Below, piece by piece: positions 1-43,842 of a DNA stretch of 43,842 bases. Source of the stretch: Bacteroidales bacterium (GTDB lineage Bacteria; Bacteroidota; Bacteroidia; Bacteroidales; VadinHA17). The notes under the pieces were generated by a model, which had not been told where the DNA came from, made no database searches, and was given only the letters and a program-made list of their open reading frames with translations. Within the stretch, counting starts at the first letter, position 1, and each line of letters starts with the position of its first letter. The DNA is taken from positions 1 through 43,842 of the forward strand of contig JAHYJA010000006.1 in the NCBI GenBank assembly GCA_019429325.1, given 5' to 3'. Position numbers and translations under genes: made by a program.

Positions 1-10
1 AGGGTAGTGT

Positions 11-52
11 GCGAAGCAGAGTGAGCGATGAGCGGAAAGCGTAAAGCGTAGA
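11..52 (+). repeat. Degenerate heptad array, copy A
   Basis: Six consecutive 7-bp units starting at 11: gcgaagc, agagtga, gcgatga, gcggaaa, gcgtaaa, gcgtaga. The period is exactly 7 with GCG at most unit starts. The last unit, gcgtaga, also occurs in the arrays at 36873-36928 and (reverse complement) 41681-41729. The array lies just upstream of the first gene and may extend past the left edge of the window. Function unknown. Confidence 0.6.
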
Positions 53-94
53 GATAAAAGAGTAAGATATAAAAACACAAAACATAATAGTATT

Positions 95-1435
95 ATGCAC
101 AGTATTGACAGGAGGAAATTCATAGGGAGGGCGGCACTGACGGGCATAGGACTGGCAGGTGCAGGGGCCCTGGTGGCGTCATGCGGGAGGAAACTGCCTG
201 ATCCGAAGGAGCTTGGACTGCCGCCGATACTTCGGGGTGCGCCCAGAGGCCGTAAACTCAGGGCAGGTCTTGTAGGAGCGGGAGCAAGAGGCACGGGAGC
301 CGCGATCAATTTCATCAGTGCGGGCCCCGATCTTGAGATTATAGCCCTTGCCGATGTTTTCCAGGACAAGATCGATGCCTGCAGGGAGCGTTTTGCCTCG
401 TTTGATCTTCCAATCCCCGAGGAGAACTGCTTCACGGGGTTTGACGGCTACAAGAAGCTGATGGCGATGACTGACGTAGATGTAGTATTGCTGGCGACAC
501 CGCCTCAGTTCCGTCCCGATCATTTTCTTGAGGCGGTCATTAACAACAAGCATGTATTCATGGAAAAGCCCGTGGCGGTCGATCCGGTGGGTATACGGTC
601 GGTTATAACGACTGCCCGGAAGGCTCAGGCGATAGGACTTTGTGTTGTTACAGGCACCCAGCGGCGTCATCAGGAGGATTATATAGAGACCTACAGGCAG
701 GTAGCCTCCGGAGCTATAGGTACTATCACCTCAGCGAAGGCCTACTGGAACCAGGATCATGTATGGTTCCGCCTGCGTGAGAAGGGCTGGGACGATATGG
801 AATATATGATACGCAACTGGAACAATTTCTGCTGGCTATGCGGGGATCATATACTTGACACCCATGTACATAACATAGATGTTGTGAACTGGTTCATTGG
901 CAGGGTCCCGGAGAAGGCAATCGGCTACGGAGGGCGTCACCGGAGGGTTACGGGCGACCAGTATGATTTTTTCAGCATTGATTTTGATTACGGGAACGGG
1001 GTAAGCTCACACAGCATGTGCCGCCAGATAGACAGCTGTGCGAACGGTACGGGAGAGATAATAATGGGTACGGAGGGTTACACCAACTGCGAGAACACTA
1101 TCTGGGACCTGAAAGGAAATGTTAAATGGAAGTTTGAGTACCCGGGTGACGAGTACGGCAATCCTATGACTACTCTTAAGATACCACCCTATGTCCAGGA
1201 GCACATGCATCTGGTGCATGCGATCAGGACAGGCGATTATGTCAATGAGGCGGAGCAGACTGCGTACTCGACGCTGACCGCTATTATGGGCAGGACGGCG
1301 GCCTACACGGGCAGGCTTATCACCTGGGATGAAATCCTCAGATCGGACATGGACCTTGGTCCTGAAGTTATTGAGTTCGGTCCGGTCGATATGGTCTTTG
1401 AAACACCAATACCGGGAACACCTGTGGCTATCTGA
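95..1435 (+). CDS. Tat-exported lipoprotein, Gfo/Idh/MocA family oxidoreductase
   Basis: A 446-residue NAD(P)-dependent sugar or polyol dehydrogenase of the Gfo/Idh/MocA family. The N-terminus carries a twin-arginine motif (RRKFIG, residues 6-11), a hydrophobic stretch and a lipobox ending at Cys30 (VASC). The product is therefore probably exported folded with its cofactor and lipid-anchored. The Rossmann motif GAGARG is at 61-66 and the family EKP motif at 157-159; the C-terminal half is the alpha/beta substrate-binding domain. The ATG at 95 is the only start that retains the full Tat signal. It is the first gene of a probable six-gene operon, 44 nt before a second Tat oxidoreductase. The substrate is not readable from sequence; in Bacteroidota such exported enzymes are linked to glycoside or keto-sugar metabolism. 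Confidence 0.88.
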   Translation: MHSIDRRKFIGRAALTGIGLAGAGALVASCGRKLPDPKELGLPPILRGAPRGRKLRAGLVGAGARGTGAAINFISAGPDLEIIALADVFQDKIDACRERFASFDLPIPEENCFTGFDGYKKLMAMTDVDVVLLATPPQFRPDHFLEAVINNKHVFMEKPVAVDPVGIRSVITTARKAQAIGLCVVTGTQRRHQEDYIETYRQVASGAIGTITSAKAYWNQDHVWFRLREKGWDDMEYMIRNWNNFCWLCGDHILDTHVHNIDVVNWFIGRVPEKAIGYGGRHRRVTGDQYDFFSIDFDYGNGVSSHSMCRQIDSCANGTGEIIMGTEGYTNCENTIWDLKGNVKWKFEYPGDEYGNPMTTLKIPPYVQEHMHLVHAIRTGDYVNEAEQTAYSTLTAIMGRTAAYTGRLITWDEILRSDMDLGPEVIEFGPVDMVFETPIPGTPVAI

Positions 1436-1479
1436 TTCAGACAAAATACAGTATTTACAATCAACCAAATTTATCCGAT

Positions 1480-2793
1480 ATGTTAAGAAAAACCTCAAGA
1501 AGAGCATTCGTAAAGCGCTCTGCAACTGCTGTTGCCGGAGCTTTTGTGCTCCCTCAGATCGTTCCTTCCTCAGTCTTTGGGATGGGAGGGAAGCTTGCCC
1601 CGAGCGACAGGATTATTATTGGTGCCATTGGCACGGGATCGCAGGGAATGAGCAACATGAGAGATTTTTTGCGACTGGGTGACCAGCTGCAGTTTGTTGC
1701 TGTTTGTGACGTTGATGCCCTCCGTCTTTCGAAAGCCAGGGAGACTGTTGACGGAGCCAACAAGAACAATGACTGCCGCACTTACATGGATTACCGTGAG
1801 TTCCTCGAGAAAGAGAAGCTGGATGCCGTCTCAATAGCCTTGCCCGATCACTGGCACGGGATAATATATACAGAAACAATAAACAAAAAAGTGGCTGTTT
1901 ATGGTGAAAAACCGATCAGCCGCACAATTGCAGACGGACAGACCATAGTGAAAGCATGCAGGAAGAACAACACTATATGGCAGACAGGGAGTTGGCAGCG
2001 CTCCCTCCCGAATTTCCACCGCGGTGCAGAACTGGCAATCAATGGAAGGGTAGGCAAGATAAGTCATATAGAGGTTGGCCTTCCGGATGGAGGAAGGGGT
2101 ATCGGCACTCCTCCCGTGAAGGATGTTCCTCCGGAACTTGACTGGGACATGTGGCTTGGCCCGGCCCTGGAAGTACCATACCGGGGTGTGGCCCACTGGG
2201 ACTGGCGGTGGATACTCGATTATTCAGGCGGTCAGCTCACCGACTGGGCAGGACATCACATCGACATCGCTAACTGGGGAGCCGGGCTGGAGAATACCGG
2301 TCCTGTTGAGATTAGCGGAACAGGTGTTTACCCTGTTGATGGAATCTTTAATGCACCGGTGGAATATGATTTTATCTGCAAATATGCCAACGGTATTGAA
2401 ATGCGGGTTGCCAATTCATCAAGGCTTATCCATGGAATGGGCACGACATGGTATGGTGAGCTTGGCTGGGTCCACACCAACCGCGGGAACCAGCTTACAG
2501 CCTCCGACCCCGGTATCCTTGAAGAAGTTATCGGTGAGAATGAAATTAAGCTGTACAAAAGCGAGAATCACTGGCAAAACTTTATCGATTGCATCCGTAC
2601 AGGCAGGGAAACCATATCACCAATTGAAGGTGCATACCGTGCAATATCAGTTGCACTGCTGGGTGAAATAGCGATGACCACAGGCGAAACAATAAAATGG
2701 GATCCCGAAAAGGAAGTGATTATCGGGAACCCGAGAGCCAGCCGCCTGCTCAGCCGCCCTTACCGGAAACCATGGACATTACCAACCGTTTAA
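1480..2793 (+). CDS. Tat-exported Gfo/Idh/MocA family oxidoreductase
   Basis: A 437-residue member of the same superfamily as the preceding gene but clearly divergent from it. The twin-arginine motif is RRAFVK (7-12), followed by a hydrophobic stretch and a likely signal peptidase I site near residue 34; there is no lipobox, so this one is predicted soluble in the periplasm. The dinucleotide motif GTGSQG is at 51-56 and the EKP motif (GEKPIS) at 143-145. The C-terminal domain is rich in Trp and Gly, as in Bacteroidota sugar dehydrogenases of this type. It is followed after 12 nt by a ThuA-domain gene. Tat export fits an enzyme that must bind NAD(P) in the cytoplasm before secretion. Substrate unknown. 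Confidence 0.88.
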   Translation: MLRKTSRRAFVKRSATAVAGAFVLPQIVPSSVFGMGGKLAPSDRIIIGAIGTGSQGMSNMRDFLRLGDQLQFVAVCDVDALRLSKARETVDGANKNNDCRTYMDYREFLEKEKLDAVSIALPDHWHGIIYTETINKKVAVYGEKPISRTIADGQTIVKACRKNNTIWQTGSWQRSLPNFHRGAELAINGRVGKISHIEVGLPDGGRGIGTPPVKDVPPELDWDMWLGPALEVPYRGVAHWDWRWILDYSGGQLTDWAGHHIDIANWGAGLENTGPVEISGTGVYPVDGIFNAPVEYDFICKYANGIEMRVANSSRLIHGMGTTWYGELGWVHTNRGNQLTASDPGILEEVIGENEIKLYKSENHWQNFIDCIRTGRETISPIEGAYRAISVALLGEIAMTTGETIKWDPEKEVIIGNPRASRLLSRPYRKPWTLPTV

Positions 2794-2805
2794 AACAAGC
2801 AAGAG

Positions 2806-4017
2806 ATGAAGAAACAATATATTATTTTACTGATAGTTGCAGGAATATTTGCGTTTTTTACCACCTGCAGTGACACCGGAAAATACAAGGCGCTTATTAT
2901 TACCGGACAGGCTGAGCATGACTGGCAGACAAGCTCTGCTATCCTTAAGAAACTGCTTGATCAGACCGGCTTGTTCAACACAAGGATATTGTCAACTCCT
3001 GAAAAAGGGGGTGAGATGTCAGCTTTTAATCCGGCATTCTCAAAATACCGGCTTGTGGTTCTCGATTACAATGGTGAGCCGTGGCCGGAAAATGTTAAGA
3101 CCGCTTTCGTCGATTATGTTAATAAAGGAGGCGGAGTGGTTGTATATAACGAATCCGGCAACGCATTCCCTGACTGGAAGGAGTATAACCAGATGATCGG
3201 TCTGGGAGGAGGCGAAGGCCGTGACCAGAGTGCCGGACCATATGTTTATTTCAGAAGGAATGAAATGATTATCGATACTACCGCCAGACTGTCTGCTCCG
3301 GCCGTCCCCAGCCAGGAATTTGAAATAAGAAATAAAATAACTGATCATCCGGTTACTGCAGGTCTGCCTGCCAGATGGCTTCATGGAAGCGACATGCTCT
3401 CAGGCCCCATGCGTGGTCCTGCGATCAGTCTGGATATTCTGGCAACTGCCTGGTCAGATCCAAGAGCCCAGGGTTCCGGCAGGGAGGAACCGGCTTTGAT
3501 GGTCATTGCCTACGGGAAGGGAAAGATATTCCACACCACACTTGGCTACCCGCAGGACGGAGGCGGCCCGGCACTCGAATGCACAGGATTCATAACCACA
3601 TTCCAGAGAGGCGCAGAATGGGTTGTTACAGGCAATGTAACCCAACCGGTTCCGCTCGATTTTCCGAGCGCTGCAGCTGCGTCACTCCGGCCGGGATTAG
3701 TGGTGCCAACGCCCGGTGAGGTAATGAAGAATCTTGGGAATTATGATATTCAGAAGAGCACAAGATATTTTACGCTTCTTCAGAATTACATACGCCAGGC
3801 AGGCGGTGATGAGAAATCACTGCTTAATTATGAAAAAATGATGGTAAAGGTCCTCAAGGCTCCGGAAACAACAGTAGAGGCTAAAAAGCTACTGCTCCGT
3901 GAACTCAGCTGGATGGGATCGGATTATTGTGTTTCCGCGATCAGGGATCTGGCCGGGAATGCAGAATTGCAGGGTGAGGCAGAATTTGCCCTGGCAAGGT
4001 TGGAGGCGACTAAGTAA
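2806..4017 (+). CDS. ThuA-domain protein, probable lipoprotein
   Basis: A 403-residue protein with a short signal peptide and a candidate lipid-attachment Cys21 (context FFTTC, not an ideal lipobox). A ThuA-like domain (trehalose-utilisation/class I glutamine amidotransferase-like fold) covers roughly residues 27-250, starting KALIITGQ and including GEG-type loops. The last ~90 residues are helical and HEAT-like. In Bacteroidota ThuA-domain proteins frequently neighbour Gfo/Idh/MocA oxidoreductases and sugar isomerases, as here, and are presumed to act on oxidised sugars or glycosides; no catalytic role is proven by the sequence. The gene starts 12 nt after the upstream stop and ends 11 nt before the next gene, so it is almost certainly co-transcribed. 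Confidence 0.85.
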   Translation: MKKQYIILLIVAGIFAFFTTCSDTGKYKALIITGQAEHDWQTSSAILKKLLDQTGLFNTRILSTPEKGGEMSAFNPAFSKYRLVVLDYNGEPWPENVKTAFVDYVNKGGGVVVYNESGNAFPDWKEYNQMIGLGGGEGRDQSAGPYVYFRRNEMIIDTTARLSAPAVPSQEFEIRNKITDHPVTAGLPARWLHGSDMLSGPMRGPAISLDILATAWSDPRAQGSGREEPALMVIAYGKGKIFHTTLGYPQDGGGPALECTGFITTFQRGAEWVVTGNVTQPVPLDFPSAAAASLRPGLVVPTPGEVMKNLGNYDIQKSTRYFTLLQNYIRQAGGDEKSLLNYEKMMVKVLKAPETTVEAKKLLLRELSWMGSDYCVSAIRDLAGNAELQGEAEFALARLEATK

Positions 4018-4028
4018 AAATAATATTG

Positions 4029-4955
4029 ATGCTTTCGCTGGTTATACCGATTTTCAACGAAGAGAAACTGATCGATGAGCTGGTAAAACGGACCATATCA
4101 GCCATTGAATCCTTTGCTTCAGACTATGAGGTGATATTCGTTGATGACGGCAGTACTGATCTAAGCCTGGATAAGCTGCTCGGGTGGCAGGAGCGTCATA
4201 AGAAGATCAGGATAATATCCCTTTCAAAGAACTTCGGCCACCAGGCAGCCTACAGCGCAGGACTGGATCATGCAAGGGGAGACCTCGTTGCCATGATGGA
4301 CGGCGATCTGCAGGATCCTCCCGAGCTACTTGGTAAGATGTACCTTAAAATAACAGAAGAAGGGTATGATATAGTCAGCGGAAGGAAGACCGGACGGAAG
4401 GGTAAAAAGGGTCGCAACCTGGGGGCATTTCTGTTTCATCTTCTCTTCAGCAGGATAGGCGATATTGCCAACATCGAAAACTTTGGCAATTTCTCATTGA
4501 TGAACAGGAATGCTGCCGATGCCCTCCTGAGCATGAAGGAAAAAGTCCGCTACCTTCCCGGATTGAGGACTTTTATTGGTTTCAGGCAGGGATCCGTCGA
4601 TTTCGTAAGGGACGACCGCTTTAAAGGGAAGCCTAAAATGAGCCTCCGGAAATTGTTTTTTCTGGCCACTGATGCCATTTTTTCATTTTCGGGCTTCCCT
4701 ATACGGTTCTGCCTCGTAATGGGAGCCATCGGCACCGCGTTATTTATGGCGGCCGGAGCCTATGTTATCATAGCCGGAATTGCCGGATTTGCAGAACCCG
4801 GATGGTCATCCGTTTTGCTCAGCATCTTTTTTCTGGGATCTGTACAACTTGTATTCCTGGGAGTTCTGGGGGAATATATATTCAGAAACTACAAAGAGTC
4901 ACAGAACAGGCCTCTCTATTTTGTCAGGAAAATCTATGACGGCACGCAGGATTAA
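4029..4955 (+). CDS. GT2 glycosyltransferase, DPM1/GtrB-like (polyprenyl-phosphate sugar synthase)
   Basis: An inner-membrane family 2 glycosyltransferase expected to transfer a sugar from a nucleotide donor to polyprenyl phosphate. Counted from the ATG at 4029 (308 residues), the motif VDDGSTD lies at 38-44 and the metal-binding/catalytic DGDLQDPPE at 91-99. Two hydrophobic segments at about 225-250 and 262-285 form the membrane hairpin typical of GtrB/DPM1-like enzymes. A TTG directly before the ATG is possible but unnecessary. The next gene, a polytopic glycosyltransferase of the kind that uses polyprenyl-phosphate sugars, starts 2 nt after this stop, so the pair probably works as donor synthase and transferase. 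The final acceptor is unknown. Confidence 0.87.
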   Translation: MLSLVIPIFNEEKLIDELVKRTISAIESFASDYEVIFVDDGSTDLSLDKLLGWQERHKKIRIISLSKNFGHQAAYSAGLDHARGDLVAMMDGDLQDPPELLGKMYLKITEEGYDIVSGRKTGRKGKKGRNLGAFLFHLLFSRIGDIANIENFGNFSLMNRNAADALLSMKEKVRYLPGLRTFIGFRQGSVDFVRDDRFKGKPKMSLRKLFFLATDAIFSFSGFPIRFCLVMGAIGTALFMAAGAYVIIAGIAGFAEPGWSSVLLSIFFLGSVQLVFLGVLGEYIFRNYKESQNRPLYFVRKIYDGTQD

Positions 4956-4957
4956 GG

Positions 4958-7024
4958 ATGAACAGGTTAAGATTGAAATATATCTTTTTCGCATTCGCTG
5001 CACTGTTGCTGATTATAATGGTTATTCTGAGCAGAAATGCAGGAATAACATGCGATGAAGTTCTCCATTATAATCATTCGGTAGCCGTATACGAATATTT
5101 TGCAACCCAGGGTGAAGACCGGTCGGCTCTTGAGACACCTCTTACCCATCTGAAGTACTACGGCCAGTTCTATGATAATTTTGTGACCTTTCTCATAAAC
5201 TGGTTCAGTATTGATGATATCTACGGCTTCCGCCATCTGATGAGCTCACTTGCCGGATGGCTGACTGTTTTTGTCACTGCACTTCTCGCAGTATGGCTTT
5301 CAGGTTACAGGACAGGCATAATAGTGCTCCTGCTCTTTGCTGTTTCGCCAACATTCATGGGCCATGCCCAGAATAACCTTAAAGATGTTCCTTTTGCACT
5401 CTCATATATCGCCGGTACATTCTTTATCCTGAAAGTGCTTTTCCCCAAAGCGGATAGAGTCAGGTTTGCTGACATACTGTTTTTAATTTTGAGCATCGGC
5501 TTTTCCATCAGCATCAGGGCAGGAGGATTGCTTCTGATTTGCTATCTTGTTCTTTTCTTTTTCATAATAGCTTTCTACAACAGAATAAATGAAGGGAAGA
5601 TTGATTTTGGCGAGTATGGTAAAAGACTGATCATTATTGTATTAGTTTCCTTTTCCGCTTATTTCGCAGGAATACTCCTATGGCCCTTTGCCCTTGAATC
5701 CCCGTTCAGGAACGTGATCACCTCATACCGTGTAATGGCCCACTTCCCCGATACTTTCAGGCAGATCTTTGAAGGGAAAACAGAATGGTCCGACTTTATG
5801 CCATGGTACTACCTTCCAAAATCAATGGCCATAACAATTCCAATAGTCGTCTTTGCGGGTGTCGTGATTTTCTTTGCCTGTACAAAGAGGATACTGAATT
5901 CCGGCAAAGTCATGATCTGGTTGATTATCCTTTTTACAATCGTTTTTCCGGTAATATTTGCCATTGTGCAGAGATCGAATCTTTACAGTTCCTGGCGGCA
6001 GTTCCTTTTTGTGTACCCTGCAATAATCCTGATCTCTGCAACCGGATTCTCCTCACTCCCTGATTGTCTGAAGAAAAAACACTCCAGATGGGTACTTATA
6101 GCATTAGCCGGACTCCTTTCAATACATCCGCTCAGGTTCATGGCTGCCAACCCATCTTATTATTACCTTTATTATAATCAGTTTATCGGAGGGTTAAAGG
6201 GCGCCTATGGGAATTACGAGACTGATTATTACTATGTGAGCCAGACTGAGGCCTCTGAATGGCTGATCAACTATCTCTCTGCAAACAAAACAGATACGGC
6301 TATTGTTAAGGCCACATATTCAGTGTTATGGCAATTCAGGGATCATCCTGCCATTAAAACCTCCTACTTCAGATACGAAGAGAGAAGCCAGCACGACTGG
6401 GACTACGCCATCGTTGTCAACAGGTATATTCCGCCTTATCAGCTGAGGAACGGAATCTGGCCGCCCGGAAATGCCATACATCTGATATATGCCGATGCTG
6501 TTCCTGTTTGTGCCGTTCTTGAAAGAAGATCTAAAAATGATTATTATGGATATGAGGCACTGAACTCGGGCCAGACCGGCAAGGCGATTGAATACTTTGA
6601 AAAAGCAATACGTGATGATGACAGGAATGAAATGATTTTTTATAATTTTGCGGCAGCTCTGTATACAGACGGACAAAGCGGAAGAGCGGACTCTTTGCTG
6701 AGAAAGGGACTGGAGGTTAATCCCGGTTTCGAGCCGATCATTATGTATCTGGGAAATATCGCAGCTGCAGAGGGCAGGAATGATGAGGCGATCATGTTCT
6801 ATGAAAGAGTGACAGGCATTAACCGGAAATATTTTCAAGCTTATGTGGCCCTGTCAGGGCTGGTGGCTGAAAATGATATCCGGAAGGCCCGAAGCATACT
6901 CAGGGAATGTCTTGTTTTGAATCCGCAATACAAGCCTGCTGTTGAAGCACTGGCGGATACTTACAGGCAGAGTGATCCTGAGATTGCCGGGAAATATGAC
7001 GAACTTGCACGTTCAATTAAATAA
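4958..7024 (+). CDS. GT-C membrane glycosyltransferase with C-terminal TPR domain
   Basis: A 688-residue polytopic membrane protein. The N-terminal ~430 residues hold about 9-11 hydrophobic helices, with an acidic motif (TCDEVLHY, residues ~31-38) in the first extracytoplasmic loop, the position of the catalytic acidic residues in GT39/GT83-type GT-C enzymes. A soluble region follows, then tetratricopeptide repeats from about 525 to 685 (for example AIEYFEKAIRDD, ADSLLRKGLEVNP, AIMFYERVTGINR). A polyprenyl-phosphate-sugar-dependent transferase role is inferred from the fold and the adjacent GT2 gene. The TPRs would face the periplasm and could bind a protein partner or acceptor. The specific glycan or protein substrate cannot be assigned. 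Confidence 0.8.
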   Translation: MNRLRLKYIFFAFAALLLIIMVILSRNAGITCDEVLHYNHSVAVYEYFATQGEDRSALETPLTHLKYYGQFYDNFVTFLINWFSIDDIYGFRHLMSSLAGWLTVFVTALLAVWLSGYRTGIIVLLLFAVSPTFMGHAQNNLKDVPFALSYIAGTFFILKVLFPKADRVRFADILFLILSIGFSISIRAGGLLLICYLVLFFFIIAFYNRINEGKIDFGEYGKRLIIIVLVSFSAYFAGILLWPFALESPFRNVITSYRVMAHFPDTFRQIFEGKTEWSDFMPWYYLPKSMAITIPIVVFAGVVIFFACTKRILNSGKVMIWLIILFTIVFPVIFAIVQRSNLYSSWRQFLFVYPAIILISATGFSSLPDCLKKKHSRWVLIALAGLLSIHPLRFMAANPSYYYLYYNQFIGGLKGAYGNYETDYYYVSQTEASEWLINYLSANKTDTAIVKATYSVLWQFRDHPAIKTSYFRYEERSQHDWDYAIVVNRYIPPYQLRNGIWPPGNAIHLIYADAVPVCAVLERRSKNDYYGYEALNSGQTGKAIEYFEKAIRDDDRNEMIFYNFAAALYTDGQSGRADSLLRKGLEVNPGFEPIIMYLGNIAAAEGRNDEAIMFYERVTGINRKYFQAYVALSGLVAENDIRKARSILRECLVLNPQYKPAVEALADTYRQSDPEIAGKYDELARSIK

Positions 7025-7032
7025 TATATAGA

Positions 7033-7302
7033 ATGAAAAGAGTTTTTTTACTTGTTGCTTTATCAGCAATTCTTTTATCCGGGGGGATTAAATACGGAAT
7101 TTCACAAGAGCAACCTGTGCCACAGAAGGATACGGTAAACATTGACACTGATGCAAAACCTACCTTCTATTACGCTGTCGAGGATGAGGAAGAGGGTACG
7201 GAAAGCGGAAAGGAAAAAGGATCCGCCGGCCTTATTGCAATTATTGCAGCAGTAGTTGTAGCCGGCGGAGTCGGATTCTTCCTGTTAAAGAAAAAGAAAT
7301 AG
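7033..7302 (+). CDS. Small membrane protein with C-terminal anchor and Lys tail (unknown function)
   Basis: 89 residues, not recognised as a named family. It has a signal peptide (about residues 1-24), a short segment containing the acidic stretch EDEEEG, then a Gly/Ala/Val-rich transmembrane helix (about 66-85) and a terminal KKKK. The predicted topology is N-terminus outside and a four-residue basic tail in the cytoplasm. The layout resembles single-pass anchors and, loosely, C-terminal sorting tails, but no sorting motif is recognisable. It starts 8 nt after the GT-C gene, so it is probably co-expressed and might be a partner or substrate of that enzyme. Base composition and the ATG start look like a genuine gene. 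Confidence 0.65.
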   Translation: MKRVFLLVALSAILLSGGIKYGISQEQPVPQKDTVNIDTDAKPTFYYAVEDEEEGTESGKEKGSAGLIAIIAAVVVAGGVGFFLLKKKK

Positions 7303-7313
7303 GGTTATTTATC

Positions 7314-7340
7314 AAGCCCTGCAACCATGTTGACGGGCTT
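7314..7340. terminator. Bidirectional terminator hairpin between convergent operons
   Basis: AAGCCC (7314-7319) pairs with GGGCTT (7335-7340), and inside it CAAC (7322-7325) pairs with GTTG (7329-7332) around a 3-nt loop, with a 2x2 internal loop between the stems. It sits between the 3' ends of the plus-strand operon ending at 7302 and the minus-strand operon ending at 7340. There is no strong T-tract on either side, so efficiency is uncertain. Confidence 0.5.
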
Positions 7341-8476
7341 CATTCAACTTTAACCCAGACATTCCCGTTCGCGTTCGATTTAACGACCGAATGAATGAAC
7401 TGCATACCCCTGACACCGTCATGGACGGTCGGGAACTCTCCCGGGATAAAAGATTCCCCCCTTATAGCTTTGGCGGCGCCTTTGTAAATATTTGCAAGGG
7501 CTTCATATATTCCTTCCGGGTGTCCTGCCGGCATTGTGTGACTCTCTTCGGCAAATCTGTCATTGTATCCGTGAGCCGGTTTAAAAATCTTTGTGGGTTC
7601 TGAATCACTCAGCATGTAGAGGTAATTCGGATCCTCCTGGGCCCACTTCAGACTTGCTTTTGATCCATAAACCGCTATGGTAATGCAGTTCTCTTCTCCT
7701 CCGCATACCTGGCTTGCCCTGATAACTCCCTTAAGGTTTTTGCCAAAACGAAGAAGCACCGTGCCGTCGAGATCGAGCTCGATATTTTCCTTGACAGGAT
7801 TAAGGTCGGAGAGAACCTCTTTCACTTCCAGTCCCGTTGTGTATTCTATCAGGTTAAAGGCATGAACTCCTATATCTCCCATGCAACTGCTTACACCTGC
7901 ATGTTTCGGGTCAAGTCTCCAGACACCTGTGATGCGACTGCCGGTTCCATGAATAATTGAGTTGATCCATCCCTGATAGTATTGTGCATCAATTCTCTGT
8001 ATAGTTCCAAGTGCTCCGGTGGCAATAATATCCCTCATTTGCCGGACCATCGGATAGCCTGTGTAGGTATGAGTTAGGGCAAAGGTAAGACCTTTCTCAG
8101 CAACCAGCTTTTCAAGGTCCAGCGCTTCCTCAACAGTCATTGTCATAGGTTTTTCACAGACAAGATGGAACCCGTTGCTGAGGAGTTTCTTTGCAAACGG
8201 ATAGTGAAGGGCATTGGGCGTGACAATGGCAACAACCTCCATCCGCCGGCCGGCAGGAAGCTGAAGCTCTGACTTAATAAGGTCATCGACGCTCTCATAA
8301 CAGCGCGTCAGGTCAATTCCTTCATTTCGGGCAAACTCTTTGCTCTTTTCATAATCCACATCAAAAACGCCTCCAACCAGTTCATAATCATTGCAGATCC
8401 GTGAGGCGCGGCGGTGAGCATCACCGATAAAGGCTCCCAGCCCGCCGCCAATCATTCCCAGTTTCAATTTATTCAT
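7340..8476 (-). CDS. Cytoplasmic Gfo/Idh/MocA family oxidoreductase
   Basis: A 378-residue NAD(P)-dependent dehydrogenase without a signal sequence. The Rossmann motif (MIGGGLGAFIG) is at the N-terminus, CEKPMTM carries the EKP motif near 124-130, and a central region includes a GDIGVHAFNL segment with the His typical of the catalytic site. Homologues act on inositols, sugars or amino-sugars; the substrate cannot be read here. It is the last gene of a three-gene minus-strand operon, after a TIM-barrel isomerase and an MFS permease. This suggests uptake of a sugar-like compound followed by epimerisation or oxidation. It is a distinct paralogue of the two exported enzymes at 95-2793. Confidence 0.87.
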   Translation of the reverse strand: MNKLKLGMIGGGLGAFIGDAHRRASRICNDYELVGGVFDVDYEKSKEFARNEGIDLTRCYESVDDLIKSELQLPAGRRMEVVAIVTPNALHYPFAKKLLSNGFHLVCEKPMTMTVEEALDLEKLVAEKGLTFALTHTYTGYPMVRQMRDIIATGALGTIQRIDAQYYQGWINSIIHGTGSRITGVWRLDPKHAGVSSCMGDIGVHAFNLIEYTTGLEVKEVLSDLNPVKENIELDLDGTVLLRFGKNLKGVIRASQVCGGEENCITIAVYGSKASLKWAQEDPNYLYMLSDSEPTKIFKPAHGYNDRFAEESHTMPAGHPEGIYEALANIYKGAAKAIRGESFIPGEFPTVHDGVRGMQFIHSVVKSNANGNVWVKVE

Positions 8477-8524
8477 CGCAGATTTTATTTTATTAATTAT
8501 GTCCTTGCTTAAAAGGTCTCAGAA

Positions 8525-9778
8525 TCAAACTGTTTTTCTTTTCCTGAAGTGCAGGAAGCTGAAGAACACGATCAGCAGTGCCGGGACGATTGCCACATAA
8601 CGCAGGGTCATGGCGCCTCCTGCAAGCTGTGATTTCGCGTAAATGGCTGCTTCCTGAGTGCCTTCCACCGCCGATTTCAGTACATCGATGGTCTGTCCGG
8701 CCGGTATGGCTGCAATTGTCTGGGCATCAAAGATGGCTCCGAGCACCGGCTGTGCTATTGCGCCGCCGAGGAAGCCGATACCGCCCATTATCGCCAGCCC
8801 GAGAGCACCGCTCTCCCTTATGTTCTCTGAAACAAATCCCAGCATGGTGGGCCAGAAGAATGCTATGCCAAGTGCGAAGATCCCTGCTGAAACGAACACC
8901 ATTGCCCCGGCTGTGTAACCCATCATGATCAGTCCGATGAATGCCAGTATCGAGGACAGGAGCAGTATTATAGTTGATTTGACATTATGAACAAATGTCC
9001 CTCCAAACTGGCGTGCCAGGGCCATTATACCCGAGATCCATACCAGAAGAAGAATGGGATTGTCGGATACATTCGACAGCAGGGCCGCGATCCATTGATT
9101 GGTACCCAGCTCGGTAGCCGCGGTAAGTATCATGCAGAATGCCATGAAGAGGAACAGGGGGCTCACACATGCTTTCAGCATATCGTTATAGCTGAAGCCC
9201 GATACAACCCTCTCTGTCTCGGGGAACTGCTTGTTGAGAAACATATAACCATAAACAAGGGTGGGAAGAAGCATTATACCCATTGCCCAGCGCCAGTCGT
9301 TAAGCCCTATGTTGTTGAACAGGTATACGATAAGGCCCCCGATAACGATACCGGTCGGGAACCAGGCATGGAAACGGTTCAGTCGTCGTGTCTTTTCTGT
9401 TGTATACATACTGGTTATCAATGGATTACATGCCGCCTCAACACTCCCGTTGGCCACTCCGATAAACAAGGTCGAAATGAACAGCGACCAGAATCCGGCC
9501 GAAAAGATGGTAAGTATAATACCTGCAACGTGACAGAAGAACGCAATCGCGATGATCCTTCCGAGCCCGATTATATCTACCAGGGGGCCGCCGAATACCA
9601 TCGCGAGGGTGAAGCCCCAGAAGGCTGTACCAACAATCCATCCAACCTGGGCGTGTGTAAGATTGAATTCAGTCGCCCACGCTTCAACGAACGAGCCCCG
9701 CGTGGCAAATGTGAGAGCCGTCACTACCAACGCAACACAACTTGCATTGAATAACTGTGTTTTCTTGATTGTTTCCAT
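8525..9778 (-). CDS. MFS transporter, probable sugar permease
   Basis: A 417-residue integral inner-membrane protein with about 12 hydrophobic helices in two halves. The sequence GGPLVDIIGLGRI after the second helix matches the major facilitator loop 2-3 signature (GxxxDxxGRR-like). The C-terminus is short and basic (HFRKRK). It belongs with sugar or nucleoside-type MFS permeases by overall pattern, but substrate and ion coupling cannot be assigned. It lies 48 nt upstream of the cytoplasmic oxidoreductase and 56 nt downstream of the isomerase on the same strand, consistent with import of the substrate for those enzymes. Confidence 0.88.
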   Translation of the reverse strand: METIKKTQLFNASCVALVVTALTFATRGSFVEAWATEFNLTHAQVGWIVGTAFWGFTLAMVFGGPLVDIIGLGRIIAIAFFCHVAGIILTIFSAGFWSLFISTLFIGVANGSVEAACNPLITSMYTTEKTRRLNRFHAWFPTGIVIGGLIVYLFNNIGLNDWRWAMGIMLLPTLVYGYMFLNKQFPETERVVSGFSYNDMLKACVSPLFLFMAFCMILTAATELGTNQWIAALLSNVSDNPILLLVWISGIMALARQFGGTFVHNVKSTIILLLSSILAFIGLIMMGYTAGAMVFVSAGIFALGIAFFWPTMLGFVSENIRESGALGLAIMGGIGFLGGAIAQPVLGAIFDAQTIAAIPAGQTIDVLKSAVEGTQEAAIYAKSQLAGGAMTLRYVAIVPALLIVFFSFLHFRKRKTV

Positions 9779-9834
9779 AGTTAAGTCAGATAAATTAAAG
9801 GGTTATAATCAGTTTAATCCGGTCCGGGTTATTG

Positions 9835-10827
9835 TTATTTCTCGAAAGCTGAATCGAAAGCTATTTCAGACGAGGGGAAATCAACGGATCTTACGAATTC
9901 GCATGCTTCCGCGGCTCCGTGCTCGCGGTCCATACCACTGTCCTCCCACTCAACGGAGAGAGGTCCCCTGTACCCGATACGGTTAAGAGCCCTGATGATC
10001 TCCTCAAAATTGATATTGCCTCGGCCCGGGCTTCTGAAGTCCCAGTAACGTCCCCGGGATCCGAATTCCGTATGTCCGCCGAACACGCCGGCTTCGACCG
10101 GGACATCGGACCATCCGGCATCTTTCATATGCACGTGCCAGATCCTGTCTCCGAAAAGGTGGATGAACTCAACATAATCGACTCCCTGATAACCGAAATG
10201 GGACGGGTCATAATTGAAACCGAATGCAGGGTGATTGCCGAGAGCCTTAAGGGCTTTCCTTGTTGAAGCTATATCAAAAGCGATCTCGGTAGGATGCACT
10301 TCCAGTCCGAATTTGATCCCCATGCTCTGGTATGCATCAAGGATAGGGATAAAACGCCGTGCAAACTCTTCGTAACCCTCCTCAATCATCGAAGGAGGAA
10401 CGGGGGGAAATGAATAATTGAGATGCCATATGGGACTTCCGGTGAACCCGTTTACTATAGACACCCCCAGCCTGACTGCTGCCTCTCCGGTTTTAATCAG
10501 CTCCTGTGCAGCCCTCTGACGCACTCCCTCCGGATCGCCGTCGCCCCAGACATAGGATGGAAGGATGCTTTTATGGCGCTGATCAATCCGGTCTGTCACA
10601 GCCTGACCTACAAGGTGGGTGGAGATGGAGAAGAGACTCAGTCCATACCTGTCAAGGATCTCTCTCTTTGCCCTGCAATATTCATCATCGGCTTTGTCAA
10701 CTTCAAAATGATCCCCCCAGCATGCGATCTCAATACCATCATATCCAAACGATTTGGCTTTCTGACACACTGTCTCGAAGGGTAAATCAGCCCACTGGCC
10801 CGTAAAAAGTGTTACTGGTCTGTTCAT
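9835..10827 (-). CDS. Sugar phosphate isomerase/epimerase family protein (xylose isomerase-like TIM barrel)
   Basis: A 330-residue protein of the AP endonuclease 2/xylose isomerase-like TIM-barrel superfamily. Segments consistent with metal-ligand positions are visible in order: GLEVHP (Glu), FNYDPSH (Asp/His), WHVHMKD (His) and VEWEDSG (Glu). Members isomerise, epimerise or dehydrate keto-sugars and inositols in the cytoplasm; no signal peptide is present. It is the first gene of the operon and is preceded by a good Bacteroidota promoter at 10881-10911. Together with the downstream permease and Gfo/Idh/MocA enzyme it forms a common catabolic triad. The exact reaction is not determined. Confidence 0.87.
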
Positions 10828-10880
10828 TGCAAATGATTTAAGTTATTCTTTTAGATAGTTTCTTACGGTTATTCAGCTAA

Positions 10881-10911
10881 CAAGAATAGGAAAGTTTCCA
10901 GTAAAATGCAA
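10881..10911 (-). promoter_or_regulatory. Promoter of the isomerase-MFS-oxidoreductase operon
   Basis: Read on the minus strand: TTG (10911-10909), 20 nt, then TATTCTTG (10888-10881). One mismatch to the Bacteroidota -7 box TAnnTTTG, with correct spacing to the -33 TTG. It lies about 55 nt upstream of the ATG at 10827. Confidence 0.6.
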
Positions 10912-10950
10912 GGATTTTATTCCTTTTAATCTCTTTAAAATTTATCCCCG

Positions 10951-10979
10951 TTGAATTCAGGCAAAAATTGTTTACTTTG
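10951..10979 (+). promoter_or_regulatory. Candidate promoter of the nitroreductase gene
   Basis: TTG at 10951-10953 and TTACTTTG at 10972-10979 resemble the Bacteroidota -33 and -7 elements, with one mismatch to TAnnTTTG and about 18-19 nt between them. The predicted transcript would begin just before the ATG at 10998, which favours that start over a TTG-like codon further upstream. Confidence 0.5.
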
Positions 10980-10997
10980 TACACATACATAGTGATT

Positions 10998-11756
10998 ATG
11001 ACAGATTTTTCAGAATTATTTCTAAAACGCCGCACCATCAGAAAATACTCCGCGGAGATTGTGGATGAAACCACCCTGAACGAACTGCTCACAGCAGGCT
11101 GCAGAGCATCTACAACCGGTAATATGCAGGTTTACAGCATTATCATCACAAGAGATGCGGAGAAAAAAAGAGAGCTTGCCCCTCTTCATTTCAACCAGAA
11201 GATGGTGACGGAAGCGCCTGTTGTCCTTACTTTCTGTGCTGATTTCAACAGGTTCAGCAGGTGGTGCAGGCTTAGAAAAGCTGAACCCGGATATGATAAT
11301 TTTCTCTCGTTCATGACCGCGGCCATTGATGCCCTCCTCGTGGCACAGACCCTGTGTATCGCTGCTGAGGCAAAAGGAATGGGGATCTGCTATCTGGGGA
11401 CAACAATCTATACTGCTGATAAAATCACAGAGGTTCTGGACCTCCCTGCCGGAGTGGTACCGGTTACCACTGTTACTCTCGGCTGGCCTGCAGAACAGCC
11501 CGGCCAGCCTGACAGGCTTCCGCTTGAAGCTGTAGTTCATAATGAAACCTACCACGACTATTCCGATGAGGATTTAAACTCATTATACAGGGATAAGGAG
11601 GAAAGAAAAGACTCGGCAGAATTTGTGAGGGAAAATAACAAGGAGACTCTGGCCCAGGTATTTACTGATATCAGATATAAAAAGGCAGATAATATCCATT
11701 TTTCAAGTATCTTATTACAGGTACTACATGATCAGGGTTTTATGAAAAATAAATGA
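10998..11756 (+). CDS. Nitroreductase family protein (FMN-dependent)
   Basis: A 252-residue cytoplasmic flavoprotein of the nitroreductase superfamily. The N-terminal FLKRRTIRKYS is the usual FMN phosphate-binding start of the family, and the GICYLGTTIY segment near 130 with the following VPVTTVTLGWPAE is the typical core of the NfsA/FRP-like branch. The ATG at 10998 is preferred because it lies 19 nt after the candidate -7 box and gives the usual family N-terminus; an in-frame extension to 10968 would run through the promoter. Physiological substrates (quinones, flavins, nitro compounds) are unknown. It is a single-gene unit, convergent with the SDR gene. Confidence 0.87.
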   Translation: MTDFSELFLKRRTIRKYSAEIVDETTLNELLTAGCRASTTGNMQVYSIIITRDAEKKRELAPLHFNQKMVTEAPVVLTFCADFNRFSRWCRLRKAEPGYDNFLSFMTAAIDALLVAQTLCIAAEAKGMGICYLGTTIYTADKITEVLDLPAGVVPVTTVTLGWPAEQPGQPDRLPLEAVVHNETYHDYSDEDLNSLYRDKEERKDSAEFVRENNKETLAQVFTDIRYKKADNIHFSSILLQVLHDQGFMKNK

Positions 11757-11843
11757 AAATGTCCTGACAGGTATCGAGGAATATCCCTTTTTCACGATAA
11801 CGGTAAAATAGCCGATAAATGGAAAATCTTTCAAATAAATGCA

Positions 11844-11871
11844 GTAGGGGCCTAGCATGCTACGCCTCTAC
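11844..11871. repeat. 28-bp palindromic element, possible bidirectional terminator
   Basis: GTAGGGGC (11844-11851) pairs with GCCTCTAC (11864-11871) over 8 positions with one G-T pair, and the centre TAGCATGCTA (11853-11862) is itself a perfect palindrome. The whole folds as one long hairpin between the convergent nitroreductase and SDR genes. No T-run follows, and the sequence resembles short dispersed palindromes of the GTAGGGGC..GCCCCTAC kind seen in several phyla. Confidence 0.5.
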
Positions 11872-11890
11872 CATGTGACCGGCCCGTCAA

Positions 11891-12652
11891 TTATGTGATC
11901 CTGATATTATAGTGCACACCAGCCTGCCGGACAGGAGTAATAACAAGTTCGTTAATGCACACGTGACCAGGAAGCGAAGCGCAATACCATATCGAATCCG
12001 CAATATCCTCCGCCGTGAGGGCATCTATCCCCTGGTACACTTCCCGGGCCTTTGCCTTGTCGCCTTTAAAGCGAACAAGGGAAAACTCAGTTTCTGCCAT
12101 GCCTGGAGAAATATTTGTGACCTTAATATTATCCCTGAGAAGGTCGATCCTCATCGCCCTGGAGAGTGAGTCAACCGCATGTTTCGATGCACAGTATACA
12201 TTACCGTTCTCGTAAACTTCTTTGCCTGCAATTGAGGAGATATTGATAATGTGTCCGCTGTTCCGCTCTGCCATAAGAGGTGCAACAGCACGCGTAACAT
12301 AGAGAAGCCCCTTGACATTCGTATCGATCATCCTGTCCCAGTCGTCGATGTTCCCTTTGTCAATATGATTCAGTCCGACAGCGAGTCCGGCATTGTTAAC
12401 CAGGATATCGATTTTCTTCCATTCCTCCGGAAGATTGTTTATTGCATCTTCAACTTCATATCTTTTTCTAACATCGAAGTTCAGAGGCATAACCTTTACA
12501 TCTTTATATGCAAGTAGCTCTTTTTCAAGGTCATCGAGCCTCTCTTTCCGTCTGCCGGTAACGATCAGATTAAATCCTTCACGTGCAAACCTTAAAGCTG
12601 TTGCTCTTCCAAAGCCGGCGGTGGCCCCGGTAATCAAGATTGTCTTTTTCAT
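11891..12652 (-). CDS. SDR family oxidoreductase (YdfG-like)
   Basis: A 253-residue classical short-chain dehydrogenase. The NADP-binding TGATAGFG is at the N-terminus, NNAG in the middle, and the catalytic Ser-Tyr-Lys set is visible as INISS and YCASK. The overall pattern, including TNVKGLLYVTRAV and an extended C-terminus, matches the YdfG/3-hydroxy acid dehydrogenase group. The ATG at 12652 gives the standard MKKTILITGA start; an upstream in-frame start (12676) would add eight unconserved residues. The substrate is probably a small hydroxy acid or aldehyde, which is inference. It is transcribed divergently from menG. Confidence 0.87.
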   Translation of the reverse strand: MKKTILITGATAGFGRATALRFAREGFNLIVTGRRKERLDDLEKELLAYKDVKVMPLNFDVRKRYEVEDAINNLPEEWKKIDILVNNAGLAVGLNHIDKGNIDDWDRMIDTNVKGLLYVTRAVAPLMAERNSGHIINISSIAGKEVYENGNVYCASKHAVDSLSRAMRIDLLRDNIKVTNISPGMAETEFSLVRFKGDKAKAREVYQGIDALTAEDIADSIWYCASLPGHVCINELVITPVRQAGVHYNIRIT

Positions 12653-12772
12653 AAGTTCAGAATGGTTTAAGATCACTGTAAAAATAGGAAATTATTTTTT
12701 CATATATTCATCCCCGGAATCTCTTCATCCTTTACGGTCAGGCACGCCATATAACAAGCTCTTAAACATCAG

Positions 12773-13507
12773 TTGCATAAATACATTCAGCCTTTGAATC
12801 CGGAAAAAAAAGTCTCAGTTGGTGCAATGTTCGACTCGATTGCACCGGGATATGACTTCCTGAATCATTTTCTCTCGTTCGGAATTGACCGTTGCTGGAG
12901 GCGGACTGCGGTAAGTATCATACCAAAGCATCACAGGAATCCTGAGATCCTGGATGTTGCCACCGGAACCGGCGACCTGGCAATCTCTGCCATGAAAATA
13001 AATCCTGTAAAAGTGACAGGAATCGATATTTCCGAAAAGATGCTTCGGGTGGGGAGGGAAAAAATCAGGAAAAAAGGATTTTCGGACAGGATAGAACTGT
13101 CAGAAGGTGATTCTGAAAATATCCCGTTCTCCGATGAAAGTTTTGATGTGGTGATGGCGGGCTTCGGGATCAGGAATTTTTCCGATCCTTCGAGAGGTCT
13201 CAGGGAAATGAACAGGGTATTGAGGCCCGGAGGTCTGGTTCTGATTCTTGAATTCTCGTTCCCTGAAAGATTTCCGTTCAGGCAGGTTTATGGGTTTTAT
13301 TTTCGCAGGATACTGCCCCTGGCTGGAAGGATTATCTCGGGAAGCAGGAAGGCCTACAGCTACCTGCCGGATTCGGTAATGGAATTTCCTTATGGCGGAG
13401 AGTTTCTTGAGTTGATGGAGTCTGCCGGCTTCCTGAGGACCGGGCAAAGGAAGCTTACCGGCGGTATTGCTACGGTCTATACCGGTTTCAAAGCGCAGAC
13501 GCAATAA
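12773..13507 (+). CDS. menG: Demethylmenaquinone methyltransferase
   Basis: A 244-residue SAM-dependent methyltransferase of the UbiE/MenG family that performs the last step of menaquinone synthesis. Conserved segments are MFDSIAPGYDFLNHFLSFGID near the N-terminus (two overlapping family signatures), SAM motif I ILDVATGTGDLAI, and GFGIRNFSD with NRVLRPGG. The start is a TTG at 12773: an in-frame stop lies at 12752 and the next Met is already inside the conserved MFD motif. In Bacteroidota this gene is commonly next to porT, as here (57 nt apart). A menaquinone role is inferred because Bacteroidota respire with menaquinone. Confidence 0.92.
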   Translation: MHKYIQPLNPEKKVSVGAMFDSIAPGYDFLNHFLSFGIDRCWRRTAVSIIPKHHRNPEILDVATGTGDLAISAMKINPVKVTGIDISEKMLRVGREKIRKKGFSDRIELSEGDSENIPFSDESFDVVMAGFGIRNFSDPSRGLREMNRVLRPGGLVLILEFSFPERFPFRQVYGFYFRRILPLAGRIISGSRKAYSYLPDSVMEFPYGGEFLELMESAGFLRTGQRKLTGGIATVYTGFKAQTQ

Positions 13508-13527
13508 TTACCGCTTAAACAAGTTTA

Positions 13528-13535
13528 TAGTTTTG
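13528..13535 (+). promoter_or_regulatory. Candidate -7 box upstream of porT
   Basis: TAGTTTTG matches TAnnTTTG exactly, 30 nt before the porT start. No convincing TTG occurs at the -33 position, so this is a partial match only. Confidence 0.35.
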
Positions 13536-13564
13536 TAAAAGAGTAAACTGATATTAAACCCGGG

Positions 13565-14281
13565 TTGAAACGAAGAAGAACCTATATAATAATCACAGGT
13601 TTATTAATCCTTTTCCAGTCAGGCGTTTACTGCCAGAAGCAGAAACCTAAAAACGAATCATGGTACGACGACAAGCCGCTTCATTTCGGTTTCAGTCTCG
13701 GTCTGAACACCATGGATTTCATGATCACGCCGTCAAAAGAGTATTACGAGGGTACCGGGCTCTACCCTGAAGTCTCCATTCTTAATCCCGGAATAAATAT
13801 TCAGATTGTCTCAGACTACCGGCCGGCGAAGTATTTTGATATAAGATTTCTTCCCGGGGTCTCTTTCGGGCAGAGAAACATAAGGTATTACCAGGACTCA
13901 GTTCTTGTGAACGAACAGCAGAGGCTCGAATCCTCCTTTCTCGAGTTTCCACTGCTTCTGAAATTCAAGGGCGACAGGCTTAATAACGTGCGTCCTTATG
14001 TAATTGGAGGGTTTAATTTCCGGTACGACCTGGCAGGAAAGAAGGAGTATGACCAGGAGAAACCGATCTATCTCAGGTTAAAAAGGCCCGATCTCTATTA
14101 TGAATTCGGGGCAGGGCTTGATTTCTACCTTACATTCTTTAAACTTTCGGTAGAACTGAAAATGTCGACCGGCTTCCGGGATGTCCTTGTCCGGGATAAT
14201 AGTGTTCCATATCCCCAGTACGCGAATGCCATTGAAAAATTGAATTCACGTATCTGGGTTCTGTCATTTCATTTTGAATAA
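13565..14281 (+). CDS. porT: PorT family outer-membrane protein, type IX secretion component
   Basis: 238 residues with a signal peptide (basic MKRRR, hydrophobic core, cleavage near residue 23) followed by a beta-barrel-like pattern of alternating hydrophobic strands. The segment HFGFSLGLNTMDF after the signal and the following strands match PorT/SprT, a protein required for type IX secretion and gliding in Bacteroidota. The menG-porT neighbourhood supports this over a generic outer-membrane beta-barrel protein. The start is TTG (13565), without a nearby in-frame ATG. The 3' end overlaps the convergent SpoU methyltransferase gene by 13 bp. Confidence 0.83.
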   Translation: MKRRRTYIIITGLLILFQSGVYCQKQKPKNESWYDDKPLHFGFSLGLNTMDFMITPSKEYYEGTGLYPEVSILNPGINIQIVSDYRPAKYFDIRFLPGVSFGQRNIRYYQDSVLVNEQQRLESSFLEFPLLLKFKGDRLNNVRPYVIGGFNFRYDLAGKKEYDQEKPIYLRLKRPDLYYEFGAGLDFYLTFFKLSVELKMSTGFRDVLVRDNSVPYPQYANAIEKLNSRIWVLSFHFE

Positions 14282-15045
14282 GTTCGCCGGGCAAATTCCG
14301 AAAAGACGACAGCAGCAGCCATACCCACGTTCAGCGAGTCAATACCGTATCTGGCTTTAGTGAATTTAGGTATTGACAGTCTGGTTGTTACGTACTGCAG
14401 AAGCTCGCCGGAGATGCCTCGCGATTCATTTCCCAGCAGGATTACTCCTGTGTCAGTCAGCCCGGTTTCGTACACCGGTTCCCCTTCAGTGAGGGTTGCA
14501 TAGACCGGTAATCCCTGTTTCCGTGCATTTTCAAGGAAGACGCTCAAGTCGCTGTAACGGACGGTCACATTAAGAAAAGCACCCATGGTAGCCTGTATGA
14601 CCTTCGGATTGTACAGATCAACGCATTCATTCGAACAGATAATATCTTTGATTCCGAACCAGGCGGCTGCCCTTATTATCGTACCCAGATTTCCGGGATC
14701 CTGAATGAAGTCAAGTGCAGCGCATAATCCGGCGGGAACAATATCGTGAGCAGGTTCAGCTTCCGGAACCGGTACCACTGCAATTGCATTATGGGGAGTC
14801 TTCAGGGTGCTTATCTTCCTGAGATCGTCGAAGCTGACGGGAATGGTTTCCTCCGCTCTGCCAGCCAGTCCGGCCGGGATTGAACTGATGAACTCAGGCT
14901 TGGCTATAAGGTATCTTACAGGCTTTTCCGACATCAGGTATTCCCTTACCATTTTGTCTCCTTCAATGACAAAGAGTTTTTCCTTGTCCCTCACTTTCTT
15001 CCGCTGAAGGGATATAACAAATTGTATCTTGCTCCTGCTTATCAT
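14269..15045 (-). CDS. TrmH/SpoU family RNA 2'-O-ribose methyltransferase
   Basis: A 258-residue SPOUT-class methyltransferase. The N-terminal part is the L30e-like RNA-binding domain (KKVRDKEKLFVIEG), and the C-terminal knot carries the three SpoU motifs: DFIQDPGNLGTIIRAA, LLGNESRGIS and SLNVGMAAAVV. It most likely methylates a ribose in rRNA or tRNA (TrmH/RlmB-like); the exact nucleotide is unknown. The ATG at 15045 is chosen because it gives the family N-terminus and follows a TAACTTTG box; a longer in-frame reading to 15231 would run through the divergent tamL gene. Confidence 0.88.
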   Translation of the reverse strand: MISRSKIQFVISLQRKKVRDKEKLFVIEGDKMVREYLMSEKPVRYLIAKPEFISSIPAGLAGRAEETIPVSFDDLRKISTLKTPHNAIAVVPVPEAEPAHDIVPAGLCAALDFIQDPGNLGTIIRAAAWFGIKDIICSNECVDLYNPKVIQATMGAFLNVTVRYSDLSVFLENARKQGLPVYATLTEGEPVYETGLTDTGVILLGNESRGISGELLQYVTTRLSIPKFTKARYGIDSLNVGMAAAVVFSEFARRTYSK

Positions 15046-15087
15046 GGGCAGATCAATAAATAATTTTGCCTGTAAGGCTGTAGCCCG

Positions 15088-15095
15088 CAAAGTTA
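15088..15095 (-). promoter_or_regulatory. -7 box for the SpoU methyltransferase gene
   Basis: On the minus strand the sequence is TAACTTTG, a full match to TAnnTTTG, 42 nt upstream of the ATG at 15045. No clear -33 TTG is present. It coincides with the place expected for the -33 element of the opposing tamL promoter. Confidence 0.45.
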
Positions 15096-15111
15096 GGCGA
15101 ATTTTTATTGA

Positions 15112-15119
15112 TATATTTG
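15112..15119 (+). promoter_or_regulatory. -7 box for tamL
   Basis: TATATTTG matches TAnnTTTG exactly, 23 nt upstream of the TTG start chosen for tamL at 15143. The -33 position falls on the -7 box of the divergent methyltransferase gene. Confidence 0.45.
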
Positions 15120-15142
15120 CTTTGCACTTACAGAAGCAGGTT

Positions 15143-17497
15143 TTGATCAGATTCATATCACATAAAAAAATACCCTTAAACGGCAATTGCCTGATGCTGG
15201 TTGTTTCACTTATTCTGATCTGTTCATGCAATCCGACAAAATATATTCCTGAAGGAGAAACGCTTCTTGCAGGAAATCATGTTAATATAACCAACGATGG
15301 CATTAATAAAAATGACATTGTGCCATACATCCGGCAGAAGCCCAACAAAAAGATCTTCGGAGCAAGGTTTCACCTTGGTCTTTACAACCTGTCGAACATT
15401 GAGAAACAGAAATGGCCACACGGCTGGCTAAGGGAGATAGGGGAGGAGCCTGTTATTTATGATGCCTATGCAAAAGAAAAGAGCAAGGAAAATATAATGT
15501 CATACATAGCATCCAGGGGGCATTTCGACAGCAAGGTCAGCGATACTGTGGAAACGGCGAAAAGAAAGTCGGATGTTTATTACAATATCGAACTGCGTCC
15601 ACCATATACAATCCGAAACATCTTTTTCGAGATTGAGGATACTACGATCCGGAAACTTTTCTACTTTGATTCAGTTAACTGCATGATAGAAAGGGGAAAA
15701 CCCTACGATGTAGATGTTCTTTCAGCCGAGCGCCTGAGATATGAGAGGTTTGTAAGGGACAGGGGTTTTTACAGCTTTTCAGGAGAGCATATTTATTTCA
15801 ATATCGACAGTACTATCGGTAACAGGCAGGTAAATATTCATTACGGGATAAAGAATTTCATGATTATGGATGCATCCAACAGGGTTGCCCATGTTCCTCA
15901 TCCGATGTACAGGGTGAAGGATGTTTACATTTATCCCGACTTTGTTCCCAGGGAGGCGCTTGAGCGGGGAGAAGAATATTTCGCCAGTCTCGATACAATC
16001 AATTACCAGGGATATTATTTTATTACAGCAGGCAACAAGCCTGAAATTAAATACGATCTTATTATACAGTCTCTTTACATAAGGCCCGGCTCATTATTCA
16101 ACGTTACCGGCACCGAACAGTCGCAGTCGCATCTGCTGGCACTTAAAACATTCCGGCTGGTGAATATTTTCTATGATGAACGGAATGAGACCGGACCGTA
16201 TGGACCGGAGGTGAAGAGCCTGAACTGCAACATCAGGCTCACTCTTCTTAATCAGCAGTCGTTCCGTGTCGAGGTTGAGGGCACACATTCGGAGGGAAAC
16301 CTTGGAGGCGCTGTTAACCTTGTTTATCTTCACAAGAATCTCTTTCGTGGCGCTGAGCAGTTTAACATGAAGCTCTTGGGAGCATACGAGAACCTTTCGC
16401 AGAAGGATAAGGACACTGAGAGGGAGAAGCGGAATACATTGGAGTATGGTCTTGAGTCAAGTCTCCAGTTTCCCAAATTTCTGTTGCCGTTCCTTAAGAA
16501 GGAGGATTTCATACGGAAATACAACCCCACAACAAAGGTTCTTGCCGCATTCAATTACCGGGACATGCCTTTTTACACGAGATGGATGGCTAATGCAACG
16601 TTCGGATATACCTGGAATGTACGCAATTATCAGACCCATATTGTGAATCCGCTGCAGGTGAACGCTGTAAGACTGTTATCAATCGATTCCGTTTTTTATC
16701 AGGAACGGATTGCCCAATCTCCATACCTTGTAAACAGTTACATAAGTGTTATGATCATTGGAGGTAACTATTCGTTTATTTTCAGCAATCAAAAGATTCA
16801 AAGATCGAGATACTGGTTCTTAAGGATAAACACCGAAGCGGCAGGCAATCTGCTTGCTCTGGCAGGTAATCTGACAGGTGCGGTAAAAACACAGGGCAGC
16901 TACAATATTTTAAAACAACCTTTTGCTCAATATATCAGAACAGACATTGATCTGAGATACAATATCACCCTTAATGATGCAAGCTCAATAGTGTACCGGG
17001 GATTTTTCGGTGCAGGAATCCCCTATGGCAATTCGAGGGCAATACCCTTTGAAAAGCAATATTTCAGCGGAGGCGCCAACGGCATAAGAGCCTGGCAGGT
17101 CAGATCCCTGGGCCCCGGTACCTATAACCCCGGTGCCGCTAAGTTTCTAAATCAGACGGCAGATATTAAGATTGAAGCCAATGCTGAATACAGGTTCAAA
17201 CTTTTCTGGATACTTGAAGGAGCACTTTTTCTGGATGCAGGTAACATCTGGAACCTTAAATCTGATGATACAAGACCCGGATCGCAGTTCAGCCTTAAGG
17301 GATTGTACAACGACATTGCCATAGGAACAGGGACAGGATTCAGGTTCGATCTCAGTTTTGTCATTGCGCGTCTCGACTTTGGGATGAAACTGAGGGACCC
17401 GTCAATTGCCGAAGGGTCCAAATGGATCATTATGAACAGGTCCTATAACATCAGGGATGATTTCACTGTTGTTGTTGCTATCGGTTATCCCTTTTGA
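15143..17497 (+). CDS. tamL: Translocation and assembly module lipoprotein (TamA/BamA family)
   Basis: 784 residues from a TTG start at 15143. The N-terminus is a lipoprotein signal (ICSC, lipid Cys29) followed by the PTKYIPEGE segment typical of Bacteroidota Omp85-family lipoproteins. POTRA-like domains cover about residues 35-400, and the C-terminal ~400 residues form an Omp85 16-strand barrel with the motif GGANGIRAWQ and a terminal aromatic (GYPF). Bacteroidota carry a lipidated TamA, called TamL, which this matches in architecture; it would help insert outer-membrane proteins. The start is supported by a -7 box at 15112-15119; reading further upstream (15029) would precede the promoter. 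A general BamA/TamA-family assignment is safer than the TamL name. Confidence 0.82.
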   Translation: MIRFISHKKIPLNGNCLMLVVSLILICSCNPTKYIPEGETLLAGNHVNITNDGINKNDIVPYIRQKPNKKIFGARFHLGLYNLSNIEKQKWPHGWLREIGEEPVIYDAYAKEKSKENIMSYIASRGHFDSKVSDTVETAKRKSDVYYNIELRPPYTIRNIFFEIEDTTIRKLFYFDSVNCMIERGKPYDVDVLSAERLRYERFVRDRGFYSFSGEHIYFNIDSTIGNRQVNIHYGIKNFMIMDASNRVAHVPHPMYRVKDVYIYPDFVPREALERGEEYFASLDTINYQGYYFITAGNKPEIKYDLIIQSLYIRPGSLFNVTGTEQSQSHLLALKTFRLVNIFYDERNETGPYGPEVKSLNCNIRLTLLNQQSFRVEVEGTHSEGNLGGAVNLVYLHKNLFRGAEQFNMKLLGAYENLSQKDKDTEREKRNTLEYGLESSLQFPKFLLPFLKKEDFIRKYNPTTKVLAAFNYRDMPFYTRWMANATFGYTWNVRNYQTHIVNPLQVNAVRLLSIDSVFYQERIAQSPYLVNSYISVMIIGGNYSFIFSNQKIQRSRYWFLRINTEAAGNLLALAGNLTGAVKTQGSYNILKQPFAQYIRTDIDLRYNITLNDASSIVYRGFFGAGIPYGNSRAIPFEKQYFSGGANGIRAWQVRSLGPGTYNPGAAKFLNQTADIKIEANAEYRFKLFWILEGALFLDAGNIWNLKSDDTRPGSQFSLKGLYNDIAIGTGTGFRFDLSFVIARLDFGMKLRDPSIAEGSKWIIMNRSYNIRDDFTVVVAIGYPF

Positions 17498-17583
17498 TCC
17501 GGTAAACTGTGAAAAGCACTTATGTTTCATAATCCGGACATAATTGCGTAACTTGCAGTCAGTCTCAATGCATAATTATCGGA

Positions 17584-18234
17584 ATGAGTTTAATCTGGGA
17601 TCAGGTAAGGAACTGGTTCGGGTTTACCCGCCGGGAAAGAAGAGCGACATTTATTCTGCTGGTACTTATTATTCTCATTATCAGTGCCAGGTATATCATC
17701 CCTGTCAGACCTGTGGCCGTCGAAATTGTGCCGGCAGAAATCAGAATGGTGCCATCCGGAACCGCGACTGCACCTGACAGCCACACGGAACCAGTACCGG
17801 CAGCGAGGAGCAGGGCAGCTGTCCAGAGAATAACCCCTGTCGATCTTAACCGTTGCGATTCAGCCTCACTGGAGGCACTTCCTGGTATCGGGCCGGTTCT
17901 GTCGGCACGTATAATAAGATACAGGAACCTTCTTGGAGGATATGCCAGGGTGAGCCAGTTAAGAGAGGTTTACGGCCTTTCAGAAGAGACCTTTTTACTG
18001 ATTGAGAAAAGGCTGTTTGCCGACAGCCTTGCCGTAAGAAGGATTGATATTAACAAAGCTCAGTACAGGGACCTTATCCGGCTGCCTTATCTCGAAAAGT
18101 CCGAAGTTAACGGTATTCTTAAATTCAGGGAACTTGAAGGGAGAATAGCATCGATGACCGATCTCATCATTAATAAGCTTATATCTCCCGAAAAAGTAAC
18201 CAGCTTATCGCCCTATCTGGAATTCGGTGAATAA
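17584..18234 (+). CDS. Membrane-anchored helix-hairpin-helix protein (ComEA-like)
   Basis: 216 residues. A basic N-terminus (RRERR) precedes one transmembrane helix (about 20-38), then a low-complexity linker, then two helix-hairpin-helix units. The first (about 82-140: DLNRCDSASLEALPGIG, then LGGYARVSQLREVYG) is a canonical ComEA-type HhH; the second (about 150-200, DINKAQYRDLIRLPYL) is less canonical. HhH domains bind DNA without sequence specificity, and the membrane anchor suggests a role in DNA uptake or envelope-associated DNA binding, which is not proven. It ends 244 nt before rpsU and is likely a separate unit. Confidence 0.8.
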   Translation: MSLIWDQVRNWFGFTRRERRATFILLVLIILIISARYIIPVRPVAVEIVPAEIRMVPSGTATAPDSHTEPVPAARSRAAVQRITPVDLNRCDSASLEALPGIGPVLSARIIRYRNLLGGYARVSQLREVYGLSEETFLLIEKRLFADSLAVRRIDINKAQYRDLIRLPYLEKSEVNGILKFRELEGRIASMTDLIINKLISPEKVTSLSPYLEFGE

Positions 18235-18428
18235 TCCACAACCTGCCCTGCGGCCGGCACAGACAAAAATTTGAATAAATGCAATTCATTGCTGATTTTG
18301 ACTTTATTTTTTGGAAGTCACGGAAGAAAGCACTATTTTTATTAGAAATATGTGACCTTTTCAGCAATGTCAGGAGAGACAATCATTTATAAAAACGACT
18401 TAGCATGAATAAATTTAATCCTTGAAGC

Positions 18429-18459
18429 TTTGAAAATATTTTTAATTTTTCTATCTTTG
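18429..18459 (+). promoter_or_regulatory. Promoter of rpsU operon
   Basis: TTTG (18429-18432), a 19-nt spacer, then TATCTTTG (18452-18459): a full match to the Bacteroidota consensus TTTG-N19-TAnnTTTG. Transcription would start about 10-12 nt upstream of the rpsU ATG, giving a very short leader. Confidence 0.75.
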
Positions 18460-18478
18460 CGCCTCGTTTAAAAACAGA

Positions 18479-18679
18479 ATGTCAGATATGATAATTGTAC
18501 AGATTAAAGAAGGCGAAAACATTGAAAGGGCTTTAAAGAAGTTCAAAAGAAAATTTGAAAAGACAGGTGTGATCCGTGAGCTAAGGTCGCGCCAGGCTTT
18601 TATTAAGCCTTCAGTACGCCGGAGGGACGAGATCAAGAAGGCTGTGTACGTGCAAAAGATACAGGCCAGCGAAGATTAA
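18479..18679 (+). CDS. rpsU: 30S ribosomal protein bS21
   Basis: 66 residues from 18479, or 63 from the second Met at 18488; family members usually begin at the latter (MIIVQIKEGENIE). The basic core KKFKRKFEKTG is characteristic. In Bacteroidota bS21, with bS18 and bS6, holds the anti-Shine-Dalgarno end of 16S rRNA away from mRNA; the Tyr at position 54 of the short numbering corresponds to a residue implicated in that contact. No Shine-Dalgarno sequence precedes this start, unlike what has been described for rpsU in Flavobacterium. It is followed by xerC-like and hpf genes. Confidence 0.95.
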   Translation: MSDMIIVQIKEGENIERALKKFKRKFEKTGVIRELRSRQAFIKPSVRRRDEIKKAVYVQKIQASED

Positions 18680-18730
18680 TGCGCCCGGCCGTATCGTTAA
18701 TTAAAATTTAAACATATAAGGGGTTCCTTT

Positions 18731-19618
18731 ATGGATTATAAGGAATCGTTCCTGCGATATCTGCAGACAGAAAAGCGGTACTCGCCGCATACTGTCAGAT
18801 CTTACCTAAACGATTTGACCCTGTTTTTTTCTTTCCTGGCATCGGATGATATGGAGTCTGATCCGGCTGTTATAAATTCTCAGGATATAAGATCATGGAT
18901 AGTAAGCATGATGGATAGCGGATATTCGCCGTCAAGTGTGCACAGGAAAGTCTCATGCCTGAGGGCATTTTTCAGGTACCTCCGAAAGGAGGGAGTGGTT
19001 GGCAGCGACCCGCTTGAGAAGGTTGTACTTCCCAAAAGGAGGAAGAGACTGCCCGTCTTTGTGGGGGAGGAAGCGCTTGATAAACTGCTCGATGAGTATG
19101 AATTCGGGAACGAGTATGAGGGCATTCTCAACAGAACCATTATAGAAATGCTTTATGTAACGGGAATGAGGAGGTCGGAACTGACCGGGCTTAAAGAGGG
19201 TGACGTTGATCTTGCCGGAGCTGAGGTAAAGGTAACGGGCAAAAGGAATAAGCAGCGCATTATCCCGCTTGTCAGACCCTTCATCGCCCGGCTTGAGGAA
19301 TATATCAGGGCAAGAAAAAATAACGGGGCTGATAATAAGGGAGAATGGTTTTTTATTACCGGCAGGGGAAACAAGTTATACGATAAATATGTTTATAATA
19401 TAGTTAAGAACTATCTTGCCATGGTTACAACTATCGAGAAAAAGAGTCCTCATATTTTAAGGCACACTTTTGCCACTCACATGCTTAACCGTGGCGCTGA
19501 CCTGAACTCTATCAAGGAGTTTCTTGGTCATGCGAATCTGTCAGCAACACAAGTATATACACACAATACTTTTGAGAAACTCAGAAAAATATATCAACAG
19601 GCTCATCCGAGGGCTTAA
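18731..19618 (+). CDS. xerC: Tyrosine recombinase XerC/XerD
   Basis: A 295-residue tyrosine recombinase. The SAM-like core-binding domain covers about 1-90 (FLRYLQTEKRYSPHTVRSY) and the catalytic domain 105-295 with Arg147 (GMRRSE), a Lys near 171-174, His241 and Arg244 (HILRHTFATHM), His267 (LGHANL) and the nucleophile Tyr276. It acts in the cytoplasm on dif sites to resolve chromosome dimers. Position between rpsU and hpf matches the conserved Bacteroidota arrangement, so it is the chromosomal Xer protein and not a mobile-element integrase. XerC and XerD are hard to separate by sequence alone. A weak AAGGGG sits about 9 nt before the start. Confidence 0.88.
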   Translation: MDYKESFLRYLQTEKRYSPHTVRSYLNDLTLFFSFLASDDMESDPAVINSQDIRSWIVSMMDSGYSPSSVHRKVSCLRAFFRYLRKEGVVGSDPLEKVVLPKRRKRLPVFVGEEALDKLLDEYEFGNEYEGILNRTIIEMLYVTGMRRSELTGLKEGDVDLAGAEVKVTGKRNKQRIIPLVRPFIARLEEYIRARKNNGADNKGEWFFITGRGNKLYDKYVYNIVKNYLAMVTTIEKKSPHILRHTFATHMLNRGADLNSIKEFLGHANLSATQVYTHNTFEKLRKIYQQAHPRA

Positions 19619-19634
19619 TAATTAATCAAATAAC

Positions 19635-19640
19635 AGGAGG
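19635..19640 (+). promoter_or_regulatory. Perfect Shine-Dalgarno before hpf
   Basis: AGGAGG lies 7 nt upstream of the hpf ATG at 19648. Genes in this phylum generally lack such sites, and neighbours such as rpsU, tuf, rplK and rpoB show none. Confidence 0.65.
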
Positions 19641-19647
19641 TACTACT

Positions 19648-19947
19648 ATGAACATTCAGATTCATTCAGTGAGGTTTGACGCCGACAAAAAGCTAATTGA
19701 TTTTGTTCATCAGAAACTGGATAAGCTTATCCAGATCGGTGATGGTATTGTAAATGCTGAGGTGTACCTGAGGCTTGACAAAGATCAGGAGAGGGAGAAC
19801 AAGATCAGCGAAATCAAGCTGGATTTATCAGGTGGGCCCTTATTTGCCAGAAAACAGAGCAAGACATTTGAAGAGGCGACCGATCAGGCAGTTAATGCTC
19901 TTAAACGACAGATTACCAGACATAAACACAAGAAGAGGGGGGTGTGA
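19648..19947 (+). CDS. hpf: Ribosome hibernation-promoting factor, short form
   Basis: A 99-residue short HPF/RaiA-family protein that binds the 30S decoding region and inactivates ribosomes in slow growth. It begins MNIQIHSVRFDADKKLIDFV, contains VNAEVYLRLDKD and ends in a basic tail (KRQITRHKHKKRG). The length fits the short HPF class without the dimerising C-terminal domain. It is the third gene after rpsU and xerC (29 nt after xerC) and is followed immediately by a hairpin, so it is likely the end of that operon. It has an unusually good Shine-Dalgarno (19635-19640). Confidence 0.92.
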   Translation: MNIQIHSVRFDADKKLIDFVHQKLDKLIQIGDGIVNAEVYLRLDKDQERENKISEIKLDLSGGPLFARKQSKTFEEATDQAVNALKRQITRHKHKKRGV

Positions 19948-19975
19948 ATTCCTGGCCTTCAAAAAAATCAGGAAT
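19948..19975 (+). terminator. Hairpin after hpf
   Basis: ATTCCTG (19948-19954) pairs perfectly with CAGGAAT (19969-19975) around a 14-nt A-rich loop, followed by AATTTTG. It starts directly after the hpf stop codon and just before the next promoter, as expected for a (weak) intrinsic terminator. Confidence 0.45.
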
Positions 19976-19978
19976 AAT

Positions 19979-20010
19979 TTTGATAAATGAAATATAAATT
20001 CCTACATTTG
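19979..20010 (+). promoter_or_regulatory. Promoter of the tRNA-tuf cluster
   Basis: TTTG (19979-19982), 20-nt spacer, TACATTTG (20003-20010): full consensus match. It lies 52 nt upstream of the first tRNA. Confidence 0.72.
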
Positions 20011-20061
20011 CAGACCGATTTTTGAGGGTATTTAAGGCCCTCACGGAACGTTCTTTAAATT

Positions 20062-20135
20062 GCCGATGTAGCTCAGTTGGTCAGAGCAGCTGATTTGTAA
20101 TCTGCAGGTCGGGGGTTCGAATCCCTTCATCGGCT
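20062..20135 (+). tRNA. tRNA-Thr(TGT)
   Basis: Complete 74-nt cloverleaf. Acceptor GCCGATG pairs with CATCGGC, D arm GCTC/GAGC, anticodon loop TTTGTAA (anticodon TGT), T arm with loop TTCGAAT, discriminator T, and no encoded CCA. The anticodon stem GCTGA/TCTGC has a T-T mismatch at pair 29-41. First tRNA of a four-tRNA cluster before tuf. Confidence 0.95.
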
Positions 20136-20184
20136 CTTGAAGGAGTTGTGAATGTGTGTCTTGAGAGCGAAGTTCTGTTTTTTT

Positions 20185-20267
20185 GGGGAGATACCAAAGC
20201 GGCCAACTGGGGCAGACTGTAAATCTGCTGGCAAATGCCTTCGTAGGTTCGAATCCTGCTCTCCCCA
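20185..20267 (+). tRNA. tRNA-Tyr(GTA)
   Basis: An 83-nt class II tRNA with a long variable arm. Acceptor GGGGAGA pairs with TCTCCCC, the anticodon stem is GCAGA/TCTGC with loop CTGTAAA (anticodon GTA), T loop TTCGAAT, discriminator A, CCA not encoded. Confidence 0.95.
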
Positions 20268-20334
20268 CTTAAAACGGGAAATATGATATAACGCCGGAAC
20301 AATGGGATATTCCGGTTCTCAAAGACGATAATAA

Positions 20335-20407
20335 GCGGGAGTAGCTCAGTTGGTAGAGCATCAGCCTTCCAAGCTGAGGGTCGCGGATTCGAGCTCCGTC
20401 TCCCGCT
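20335..20407 (+). tRNA. tRNA-Gly(TCC)
   Basis: 73 nt. Acceptor GCGGGAG/CTCCCGC and anticodon stem TCAGC/GCTGA are fully paired; loop CTTCCAA gives anticodon TCC. T loop TTCGAGC, discriminator T, CCA not encoded. Confidence 0.95.
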
Positions 20408-20418
20408 CACTTTTTGAT

Positions 20419-20490
20419 GCCAGAGTAGCTCAGGGGTAGAGCACTTCCTTGGTAAGGAAGGGGTCAGGGGTTCAATTCCCCTCTCCGGCT
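20419..20490 (+). tRNA. tRNA-Thr(GGT)
   Basis: 72 nt. Anticodon stem CTTCC/GGAAG with loop TTGGTAA gives anticodon GGT. T loop TTCAATT, discriminator T, CCA not encoded. Acceptor GCCAGAG against CTCCGGC leaves an A-C mismatch at pair 4-69. Confidence 0.94.
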
Positions 20491-20549
20491 CAACGGGAAA
20501 TTGGACATTGATTGATAACATATATACTTAATTTAATACGCTTCTAGTT

Positions 20550-21737
20550 ATGGCAAAAGAAAAATTTGACAGGTCGAAACCGCACGTAAACGTTGGTACA
20601 ATCGGTCATGTTGACCATGGTAAGACCACCCTGACGGCAGCGATCACTATGGTCCTTGCCAAGAAAGGTCTCTCACAGATCAGGGATTTTGATTCAATCG
20701 ATAATGCTCCCGAGGAAAAGGAAAGGGGTATTACCATAAACACTGCTCACGTTGAATATCAGACAGCTACCCGTCACTATGCACACGTTGACTGTCCAGG
20801 CCACGCCGACTATATCAAGAATATGGTTACCGGTGCCGCACAGATGGATGGTGCAATACTGGTTGTTGCAGCTGATGACGGACCAATGCCCCAGACCCGC
20901 GAACATATCCTTCTGGCACACCAGGTGAACGTTCCCAAGGTGCTGGTATTTATGAATAAAGTGGACCAGGTTGATGATGAAGAACTTCTTGACCTTGTAG
21001 AGATGGAGGTGCGCGACCTTCTCAACTTCTATGAGTTTGACGGTGACAATGCTCCTGTGATCAGGGGATCTGCCCTCGGTGCAATGAACGGCGATCCGAA
21101 ATGGGAGGAAAAAGTGGTTGAACTGATGGACGCTGTCGATTCATACATTCCGATACCTCCGCGTGACAACCAGAAGCCTTTCCTGATGCCTGTTGAGGAC
21201 GTCTTCTCAATAACAGGACGCGGTACAGTTGCCACTGGCCGTATCGAAACAGGAGTTGTCAATACCGGCGATGAACTCGAAATGATCGGTCTTGGCGCTG
21301 AAAAACGCAAAACAGTCTGCACCGGCGTTGAGATGTTCCGCAAAATACTCGACAGGGGTGAAGCAGGCGACAACGTCGGACTTCTTCTCCGCGGAGTCGA
21401 CAAGAAAGAGATCAAAAGAGGTATGGTTCTCGCCAAACCGGGCTCCATCACTCCACATACAAAACTGAAAGCCGAGATTTACGTGCTCAAAAAAGAGGAA
21501 GGCGGACGCCATACTCCGTTCCACAACAAATATCGCCCGCAGTTCTACGTCAGAACACTTGATATTACCGGCGAGATCACACTTCCTGAAGGAACTGAAA
21601 TGGTGATGCCGGGTGATAATGTCACTATAACTGTCGATCTGATCTATCCGGTTGCAATAAATGTTGGTCTGAGGTTTGCTATCCGCGAAGGCGGCAGGAC
21701 AGTGGGTGCCGGCCAGGTTACAGAGATAGTAAATTAA
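20550..21737 (+). CDS. tuf: Elongation factor Tu
   Basis: 395 residues, full length. The GTPase motifs are GHVDHGKT (19-26), DCPGH (81-85) and NKVD (136-139), followed by the two beta-barrel domains ending in the usual [11 protein letters not shown]-type C-terminus. It delivers aminoacyl-tRNA to the ribosome. It is placed between a tRNA cluster and tRNA-Trp/secE/nusG, the usual Bacteroidota order, and is probably transcribed with the upstream tRNAs (59 nt gap, no promoter seen). No Shine-Dalgarno precedes it. Confidence 0.98.
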
Positions 21738-21811
21738 GAGTTTTGGGAAAAAGGCGTGGTAACGATGCAGGGTCATAAAACATTGTGACGCTGCTCTTCA
21801 TCACACCAGAT

Positions 21812-21884
21812 ACGGGTGTAGCTCAGTTGGTAGAGCACTGGTCTCCAAAACCAGGTGTCGGGAGTTCGAGTCTCTCCTCCCGTG
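21812..21884 (+). tRNA. tRNA-Trp(CCA)
   Basis: 73 nt. Anticodon stem CTGGT/ACCAG with loop CTCCAAA gives anticodon CCA; T stem GGGAG/CTCTC; discriminator G. Acceptor ACGGGTG against CTCCCGT has a T-T mismatch at pair 6-67. It lies 17 nt before secE, so tRNA 3' processing probably creates the 5' end of the secE mRNA. Confidence 0.94.
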
Positions 21885-21901
21885 CAAATTAATAATGAAA
21901 A

Positions 21902-22093
21902 ATGAGTATAAAAGGATATTTTCAGGAATCATTCACAGAACTCGTACATAAAGTAACCTGGCCGACATGGGCTGAACTGCAGAACAGCGGAACTCTGGTC
22001 CTTGTGGCGACCCTGATTATTGCTCTTATCGTTGCTGCAATGGATTTTGCCTTTAGCAGGATAATGGAGTTAATATACAGTTTATTATACTAA
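21902..22093 (+). CDS. secE: Preprotein translocase subunit SecE
   Basis: 63 residues, the short single-membrane-span form. The amphipathic segment [16 protein letters not shown] carries the conserved KVTWPT motif, followed by one transmembrane helix (about 31-55). It stabilises SecY in the inner-membrane Sec channel. It sits between tRNA-Trp and nusG in the canonical order, 17 nt before nusG. Confidence 0.96.
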
Positions 22094-22110
22094 ACAGGAG
22101 AATTATTCCG

Positions 22111-22659
22111 ATGAACGAGAGTCTAAAAAAGTGGTACGTGCTGAGAGCGATTGGAGGGAAGGAGAAAAAGGTGAAGGAATATATCGATAATGAGGTCGCC
22201 CGCCTGAAACTGGAAGAGTATGTGTCACAGGTTCTCATTCCTACCGAAAAGGTTTATCAGATCCGGGCAGGGAAAAAAATCAGCAAGGAGAGAACATTCT
22301 TCCCGGGCTATGTGCTTGTAGAAGCCATACTTACCGGCGAAATACCACACCTCCTGAGAAACATCCCAAATGTGATAGGATTTCTAGGATCACAGGACGG
22401 AGAACCGGTGCCTCTGAGAAAATCAGAGATCAACCGGATACTTGGCAAAGTTGATGAGCTCAATGCCAGTGACGAGGAACTCAATGTGCCCTTCTTTGTC
22501 GGAGAAACGGTTAAAGTGATCGACGGACCATTCAACAGCTTTACCGGTGTTATTGAAGAGGTTAATGATGAAAAGAAAAAGCTCAAGGTGATGGTTAAGA
22601 TATTTGGCCGTAAAACACCGCTGGAGCTCAGTTTTATGCAGGTAGAAAAGGAAAACTAA
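22111..22659 (+). CDS. nusG: Transcription termination/antitermination protein NusG
   Basis: 182 residues. The NGN domain starts [16 protein letters not shown] and includes [11 protein letters not shown]; the KOW domain includes [23 protein letters not shown] (split here as [11 protein letters not shown] and TGVIEEV). It binds RNA polymerase and couples it to Rho or ribosomes. An AGGAG about 10 nt upstream of the ATG is a possible weak Shine-Dalgarno. Canonical position between secE and rplK. Confidence 0.97.
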
Positions 22660-22669
22660 AAGAAGAAAT

Positions 22670-22709
22670 TGACAGTTGTAATAATATAATGCTTCCTGAA
22701 CAACTGTCA
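22670..22709 (+). promoter_or_regulatory. 10-bp inverted repeat in the rplK leader
   Basis: TGACAGTTGT (22670-22679) and ACAACTGTCA (22700-22709) are perfect reverse complements with a 20-nt AT-rich spacer, located between nusG (stop 22659) and rplK (start 22742). As RNA it would form a stable hairpin. It could be an attenuator, an L1/L11 autoregulatory site or a DNA operator; there is no T-tract after it. Confidence 0.5.
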
Positions 22710-22741
22710 GGCTCGTGCACTAAATAAGCAAATATTAAATT

Positions 22742-23185
22742 ATGGCAAAAGAAGTTGCTGGAATTATCAAGTTACAGATTCGTGGCGGGGCAGCTAATCC
22801 ATCACCACCCGTTGGTCCTGCACTGGGATCAAAAGGTGTCAATATTATGGATTTCTGCAAACAGTTTAATTCGAGAACTCAGGATAAAGCAGGGAAAGTG
22901 ATACCGGTTGTAATAACTGTTTACAGTGACAAATCATTTGATTTTGTTACCAAAACACCGCCGGTAGCCGTTCAGCTCCTTGAGATCTCCAAGGCGAAGA
23001 AGGGCTCGCAGGAGCCCAACAGGAACAAAGTGGCAGCAATTACCTGGGAACAGGTGAAGACAATCGCTGCTGACAAAATGGAGGATCTAAACTGTTTCAC
23101 AATCGAATCAGCCGTTAAGATGGTAGCTGGTACCGCCAGAAGCATGGGGATCGCCGTGAAAGGTGCCTCCCCGTTTAAAAATTAA
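22742..23185 (+). CDS. rplK: 50S ribosomal protein L11
   Basis: 147 residues, full length. The N-terminal domain has [19 protein letters not shown], the typical thiostrepton-region start, and the C-terminal domain ends in GTARSMGI. It binds the GTPase-associated region of 23S rRNA. It is preceded by an 82-nt leader with a strong inverted repeat and followed 12 nt later by rplA. Confidence 0.98.
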
Positions 23186-23197
23186 TCAGAAGAACAA

Positions 23198-23893
23198 ATG
23201 ACTAAACTTACCAAAAACCAGAAGCTTGCCCTTGGAAAAATCGAAAAGGACAGGTTTTATACGTTGACAGAAGCATCTGCGCTGGTAAAGGATATTACTA
23301 CTACCAAATTTGATGCCTCAGTCGATCTGGATGTAAGGTTAGGTATCGATCCCAGGAAATCCAATCAGATGGTTCGCGGTGTCGTTTCCCTTCCTCACGG
23401 AACAGGCAAACAGACACGCGTTCTGGTCCTCTGCACCCCCGATAAGGAATCGGAAGCACAGGAGGCCGGAGCCGACCATGTTGGCCTTGACGATTTCATC
23501 GACAAGATCAAAAGCGGTTGGACTGATATTGATGTTATCATAACCATGCCATCCGTAATGGGAAAGGTCGGTCAGCTGGGCCGGATACTCGGCCCCCGCG
23601 GTCTGATGCCTAACCCGAAAAGTGGAACTGTAACAATGGATGTTGGTAAGGCTGTAAAAGAAGTAAAGCAGGGCAAGATTGATTTCAAGGTCGACAAGAC
23701 CGGGATCATCCATGCCTCAATCGGAAAAGTCTCATTCGAGCCTCAGAAGATCGTTGAAAACGCGAGGGAGTTTATCCACATGGTAAACAAACTTAAACCG
23801 GCTGCCGCCAAGGGAACCTACATTCGCAGTGTTTTCCTTTCAAGCACAATGAGCCCCGGTATAAAAGTCGATCCTAAAGGCCTTGATGATTAA
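23198..23893 (+). CDS. rplA: 50S ribosomal protein L1
   Basis: 231 residues. The core signature [18 protein letters not shown] is present at about 128-145, with the flanking two-domain L1 fold. It binds the L1 stalk of 23S rRNA and in many bacteria represses its own rplK-rplA mRNA. It lies 12 nt after rplK and 28 nt before rplJ, leaving no room for a separate rplJ leader in the intergenic space. Confidence 0.98.
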
Positions 23894-23921
23894 TGTATTA
23901 AGTAGCAAATCGAAGAAAATA

Positions 23922-24458
23922 ATGAGACGGGAAGAAAAAAAAGCTATAGTTGACAGCCTTGCTGAGAAACTGAAAGAATACAGTCACTTTTATCTGACTG
24001 ATACTGCTCAGCTTAATGCCGCTGATACAAGTGACCTGAGAAGAAAGTGCTTTGAAAACGATATCAGACTTGTCGTTGTGAAAAATACACTTCTCAAGAG
24101 AGCACTGGAGCAGTCTGAAATGAACCTTGAAGAACTCTATCCGGTTCTTTCAGGTACTACGTCCATCATGTTTGCCAATTCCGGGAACACTCCGGCAAAA
24201 ATCATAAAGGAGTTCCGCAAGCTGCATGATAAACCCCTTCTTAAAGGCGCGTACGTTCAGGAATCTGTTTACCTCGGAGACATTATGCTCGATGCTCTTG
24301 TCTCTGTCAAAACAAAAGAGGAACTCATTGGAGATATTATTCTGCTCCTTCAGTCACCCGCCAAAAACGTAATATCCGCCCTGAAATCAGGTGGTGATAA
24401 ATTACACGGTGTCCTTGAGACACTGTCAAAAAAAGAACAAAATCAATCGAATAACTAA
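23922..24458 (+). CDS. rplJ: 50S ribosomal protein L10
   Basis: 178 residues from the ATG at 23922, which gives the family start [17 protein letters not shown]; an in-frame extension to 23883 would overlap rplA and is not conserved. Contains [24 protein letters not shown], here noted as [13 protein letters not shown], the conserved rRNA-binding stretch. It forms the base of the L7/L12 stalk. rplL follows 17 nt later. Confidence 0.96.
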
Positions 24459-24475
24459 ATTTAAATCCTATAAAA

Positions 24476-24850
24476 ATGGCAGATCTTAAGAAATTTGCAG
24501 AAGAACTGGTTAACCTGTCTGTTAAAGAAGTCAACGAACTGGCAAAAATACTCAAAGAGGAGTATGGCATAGAACCCGCTGCAGCAGCAGTTGCCGTAGC
24601 AGGTCCGGCTGTAGCTGAAGAAAAACCCGCTGAAGAGAAATCATCTTTCGATGTCATACTTAGAGCTGCAGGTGGTCAGAAATTACAGATCGTTAAACTG
24701 GTTAAAGATATAACCGGACTTGGACTGAAGGAAGCCAAAGCAGTGGTTGACTCCGCTCCGGCTCCGGTGAAAGAGGGTATATCAAAAGAAGAGGCTGAAA
24801 CTATTAAAGGTCAATTGGTAGACGCAGGAGCTGAAGTTGAACTTAAATAA
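24476..24850 (+). CDS. rplL: 50S ribosomal protein L7/L12
   Basis: 124 residues. N-terminal dimerisation helices, an Ala/Pro/Glu-rich hinge at about 36-55, and the C-terminal factor-binding domain with [21 protein letters not shown]. It recruits translation factors to the ribosome. It is followed by a strong hairpin before rpoB. Confidence 0.98.
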
Positions 24851-24878
24851 GCTATACCTGATTGCCGGGTCGCAGGTT

Positions 24879-24911
24879 TAGTCCCGAATCTTTTCGGGAC
24901 TAGGCCTTTTT
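24879..24911 (+). terminator. Intrinsic terminator/attenuator between rplL and rpoB
   Basis: TAGTCCCGAA (24879-24888), loop TCTT, TTCGGGACTA (24893-24902): a perfect 10-bp stem, followed by GGCC and TTTTT (24907-24911). As rpoB has no recognisable promoter of its own in the remaining gap, partial termination here probably sets the ribosomal-protein to RNA-polymerase ratio. Confidence 0.75.
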
Positions 24912-24948
24912 GTCTGTTTAATAGTAAGTTCACTTAATTAGTTTATAA

Positions 24949-28758
<3,810 letters not shown>

Positions 28759-28808
28759 CAGATCTTTCAGGTATTGATTTTTAATATTGAACAAAAAAAA
28801 TTCTGCAT

Positions 28809-31800
28809 ATGTCATTCAGAAGAGATAACAAAACAAAATCCAGTTACTCAAAGATTTCAATCGGTCTGGCCTCACCGGAGGAGATCCTCGATCGTTCCAG
28901 CGGCGAGGTGCTGAAGCCTGAAACGATCAACTACCGTACCTACAAGCCTGAGCGCGACGGATTATTCTGCGAAAGGATCTTTGGTCCGGTGAAAGATTAT
29001 GAATGCCATTGCGGCAAGTATAAAAGAATAAGGTACAAGGGAATTGTCTGCGACCGCTGTGGTGTTGAAGTTACGGAGAAGAAGGTCAGGCGGGAAAGAA
29101 TGGGACATATATCGCTGGTTGTACCTGTTGCCCATATCTGGTATTTCAGGTCGCTGCCCAACAAGATCGGTTACCTGCTCGGTCTGCCTACCAAGAAGCT
29201 CGACTCGATAATCTATTATGAGAGATATGTGGTCATTAACCCGGGCATCAAGGCAGTGGATGGCGTCAAGTACCTTGATTTCCTTACCGAGGAGGAGTAT
29301 ATGGAGATCATCGAATCTCTTCCGAAGGAGAATCAATACCTTGAAGAGACTCATCCCGATAAATTCATTGCTGACATGGGAGCTGAGGCTCTTCATAAGC
29401 TTCTCAGCCGGGTCGATCTCGACGAACTCTCCTATTCACTTCGCCACAGGGCAAATACGGAGACTTCCCAGCAACGCAAGAACGAAGCGCTGAAGCGTCT
29501 GCAGGTTGTTGAGGCTTTCAGGGATTCAAAACATGTCAACAACCCCGAGTGGATGGTAATAAAGGTGGTACCCGTTATCCCGCCTGAGCTGAGGCCTCTT
29601 GTTCCGCTCGACGGCGGCCGTTTTGCGACGAGCGACCTTAATGACCTTTACAGAAGGGTAATCATCAGGAATAACCGTTTGAAGAGACTTATCGAGATCA
29701 AGGCACCTGAAGTGATACTGAGGAACGAAAAGAGAATGCTCCAGGAGGCTGTTGATTCCCTGTTTGACAATTCAAGAAAAGCCAATGCCGTCAAGACAGA
29801 TGCAAACCGTCCCCTTAAGTCGCTGAGCGACAGTCTTAAAGGAAAGCAGGGGCGTTTCCGTCAGAACCTGCTGGGCAAGAGGGTAGACTATTCCGCCCGT
29901 TCGGTTATTGTTGTTGGCCCCGAACTGAACCTTCATGAGTGCGGCTTACCCAAGGACATGGCTGCCGAACTCTACAAACCATTTATCATCCGCAAGCTTA
30001 TTGAGCGGGGAATAGTAAAAACGGTCAAGTCGGCGAAGAAAATTGTCGACAGGAAGGACCCTGTGGTCTGGGATATACTGGAGAACGTCCTGAAGGGACA
30101 CCCCGTACTCCTGAACCGTGCTCCCACACTCCACAGGCTTGGCATCCAGGCATTTCAGCCAAAGCTTATAGAGGGCAAGGCAATACAGCTCCACCCGCTG
30201 GTCTGTACAGCCTTTAACGCCGACTTCGACGGCGACCAGATGGCAGTGCATCTTCCGCTGGGGAATGCCGCCACACTTGAGGCACAGATGCTTATGCTGG
30301 CTTCGCACAATATCCTTAATCCTGCTAACGGGGCTCCGATCACCGTGCCTTCCCAGGACATGGTTCTGGGTCTTTATTATATTACCAAGGGCAGAAAAAG
30401 CACACCGGCCGAAAAAGTAAGGGGTGAGGGCATAGTATTCTATTCACCCGAAGAGGCAAACATAGCTTATAACGAAGGGAAAGTCGACCTTCATGCACAT
30501 ATCAAGGTGAAGGTGAACGACAGGGTGAACGGAGAGATGGTAAACCATATTATTGAAACAACCATTGGCCGTGTTATATTTAACCAGTACGTGCCGGAAG
30601 AGGTTGGTTTTATAAACGAGGTCCTGACGAAAAAATCCCTCAGGGATATTATCGGACGCGTCCTTAAATTGTCGGGGACAGCAAAGACTGCTGACTTTCT
30701 CGATGCAATCAAAAACCTTGGATTCTATTCAGCATTCAAGGGAGGCCTCTCCTTCAATCTTGATGATGTAATTATACCGGAGGAGAAGATAAAATTCGTC
30801 GATGAAGGGTATGAACATGTTGAGGAGGTTCTCAACAACTACAGCATGGGTTTCATAACCAACAATGAACGGTATAACCAGATAATTGACATCTGGACGC
30901 ACGTCAACGCAAGGCTCACACAATCGCTGATGAAACAGCTTTCGAATGACAAGCAGGGTTTCAACTCAGTCTATATGATGCTCGACTCGGGTGCCAGGGG
31001 GTCGAAAGAACAGATACGCCAGCTTTCTGGTATGAGGGGCCTGATGGCCAAGCCTCAGAAATCGGGTGCTTCCGGATCAGAGATCATCGAGAACCCTATT
31101 CTTTCAAACTTCAAGGAGGGACTATCGGTGCTTGAGTACTTTATCTCAACCCATGGCGCCAGAAAAGGTCTTGCGGATACCGCTCTCAAAACAGCAGATG
31201 CCGGTTATCTTACCAGACGTCTTGTTGACGTCTCGCAGGATGTCATAATCAACGAGGAAGACTGCGGGACACTCAGAGGGCTCGTGGCTATAGCTATTAA
31301 GAAGAATGAGGAGGTCGTCGAATCGCTCTATGAACGAATTCTCGGCCGCACGACAGTTCATAATGTCTTCCATCCTCTTACCGGAGAGCTTATTGTAGAG
31401 GCCGGACAGGAACTTACGGAAGAGCTTGCTTCGATGATTGAAGACTCGCCTATTGAACAGGTTGAGATCCGTTCGGTACTCACCTGTGAATCCAAGAAGG
31501 GTGTCTGCGCCAAATGCTACGGCCGTAACCTCTCGACAGGACACATGGTCCAGAAAGGTGAGGCAGTGGGTGTTATAGCCGCACAGAGTATCGGAGAACC
31601 GGGCACCCAGCTGACACTCCGTACTTTCCATGTTGGGGGTACAGCCTCCAATATCACCACCGAATCGAGACTGGTAGCCCGCTATAACGGTATAGCCGAA
31701 ATAGAGGAACTCAGATCTGTTCCTAAGAAAGATAATGAAAAGGGTGATATAGAGATAGTTATCGGAAGGCTTGCAGAACTGAGGATCATTGACAAGAAAA

Positions 31801-33101
31801 CAGGCATCGCACTCACTACCCATACCATTCCATATGGATCAAAACTATATATCAAACCGGGACAGGAGGTTGAGAAAGGCAAGCTTATATGCGAATGGGA
31901 TCCCTTCAACGCAGTTATTATATCAGAACTTTCAGGGAAAATCGGGTATGATTACCTGATTGAAGGCGTTACATTCCGGGAGGAGTCAGATGAGCAGACC
32001 GGATTCAAGGAAAAAGTGATCATCGAAAGCAGGGACAAAACCAAGAACCCGGCTATCAAGATTCTGTCACCCAAAGGTGAAGAACTGAGGGTATATAACC
32101 TCCCGGTAGGGGCTCACCTTGTTGTTGAAACAGAGAAAATTGTTGAAGCGGGAGTGGTGCTTGCAAAGATACCTCGTGCAGTAGGGAAATCGGGTGATAT
32201 AACGGGCGGTCTCCCCAGGGTTACAGAACTCTTTGAAGCCCGTAATCCCTCTAATCCCGCAATTGTTTCAGAGATAGATGGCGAAGTTACTTTCGGAAAG
32301 ATCAAAAGAGGCAACAGGGAGATCTCGATCAGGTCTAAATCAGATGAAGTAAAGAAATACCTTGTTCCCCTCTCGAAGCAGATACTTGTGCAGGAAAATG
32401 ATTATGTGAGAGCCGGTATAGCCCTTTCCGACGGAGCTGTCACACCTTCGGATATTCTTGCTATCAAGGGGCCAACAAAAGTACAGGAGTATATCGTTAA
32501 CGAGATCCAGGAAGTATATCGTTTGCAGGGTGTCAAGATCAACGACAAGCACTTCGAGATCATTGTGCGCCAGATGATGAGAAAGGTTGAGATAGTTGAC
32601 CCGGGCGACACCAAATTTCTTGAGCGTCAGGTTGTTGACAAGCTCGAGTTTATGGACGAGAATGACTGGATATATGGCAAGAAAGTTGTTATAGATTCAG
32701 GTGATTCTCAGACTCTTCGTCCGGGTATGATCATCTCGGCCCGTAAGCTGAGAGATGATAATTCTGCACTCAAGCGCCGCGACCTGAAGATTGTGGATTC
32801 CAGGGATGCAGTTCCCGCTACCTCAAGCCAGGTACTGCAGGGGATTACCAGGGCTGCCCTTCAGACCAAAAGCTTCTTCTCCGCAGCCTCCTTCCAGGAG
32901 ACTACAAAGGTTCTTAACGAAGCTGCAATACTTGGAAAGGTCGACAGGCTTGAAGGACTGAAGGAGAACGTGATCGTCGGTCATCTCATACCGGCCGGAA
33001 CAGGACAGCGCGAGTACAACAGCATAATAGTAGGCTCGCTCGAGGAGCTGGAAAACCTTGCCACTGCTCCGCAGGAAGCTGAAGCCGGGACAGTCAGATA
33101 A
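28809..33101 (+). CDS. rpoC: DNA-directed RNA polymerase beta' subunit
   Basis: 1430 residues, full length. The N-terminal zinc site uses Cys66, Cys68, Cys81 and Cys84; the catalytic Mg-binding NADFDGDQM is at 470-478; the second zinc site includes Cys893, Cys900 and Cys903 with an upstream Cys near 818. The trigger-loop region follows ([20 protein letters not shown]). Carries out RNA synthesis with RpoB. DUF3467 follows 16 nt downstream as is usual in Bacteroidota. Confidence 0.99.
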
Positions 33102-33117
33102 ACTTAAAAAGCTAATT

Positions 33118-33435
33118 ATGTCAGATCCGAAAAATCCAGGCCAGATAAGTATTGAGCTAAATGAAGAAGTAGCTCAGGGAACCTATTCCAACCTTGCTGT
33201 TATAACACATTCAGCTTCTGAATTTGTTGTGGACTTTGTCCGGATAATGCCGGGAATACCTAAGGCACAGGTCAAATCCCGGATTATTCTCACTCCGGAA
33301 CATGCCAAGAGACTGGTTGCCGCTCTTCAGGATAATATCGCGAAATACGAATCTGTCCATGGTGTTATAAAGGAAGTAAAAGGATCAGCTCCCGTCCTTC
33401 CTTTAACTTTTGGAGGTCCGACTGCCCAGGCATAA
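33118..33435 (+). CDS. DUF3467 domain protein
   Basis: A 105-residue small cytoplasmic protein of the DUF3467 family. It reads ISIELNEEVAQGTYSNLAVITHS at the N-terminus (two conserved pieces) and includes RIILTPEHAKRLVAALQDNI. The ATG at 33118 starts 16 nt after the rpoC stop; a longer in-frame start would overlap rpoC. The rpoC-DUF3467 pairing is conserved in Bacteroidota, but the function is unknown. Confidence 0.87.
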   Translation: MSDPKNPGQISIELNEEVAQGTYSNLAVITHSASEFVVDFVRIMPGIPKAQVKSRIILTPEHAKRLVAALQDNIAKYESVHGVIKEVKGSAPVLPLTFGGPTAQA

Positions 33436-33445
33436 AAAAAAATTG

Positions 33446-33453
33446 TTACTTTG
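33446..33453 (+). promoter_or_regulatory. Candidate -7 box before the small secreted protein gene
   Basis: TTACTTTG, one mismatch to TAnnTTTG and identical to the box before the nitroreductase gene, 35 nt upstream of the ATG at 33489. No TTG at -33 was found. Confidence 0.35.
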
Positions 33454-33488
33454 CACAGGAAATATGCTGTCATATTAATAAACCTGAA

Positions 33489-33884
33489 ATGAGAACAATC
33501 AGAAAGATTCTTATAATATTGATAATTGCCGTCCCTGTTTTTACCGATGGCGGCTGTAAGAAGCAGGCTAAATGCGGTTGTGACGGAGATATGCTGTTTG
33601 AGCTTGACAGGGAAATGGCTAATGTCTACTTCACTGAAACAAGCGCTACTTTTTCTCCGCTTACAAACCCTTACGCGACTTACAGTTTTTGCAATCCGGG
33701 AGAAATGTACCCAAAAATGCAGGAATTTAAATCCGGCGATCTGCTTCAGGTATCGGGTAAGGTTTTCTGGAATTGCAGTTACCTCTATTCCACAAGCAGT
33801 ACCGGCTATTCATATCAGTACCTGTACAAATACTATGACATTCTGGTAACTAATGTAACGACAGATCTTTACGGCAAAAAATAA
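33489..33884 (+). CDS. Small secreted or lipid-anchored Cys-containing protein (unknown function)
   Basis: 131 residues, not assignable to a named family. A basic start and hydrophobic core (about 5-19) form a signal peptide; Cys23 in DGGC could be a lipid-attachment site although Asp at -3 is atypical. Further cysteines occur at about 29, 31, 68 and 95 (CGC, SFCNPGE, FWNCSY), so disulfides are likely in the periplasm. The C-terminal half is Tyr-rich and beta-like, ending in TDLYGKK. It stands alone between DUF3467 and the DUF2520 operon. Similar short proteins are common in Bacteroidales without known role. Confidence 0.65.
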   Translation: MRTIRKILIILIIAVPVFTDGGCKKQAKCGCDGDMLFELDREMANVYFTETSATFSPLTNPYATYSFCNPGEMYPKMQEFKSGDLLQVSGKVFWNCSYLYSTSSTGYSYQYLYKYYDILVTNVTTDLYGKK

Positions 33885-33952
33885 CACCGGTTTCCCAAAA
33901 AACTTTACTTATCAGCGATCACACATCCGCGATCAAAGCGCTCTTATGCTTA

Positions 33953-33981
33953 TTGATTGTGACTTCAATTTTGTATCTTTC
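33953..33981 (+). promoter_or_regulatory. Promoter of the DUF2520-kdsC-ubiA-maf operon
   Basis: TTG (33953-33955), 18-nt spacer, TATCTTTC (33974-33981), one mismatch to TAnnTTTG. It is 14 nt upstream of the TTG start at 33996. Confidence 0.5.
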
Positions 33982-33995
33982 AGGAAATTTTTTGA

Positions 33996-34778
33996 TTGGA
34001 AGGTTACAACATATCGTTTGCCGGAGCAGGCAGAGTTGGAGCTGCATTATGTGAAGCCCTGCATGAGGCCGGTCTGAGAATATGCCAGGTCGTCTCACCC
34101 ACCGGAGAAAACGGAAAGGCAGTTGCTGAGCGATGCGAGGCAGCGTGGTCACCCGACCTGATCTTTTCAGACGAAACGGATATTATAATCGTATCGGTCC
34201 CTGACAGTAAACTGGAGGATGTTATCAGAAAAATAAGATGCCGCCCCGATACCCTGATAGCTCATACTGCAGGGAGCTATGGTCTGGATGTTTTTCCGTC
34301 ACACATCATTAATTCAGGTGTTCTGTATCCTCTGCAAACCTTCTCGAAGGGACGAAGAGTTACTTTCAGTGAGCTTCCCTTCTTTATAGAATCATCCGGA
34401 GAAGTGGCATTGAACAAATTGGAAAGCATTGCCGGGAAAATAGGAGGAAGGGTTTATTTCACTGATACAGAGCATAGGAGGTTCCTGCATCTTTCAGCCG
34501 TATTCGTGTGCAATTTCGTCAACCACATGCTCCATGCCGGAAATGAGATCACTGAAAGAGCCGGACTGCCGTTTGAGGTACTGGAACCCCTGATACAGGA
34601 GACGATTTTAAAAGCCGTTGAGAACGGGCCCGTGAAATCACAGACAGGGCCTGCAGCGCGACACGATCTCAACACCATAACAAAACATATTGAGTTACTT
34701 TCCTTTTCACCCCGGTTGCAGAATCTCTACAGGGAAGTGTCGCAGTCGATCATGAGCCTTAATAAAACAGTTGAATAA
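33996..34778 (+). CDS. Rossmann-like and DUF2520 domain protein
   Basis: 260 residues. The N-terminal Rossmann fold has FAGAGRVGAALCEAL at about 8-22, and the C-terminal all-helical half is DUF2520. The architecture resembles pyrroline-5-carboxylate reductase (ProC) and 6-phosphogluconate-type dehydrogenases, so a NAD(P)-dependent oxidoreductase is inferred, without a known substrate. The start is a TTG at 33996, directly after the promoter. The stop overlaps the ATG of the next gene (TAATG), indicating translational coupling. Confidence 0.82.
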   Translation: MEGYNISFAGAGRVGAALCEALHEAGLRICQVVSPTGENGKAVAERCEAAWSPDLIFSDETDIIIVSVPDSKLEDVIRKIRCRPDTLIAHTAGSYGLDVFPSHIINSGVLYPLQTFSKGRRVTFSELPFFIESSGEVALNKLESIAGKIGGRVYFTDTEHRRFLHLSAVFVCNFVNHMLHAGNEITERAGLPFEVLEPLIQETILKAVENGPVKSQTGPAARHDLNTITKHIELLSFSPRLQNLYREVSQSIMSLNKTVE

Positions 34779-35299
34779 TGACGAATTTTAAGGAGGACCT
34801 CTTAAGAGTTAAAGCATTTGTTTTTGATATAGACGGTGTTCTCTCATTGCAGACGATCAGCCTGAACACGTTTGGTGTGCCCAACAGAACTGTAAACCTG
34901 CGGGACGGCTATGCCCTCCAGCTTGCAGTTAAAAAGGGGTATTATGTTGGTGTGATCTCAGGCGCCAACTCCAAAGAATATGTCAGGAGACTTAAATCCC
35001 TTGGCATAAAGGATATATTTCTGAACAGCAGAAAAAAAACTGACCATTTCCTCGACTTTCTTTCGCGTCATAAGCTCGACAAATCTGACGTTTTATACAT
35101 GGGTGATGATATTCCTGATTATGAGGTCATGAAGTTGGCAGGGATCCCGGTCTGTCCGTCCGACGCTGACAGTGAGATAAGACAGATCTCTCTGTATGTG
35201 TCAGATAAAAAGGGGGGGCAGGGTTGTGTCAGGGACGTTGTGGAACAGGTTCTCAGGCTTCATAATAACTGGCTCGGTTCAGATGCATATACATGGTAG
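34778..35299 (+). CDS. KdsC-like HAD-family phosphatase
   Basis: 173 residues, similar in length and motifs to 3-deoxy-D-manno-octulosonate 8-phosphate phosphatase. HAD motif I is FDIDGVLS (Asp nucleophile), motif II GVISGANS, motif III RKKTDHF and motif IV MGDDIPDYE. KdsC removes the phosphate from Kdo-8-P in LPS inner-core synthesis. No kdsA/kdsB is adjacent, so a different sugar-phosphate substrate remains possible. It overlaps the upstream gene by 1 nt and lies 3 nt before the UbiA gene. Confidence 0.83.
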   Translation: MTNFKEDLLRVKAFVFDIDGVLSLQTISLNTFGVPNRTVNLRDGYALQLAVKKGYYVGVISGANSKEYVRRLKSLGIKDIFLNSRKKTDHFLDFLSRHKLDKSDVLYMGDDIPDYEVMKLAGIPVCPSDADSEIRQISLYVSDKKGGQGCVRDVVEQVLRLHNNWLGSDAYTW

Positions 35300-35302
35300 A
35301 TA

Positions 35303-36286
35303 ATGAAAGCATTCCTTAACCTTATACGGTGGCCTAACCTGCTTATAATCATTCTGACAATGGTCCTGATGAGATATGCGGTAATTGAACCCCTTTTAAG
35401 CAAGATTGATGTAATACTGTTGCACGGCTCGGGGGAGGGGACTTTTATGACTCTTCAGTTTCCATTGTTCCAGTTCATTCTTCTTGTTGCTGCTACCCTC
35501 CTTATAACCTCTGCCGGTTATGTAATTAACGATTATTTTGACATCAGAACTGACCTCATCAACAGGGGTGAAGTAATCGTCGGAACGAAGATTACCAGAA
35601 GGAAAGCCATGATGTGGCACACAATATTCAATATTACGGGAGTCGGGGCAGGATTCTATATTTCATGGAAAGCCGGTTATTTCTGGCTGGGTACGCTTTA
35701 TCTTATCGTGTCGGGATTACTCTATTTCTATTCTGCCAGCTACAAGCGCCAGTTCCTTGTCGGAAACCTGCTGGTGGCACTGCTGACAGCCCTGGTGCCA
35801 CTTCTTGTGGTGTTCTATGAATGGCCGGCACTTTACAGGTATTACATGCTGAATGCCGTTACTCTGCCTGACTTCAACCTTATTTTCTACTGGGTGGGAG
35901 GGTTTGCTGTTTTTGCATTTCTCCTTACTCTTGCACGTGAAATTATAAAGGATATAGAAGATTTTGAAGGCGATAAGGCACATGGAAGGAATACTGTTCC
36001 GGTGGTAACAGGGATAATGGGCGCCAGGATTATTGCAGCTTCAATCAATATAGTAATAACCGCGTTACTCTTTATTGTCTGGTATTTCGCTATTAATGAC
36101 AGGATCACGCTTATCTATCTCGTCCTGTTTATCGCCCTGCCGCTGTTGTATGTTGTCTATCAGCTTCTCATAAGCAGGCACAGTGAACAGTTGCATATCG
36201 CCAGCAGATATATGAAGCTGGCAATGTTCACCGGAATACTGTATTCCCTTGTCGTTAAAGCAATATTAACCTGGAATCTGTTCTGA
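35303..36286 (+). CDS. UbiA family prenyltransferase
   Basis: 327 residues with about eight or nine transmembrane helices. The first Asp-rich motif NDYFDIRTDLINR (NDxxDxxxD) and the second KDIEDFEGDKAHGRNT (DxxxDxxGD) bind the prenyl diphosphate through Mg2+. Bacteroidota homologues are often annotated as geranylgeranylglycerol-phosphate geranylgeranyltransferase-like; whether the acceptor is a glycerol phosphate, quinone or other compound cannot be read here. It is the third gene of the operon and is followed 2 nt later by maf. Confidence 0.85.
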   Translation: MKAFLNLIRWPNLLIIILTMVLMRYAVIEPLLSKIDVILLHGSGEGTFMTLQFPLFQFILLVAATLLITSAGYVINDYFDIRTDLINRGEVIVGTKITRRKAMMWHTIFNITGVGAGFYISWKAGYFWLGTLYLIVSGLLYFYSASYKRQFLVGNLLVALLTALVPLLVVFYEWPALYRYYMLNAVTLPDFNLIFYWVGGFAVFAFLLTLAREIIKDIEDFEGDKAHGRNTVPVVTGIMGARIIAASINIVITALLFIVWYFAINDRITLIYLVLFIALPLLYVVYQLLISRHSEQLHIASRYMKLAMFTGILYSLVVKAILTWNLF

Positions 36287-36288
36287 AG

Positions 36289-36906
36289 ATGCTGGCGGAT
36301 AGTCTGAACAGATACAGGATAATACTGGCTTCAGGATCACCCAGGAGGAAACAGCTCCTGGAAGATATGGGACTTAAGTTTGAGGTGATAATCACCTCGG
36401 TCCCGGAGGAGGGTCCTCCGGAACTTGAAGGGAGGGAACTGGCAATGCATGTGGCGGCAGAAAAAGCCCGTATCCTGAAACCAGGATTGAAAAAAACCGA
36501 TATCGTTATCGCTGCAGATACCATAGTCTGGTGCAACGACACGCTGCTCGGAAAACCGGAAGGGATTGACGATGCAGCAGAGATGCTCAGATCCATTTCG
36601 GGCAGGACCCACGAGGTGATTACCGGTGTCTGCATTATGACTGCAGATAAGGAAATCTTATTTTCCGATTCGACAAAAGTCACATTTGGAAAACTTACGG
36701 ATGAAGAGATTTATTATTACATAGATAACTACAAACCCTACGACAAGGCAGGAGCTTATGGGATCCAGGAGTGGATCGGCTATATCGGATGCAGACGTAT
36801 AGAAGGATCATATTTTAATGTGATGGGACTTCCTGTACAGCGGCTCTACCGGGAACTGCAGAGACTGCCAGGGAGCGAGGGGCAGGGGGCAGGGGGTGAG
36901 GCGTGA
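36289..36906 (+). CDS. maf: Maf family nucleoside triphosphate pyrophosphatase
   Basis: 205 residues. The family start ILASGSPRRKQLL (about 13-25) is intact, as are ADTIVWCND and YDKAGAYGIQEW. Maf proteins hydrolyse non-canonical or excess dTTP/UTP and have been linked to septum control. The C-terminal tail is odd: the last ~11 residues (EGQGAGGEA region) are encoded inside the heptad repeat that starts at 36873, and the stop codon is part of a gcgtgag unit. The normal family end would be near the RELQRL segment. Last gene of its operon. Confidence 0.88.
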   Translation: MLADSLNRYRIILASGSPRRKQLLEDMGLKFEVIITSVPEEGPPELEGRELAMHVAAEKARILKPGLKKTDIVIAADTIVWCNDTLLGKPEGIDDAAEMLRSISGRTHEVITGVCIMTADKEILFSDSTKVTFGKLTDEEIYYYIDNYKPYDKAGAYGIQEWIGYIGCRRIEGSYFNVMGLPVQRLYRELQRLPGSEGQGAGGEA

Positions 36907-36928
36907 GGCGTGAGGAGGTGAGCGTAGA
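36873..36928 (+). repeat. Degenerate heptad array, copy B, overlapping the 3' end of maf
   Basis: Eight consecutive 7-bp units: gagcgag, gggcagg, gggcagg, gggtgag, gcgtgag, gcgtgag, gaggtga, gcgtaga. The period is exact with point variation. TGA at 36897-36899, 36904-36906 and 36911-36913 falls in three different frames; the second is the maf stop. Two further units, agggcaa twice, occur at 37172-37185. Confidence 0.8.
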
Positions 36929-37218
36929 GCCCCTCATGGAGGCTGGCGCGGATTTGGCTTCGCCGAGCTCGCGGTTGCTGGCGCCGATTTGGCTTCGCCG
37001 AGCTCGCGGTTGCTGGCGCCGATTTGTAATCGGGGCCTTGTGTTCCGCTCGGTTGTAATCGGGGCCTTGTGTTCCGCTCGGTTGTAATCGGGGCCTGCTT
37101 GATTTAAGTCACGGATCGCAGATCCGCGCCAGCAGGGCTCCAGCCTTCGCCAAGGCTTCGGCTGGCAAAGCAGGGCAAAGGGCAAGAATAAAAAATATAA
37201 ACACAAAACGAATATGAT
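36907..37218. repeat. Gene-free composite repeat region upstream of the S46 peptidase
   Basis: This 312-nt gap has no open frame of note. From left to right it holds: the end of the heptad array (to 36928); the module gcccctcatggaggctggcgc (written in parts: gcccctcatgg, aggctggcgc) at 36929-36949; a 35-bp tandem repeat (36942-36976, 36977-37011, partial 37012-37025); a 29-bp tandem repeat (37026-37054, 37055-37083, partial 37084-37097); a GGATC-gca-GATCC hairpin (37113-37125) followed by GCGCCAGC, the inverse of GCTGGCGC at 36942-36949; a hairpin with CCAGCC/GGCTGG ends (37140-37165); two agggcaa heptads (37172-37185); and an A-rich leader to the ATG. Confidence 0.75.
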
Positions 37219-39387
37219 ATGAGGAACAAATTATTGACATTAAGCTTATTACTGACACTTCTGGCAGCTCCGTTTATAAGGGCTGATGAAGGGATGTGGA
37301 TACCCCTTCTGATTGAAAAATATAATATCCGTCTTATGCAGGAGAAAGGATTTAAATTGTCTGCCGAAGATATTTACAGTGTTAACAGGGCATGTATGAA
37401 GGATGCGATTGTGATTTTCGGAGGCGGATGCACAGGGGAGCTCATTTCTCCCGACGGACTCCTGATAACGAATCATCATTGCGGCTTTGGCCAGATCCAG
37501 TCACATTCGACTCTCGAGAACGATTATCTTACAAATGGATTCTGGGCTATGTCGGGGGATGAGGAATTACCCAATCCCGGACTCTCTGTCACCTTCCTCA
37601 AATGGATGGAGGACGTCACTGAAAGAGTACTTAAAGGCACAGGAAGCAGTTTAAGTCTTTCAGATAATGAAAGGATCATCGATACGAATATTTCTGATAT
37701 CAGATCCGAAGCAACGAAAGGTACAGGATATACATCTGTCGTCAGGCCATTTTACATGGGTAACCAGTATTTCCTTTTCGTCTATGAGACATATAGTGAT
37801 GTCAGGCTTGTTGGCGCTCCCCCATCATCAATCGGTAAATTCGGGGGAGAAACTGATAACTGGGTCTGGCCAAGACATACAGGCGATTTTTCACTTTTCA
37901 GGGTTTATGCGGACAGGGAGAACAAGCCTGCAGCATATTCAAAGGATAATGTCCCCTACAAACCGGCATATCACTTTCCTGTATCGTTAAAAGGTGTGAA
38001 GGAGGGTGATTTTACAATGGTCTTTGGCTATCCGGGCACCACCGCCCAGTATGTTCCTTCCTATCATATCGATATGGTAAAAAACCATATAAACCCGAAG
38101 ATGATTGAGCTCAGAACTGCAAAAATTGACATTATGGAAGAGGCCATGAACAGTGATCCCCTTATCAGGATACAATATTCCTCAAAGAAATCGGGTGTGG
38201 CAAATGCATGGAAAAGATGGATAGGGGAGAACCAGGGACTGGAAAGGATGAAGACTGTGGAGAAAAAACAGGAGTTTGAAAAAAGGATAACAGAGTGGAT
38301 CTACTCCGACCCGGACCGGAAAGCACGGTGGGGCAGCATCCTGAAGCGATACAGTGAATTGTATGCAGAGTTGAGGGATTACAACCTGGTAAACACCTAT
38401 ACCAACGATGTCTTTTTCGCCAGAGGTGCCGAAGCAGTAGGTTTTGCCAGGAATATAAGAGCACTCGCCACTCTTTATGAGACTGATCCGGAGAGTGAGA
38501 AAATCCCGTCTCTGAAAGAGTATCTGATAAGCTCGGGCAGGAACTTCTTCAGGGATTATGACAGGGAGACGGATAAGAAACTTTTTGTAGCCATGATGAC
38601 TTTGTATGGCAGCAATATCAGCACCGTATGGCAGGTTCCGGAGTATATCAGTTTTCATAACTCATGCAAAGGCAATTTTGCCTCTGTGGTTGATAAGCTT
38701 TACTCAAGGACGATTTTTGCTGATGAGGATAAGTATGTCCGGTTTATTGAGGGATTCGGACGAAACAGCATCGGGAAGCTTCGGAACGACCCGTTCTATA
38801 ATATTTCAACAGGGGCAACAAGTTTTATTGAAACCAGGCTAAGACCAGTTCTGAACCGCATAAATTCTGAATTGCAGGCTCTTAATAAAGAATACATGAT
38901 CGCCCAGATGGAATTTGACAAAGGCAGGTTATTTTACCCCGATGCCAACTCCACCCTTCGTGTAGCATACGGTAACATTGGAGGTTATTTTTCGAGGGAT
39001 GCTGTTTATCATACCCATTATACCACGCTCAAAGGAATTATGGAGAAGGATAATCCGGCTATTTATGATTATGATGTTCCGGAAAAGCTCAGGAAACTGT
39101 ACAGGGAGAAAGATTTCGGTCGTTATACCCAGGATGGGGAGGTTCCGGTCTGTTTTATAGCAAACAATCATACAACGGGCGGTAATTCCGGCAGTCCGGT
39201 CATCAATGCCGACGGACACCTGATAGGCATCAATTTTGACAGGGCATGGGAAGGAGTTGCCAGCGATCTTGCATTTAACCCGGAACAGAGCCGTAATATA
39301 AGCATCGATATACGCTATGCGCTTTTCATTATCGATAAATTTGCCGGCGCAGGCTACCTGCTTGATGAAATGACGATTATAGAATAA
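37219..39387 (+). CDS. S46 family dipeptidyl-peptidase, DPP11-like
   Basis: 722 residues with a signal peptide (cleavage near residue 22). This is a full-length S46 serine exopeptidase of the periplasm that removes dipeptides from the N-terminus of peptides. The catalytic His is in TNHHCGF (84-90) and the nucleophile is Ser657 in GGNSGSPV. The residue 18 positions after that Ser is Arg675 (INFDRAWE), the position that is Arg in Asp/Glu-specific DPP11 and Gly in DPP7, so acidic specificity is predicted. Such enzymes serve peptide-fermenting Bacteroidales. The upstream region is a repeat cluster with no clear promoter; the gene converges on the coiled-coil gene (16 nt gap). Confidence 0.92.
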   Translation: MRNKLLTLSLLLTLLAAPFIRADEGMWIPLLIEKYNIRLMQEKGFKLSAEDIYSVNRACMKDAIVIFGGGCTGELISPDGLLITNHHCGFGQIQSHSTLENDYLTNGFWAMSGDEELPNPGLSVTFLKWMEDVTERVLKGTGSSLSLSDNERIIDTNISDIRSEATKGTGYTSVVRPFYMGNQYFLFVYETYSDVRLVGAPPSSIGKFGGETDNWVWPRHTGDFSLFRVYADRENKPAAYSKDNVPYKPAYHFPVSLKGVKEGDFTMVFGYPGTTAQYVPSYHIDMVKNHINPKMIELRTAKIDIMEEAMNSDPLIRIQYSSKKSGVANAWKRWIGENQGLERMKTVEKKQEFEKRITEWIYSDPDRKARWGSILKRYSELYAELRDYNLVNTYTNDVFFARGAEAVGFARNIRALATLYETDPESEKIPSLKEYLISSGRNFFRDYDRETDKKLFVAMMTLYGSNISTVWQVPEYISFHNSCKGNFASVVDKLYSRTIFADEDKYVRFIEGFGRNSIGKLRNDPFYNISTGATSFIETRLRPVLNRINSELQALNKEYMIAQMEFDKGRLFYPDANSTLRVAYGNIGGYFSRDAVYHTHYTTLKGIMEKDNPAIYDYDVPEKLRKLYREKDFGRYTQDGEVPVCFIANNHTTGGNSGSPVINADGHLIGINFDRAWEGVASDLAFNPEQSRNISIDIRYALFIIDKFAGAGYLLDEMTIIE

Positions 39388-39403
39388 CCTTCCAGATCAG
39401 TAG

Positions 39404-40303
39404 CTACTTGTAAGCCCTTATCCTGTTAAGCTTCTCCGTATATGTCTGAACCACGGCTTGCTGAGCTGATAACTGCTCCTTTATCCTCTCCTGGGTCCTG
39501 TCGTTTCTCGGAAGGTCACGGTTGGCCTTGTCAATAGCGCTGCTGGCCTTTTTCATCCTGTTCTCGGATGATCTGATTGACCTCTGCAGTTTCTTTTTAT
39601 CTTTCTCAAGGCTTTTGATGTATTTCTCTTTTTCATCCCTTTCGGCTCCCGGAAGCATCGTGCCCAACTGACTGCTGTGCTCGGCAATGGCAGCTGATGC
39701 TGTTGTGAGGTCGTTGTTGAGACCGATAAGCCTCTCCCGCTCCCGTACAACAGTTCTGTTGTTTTTCCCAAGCGATTTTGACAGGCGGGACTCTCTGCTT
39801 TGAAGGGAAGAGAGATCCTTTTCAATGCTCCTGAGTTTTGCCTGTTCGGCTTTAAGTTCTTCACCTGCAAAGTCGAGATACTGGTTTTTGGAAAAGTTGA
39901 ACAGGTAGGCCTTTGCTTTTGCAAAGTCCCCTTCTCCGGTGTTCATTGATATATACTCGTCTTTTCTAAGTTCAAATGCTACTGAAAGAAGCAGTTCTGA
40001 TTCCTGTTTGACAAGGGTACTGTAGATATTTACGGGAGTAGCGGAGATATCTTTAATATTGGCCCCGAATATAGACATGCCATTATTTTCCGTAACAACC
40101 TTGGATTTTGTGCCTGACTCCTGCTCCCTTATCCAGCTTCTGAGAGCCTTATCATAGTCAGCTTCAGGAATGTTTACAGTAATACCAGGCGCAACCGAAC
40201 TCCCGAACTGCAGGGTGTCCTCATAAACATTTATCGGCAATTGTGCTTTAAGGCAAAGAGCTGTTATTGCCAGCAACAAAAGAAAGGTATAGATTCGTTT
40301 CAT
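39404..40303 (-). CDS. Secreted coiled-coil protein (unknown function)
   Basis: 299 residues, no family recognised. A clear signal peptide (about 1-20, ending CLKAQ) is followed by a compact region of about 100 residues (from ITVNIPEADY to LRKDEYISM) and then a long charged helical stretch from about 140 to the C-terminus, rich in Lys, Glu, Arg and Ser with heptad-like spacing, consistent with coiled coil. Predicted periplasmic or outer-membrane-associated. It has its own promoter at 40340-40370. Converges on the S46 peptidase, so it is not in its operon. Confidence 0.72.
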   Translation of the reverse strand: MKRIYTFLLLLAITALCLKAQLPINVYEDTLQFGSSVAPGITVNIPEADYDKALRSWIREQESGTKSKVVTENNGMSIFGANIKDISATPVNIYSTLVKQESELLLSVAFELRKDEYISMNTGEGDFAKAKAYLFNFSKNQYLDFAGEELKAEQAKLRSIEKDLSSLQSRESRLSKSLGKNNRTVVRERERLIGLNNDLTTASAAIAEHSSQLGTMLPGAERDEKEKYIKSLEKDKKKLQRSIRSSENRMKKASSAIDKANRDLPRNDRTQERIKEQLSAQQAVVQTYTEKLNRIRAYK

Positions 40304-40339
40304 AGGTGTATTGTTTTAGTTTATATTTTCTATAACATT

Positions 40340-40370
40340 GAAATATACAAAATTTTCAGGTATTCTCAAA
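40340..40370 (-). promoter_or_regulatory. Promoter of the coiled-coil protein gene
   Basis: On the minus strand: TTTG (40370-40367), 19-nt spacer, TATATTTC (40347-40340), one mismatch to TAnnTTTG, 37 nt upstream of the ATG at 40303. Confidence 0.55.
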
Positions 40371-40511
40371 ATAATTATCTGTTAATTATTATGGTCCGGA
40401 CAGGAGATCTTCTGCTTCCGTTTATATTGGAGTTGTCAGGGCTCCCGGTGATGAAGGAGGAATGAACACTTTAATTAAAATTTATTACTTTTCAGAAACA
40501 AAATTTAAGAT

Positions 40512-41642
40512 ATGATCAGAATAGTTGCTGATGATAAAATCCCATTCCTCAAAGGTCAGCCGGAAATGTGGGCGGGAATAAAATATATGCCGGGACAGAA
40601 GATAACACGCGGGGCTTTAATGGAGGCAGATGCTCTTTTAATACGAACCAGGACAGAGTGCGATGCCGGGTTGCTTGACGGGACGCCCGTGAAGTTCGTT
40701 GCCACTGCAACTATCGGCTTCGATCATATCGACACCGGCTACTGTGTGCGGAACAATATCTTCTGGACCAATGCTCCCGGGTGCAATTCCTCTTCCGTTC
40801 AGCAATACATTGCAGCAGCCCTTCTGAAGATTGCCGCTGAAGAGAAGATTGGGCTTAAAGGAAGGACGCTTGGGATTATCGGAGTTGGCAATGTAGGGTC
40901 GAAAATTGAGAAGCTGGCTAGAATATTGGAAATGAGGGTTTTGCTGAATGACCCCCCCCGGGCCAGGGTGGAGGGCGAAGATAAGTTTGTCAACCTCGCT
41001 ACGCTCGTTCGGGAGTCCGATATTGTTACGGTTCATGTGCCTCTTAAATTGAGGGGAGAAGATGCGACATGGCATCTTTTTAACAATGAACTTTTCAGGA
41101 TGATGAAGAAAGGAGCCTGGTTTATTAATACATCCCGGGGAGAGGTTGTTGAAACAAATTCTCTCAAACAGGCGCTTGCTTCGCGCAAACCGTTGTCAGC
41201 CGTTATTGATGTATGGGAGAATGAGCCTTTTATTGACAGGGACCTCTTAAAAATGGCCTTTCTGGCAACACCTCATATTGCAGGTTATTCAACCGATGGC
41301 AAGGCTAATGGTACTTCAATGGTTGTCAACTCTTTATGCAAATTCTTCAAACTACCTCCAAAAGAATGGTATCCTGATAATGTGCCACCTCCGGAAAACC
41401 CAGCATTAACTATTGAATGTAAAGGGAAGGAGAGAGAGGCTGTAATCGGGGAGGCTGTGGGACACACATATAATATTGATGATGACGACAATAAGCTAAG
41501 ATCTGATCCGGGTAGTTTTGAAAAGCTGAGGGGTGATTATCCGCTCAGGCGGGAGTTCCCGGCATATTCCATCCAGCTGAAAGGTTGTGATACAGATGTG
41601 GTGAGGATACTGGAAGATCTGGGCTTTAATATTTATACATAA
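40512..41642 (+). CDS. pdxB: 4-phosphoerythronate dehydrogenase
   Basis: A 376-residue D-isomer-specific 2-hydroxyacid dehydrogenase of the PdxB type, catalysing the second step of the DXP-dependent pyridoxal-phosphate pathway. NAD-binding GVGNVG is at 124-129; the catalytic triad is visible as Arg209 (INTSRGE), Glu238 (ENEP) and His255 (TPHIAGYS). The N-terminal MIRIVADDKIPF and the C-terminal extension beyond the core (about 280-376) distinguish PdxB from SerA-like enzymes. The ATG at 40512 gives the family start; the upstream TACTTTTC at 40486-40493 is only a weak -7 candidate. No other pdx gene is nearby. Confidence 0.9.
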   Translation: MIRIVADDKIPFLKGQPEMWAGIKYMPGQKITRGALMEADALLIRTRTECDAGLLDGTPVKFVATATIGFDHIDTGYCVRNNIFWTNAPGCNSSSVQQYIAAALLKIAAEEKIGLKGRTLGIIGVGNVGSKIEKLARILEMRVLLNDPPRARVEGEDKFVNLATLVRESDIVTVHVPLKLRGEDATWHLFNNELFRMMKKGAWFINTSRGEVVETNSLKQALASRKPLSAVIDVWENEPFIDRDLLKMAFLATPHIAGYSTDGKANGTSMVVNSLCKFFKLPPKEWYPDNVPPPENPALTIECKGKEREAVIGEAVGHTYNIDDDDNKLRSDPGSFEKLRGDYPLRREFPAYSIQLKGCDTDVVRILEDLGFNIYT

Positions 41643-41660
41643 CCCTCCGCAACGAAGCCT

Positions 41661-41687
41661 GCGCCAGCCTCCACGAGGGCTCTACGC
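41661..41687 (-). repeat. Composite repeat module, inverted second copy
   Basis: On the minus strand this reads gcgtaga, then gccctcgtgg, then aggctggcgc. It matches 36922-36949 (gcgtaga, gcccctcatgg, aggctggcgc) except for one inserted C and one A/G change, and the shared CCTC-ntg-GAGG hairpin is kept. Confidence 0.75.
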
Positions 41688-41729
41688 TCCCCGCTCCCCG
41701 CTCCCTGCTCTCCGCTTTAAGCCTCCACG
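41681..41729 (-). repeat. Degenerate heptad array, copy C, overlapping the 3' end of the activase gene
   Basis: Read on the minus strand: cgtggag, gcttaaa, gcggaga, gcaggga, gcgggga, gcgggga, gcgtaga. The TAA stop of the activase gene (41719-41717) lies in the gcttaaa unit. A 10-bp direct repeat AGCCTCCACG occurs at both edges (41666-41675 and 41720-41729). Confidence 0.75.
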
Positions 41730-43842
41730 GGAGCTCCGGCCATCGCTGCAGCATACTCCTTCACCTGGAAGACAAAAGCCTGCAGCCGTGTATCAAGCGA
41801 AACAGTGTCCTGACCGTCGTAGGCTATGTTAATAAACGGAATGTTCTTATGGTCTTTTCTGAATGAGTCGCTCACAGCAGCAATTAATGTGCCCGGCATG
41901 CATGTAAAGGGCAATATTGCAGCCAGACCGGAGACGCCTCTGCCGGCAAGAGCCACTGAAGAACCCATTGCAATTGGCGGATCGCCATCATAAAATTCGT
42001 TTACGTAGGTGTTGCACAGCCTCAGCATATCATGAAGAGAAACATCTTTTTCGTGGTCGGTGAATTTCTTTATCCCTCTCAGCAGTGAGTTGGCAATAAC
42101 ATCCTGGCCAAATCCCTGGATCTTTGATTTTATAACCCCTTTCTTATCGTTTTTCCAACGGCTGTCGCGGGTGAATCTATAGGTGGAGTAGAATATCCAT
42201 TCCGAGAATGGCCCTATAACAACCTCAACCCCAAGATCTTCAAGCCTGTTGGCAATATTGCCGTTACAGCCGGCATTGTCGCGCATAAAGATCTCCCCGA
42301 TAATGGCCACAACCGGCTTTCGCTGACTCCTGTCGGCTTCGATGGCCTGAAAATCATATACAATTTGTTTAAGGACCTTATGGAGCCCTTTCGATCCCTT
42401 TTCAATACAAACCTCAAGTTTTTTCAGCGACTCTTCATAAAGCCTGTCTGAATCACCCTTATTGATTTCGTATGGCCTGGTCTCCCTGTATACTTTCCTG
42501 AGAAAGTCGGCAACAACGAATCCTTTCCAGGCATTGATCCTGAATTTCTGGCCATGATCACCCACCACGTCTTCATACGATGTGTCGTTCGACGGGGTTA
42601 TCAGTTCAGCTTCGCTGAAGCCGAGCCGGTCAAAGAGGATACGGTGAAAATGGTTATATTGTCCGAACCTGCATGGTCCGTTGTGATCGGGCATGAAAAA
42701 ACTCATTTTGGAGGGGTCCGCTCCGGGTTCCATCAGCTTTTTAATAAAACTGCCTGTGGTGCATATCATCGGAAAGCACTCTTTTGACGAGGTATATTTT
42801 CTTCCGATTGCGAGATCCTCTTCGGTCTGCCTGGGCAGGACCTCGGAAGGGATGCCGCAGTTGCGCGCAGCCGCTGCAAGCAGGTAGCCTCCGTCGTTCA
42901 TATACGGGAAATACAACACCCTCTCTTTTGGCGGTGATGCAGGACTTGGACGGGGACGGAATATTTCCGGATCCTTCTTTTCATTCTTTTCTGAGCCCTT
43001 CAGACTGTCGAGAAACGCTTCGATACGAGTTACCATACCTGCATCGGCAGAGTGTTCATCCACTTCGAGATGCAGGAAAGGTTTCGCTTTCAGCTCTTCT
43101 GTAACGTAATGCCAGATGAAGGAGTCCGGACCGCACCGGAAATTGCTCAGGTAAACAGCATATAATCCTTCAGTTTTAGCGACATGCTGGGCAGCAGCAA
43201 TCATTTTTTGTCCGTTGGGCCAGTACATGTTCCTGTAATTCTCAAAGATATTGTATGCTGACAGATCGAGCATGTCGAGCGGTATGGGCATGACATTCTG
43301 GTTGATCAGCTTCTCGACAAGTCCCAGGTTAAGATGAGGATCGGTGCTGTTATACGGCCTTCCCAGCAATAAAACCGGCCGGCAGTTTTCCGGAATGGAA
43401 TTCATTACTTCTTTGCCGTAATCTATAAGCCTCTTCTCAAATTTTACCTGAACTGCATCAGCGTCGTAGATTGCTTTCCTTACAGCCTCTTTACTTATCC
43501 CGAACTTCTCCCCGAAATATTGTGTCATCTCCTTTACCAGCGCCCTCTCAAAAAACCTGAAATGGAGTGTGGGCATCAGGAGCCTGGATTCATCAATCTT
43601 TCCTTTAAGAGCAGCCTTTATCATGAACGGGTAAGTCTGGATCCAGGGGCAGTTACAGTTAAAGGTCTTGTTCCCTTCGCGGAACTTGGAGTTAACAATA
43701 AATGGGAGAAATATATAATCGGCATCCTTGTTGACAAGGTCAATGACATGGCCGTGCATCAGCTCTACAGGAAGGCATGTTTCTGTCGTTATGGTTTCGA
43801 TGGATTCAGTGACAAGCGTTTTATCCGATTCCCTCGAGAGCA
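41717..43842 (-). CDS. 2-hydroxyacyl-CoA dehydratase activase-related protein (DUF2229/HgdB-like), 5' end outside window
   Basis: 707 residues are visible and the frame stays open to the right edge, so the N-terminus is missing. Translation upstream of the Met at 43759 continues a conserved stretch (TETCLPVELMHGH), which shows that Met is internal. Visible domains are a DUF2229-like part with CNCPWIQTYPF near the start and an HgdB-like part with SSKECFPM, NGPCRFGQY and NAGCNGN, whose cysteines suggest Fe-S binding. Full-length relatives of about 1400 residues carry an ATP-dependent BcrA/BadF-type activase domain at the N-terminus. The role in this organism is unknown; the classical partners activate dehydration of 2-hydroxyacyl-CoA. 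Confidence 0.85.
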   Translation of the reverse strand, partial: LSRESDKTLVTESIETITTETCLPVELMHGHVIDLVNKDADYIFLPFIVNSKFREGNKTFNCNCPWIQTYPFMIKAALKGKIDESRLLMPTLHFRFFERALVKEMTQYFGEKFGISKEAVRKAIYDADAVQVKFEKRLIDYGKEVMNSIPENCRPVLLLGRPYNSTDPHLNLGLVEKLINQNVMPIPLDMLDLSAYNIFENYRNMYWPNGQKMIAAAQHVAKTEGLYAVYLSNFRCGPDSFIWHYVTEELKAKPFLHLEVDEHSADAGMVTRIEAFLDSLKGSEKNEKKDPEIFRPRPSPASPPKERVLYFPYMNDGGYLLAAAARNCGIPSEVLPRQTEEDLAIGRKYTSSKECFPMICTTGSFIKKLMEPGADPSKMSFFMPDHNGPCRFGQYNHFHRILFDRLGFSEAELITPSNDTSYEDVVGDHGQKFRINAWKGFVVADFLRKVYRETRPYEINKGDSDRLYEESLKKLEVCIEKGSKGLHKVLKQIVYDFQAIEADRSQRKPVVAIIGEIFMRDNAGCNGNIANRLEDLGVEVVIGPFSEWIFYSTYRFTRDSRWKNDKKGVIKSKIQGFGQDVIANSLLRGIKKFTDHEKDVSLHDMLRLCNTYVNEFYDGDPPIAMGSSVALAGRGVSGLAAILPFTCMPGTLIAAVSDSFRKDHKNIPFINIAYDGQDTVSLDTRLQAFVFQVKEYAAAMAGAPVEA

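Follow-up and report, generated by a model that had tools for sequence, protein, structure and literature searches.

In many prokaryotes, tandem heptamers are the most abundant intergenic repeats according to the SPADE survey (PMC6344855). Mrazek et al. 2007, as cited in PMC4692102 and PMC4679880, found heptads overrepresented and proposed that the number seven may reflect the stretch of DNA contacting the polymerase. The prokaryotic heptanucleotide long simple sequence repeats described in these three sources resemble the arrays reported here in their 7-nt tandem unit, their intergenic location and a genome-wide peak at period 7. A first reading of the sequence (the original prediction) had stated that no named element of this kind was known; tandem heptanucleotide repeats are in fact a described class (PMC6344855, PMC4692102, PMC4679880). 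The published heptad reports, as these sources present them, mostly concern one word at a time, whereas the arrays here are degenerate and their word shifts along their length. They add to a known kind of repeat a new case of unusual diversity. A search of PMC4060949 for heptad terms had no match.

Among the closest described systems, the GGGAATC repeats of Xanthomonas and the GGGGA(C/T)T repeats of Nostoc are likewise mostly intergenic heptads with paired convergent arrays, and those of Xanthomonas are closer to their 5' neighbouring ORF, as are the arrays here (PMC4692102). According to this source, a single G-quadruplex word per genome was studied; here many words occur, and G-tracts of the GGGAATC/GGGGAYT type are not general, a G-quadruplex motif being present in 10 of the 42 arrays refined below and the GCGTAGA word having no G-tract of three. 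The TAACTGA repeats of Beggiatoaceae, Cyanobacteria and some Bacteroidetes are also heptad direct repeats, and in two Bacteroidetes other heptad repeats share their intergenic regions (PMC4679880). Unlike the arrays here, they are described as having a fixed word and, in the main genome of that study, as standing mostly directly before start codons; the present genome has 30 words, with 26 arrays at 3' ends and 5 at 5' ends of genes. In Geobacter metallireducens, short GGGACCG and MTYCTGA arrays are dispersed at 49 and 16 places with a fixed word and unit number (four units for GGGACCG; five for MTYCTGA in 15 of 16), and the GGGACCG arrays are found within genes as well as between them (PMC2700814). 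Three heptanucleotide repeats of Calothrix are cited in PMC4692102. These are dispersed 7-nt tandems like those described here, with three words and in another host lineage. The heptad repeats of Calothrix also bear the name STRR and are reportedly treated in Mazel et al. 1990.

The window, i.e. the whole stretch of DNA analysed (43,842 nucleotides), corresponds to a whole contig (C176) of a draft genome of 3.39 Mb in 263 contigs. A self-similarity scan of the window was performed with lags of 3 to 30 and a threshold of at least 24 identities on 35 positions. In agreement with the original prediction of three arrays with an exact 7-nt period, it returned exactly three lag-7 sites (20-65, 36867-36925 and 41673-41729, with peaks of 24, 28 and 27 out of 35, respectively); the sole match at any other lag was at lag 29 (37006-37108). 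In 200 dinucleotide shuffles of the window the highest lag-7 peak was 23, and 24/35 was thus reached in none of them. When all lags from 2 to 30 were allowed, using 40 shuffles, 24/35 was reached in 3 of 1,160 lag-by-shuffle cases, so that array 1 (peak of 24) is only moderately beyond chance when no lag is fixed beforehand. By TRF, too, array 1 is the weakest (score of 33). As predicted, the strand that reads gcg is purine-rich in all three arrays. The arrays and the features adjoining them are the following:

22-53, forward strand: heptad array 1, refined core (gcggaaa gcgtaaa gcgtaga), lag-7 peak 24/35, at the contig edge
36289-36906, forward strand: maf, Maf family nucleotide pyrophosphatase (TIGR00172, 149.5 bits against a cut-off of 117.15)
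36869-36928, forward strand: heptad array 2 (ggggcag, gcgtgag, gcgtaga), lag-7 peak 28/35, overlapping maf and supplying its stop
36929-36949, forward strand: 21-nt block directly 3' of array 2, common to array 3 (sequence match)
36942-37096, forward strand: two adjacent near-perfect tandem repeats (35-bp unit x2.4 and 29-bp unit x2.5) adjoining array 2
41661-41681, reverse strand: second copy of the 21-nt block, behind array 3 (2 mismatches)
41679-41716, reverse strand: heptad array 3 (gcggaga gcaggga gcgggga gcgggga gcgtaga), lag-7 peak 27/35, in the sense direction of the activase-like gene
41717-43840, reverse strand: activase-like gene (DUF2229), 3' part, truncated by the contig end (PF09989, 132 bits)

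Array 2 starts at about 36868 (coarse extent 36869-36924, refined core 36879-36915), and its heptads continue past the core to GCGTAGA at 36922-36928. A known RNA family was ruled out for the arrays, since Rfam searches of the whole window at gathering scores returned five tRNAs and no other RNA family; the tRNA genes form a cluster of four at 20062-20490, with a fifth at 21812-21884.

The predicted location of arrays at gene ends, in the orientation of the gene, is shown for two of the three, arrays 2 and 3. Array 1 is at the contig edge: its core ends 41 bp 5' of the start codon of the gene at 95-1435, and the gene to its left falls outside the contig. Array 3 begins immediately after the TAA of the activase-like gene; most of the relatives listed have an open frame of some 1,420 aa for this gene. 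At maf the stop codon (36904-36906) is inside array 2, from which the last 12 codons are read. For comparison with relatives, the Maf query was truncated at 36867, directly before the heptads, and the best matches in genus members had 54-64% identity. Beyond the position equivalent to 36867, the stop is reached within 3-45 nt in relatives and after 39 nt in the window, inside array 2. At a phase-variation (contingency) locus, unit number would turn a gene on and off; TGA recurs in the heptads of array 2, and a change in unit number should therefore, judging from the sequence, alter the tail of Maf only. Arrays that hold a stop codon illustrate how repeats may rewrite the ends of proteins.

Further copies were sought in the whole genome with a GCG-heptad pattern at up to 2 mismatches. 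It gave 259 overlapping matches, several of them at contig ends, against 100 for the reversed pattern, a control that is not neutral because it fits other heptads. The original prediction is supported in that the genome holds many further copies. A genome sample was then composed of every fourth contig from C1 to C237 (60 stretches of at most 20 kb each) and of the window, for a total of 677 kb (661 kb without N). In the lag spectrum of the sample without N (at least 25/35), lag 7 accounted for 37 places, lag 8 for 13, lag 9 for 7, lag 10 for 1 and lag 11 for 5, against 1 place for lags 2-6 together. With TRF (score of at least 40), 34 of 152 repeats in the sample had period 7, compared with none of the 8 repeats in a shuffled control, so that these tandems, like the published heptanucleotide repeats, are longer than expected by chance. 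After refinement of the boundaries, 42 heptad arrays were counted in the 661-kb sample; their 30 consensus words fall into 13 groups (single linkage, one mismatch; 24 segments in the largest), and extrapolation to the whole genome gives about 215 arrays. The arrays are thus many heptad repeats with a common period and differing words, and not a single element. A genome in which one period is kept across so many words is a good test case for repeats of this kind.

An array begins within the first 110 bp of 6 of the 61 sampled contigs, which indicates that they probably break the assembly and are undercounted; they may account for part of its fragmentation. These contig-edge positions, in a fragmented draft, could also speak for an artefact of assembly or binning. 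That explanation is very hard to sustain: arrays 2 and 3 are inside a contig, the start of an S46 peptidase gene follows maf in many relatives too (by eye), and similar arrays occur, among the matches listed, in records of Shewanella, Saccharibacillus and Hylemonella that are not labelled as metagenome-assembled.

The original prediction regarded the arrays as copies of one dispersed element with the unit gcgtaga, a view that the 30 words in 42 arrays contradict. A mobile element carrying the heptads should have a common sequence at its boundaries. In a comparison of 97 flanks of 54 arrays, from which pairs within one locus (such as the 21-nt block of arrays 2 and 3) were excluded, no such sequence emerged: 79 of the 97 flanks had no match at another locus, and the 18 that did were largely, by inspection, composite blocks with 8- and 9-nt arrays. 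The 18 matching flanks and the 21-nt block common to arrays 2 and 3 are points in favour of mobility, but the block has only 3 occurrences genome-wide when up to 3 mismatches are allowed (control 0). In composite blocks, heptads adjoin 8-, 9- and 11-nt tandem arrays (e.g. L073, 5458-6177 on contig C169, and L035, 7148-7454 on contig C17), and pieces of such blocks are found again at other loci.

The distribution across genomes bears on the same question. Among 48 genomes of the genus (own genome included), 24 carry the exact GCG-heptad pattern, as against 0 of 32 genomes belonging to other families in the order, which counts in favour of a mobile element; however, the reversed control pattern is present in 15 of the 48 and also in 0 of the 32, which shows that heptads with various words abound in the genus. 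In 100-kb samples, the density of lag-7 arrays was 5.6 per 100 kb in the own genome, 0 to 3 in six genus mates, 0 in five genomes of other families and 8 in G334, a genome of another class chosen for carrying GCGTAGA. Array-rich and array-poor members of one genus are thereby open to comparison. In a collection of 84,980 species, at least 110 stretches contain three exact GCGTAGA units in a row, and the matches listed belong to Bacteroidales, Planctomycetota, Omnitrophota, Patescibacteria, Chloroflexota, Proteobacteria, Firmicutes and others (phyla assigned partly by hand). With GCGTAGA masked, the 49 non-Bacteroidota loci among these listed matches still showed lag 7 in 23 cases, lag 6 in 7, lag 9 in 5, lag 8 in 1 and lag 5 in 0. 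Among 394 other Bacteroidota genomes sampled, GCGTAGA arrays were found in 2 and the reversed word in 1; spread of the word by transfer was rejected on this comparison, and independent origin suffices. Considering these results together with the unique flanks, a dispersed mobile element is highly improbable. The reversed control word of GCGTAGA has 9 matches in G111, so that a distant relative has another heptad array.

The same gene ends were examined in relatives. For maf, 38 of 41 genomes were matched and 30 loci were read, 29 of them from relatives, of which one is at a contig edge; among the 28 readable relatives only one (G018) has an array at the site, with a different word (GAAGCCT) that likewise provides the stop. 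For the activase-like gene, 12 relative loci were read, one of which aligned only in part, and four distant matches were left out; among the 11 comparable relatives a strong array (CCTGAGC type) is present in G015 and a weak one, recognized by eye, in G008. A third site, the end of an acyltransferase gene (contig C109), carries about 13 units of GTTCAAG type in the own genome. In 13 relatives (ten distant matches left out) it has no strong array, and a weak one, again by eye, in G008. At each of the three gene ends most relatives are therefore without an array, strong arrays being found at 2 of the 52 comparable loci. This proportion is about that expected from the general density of arrays, and these gene ends were rejected as hot spots.

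An array was considered as near a gene end when it overlapped this end or was located within 60 bp of it, the nearest end being counted on our own gene calls. By this definition, 31 of the 42 refined arrays are near a gene end, and the predicted non-random position is evident (26 at 3' ends against 5 at 5' ends). When 38 coarse arrays were placed, 30 fell in gaps, a few of these reaching into a gene end, while 7 were at contig edges and 1 was in a called gene; like other heptanucleotide repeats, the arrays are mostly intergenic. Repeated words near gene ends could be bound by a regulator acting at the transcriptional or post-transcriptional level, the role suggested for the TAACTGA repeats. 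The latter, in the Beggiatoaceae genome described in PMC4679880, are a single word mostly just before start codons; with variable words and 26 of 31 arrays at 3' ends, such a role seems even less probable here than a mobile element.

The arrays might alternatively be functional 3' elements which, being G-rich in the RNA of their own gene and C-rich in the opposing RNA, would stop opposing transcripts (e.g. through Rho acting on C-rich, YC-repeated RNA) or form G-quadruplexes or R-loops at transcription ends. The density of arrays is highest in convergent gaps (1.66 per kb, against 0.48 in co-directional and 0.35 in divergent gaps), which favours such a role; by number of gaps, 8 of 79 convergent, 13 of 323 co-directional and 5 of 74 divergent gaps have an array (convergent versus rest, p = 0.057). 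By inspection, two convergent gaps (L032 and L089) hold two arrays, each G-rich for its own gene. The strand bias announced by the original prediction is clear only for arrays that touch or overlap the stop, 17 of 18 being G-rich on the sense strand: 9 of 9 of those that overlap it (7 of the 9 with more stop triplets sense than antisense) and 8 of 9 of those located 0-5 bp after an intact stop. Array-free 3' flanks have no G bias (209:202). Arrays located at least 14 bp beyond the stop have no bias, half of them (4 of 8) being G-rich in sense; the 5-bp cut between these classes was chosen after the distances were seen. Taking all refined arrays with the stop outside (0-60 bp), the count is 12 versus 5 G-rich in sense (p = 0.14), and with a coarser array boundary in the own genome it is 5 versus 5. 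In the 0-5 bp class, a sense stop triplet is missing from five of the eight G-rich arrays, and three (L032, L054 and L078) are free of stop triplets on both strands, so selection for stops does not explain their G-rich sense strand.

Arrays of other genomes were used for a wider strand count, covering exact GCGTAGA arrays at 80 loci among the matches listed; a single Bacteroidales assembly (UBA5621) contributes many of these loci. Here, 84 distinct GCGTAGA arrays gave 40 sense versus 10 antisense 3' ends in a read-through count; 13 of the 84 are inside ORFs, all on the stop-free strand. A ratio of 38 sense to 4 antisense, obtained among the listed matches for 3' ends within 40 bp with these 13 arrays set aside, was discarded as inflated because heptads with TAG terminate ORFs by themselves. 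When the stop is wholly outside the array, the listed matches give 18 sense versus 7 antisense (p = 0.04). For heptads other than GCGTAGA outside the own genome it is 7 versus 3, which is not significant. Part of the strand bias thus arises because a stop codon is required or is what is being detected; a remainder beyond this is likely but not firm. On the stop-free strand of GCGTAGA arrays in other genomes, ORFs of 1.1-2.4 kb cross the repeats at L169, L170, L198, L199, L214 and L222; they may be chance frames or may encode real proteins in which the heptads form an insert.

Published heptads speak on both sides of the functional explanation: in their discussion, Rehm et al. claim a coding-strand preference downstream of ORFs and describe paired convergent arrays in Xanthomonas and Nostoc, but the strand counts given there are mixed, with 30% same and 35% opposite for co-directional genes in X. 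campestris and 18% and 34% in Nostoc (PMC4692102). Considering also the missing bias away from the stop, the missing arrays in most relatives at the three sites, the low share of arrays with a G-quadruplex motif and the non-significant count of the other words, a functional 3' element is unlikely.

The internal structure of the arrays points to their mode of growth. In 31 arrays of at least 49 nt, the identity between units decreases with distance (0.70, 0.64, 0.57, 0.51 and 0.46 at 1 to 5 units, compared with about 0.28 off phase), as is expected from stepwise local copying with inherited changes, and isolated changes between adjacent units comprise 55 transitions and 24 transversions. This gradual drift fits the slippage-driven growth put forward in the original prediction. 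We consider the arrays to be, probably, imperfect heptanucleotide tandem repeats grown by slippage and tolerated behind stop codons. This reading also draws on the placement mostly at 3' ends, the missing arrays at the same site in most relatives, the unique flanks, the G-rich sense strand of all 9 arrays that overlap a stop and the stop-free strand of the 13 arrays inside ORFs. A short duplication would arise by chance beside a stop codon and be extended by slipped copying, 7 nt per step; point changes would be acquired and then inherited by later copies, and the array would be tolerated because it is located behind the stop. As 7 is not a multiple of 3, a stop triplet (TAG, TGA or TAA) in the heptad comes into each of the three reading frames in turn over some 21 nt, and an array reaching over a gene end, as at maf, would survive only in the orientation where a stop soon follows. 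Slippage of this kind would make a regulatory function unnecessary, and it takes the period of 7 as given.

The period itself would be accounted for by a sequence-independent 7-nt copying or repair step which, preferring transcription ends, would write arrays at stop codons, some genomes possessing a factor that promotes it. Such a step would conserve the period and not the word, and a G-rich non-template strand, R-loops and converging polymerases could provide its setting; we regard both the step and this setting as unlikely, slightly more so than a functional 3' element. Among candidate features of slippage growth, outward extension from the stop codon was ruled out, since proximal and distal unit identities are even (5 versus 5 of 11 arrays). 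Loss of mismatch repair and a Y-family polymerase were rejected as causes: MutS-family domains and Y-family polymerases are each present in 14 of 14 genomes tested, array-rich and array-poor alike, and neither separates the two groups. A strong MutS1-like match was missing only from G045, an array-poor genome with a completeness of 89%.

Next to array 2, a palindromic repeat (CTGGCGCGGATTTGTAATCCGTGCC) is found at 37013-37037 and 37119-37132 of the window. With up to 3 mismatches allowed, it is matched at 20 places genome-wide (control 0), and in G018 (L133) tandem copies of it follow the heptads found at maf.
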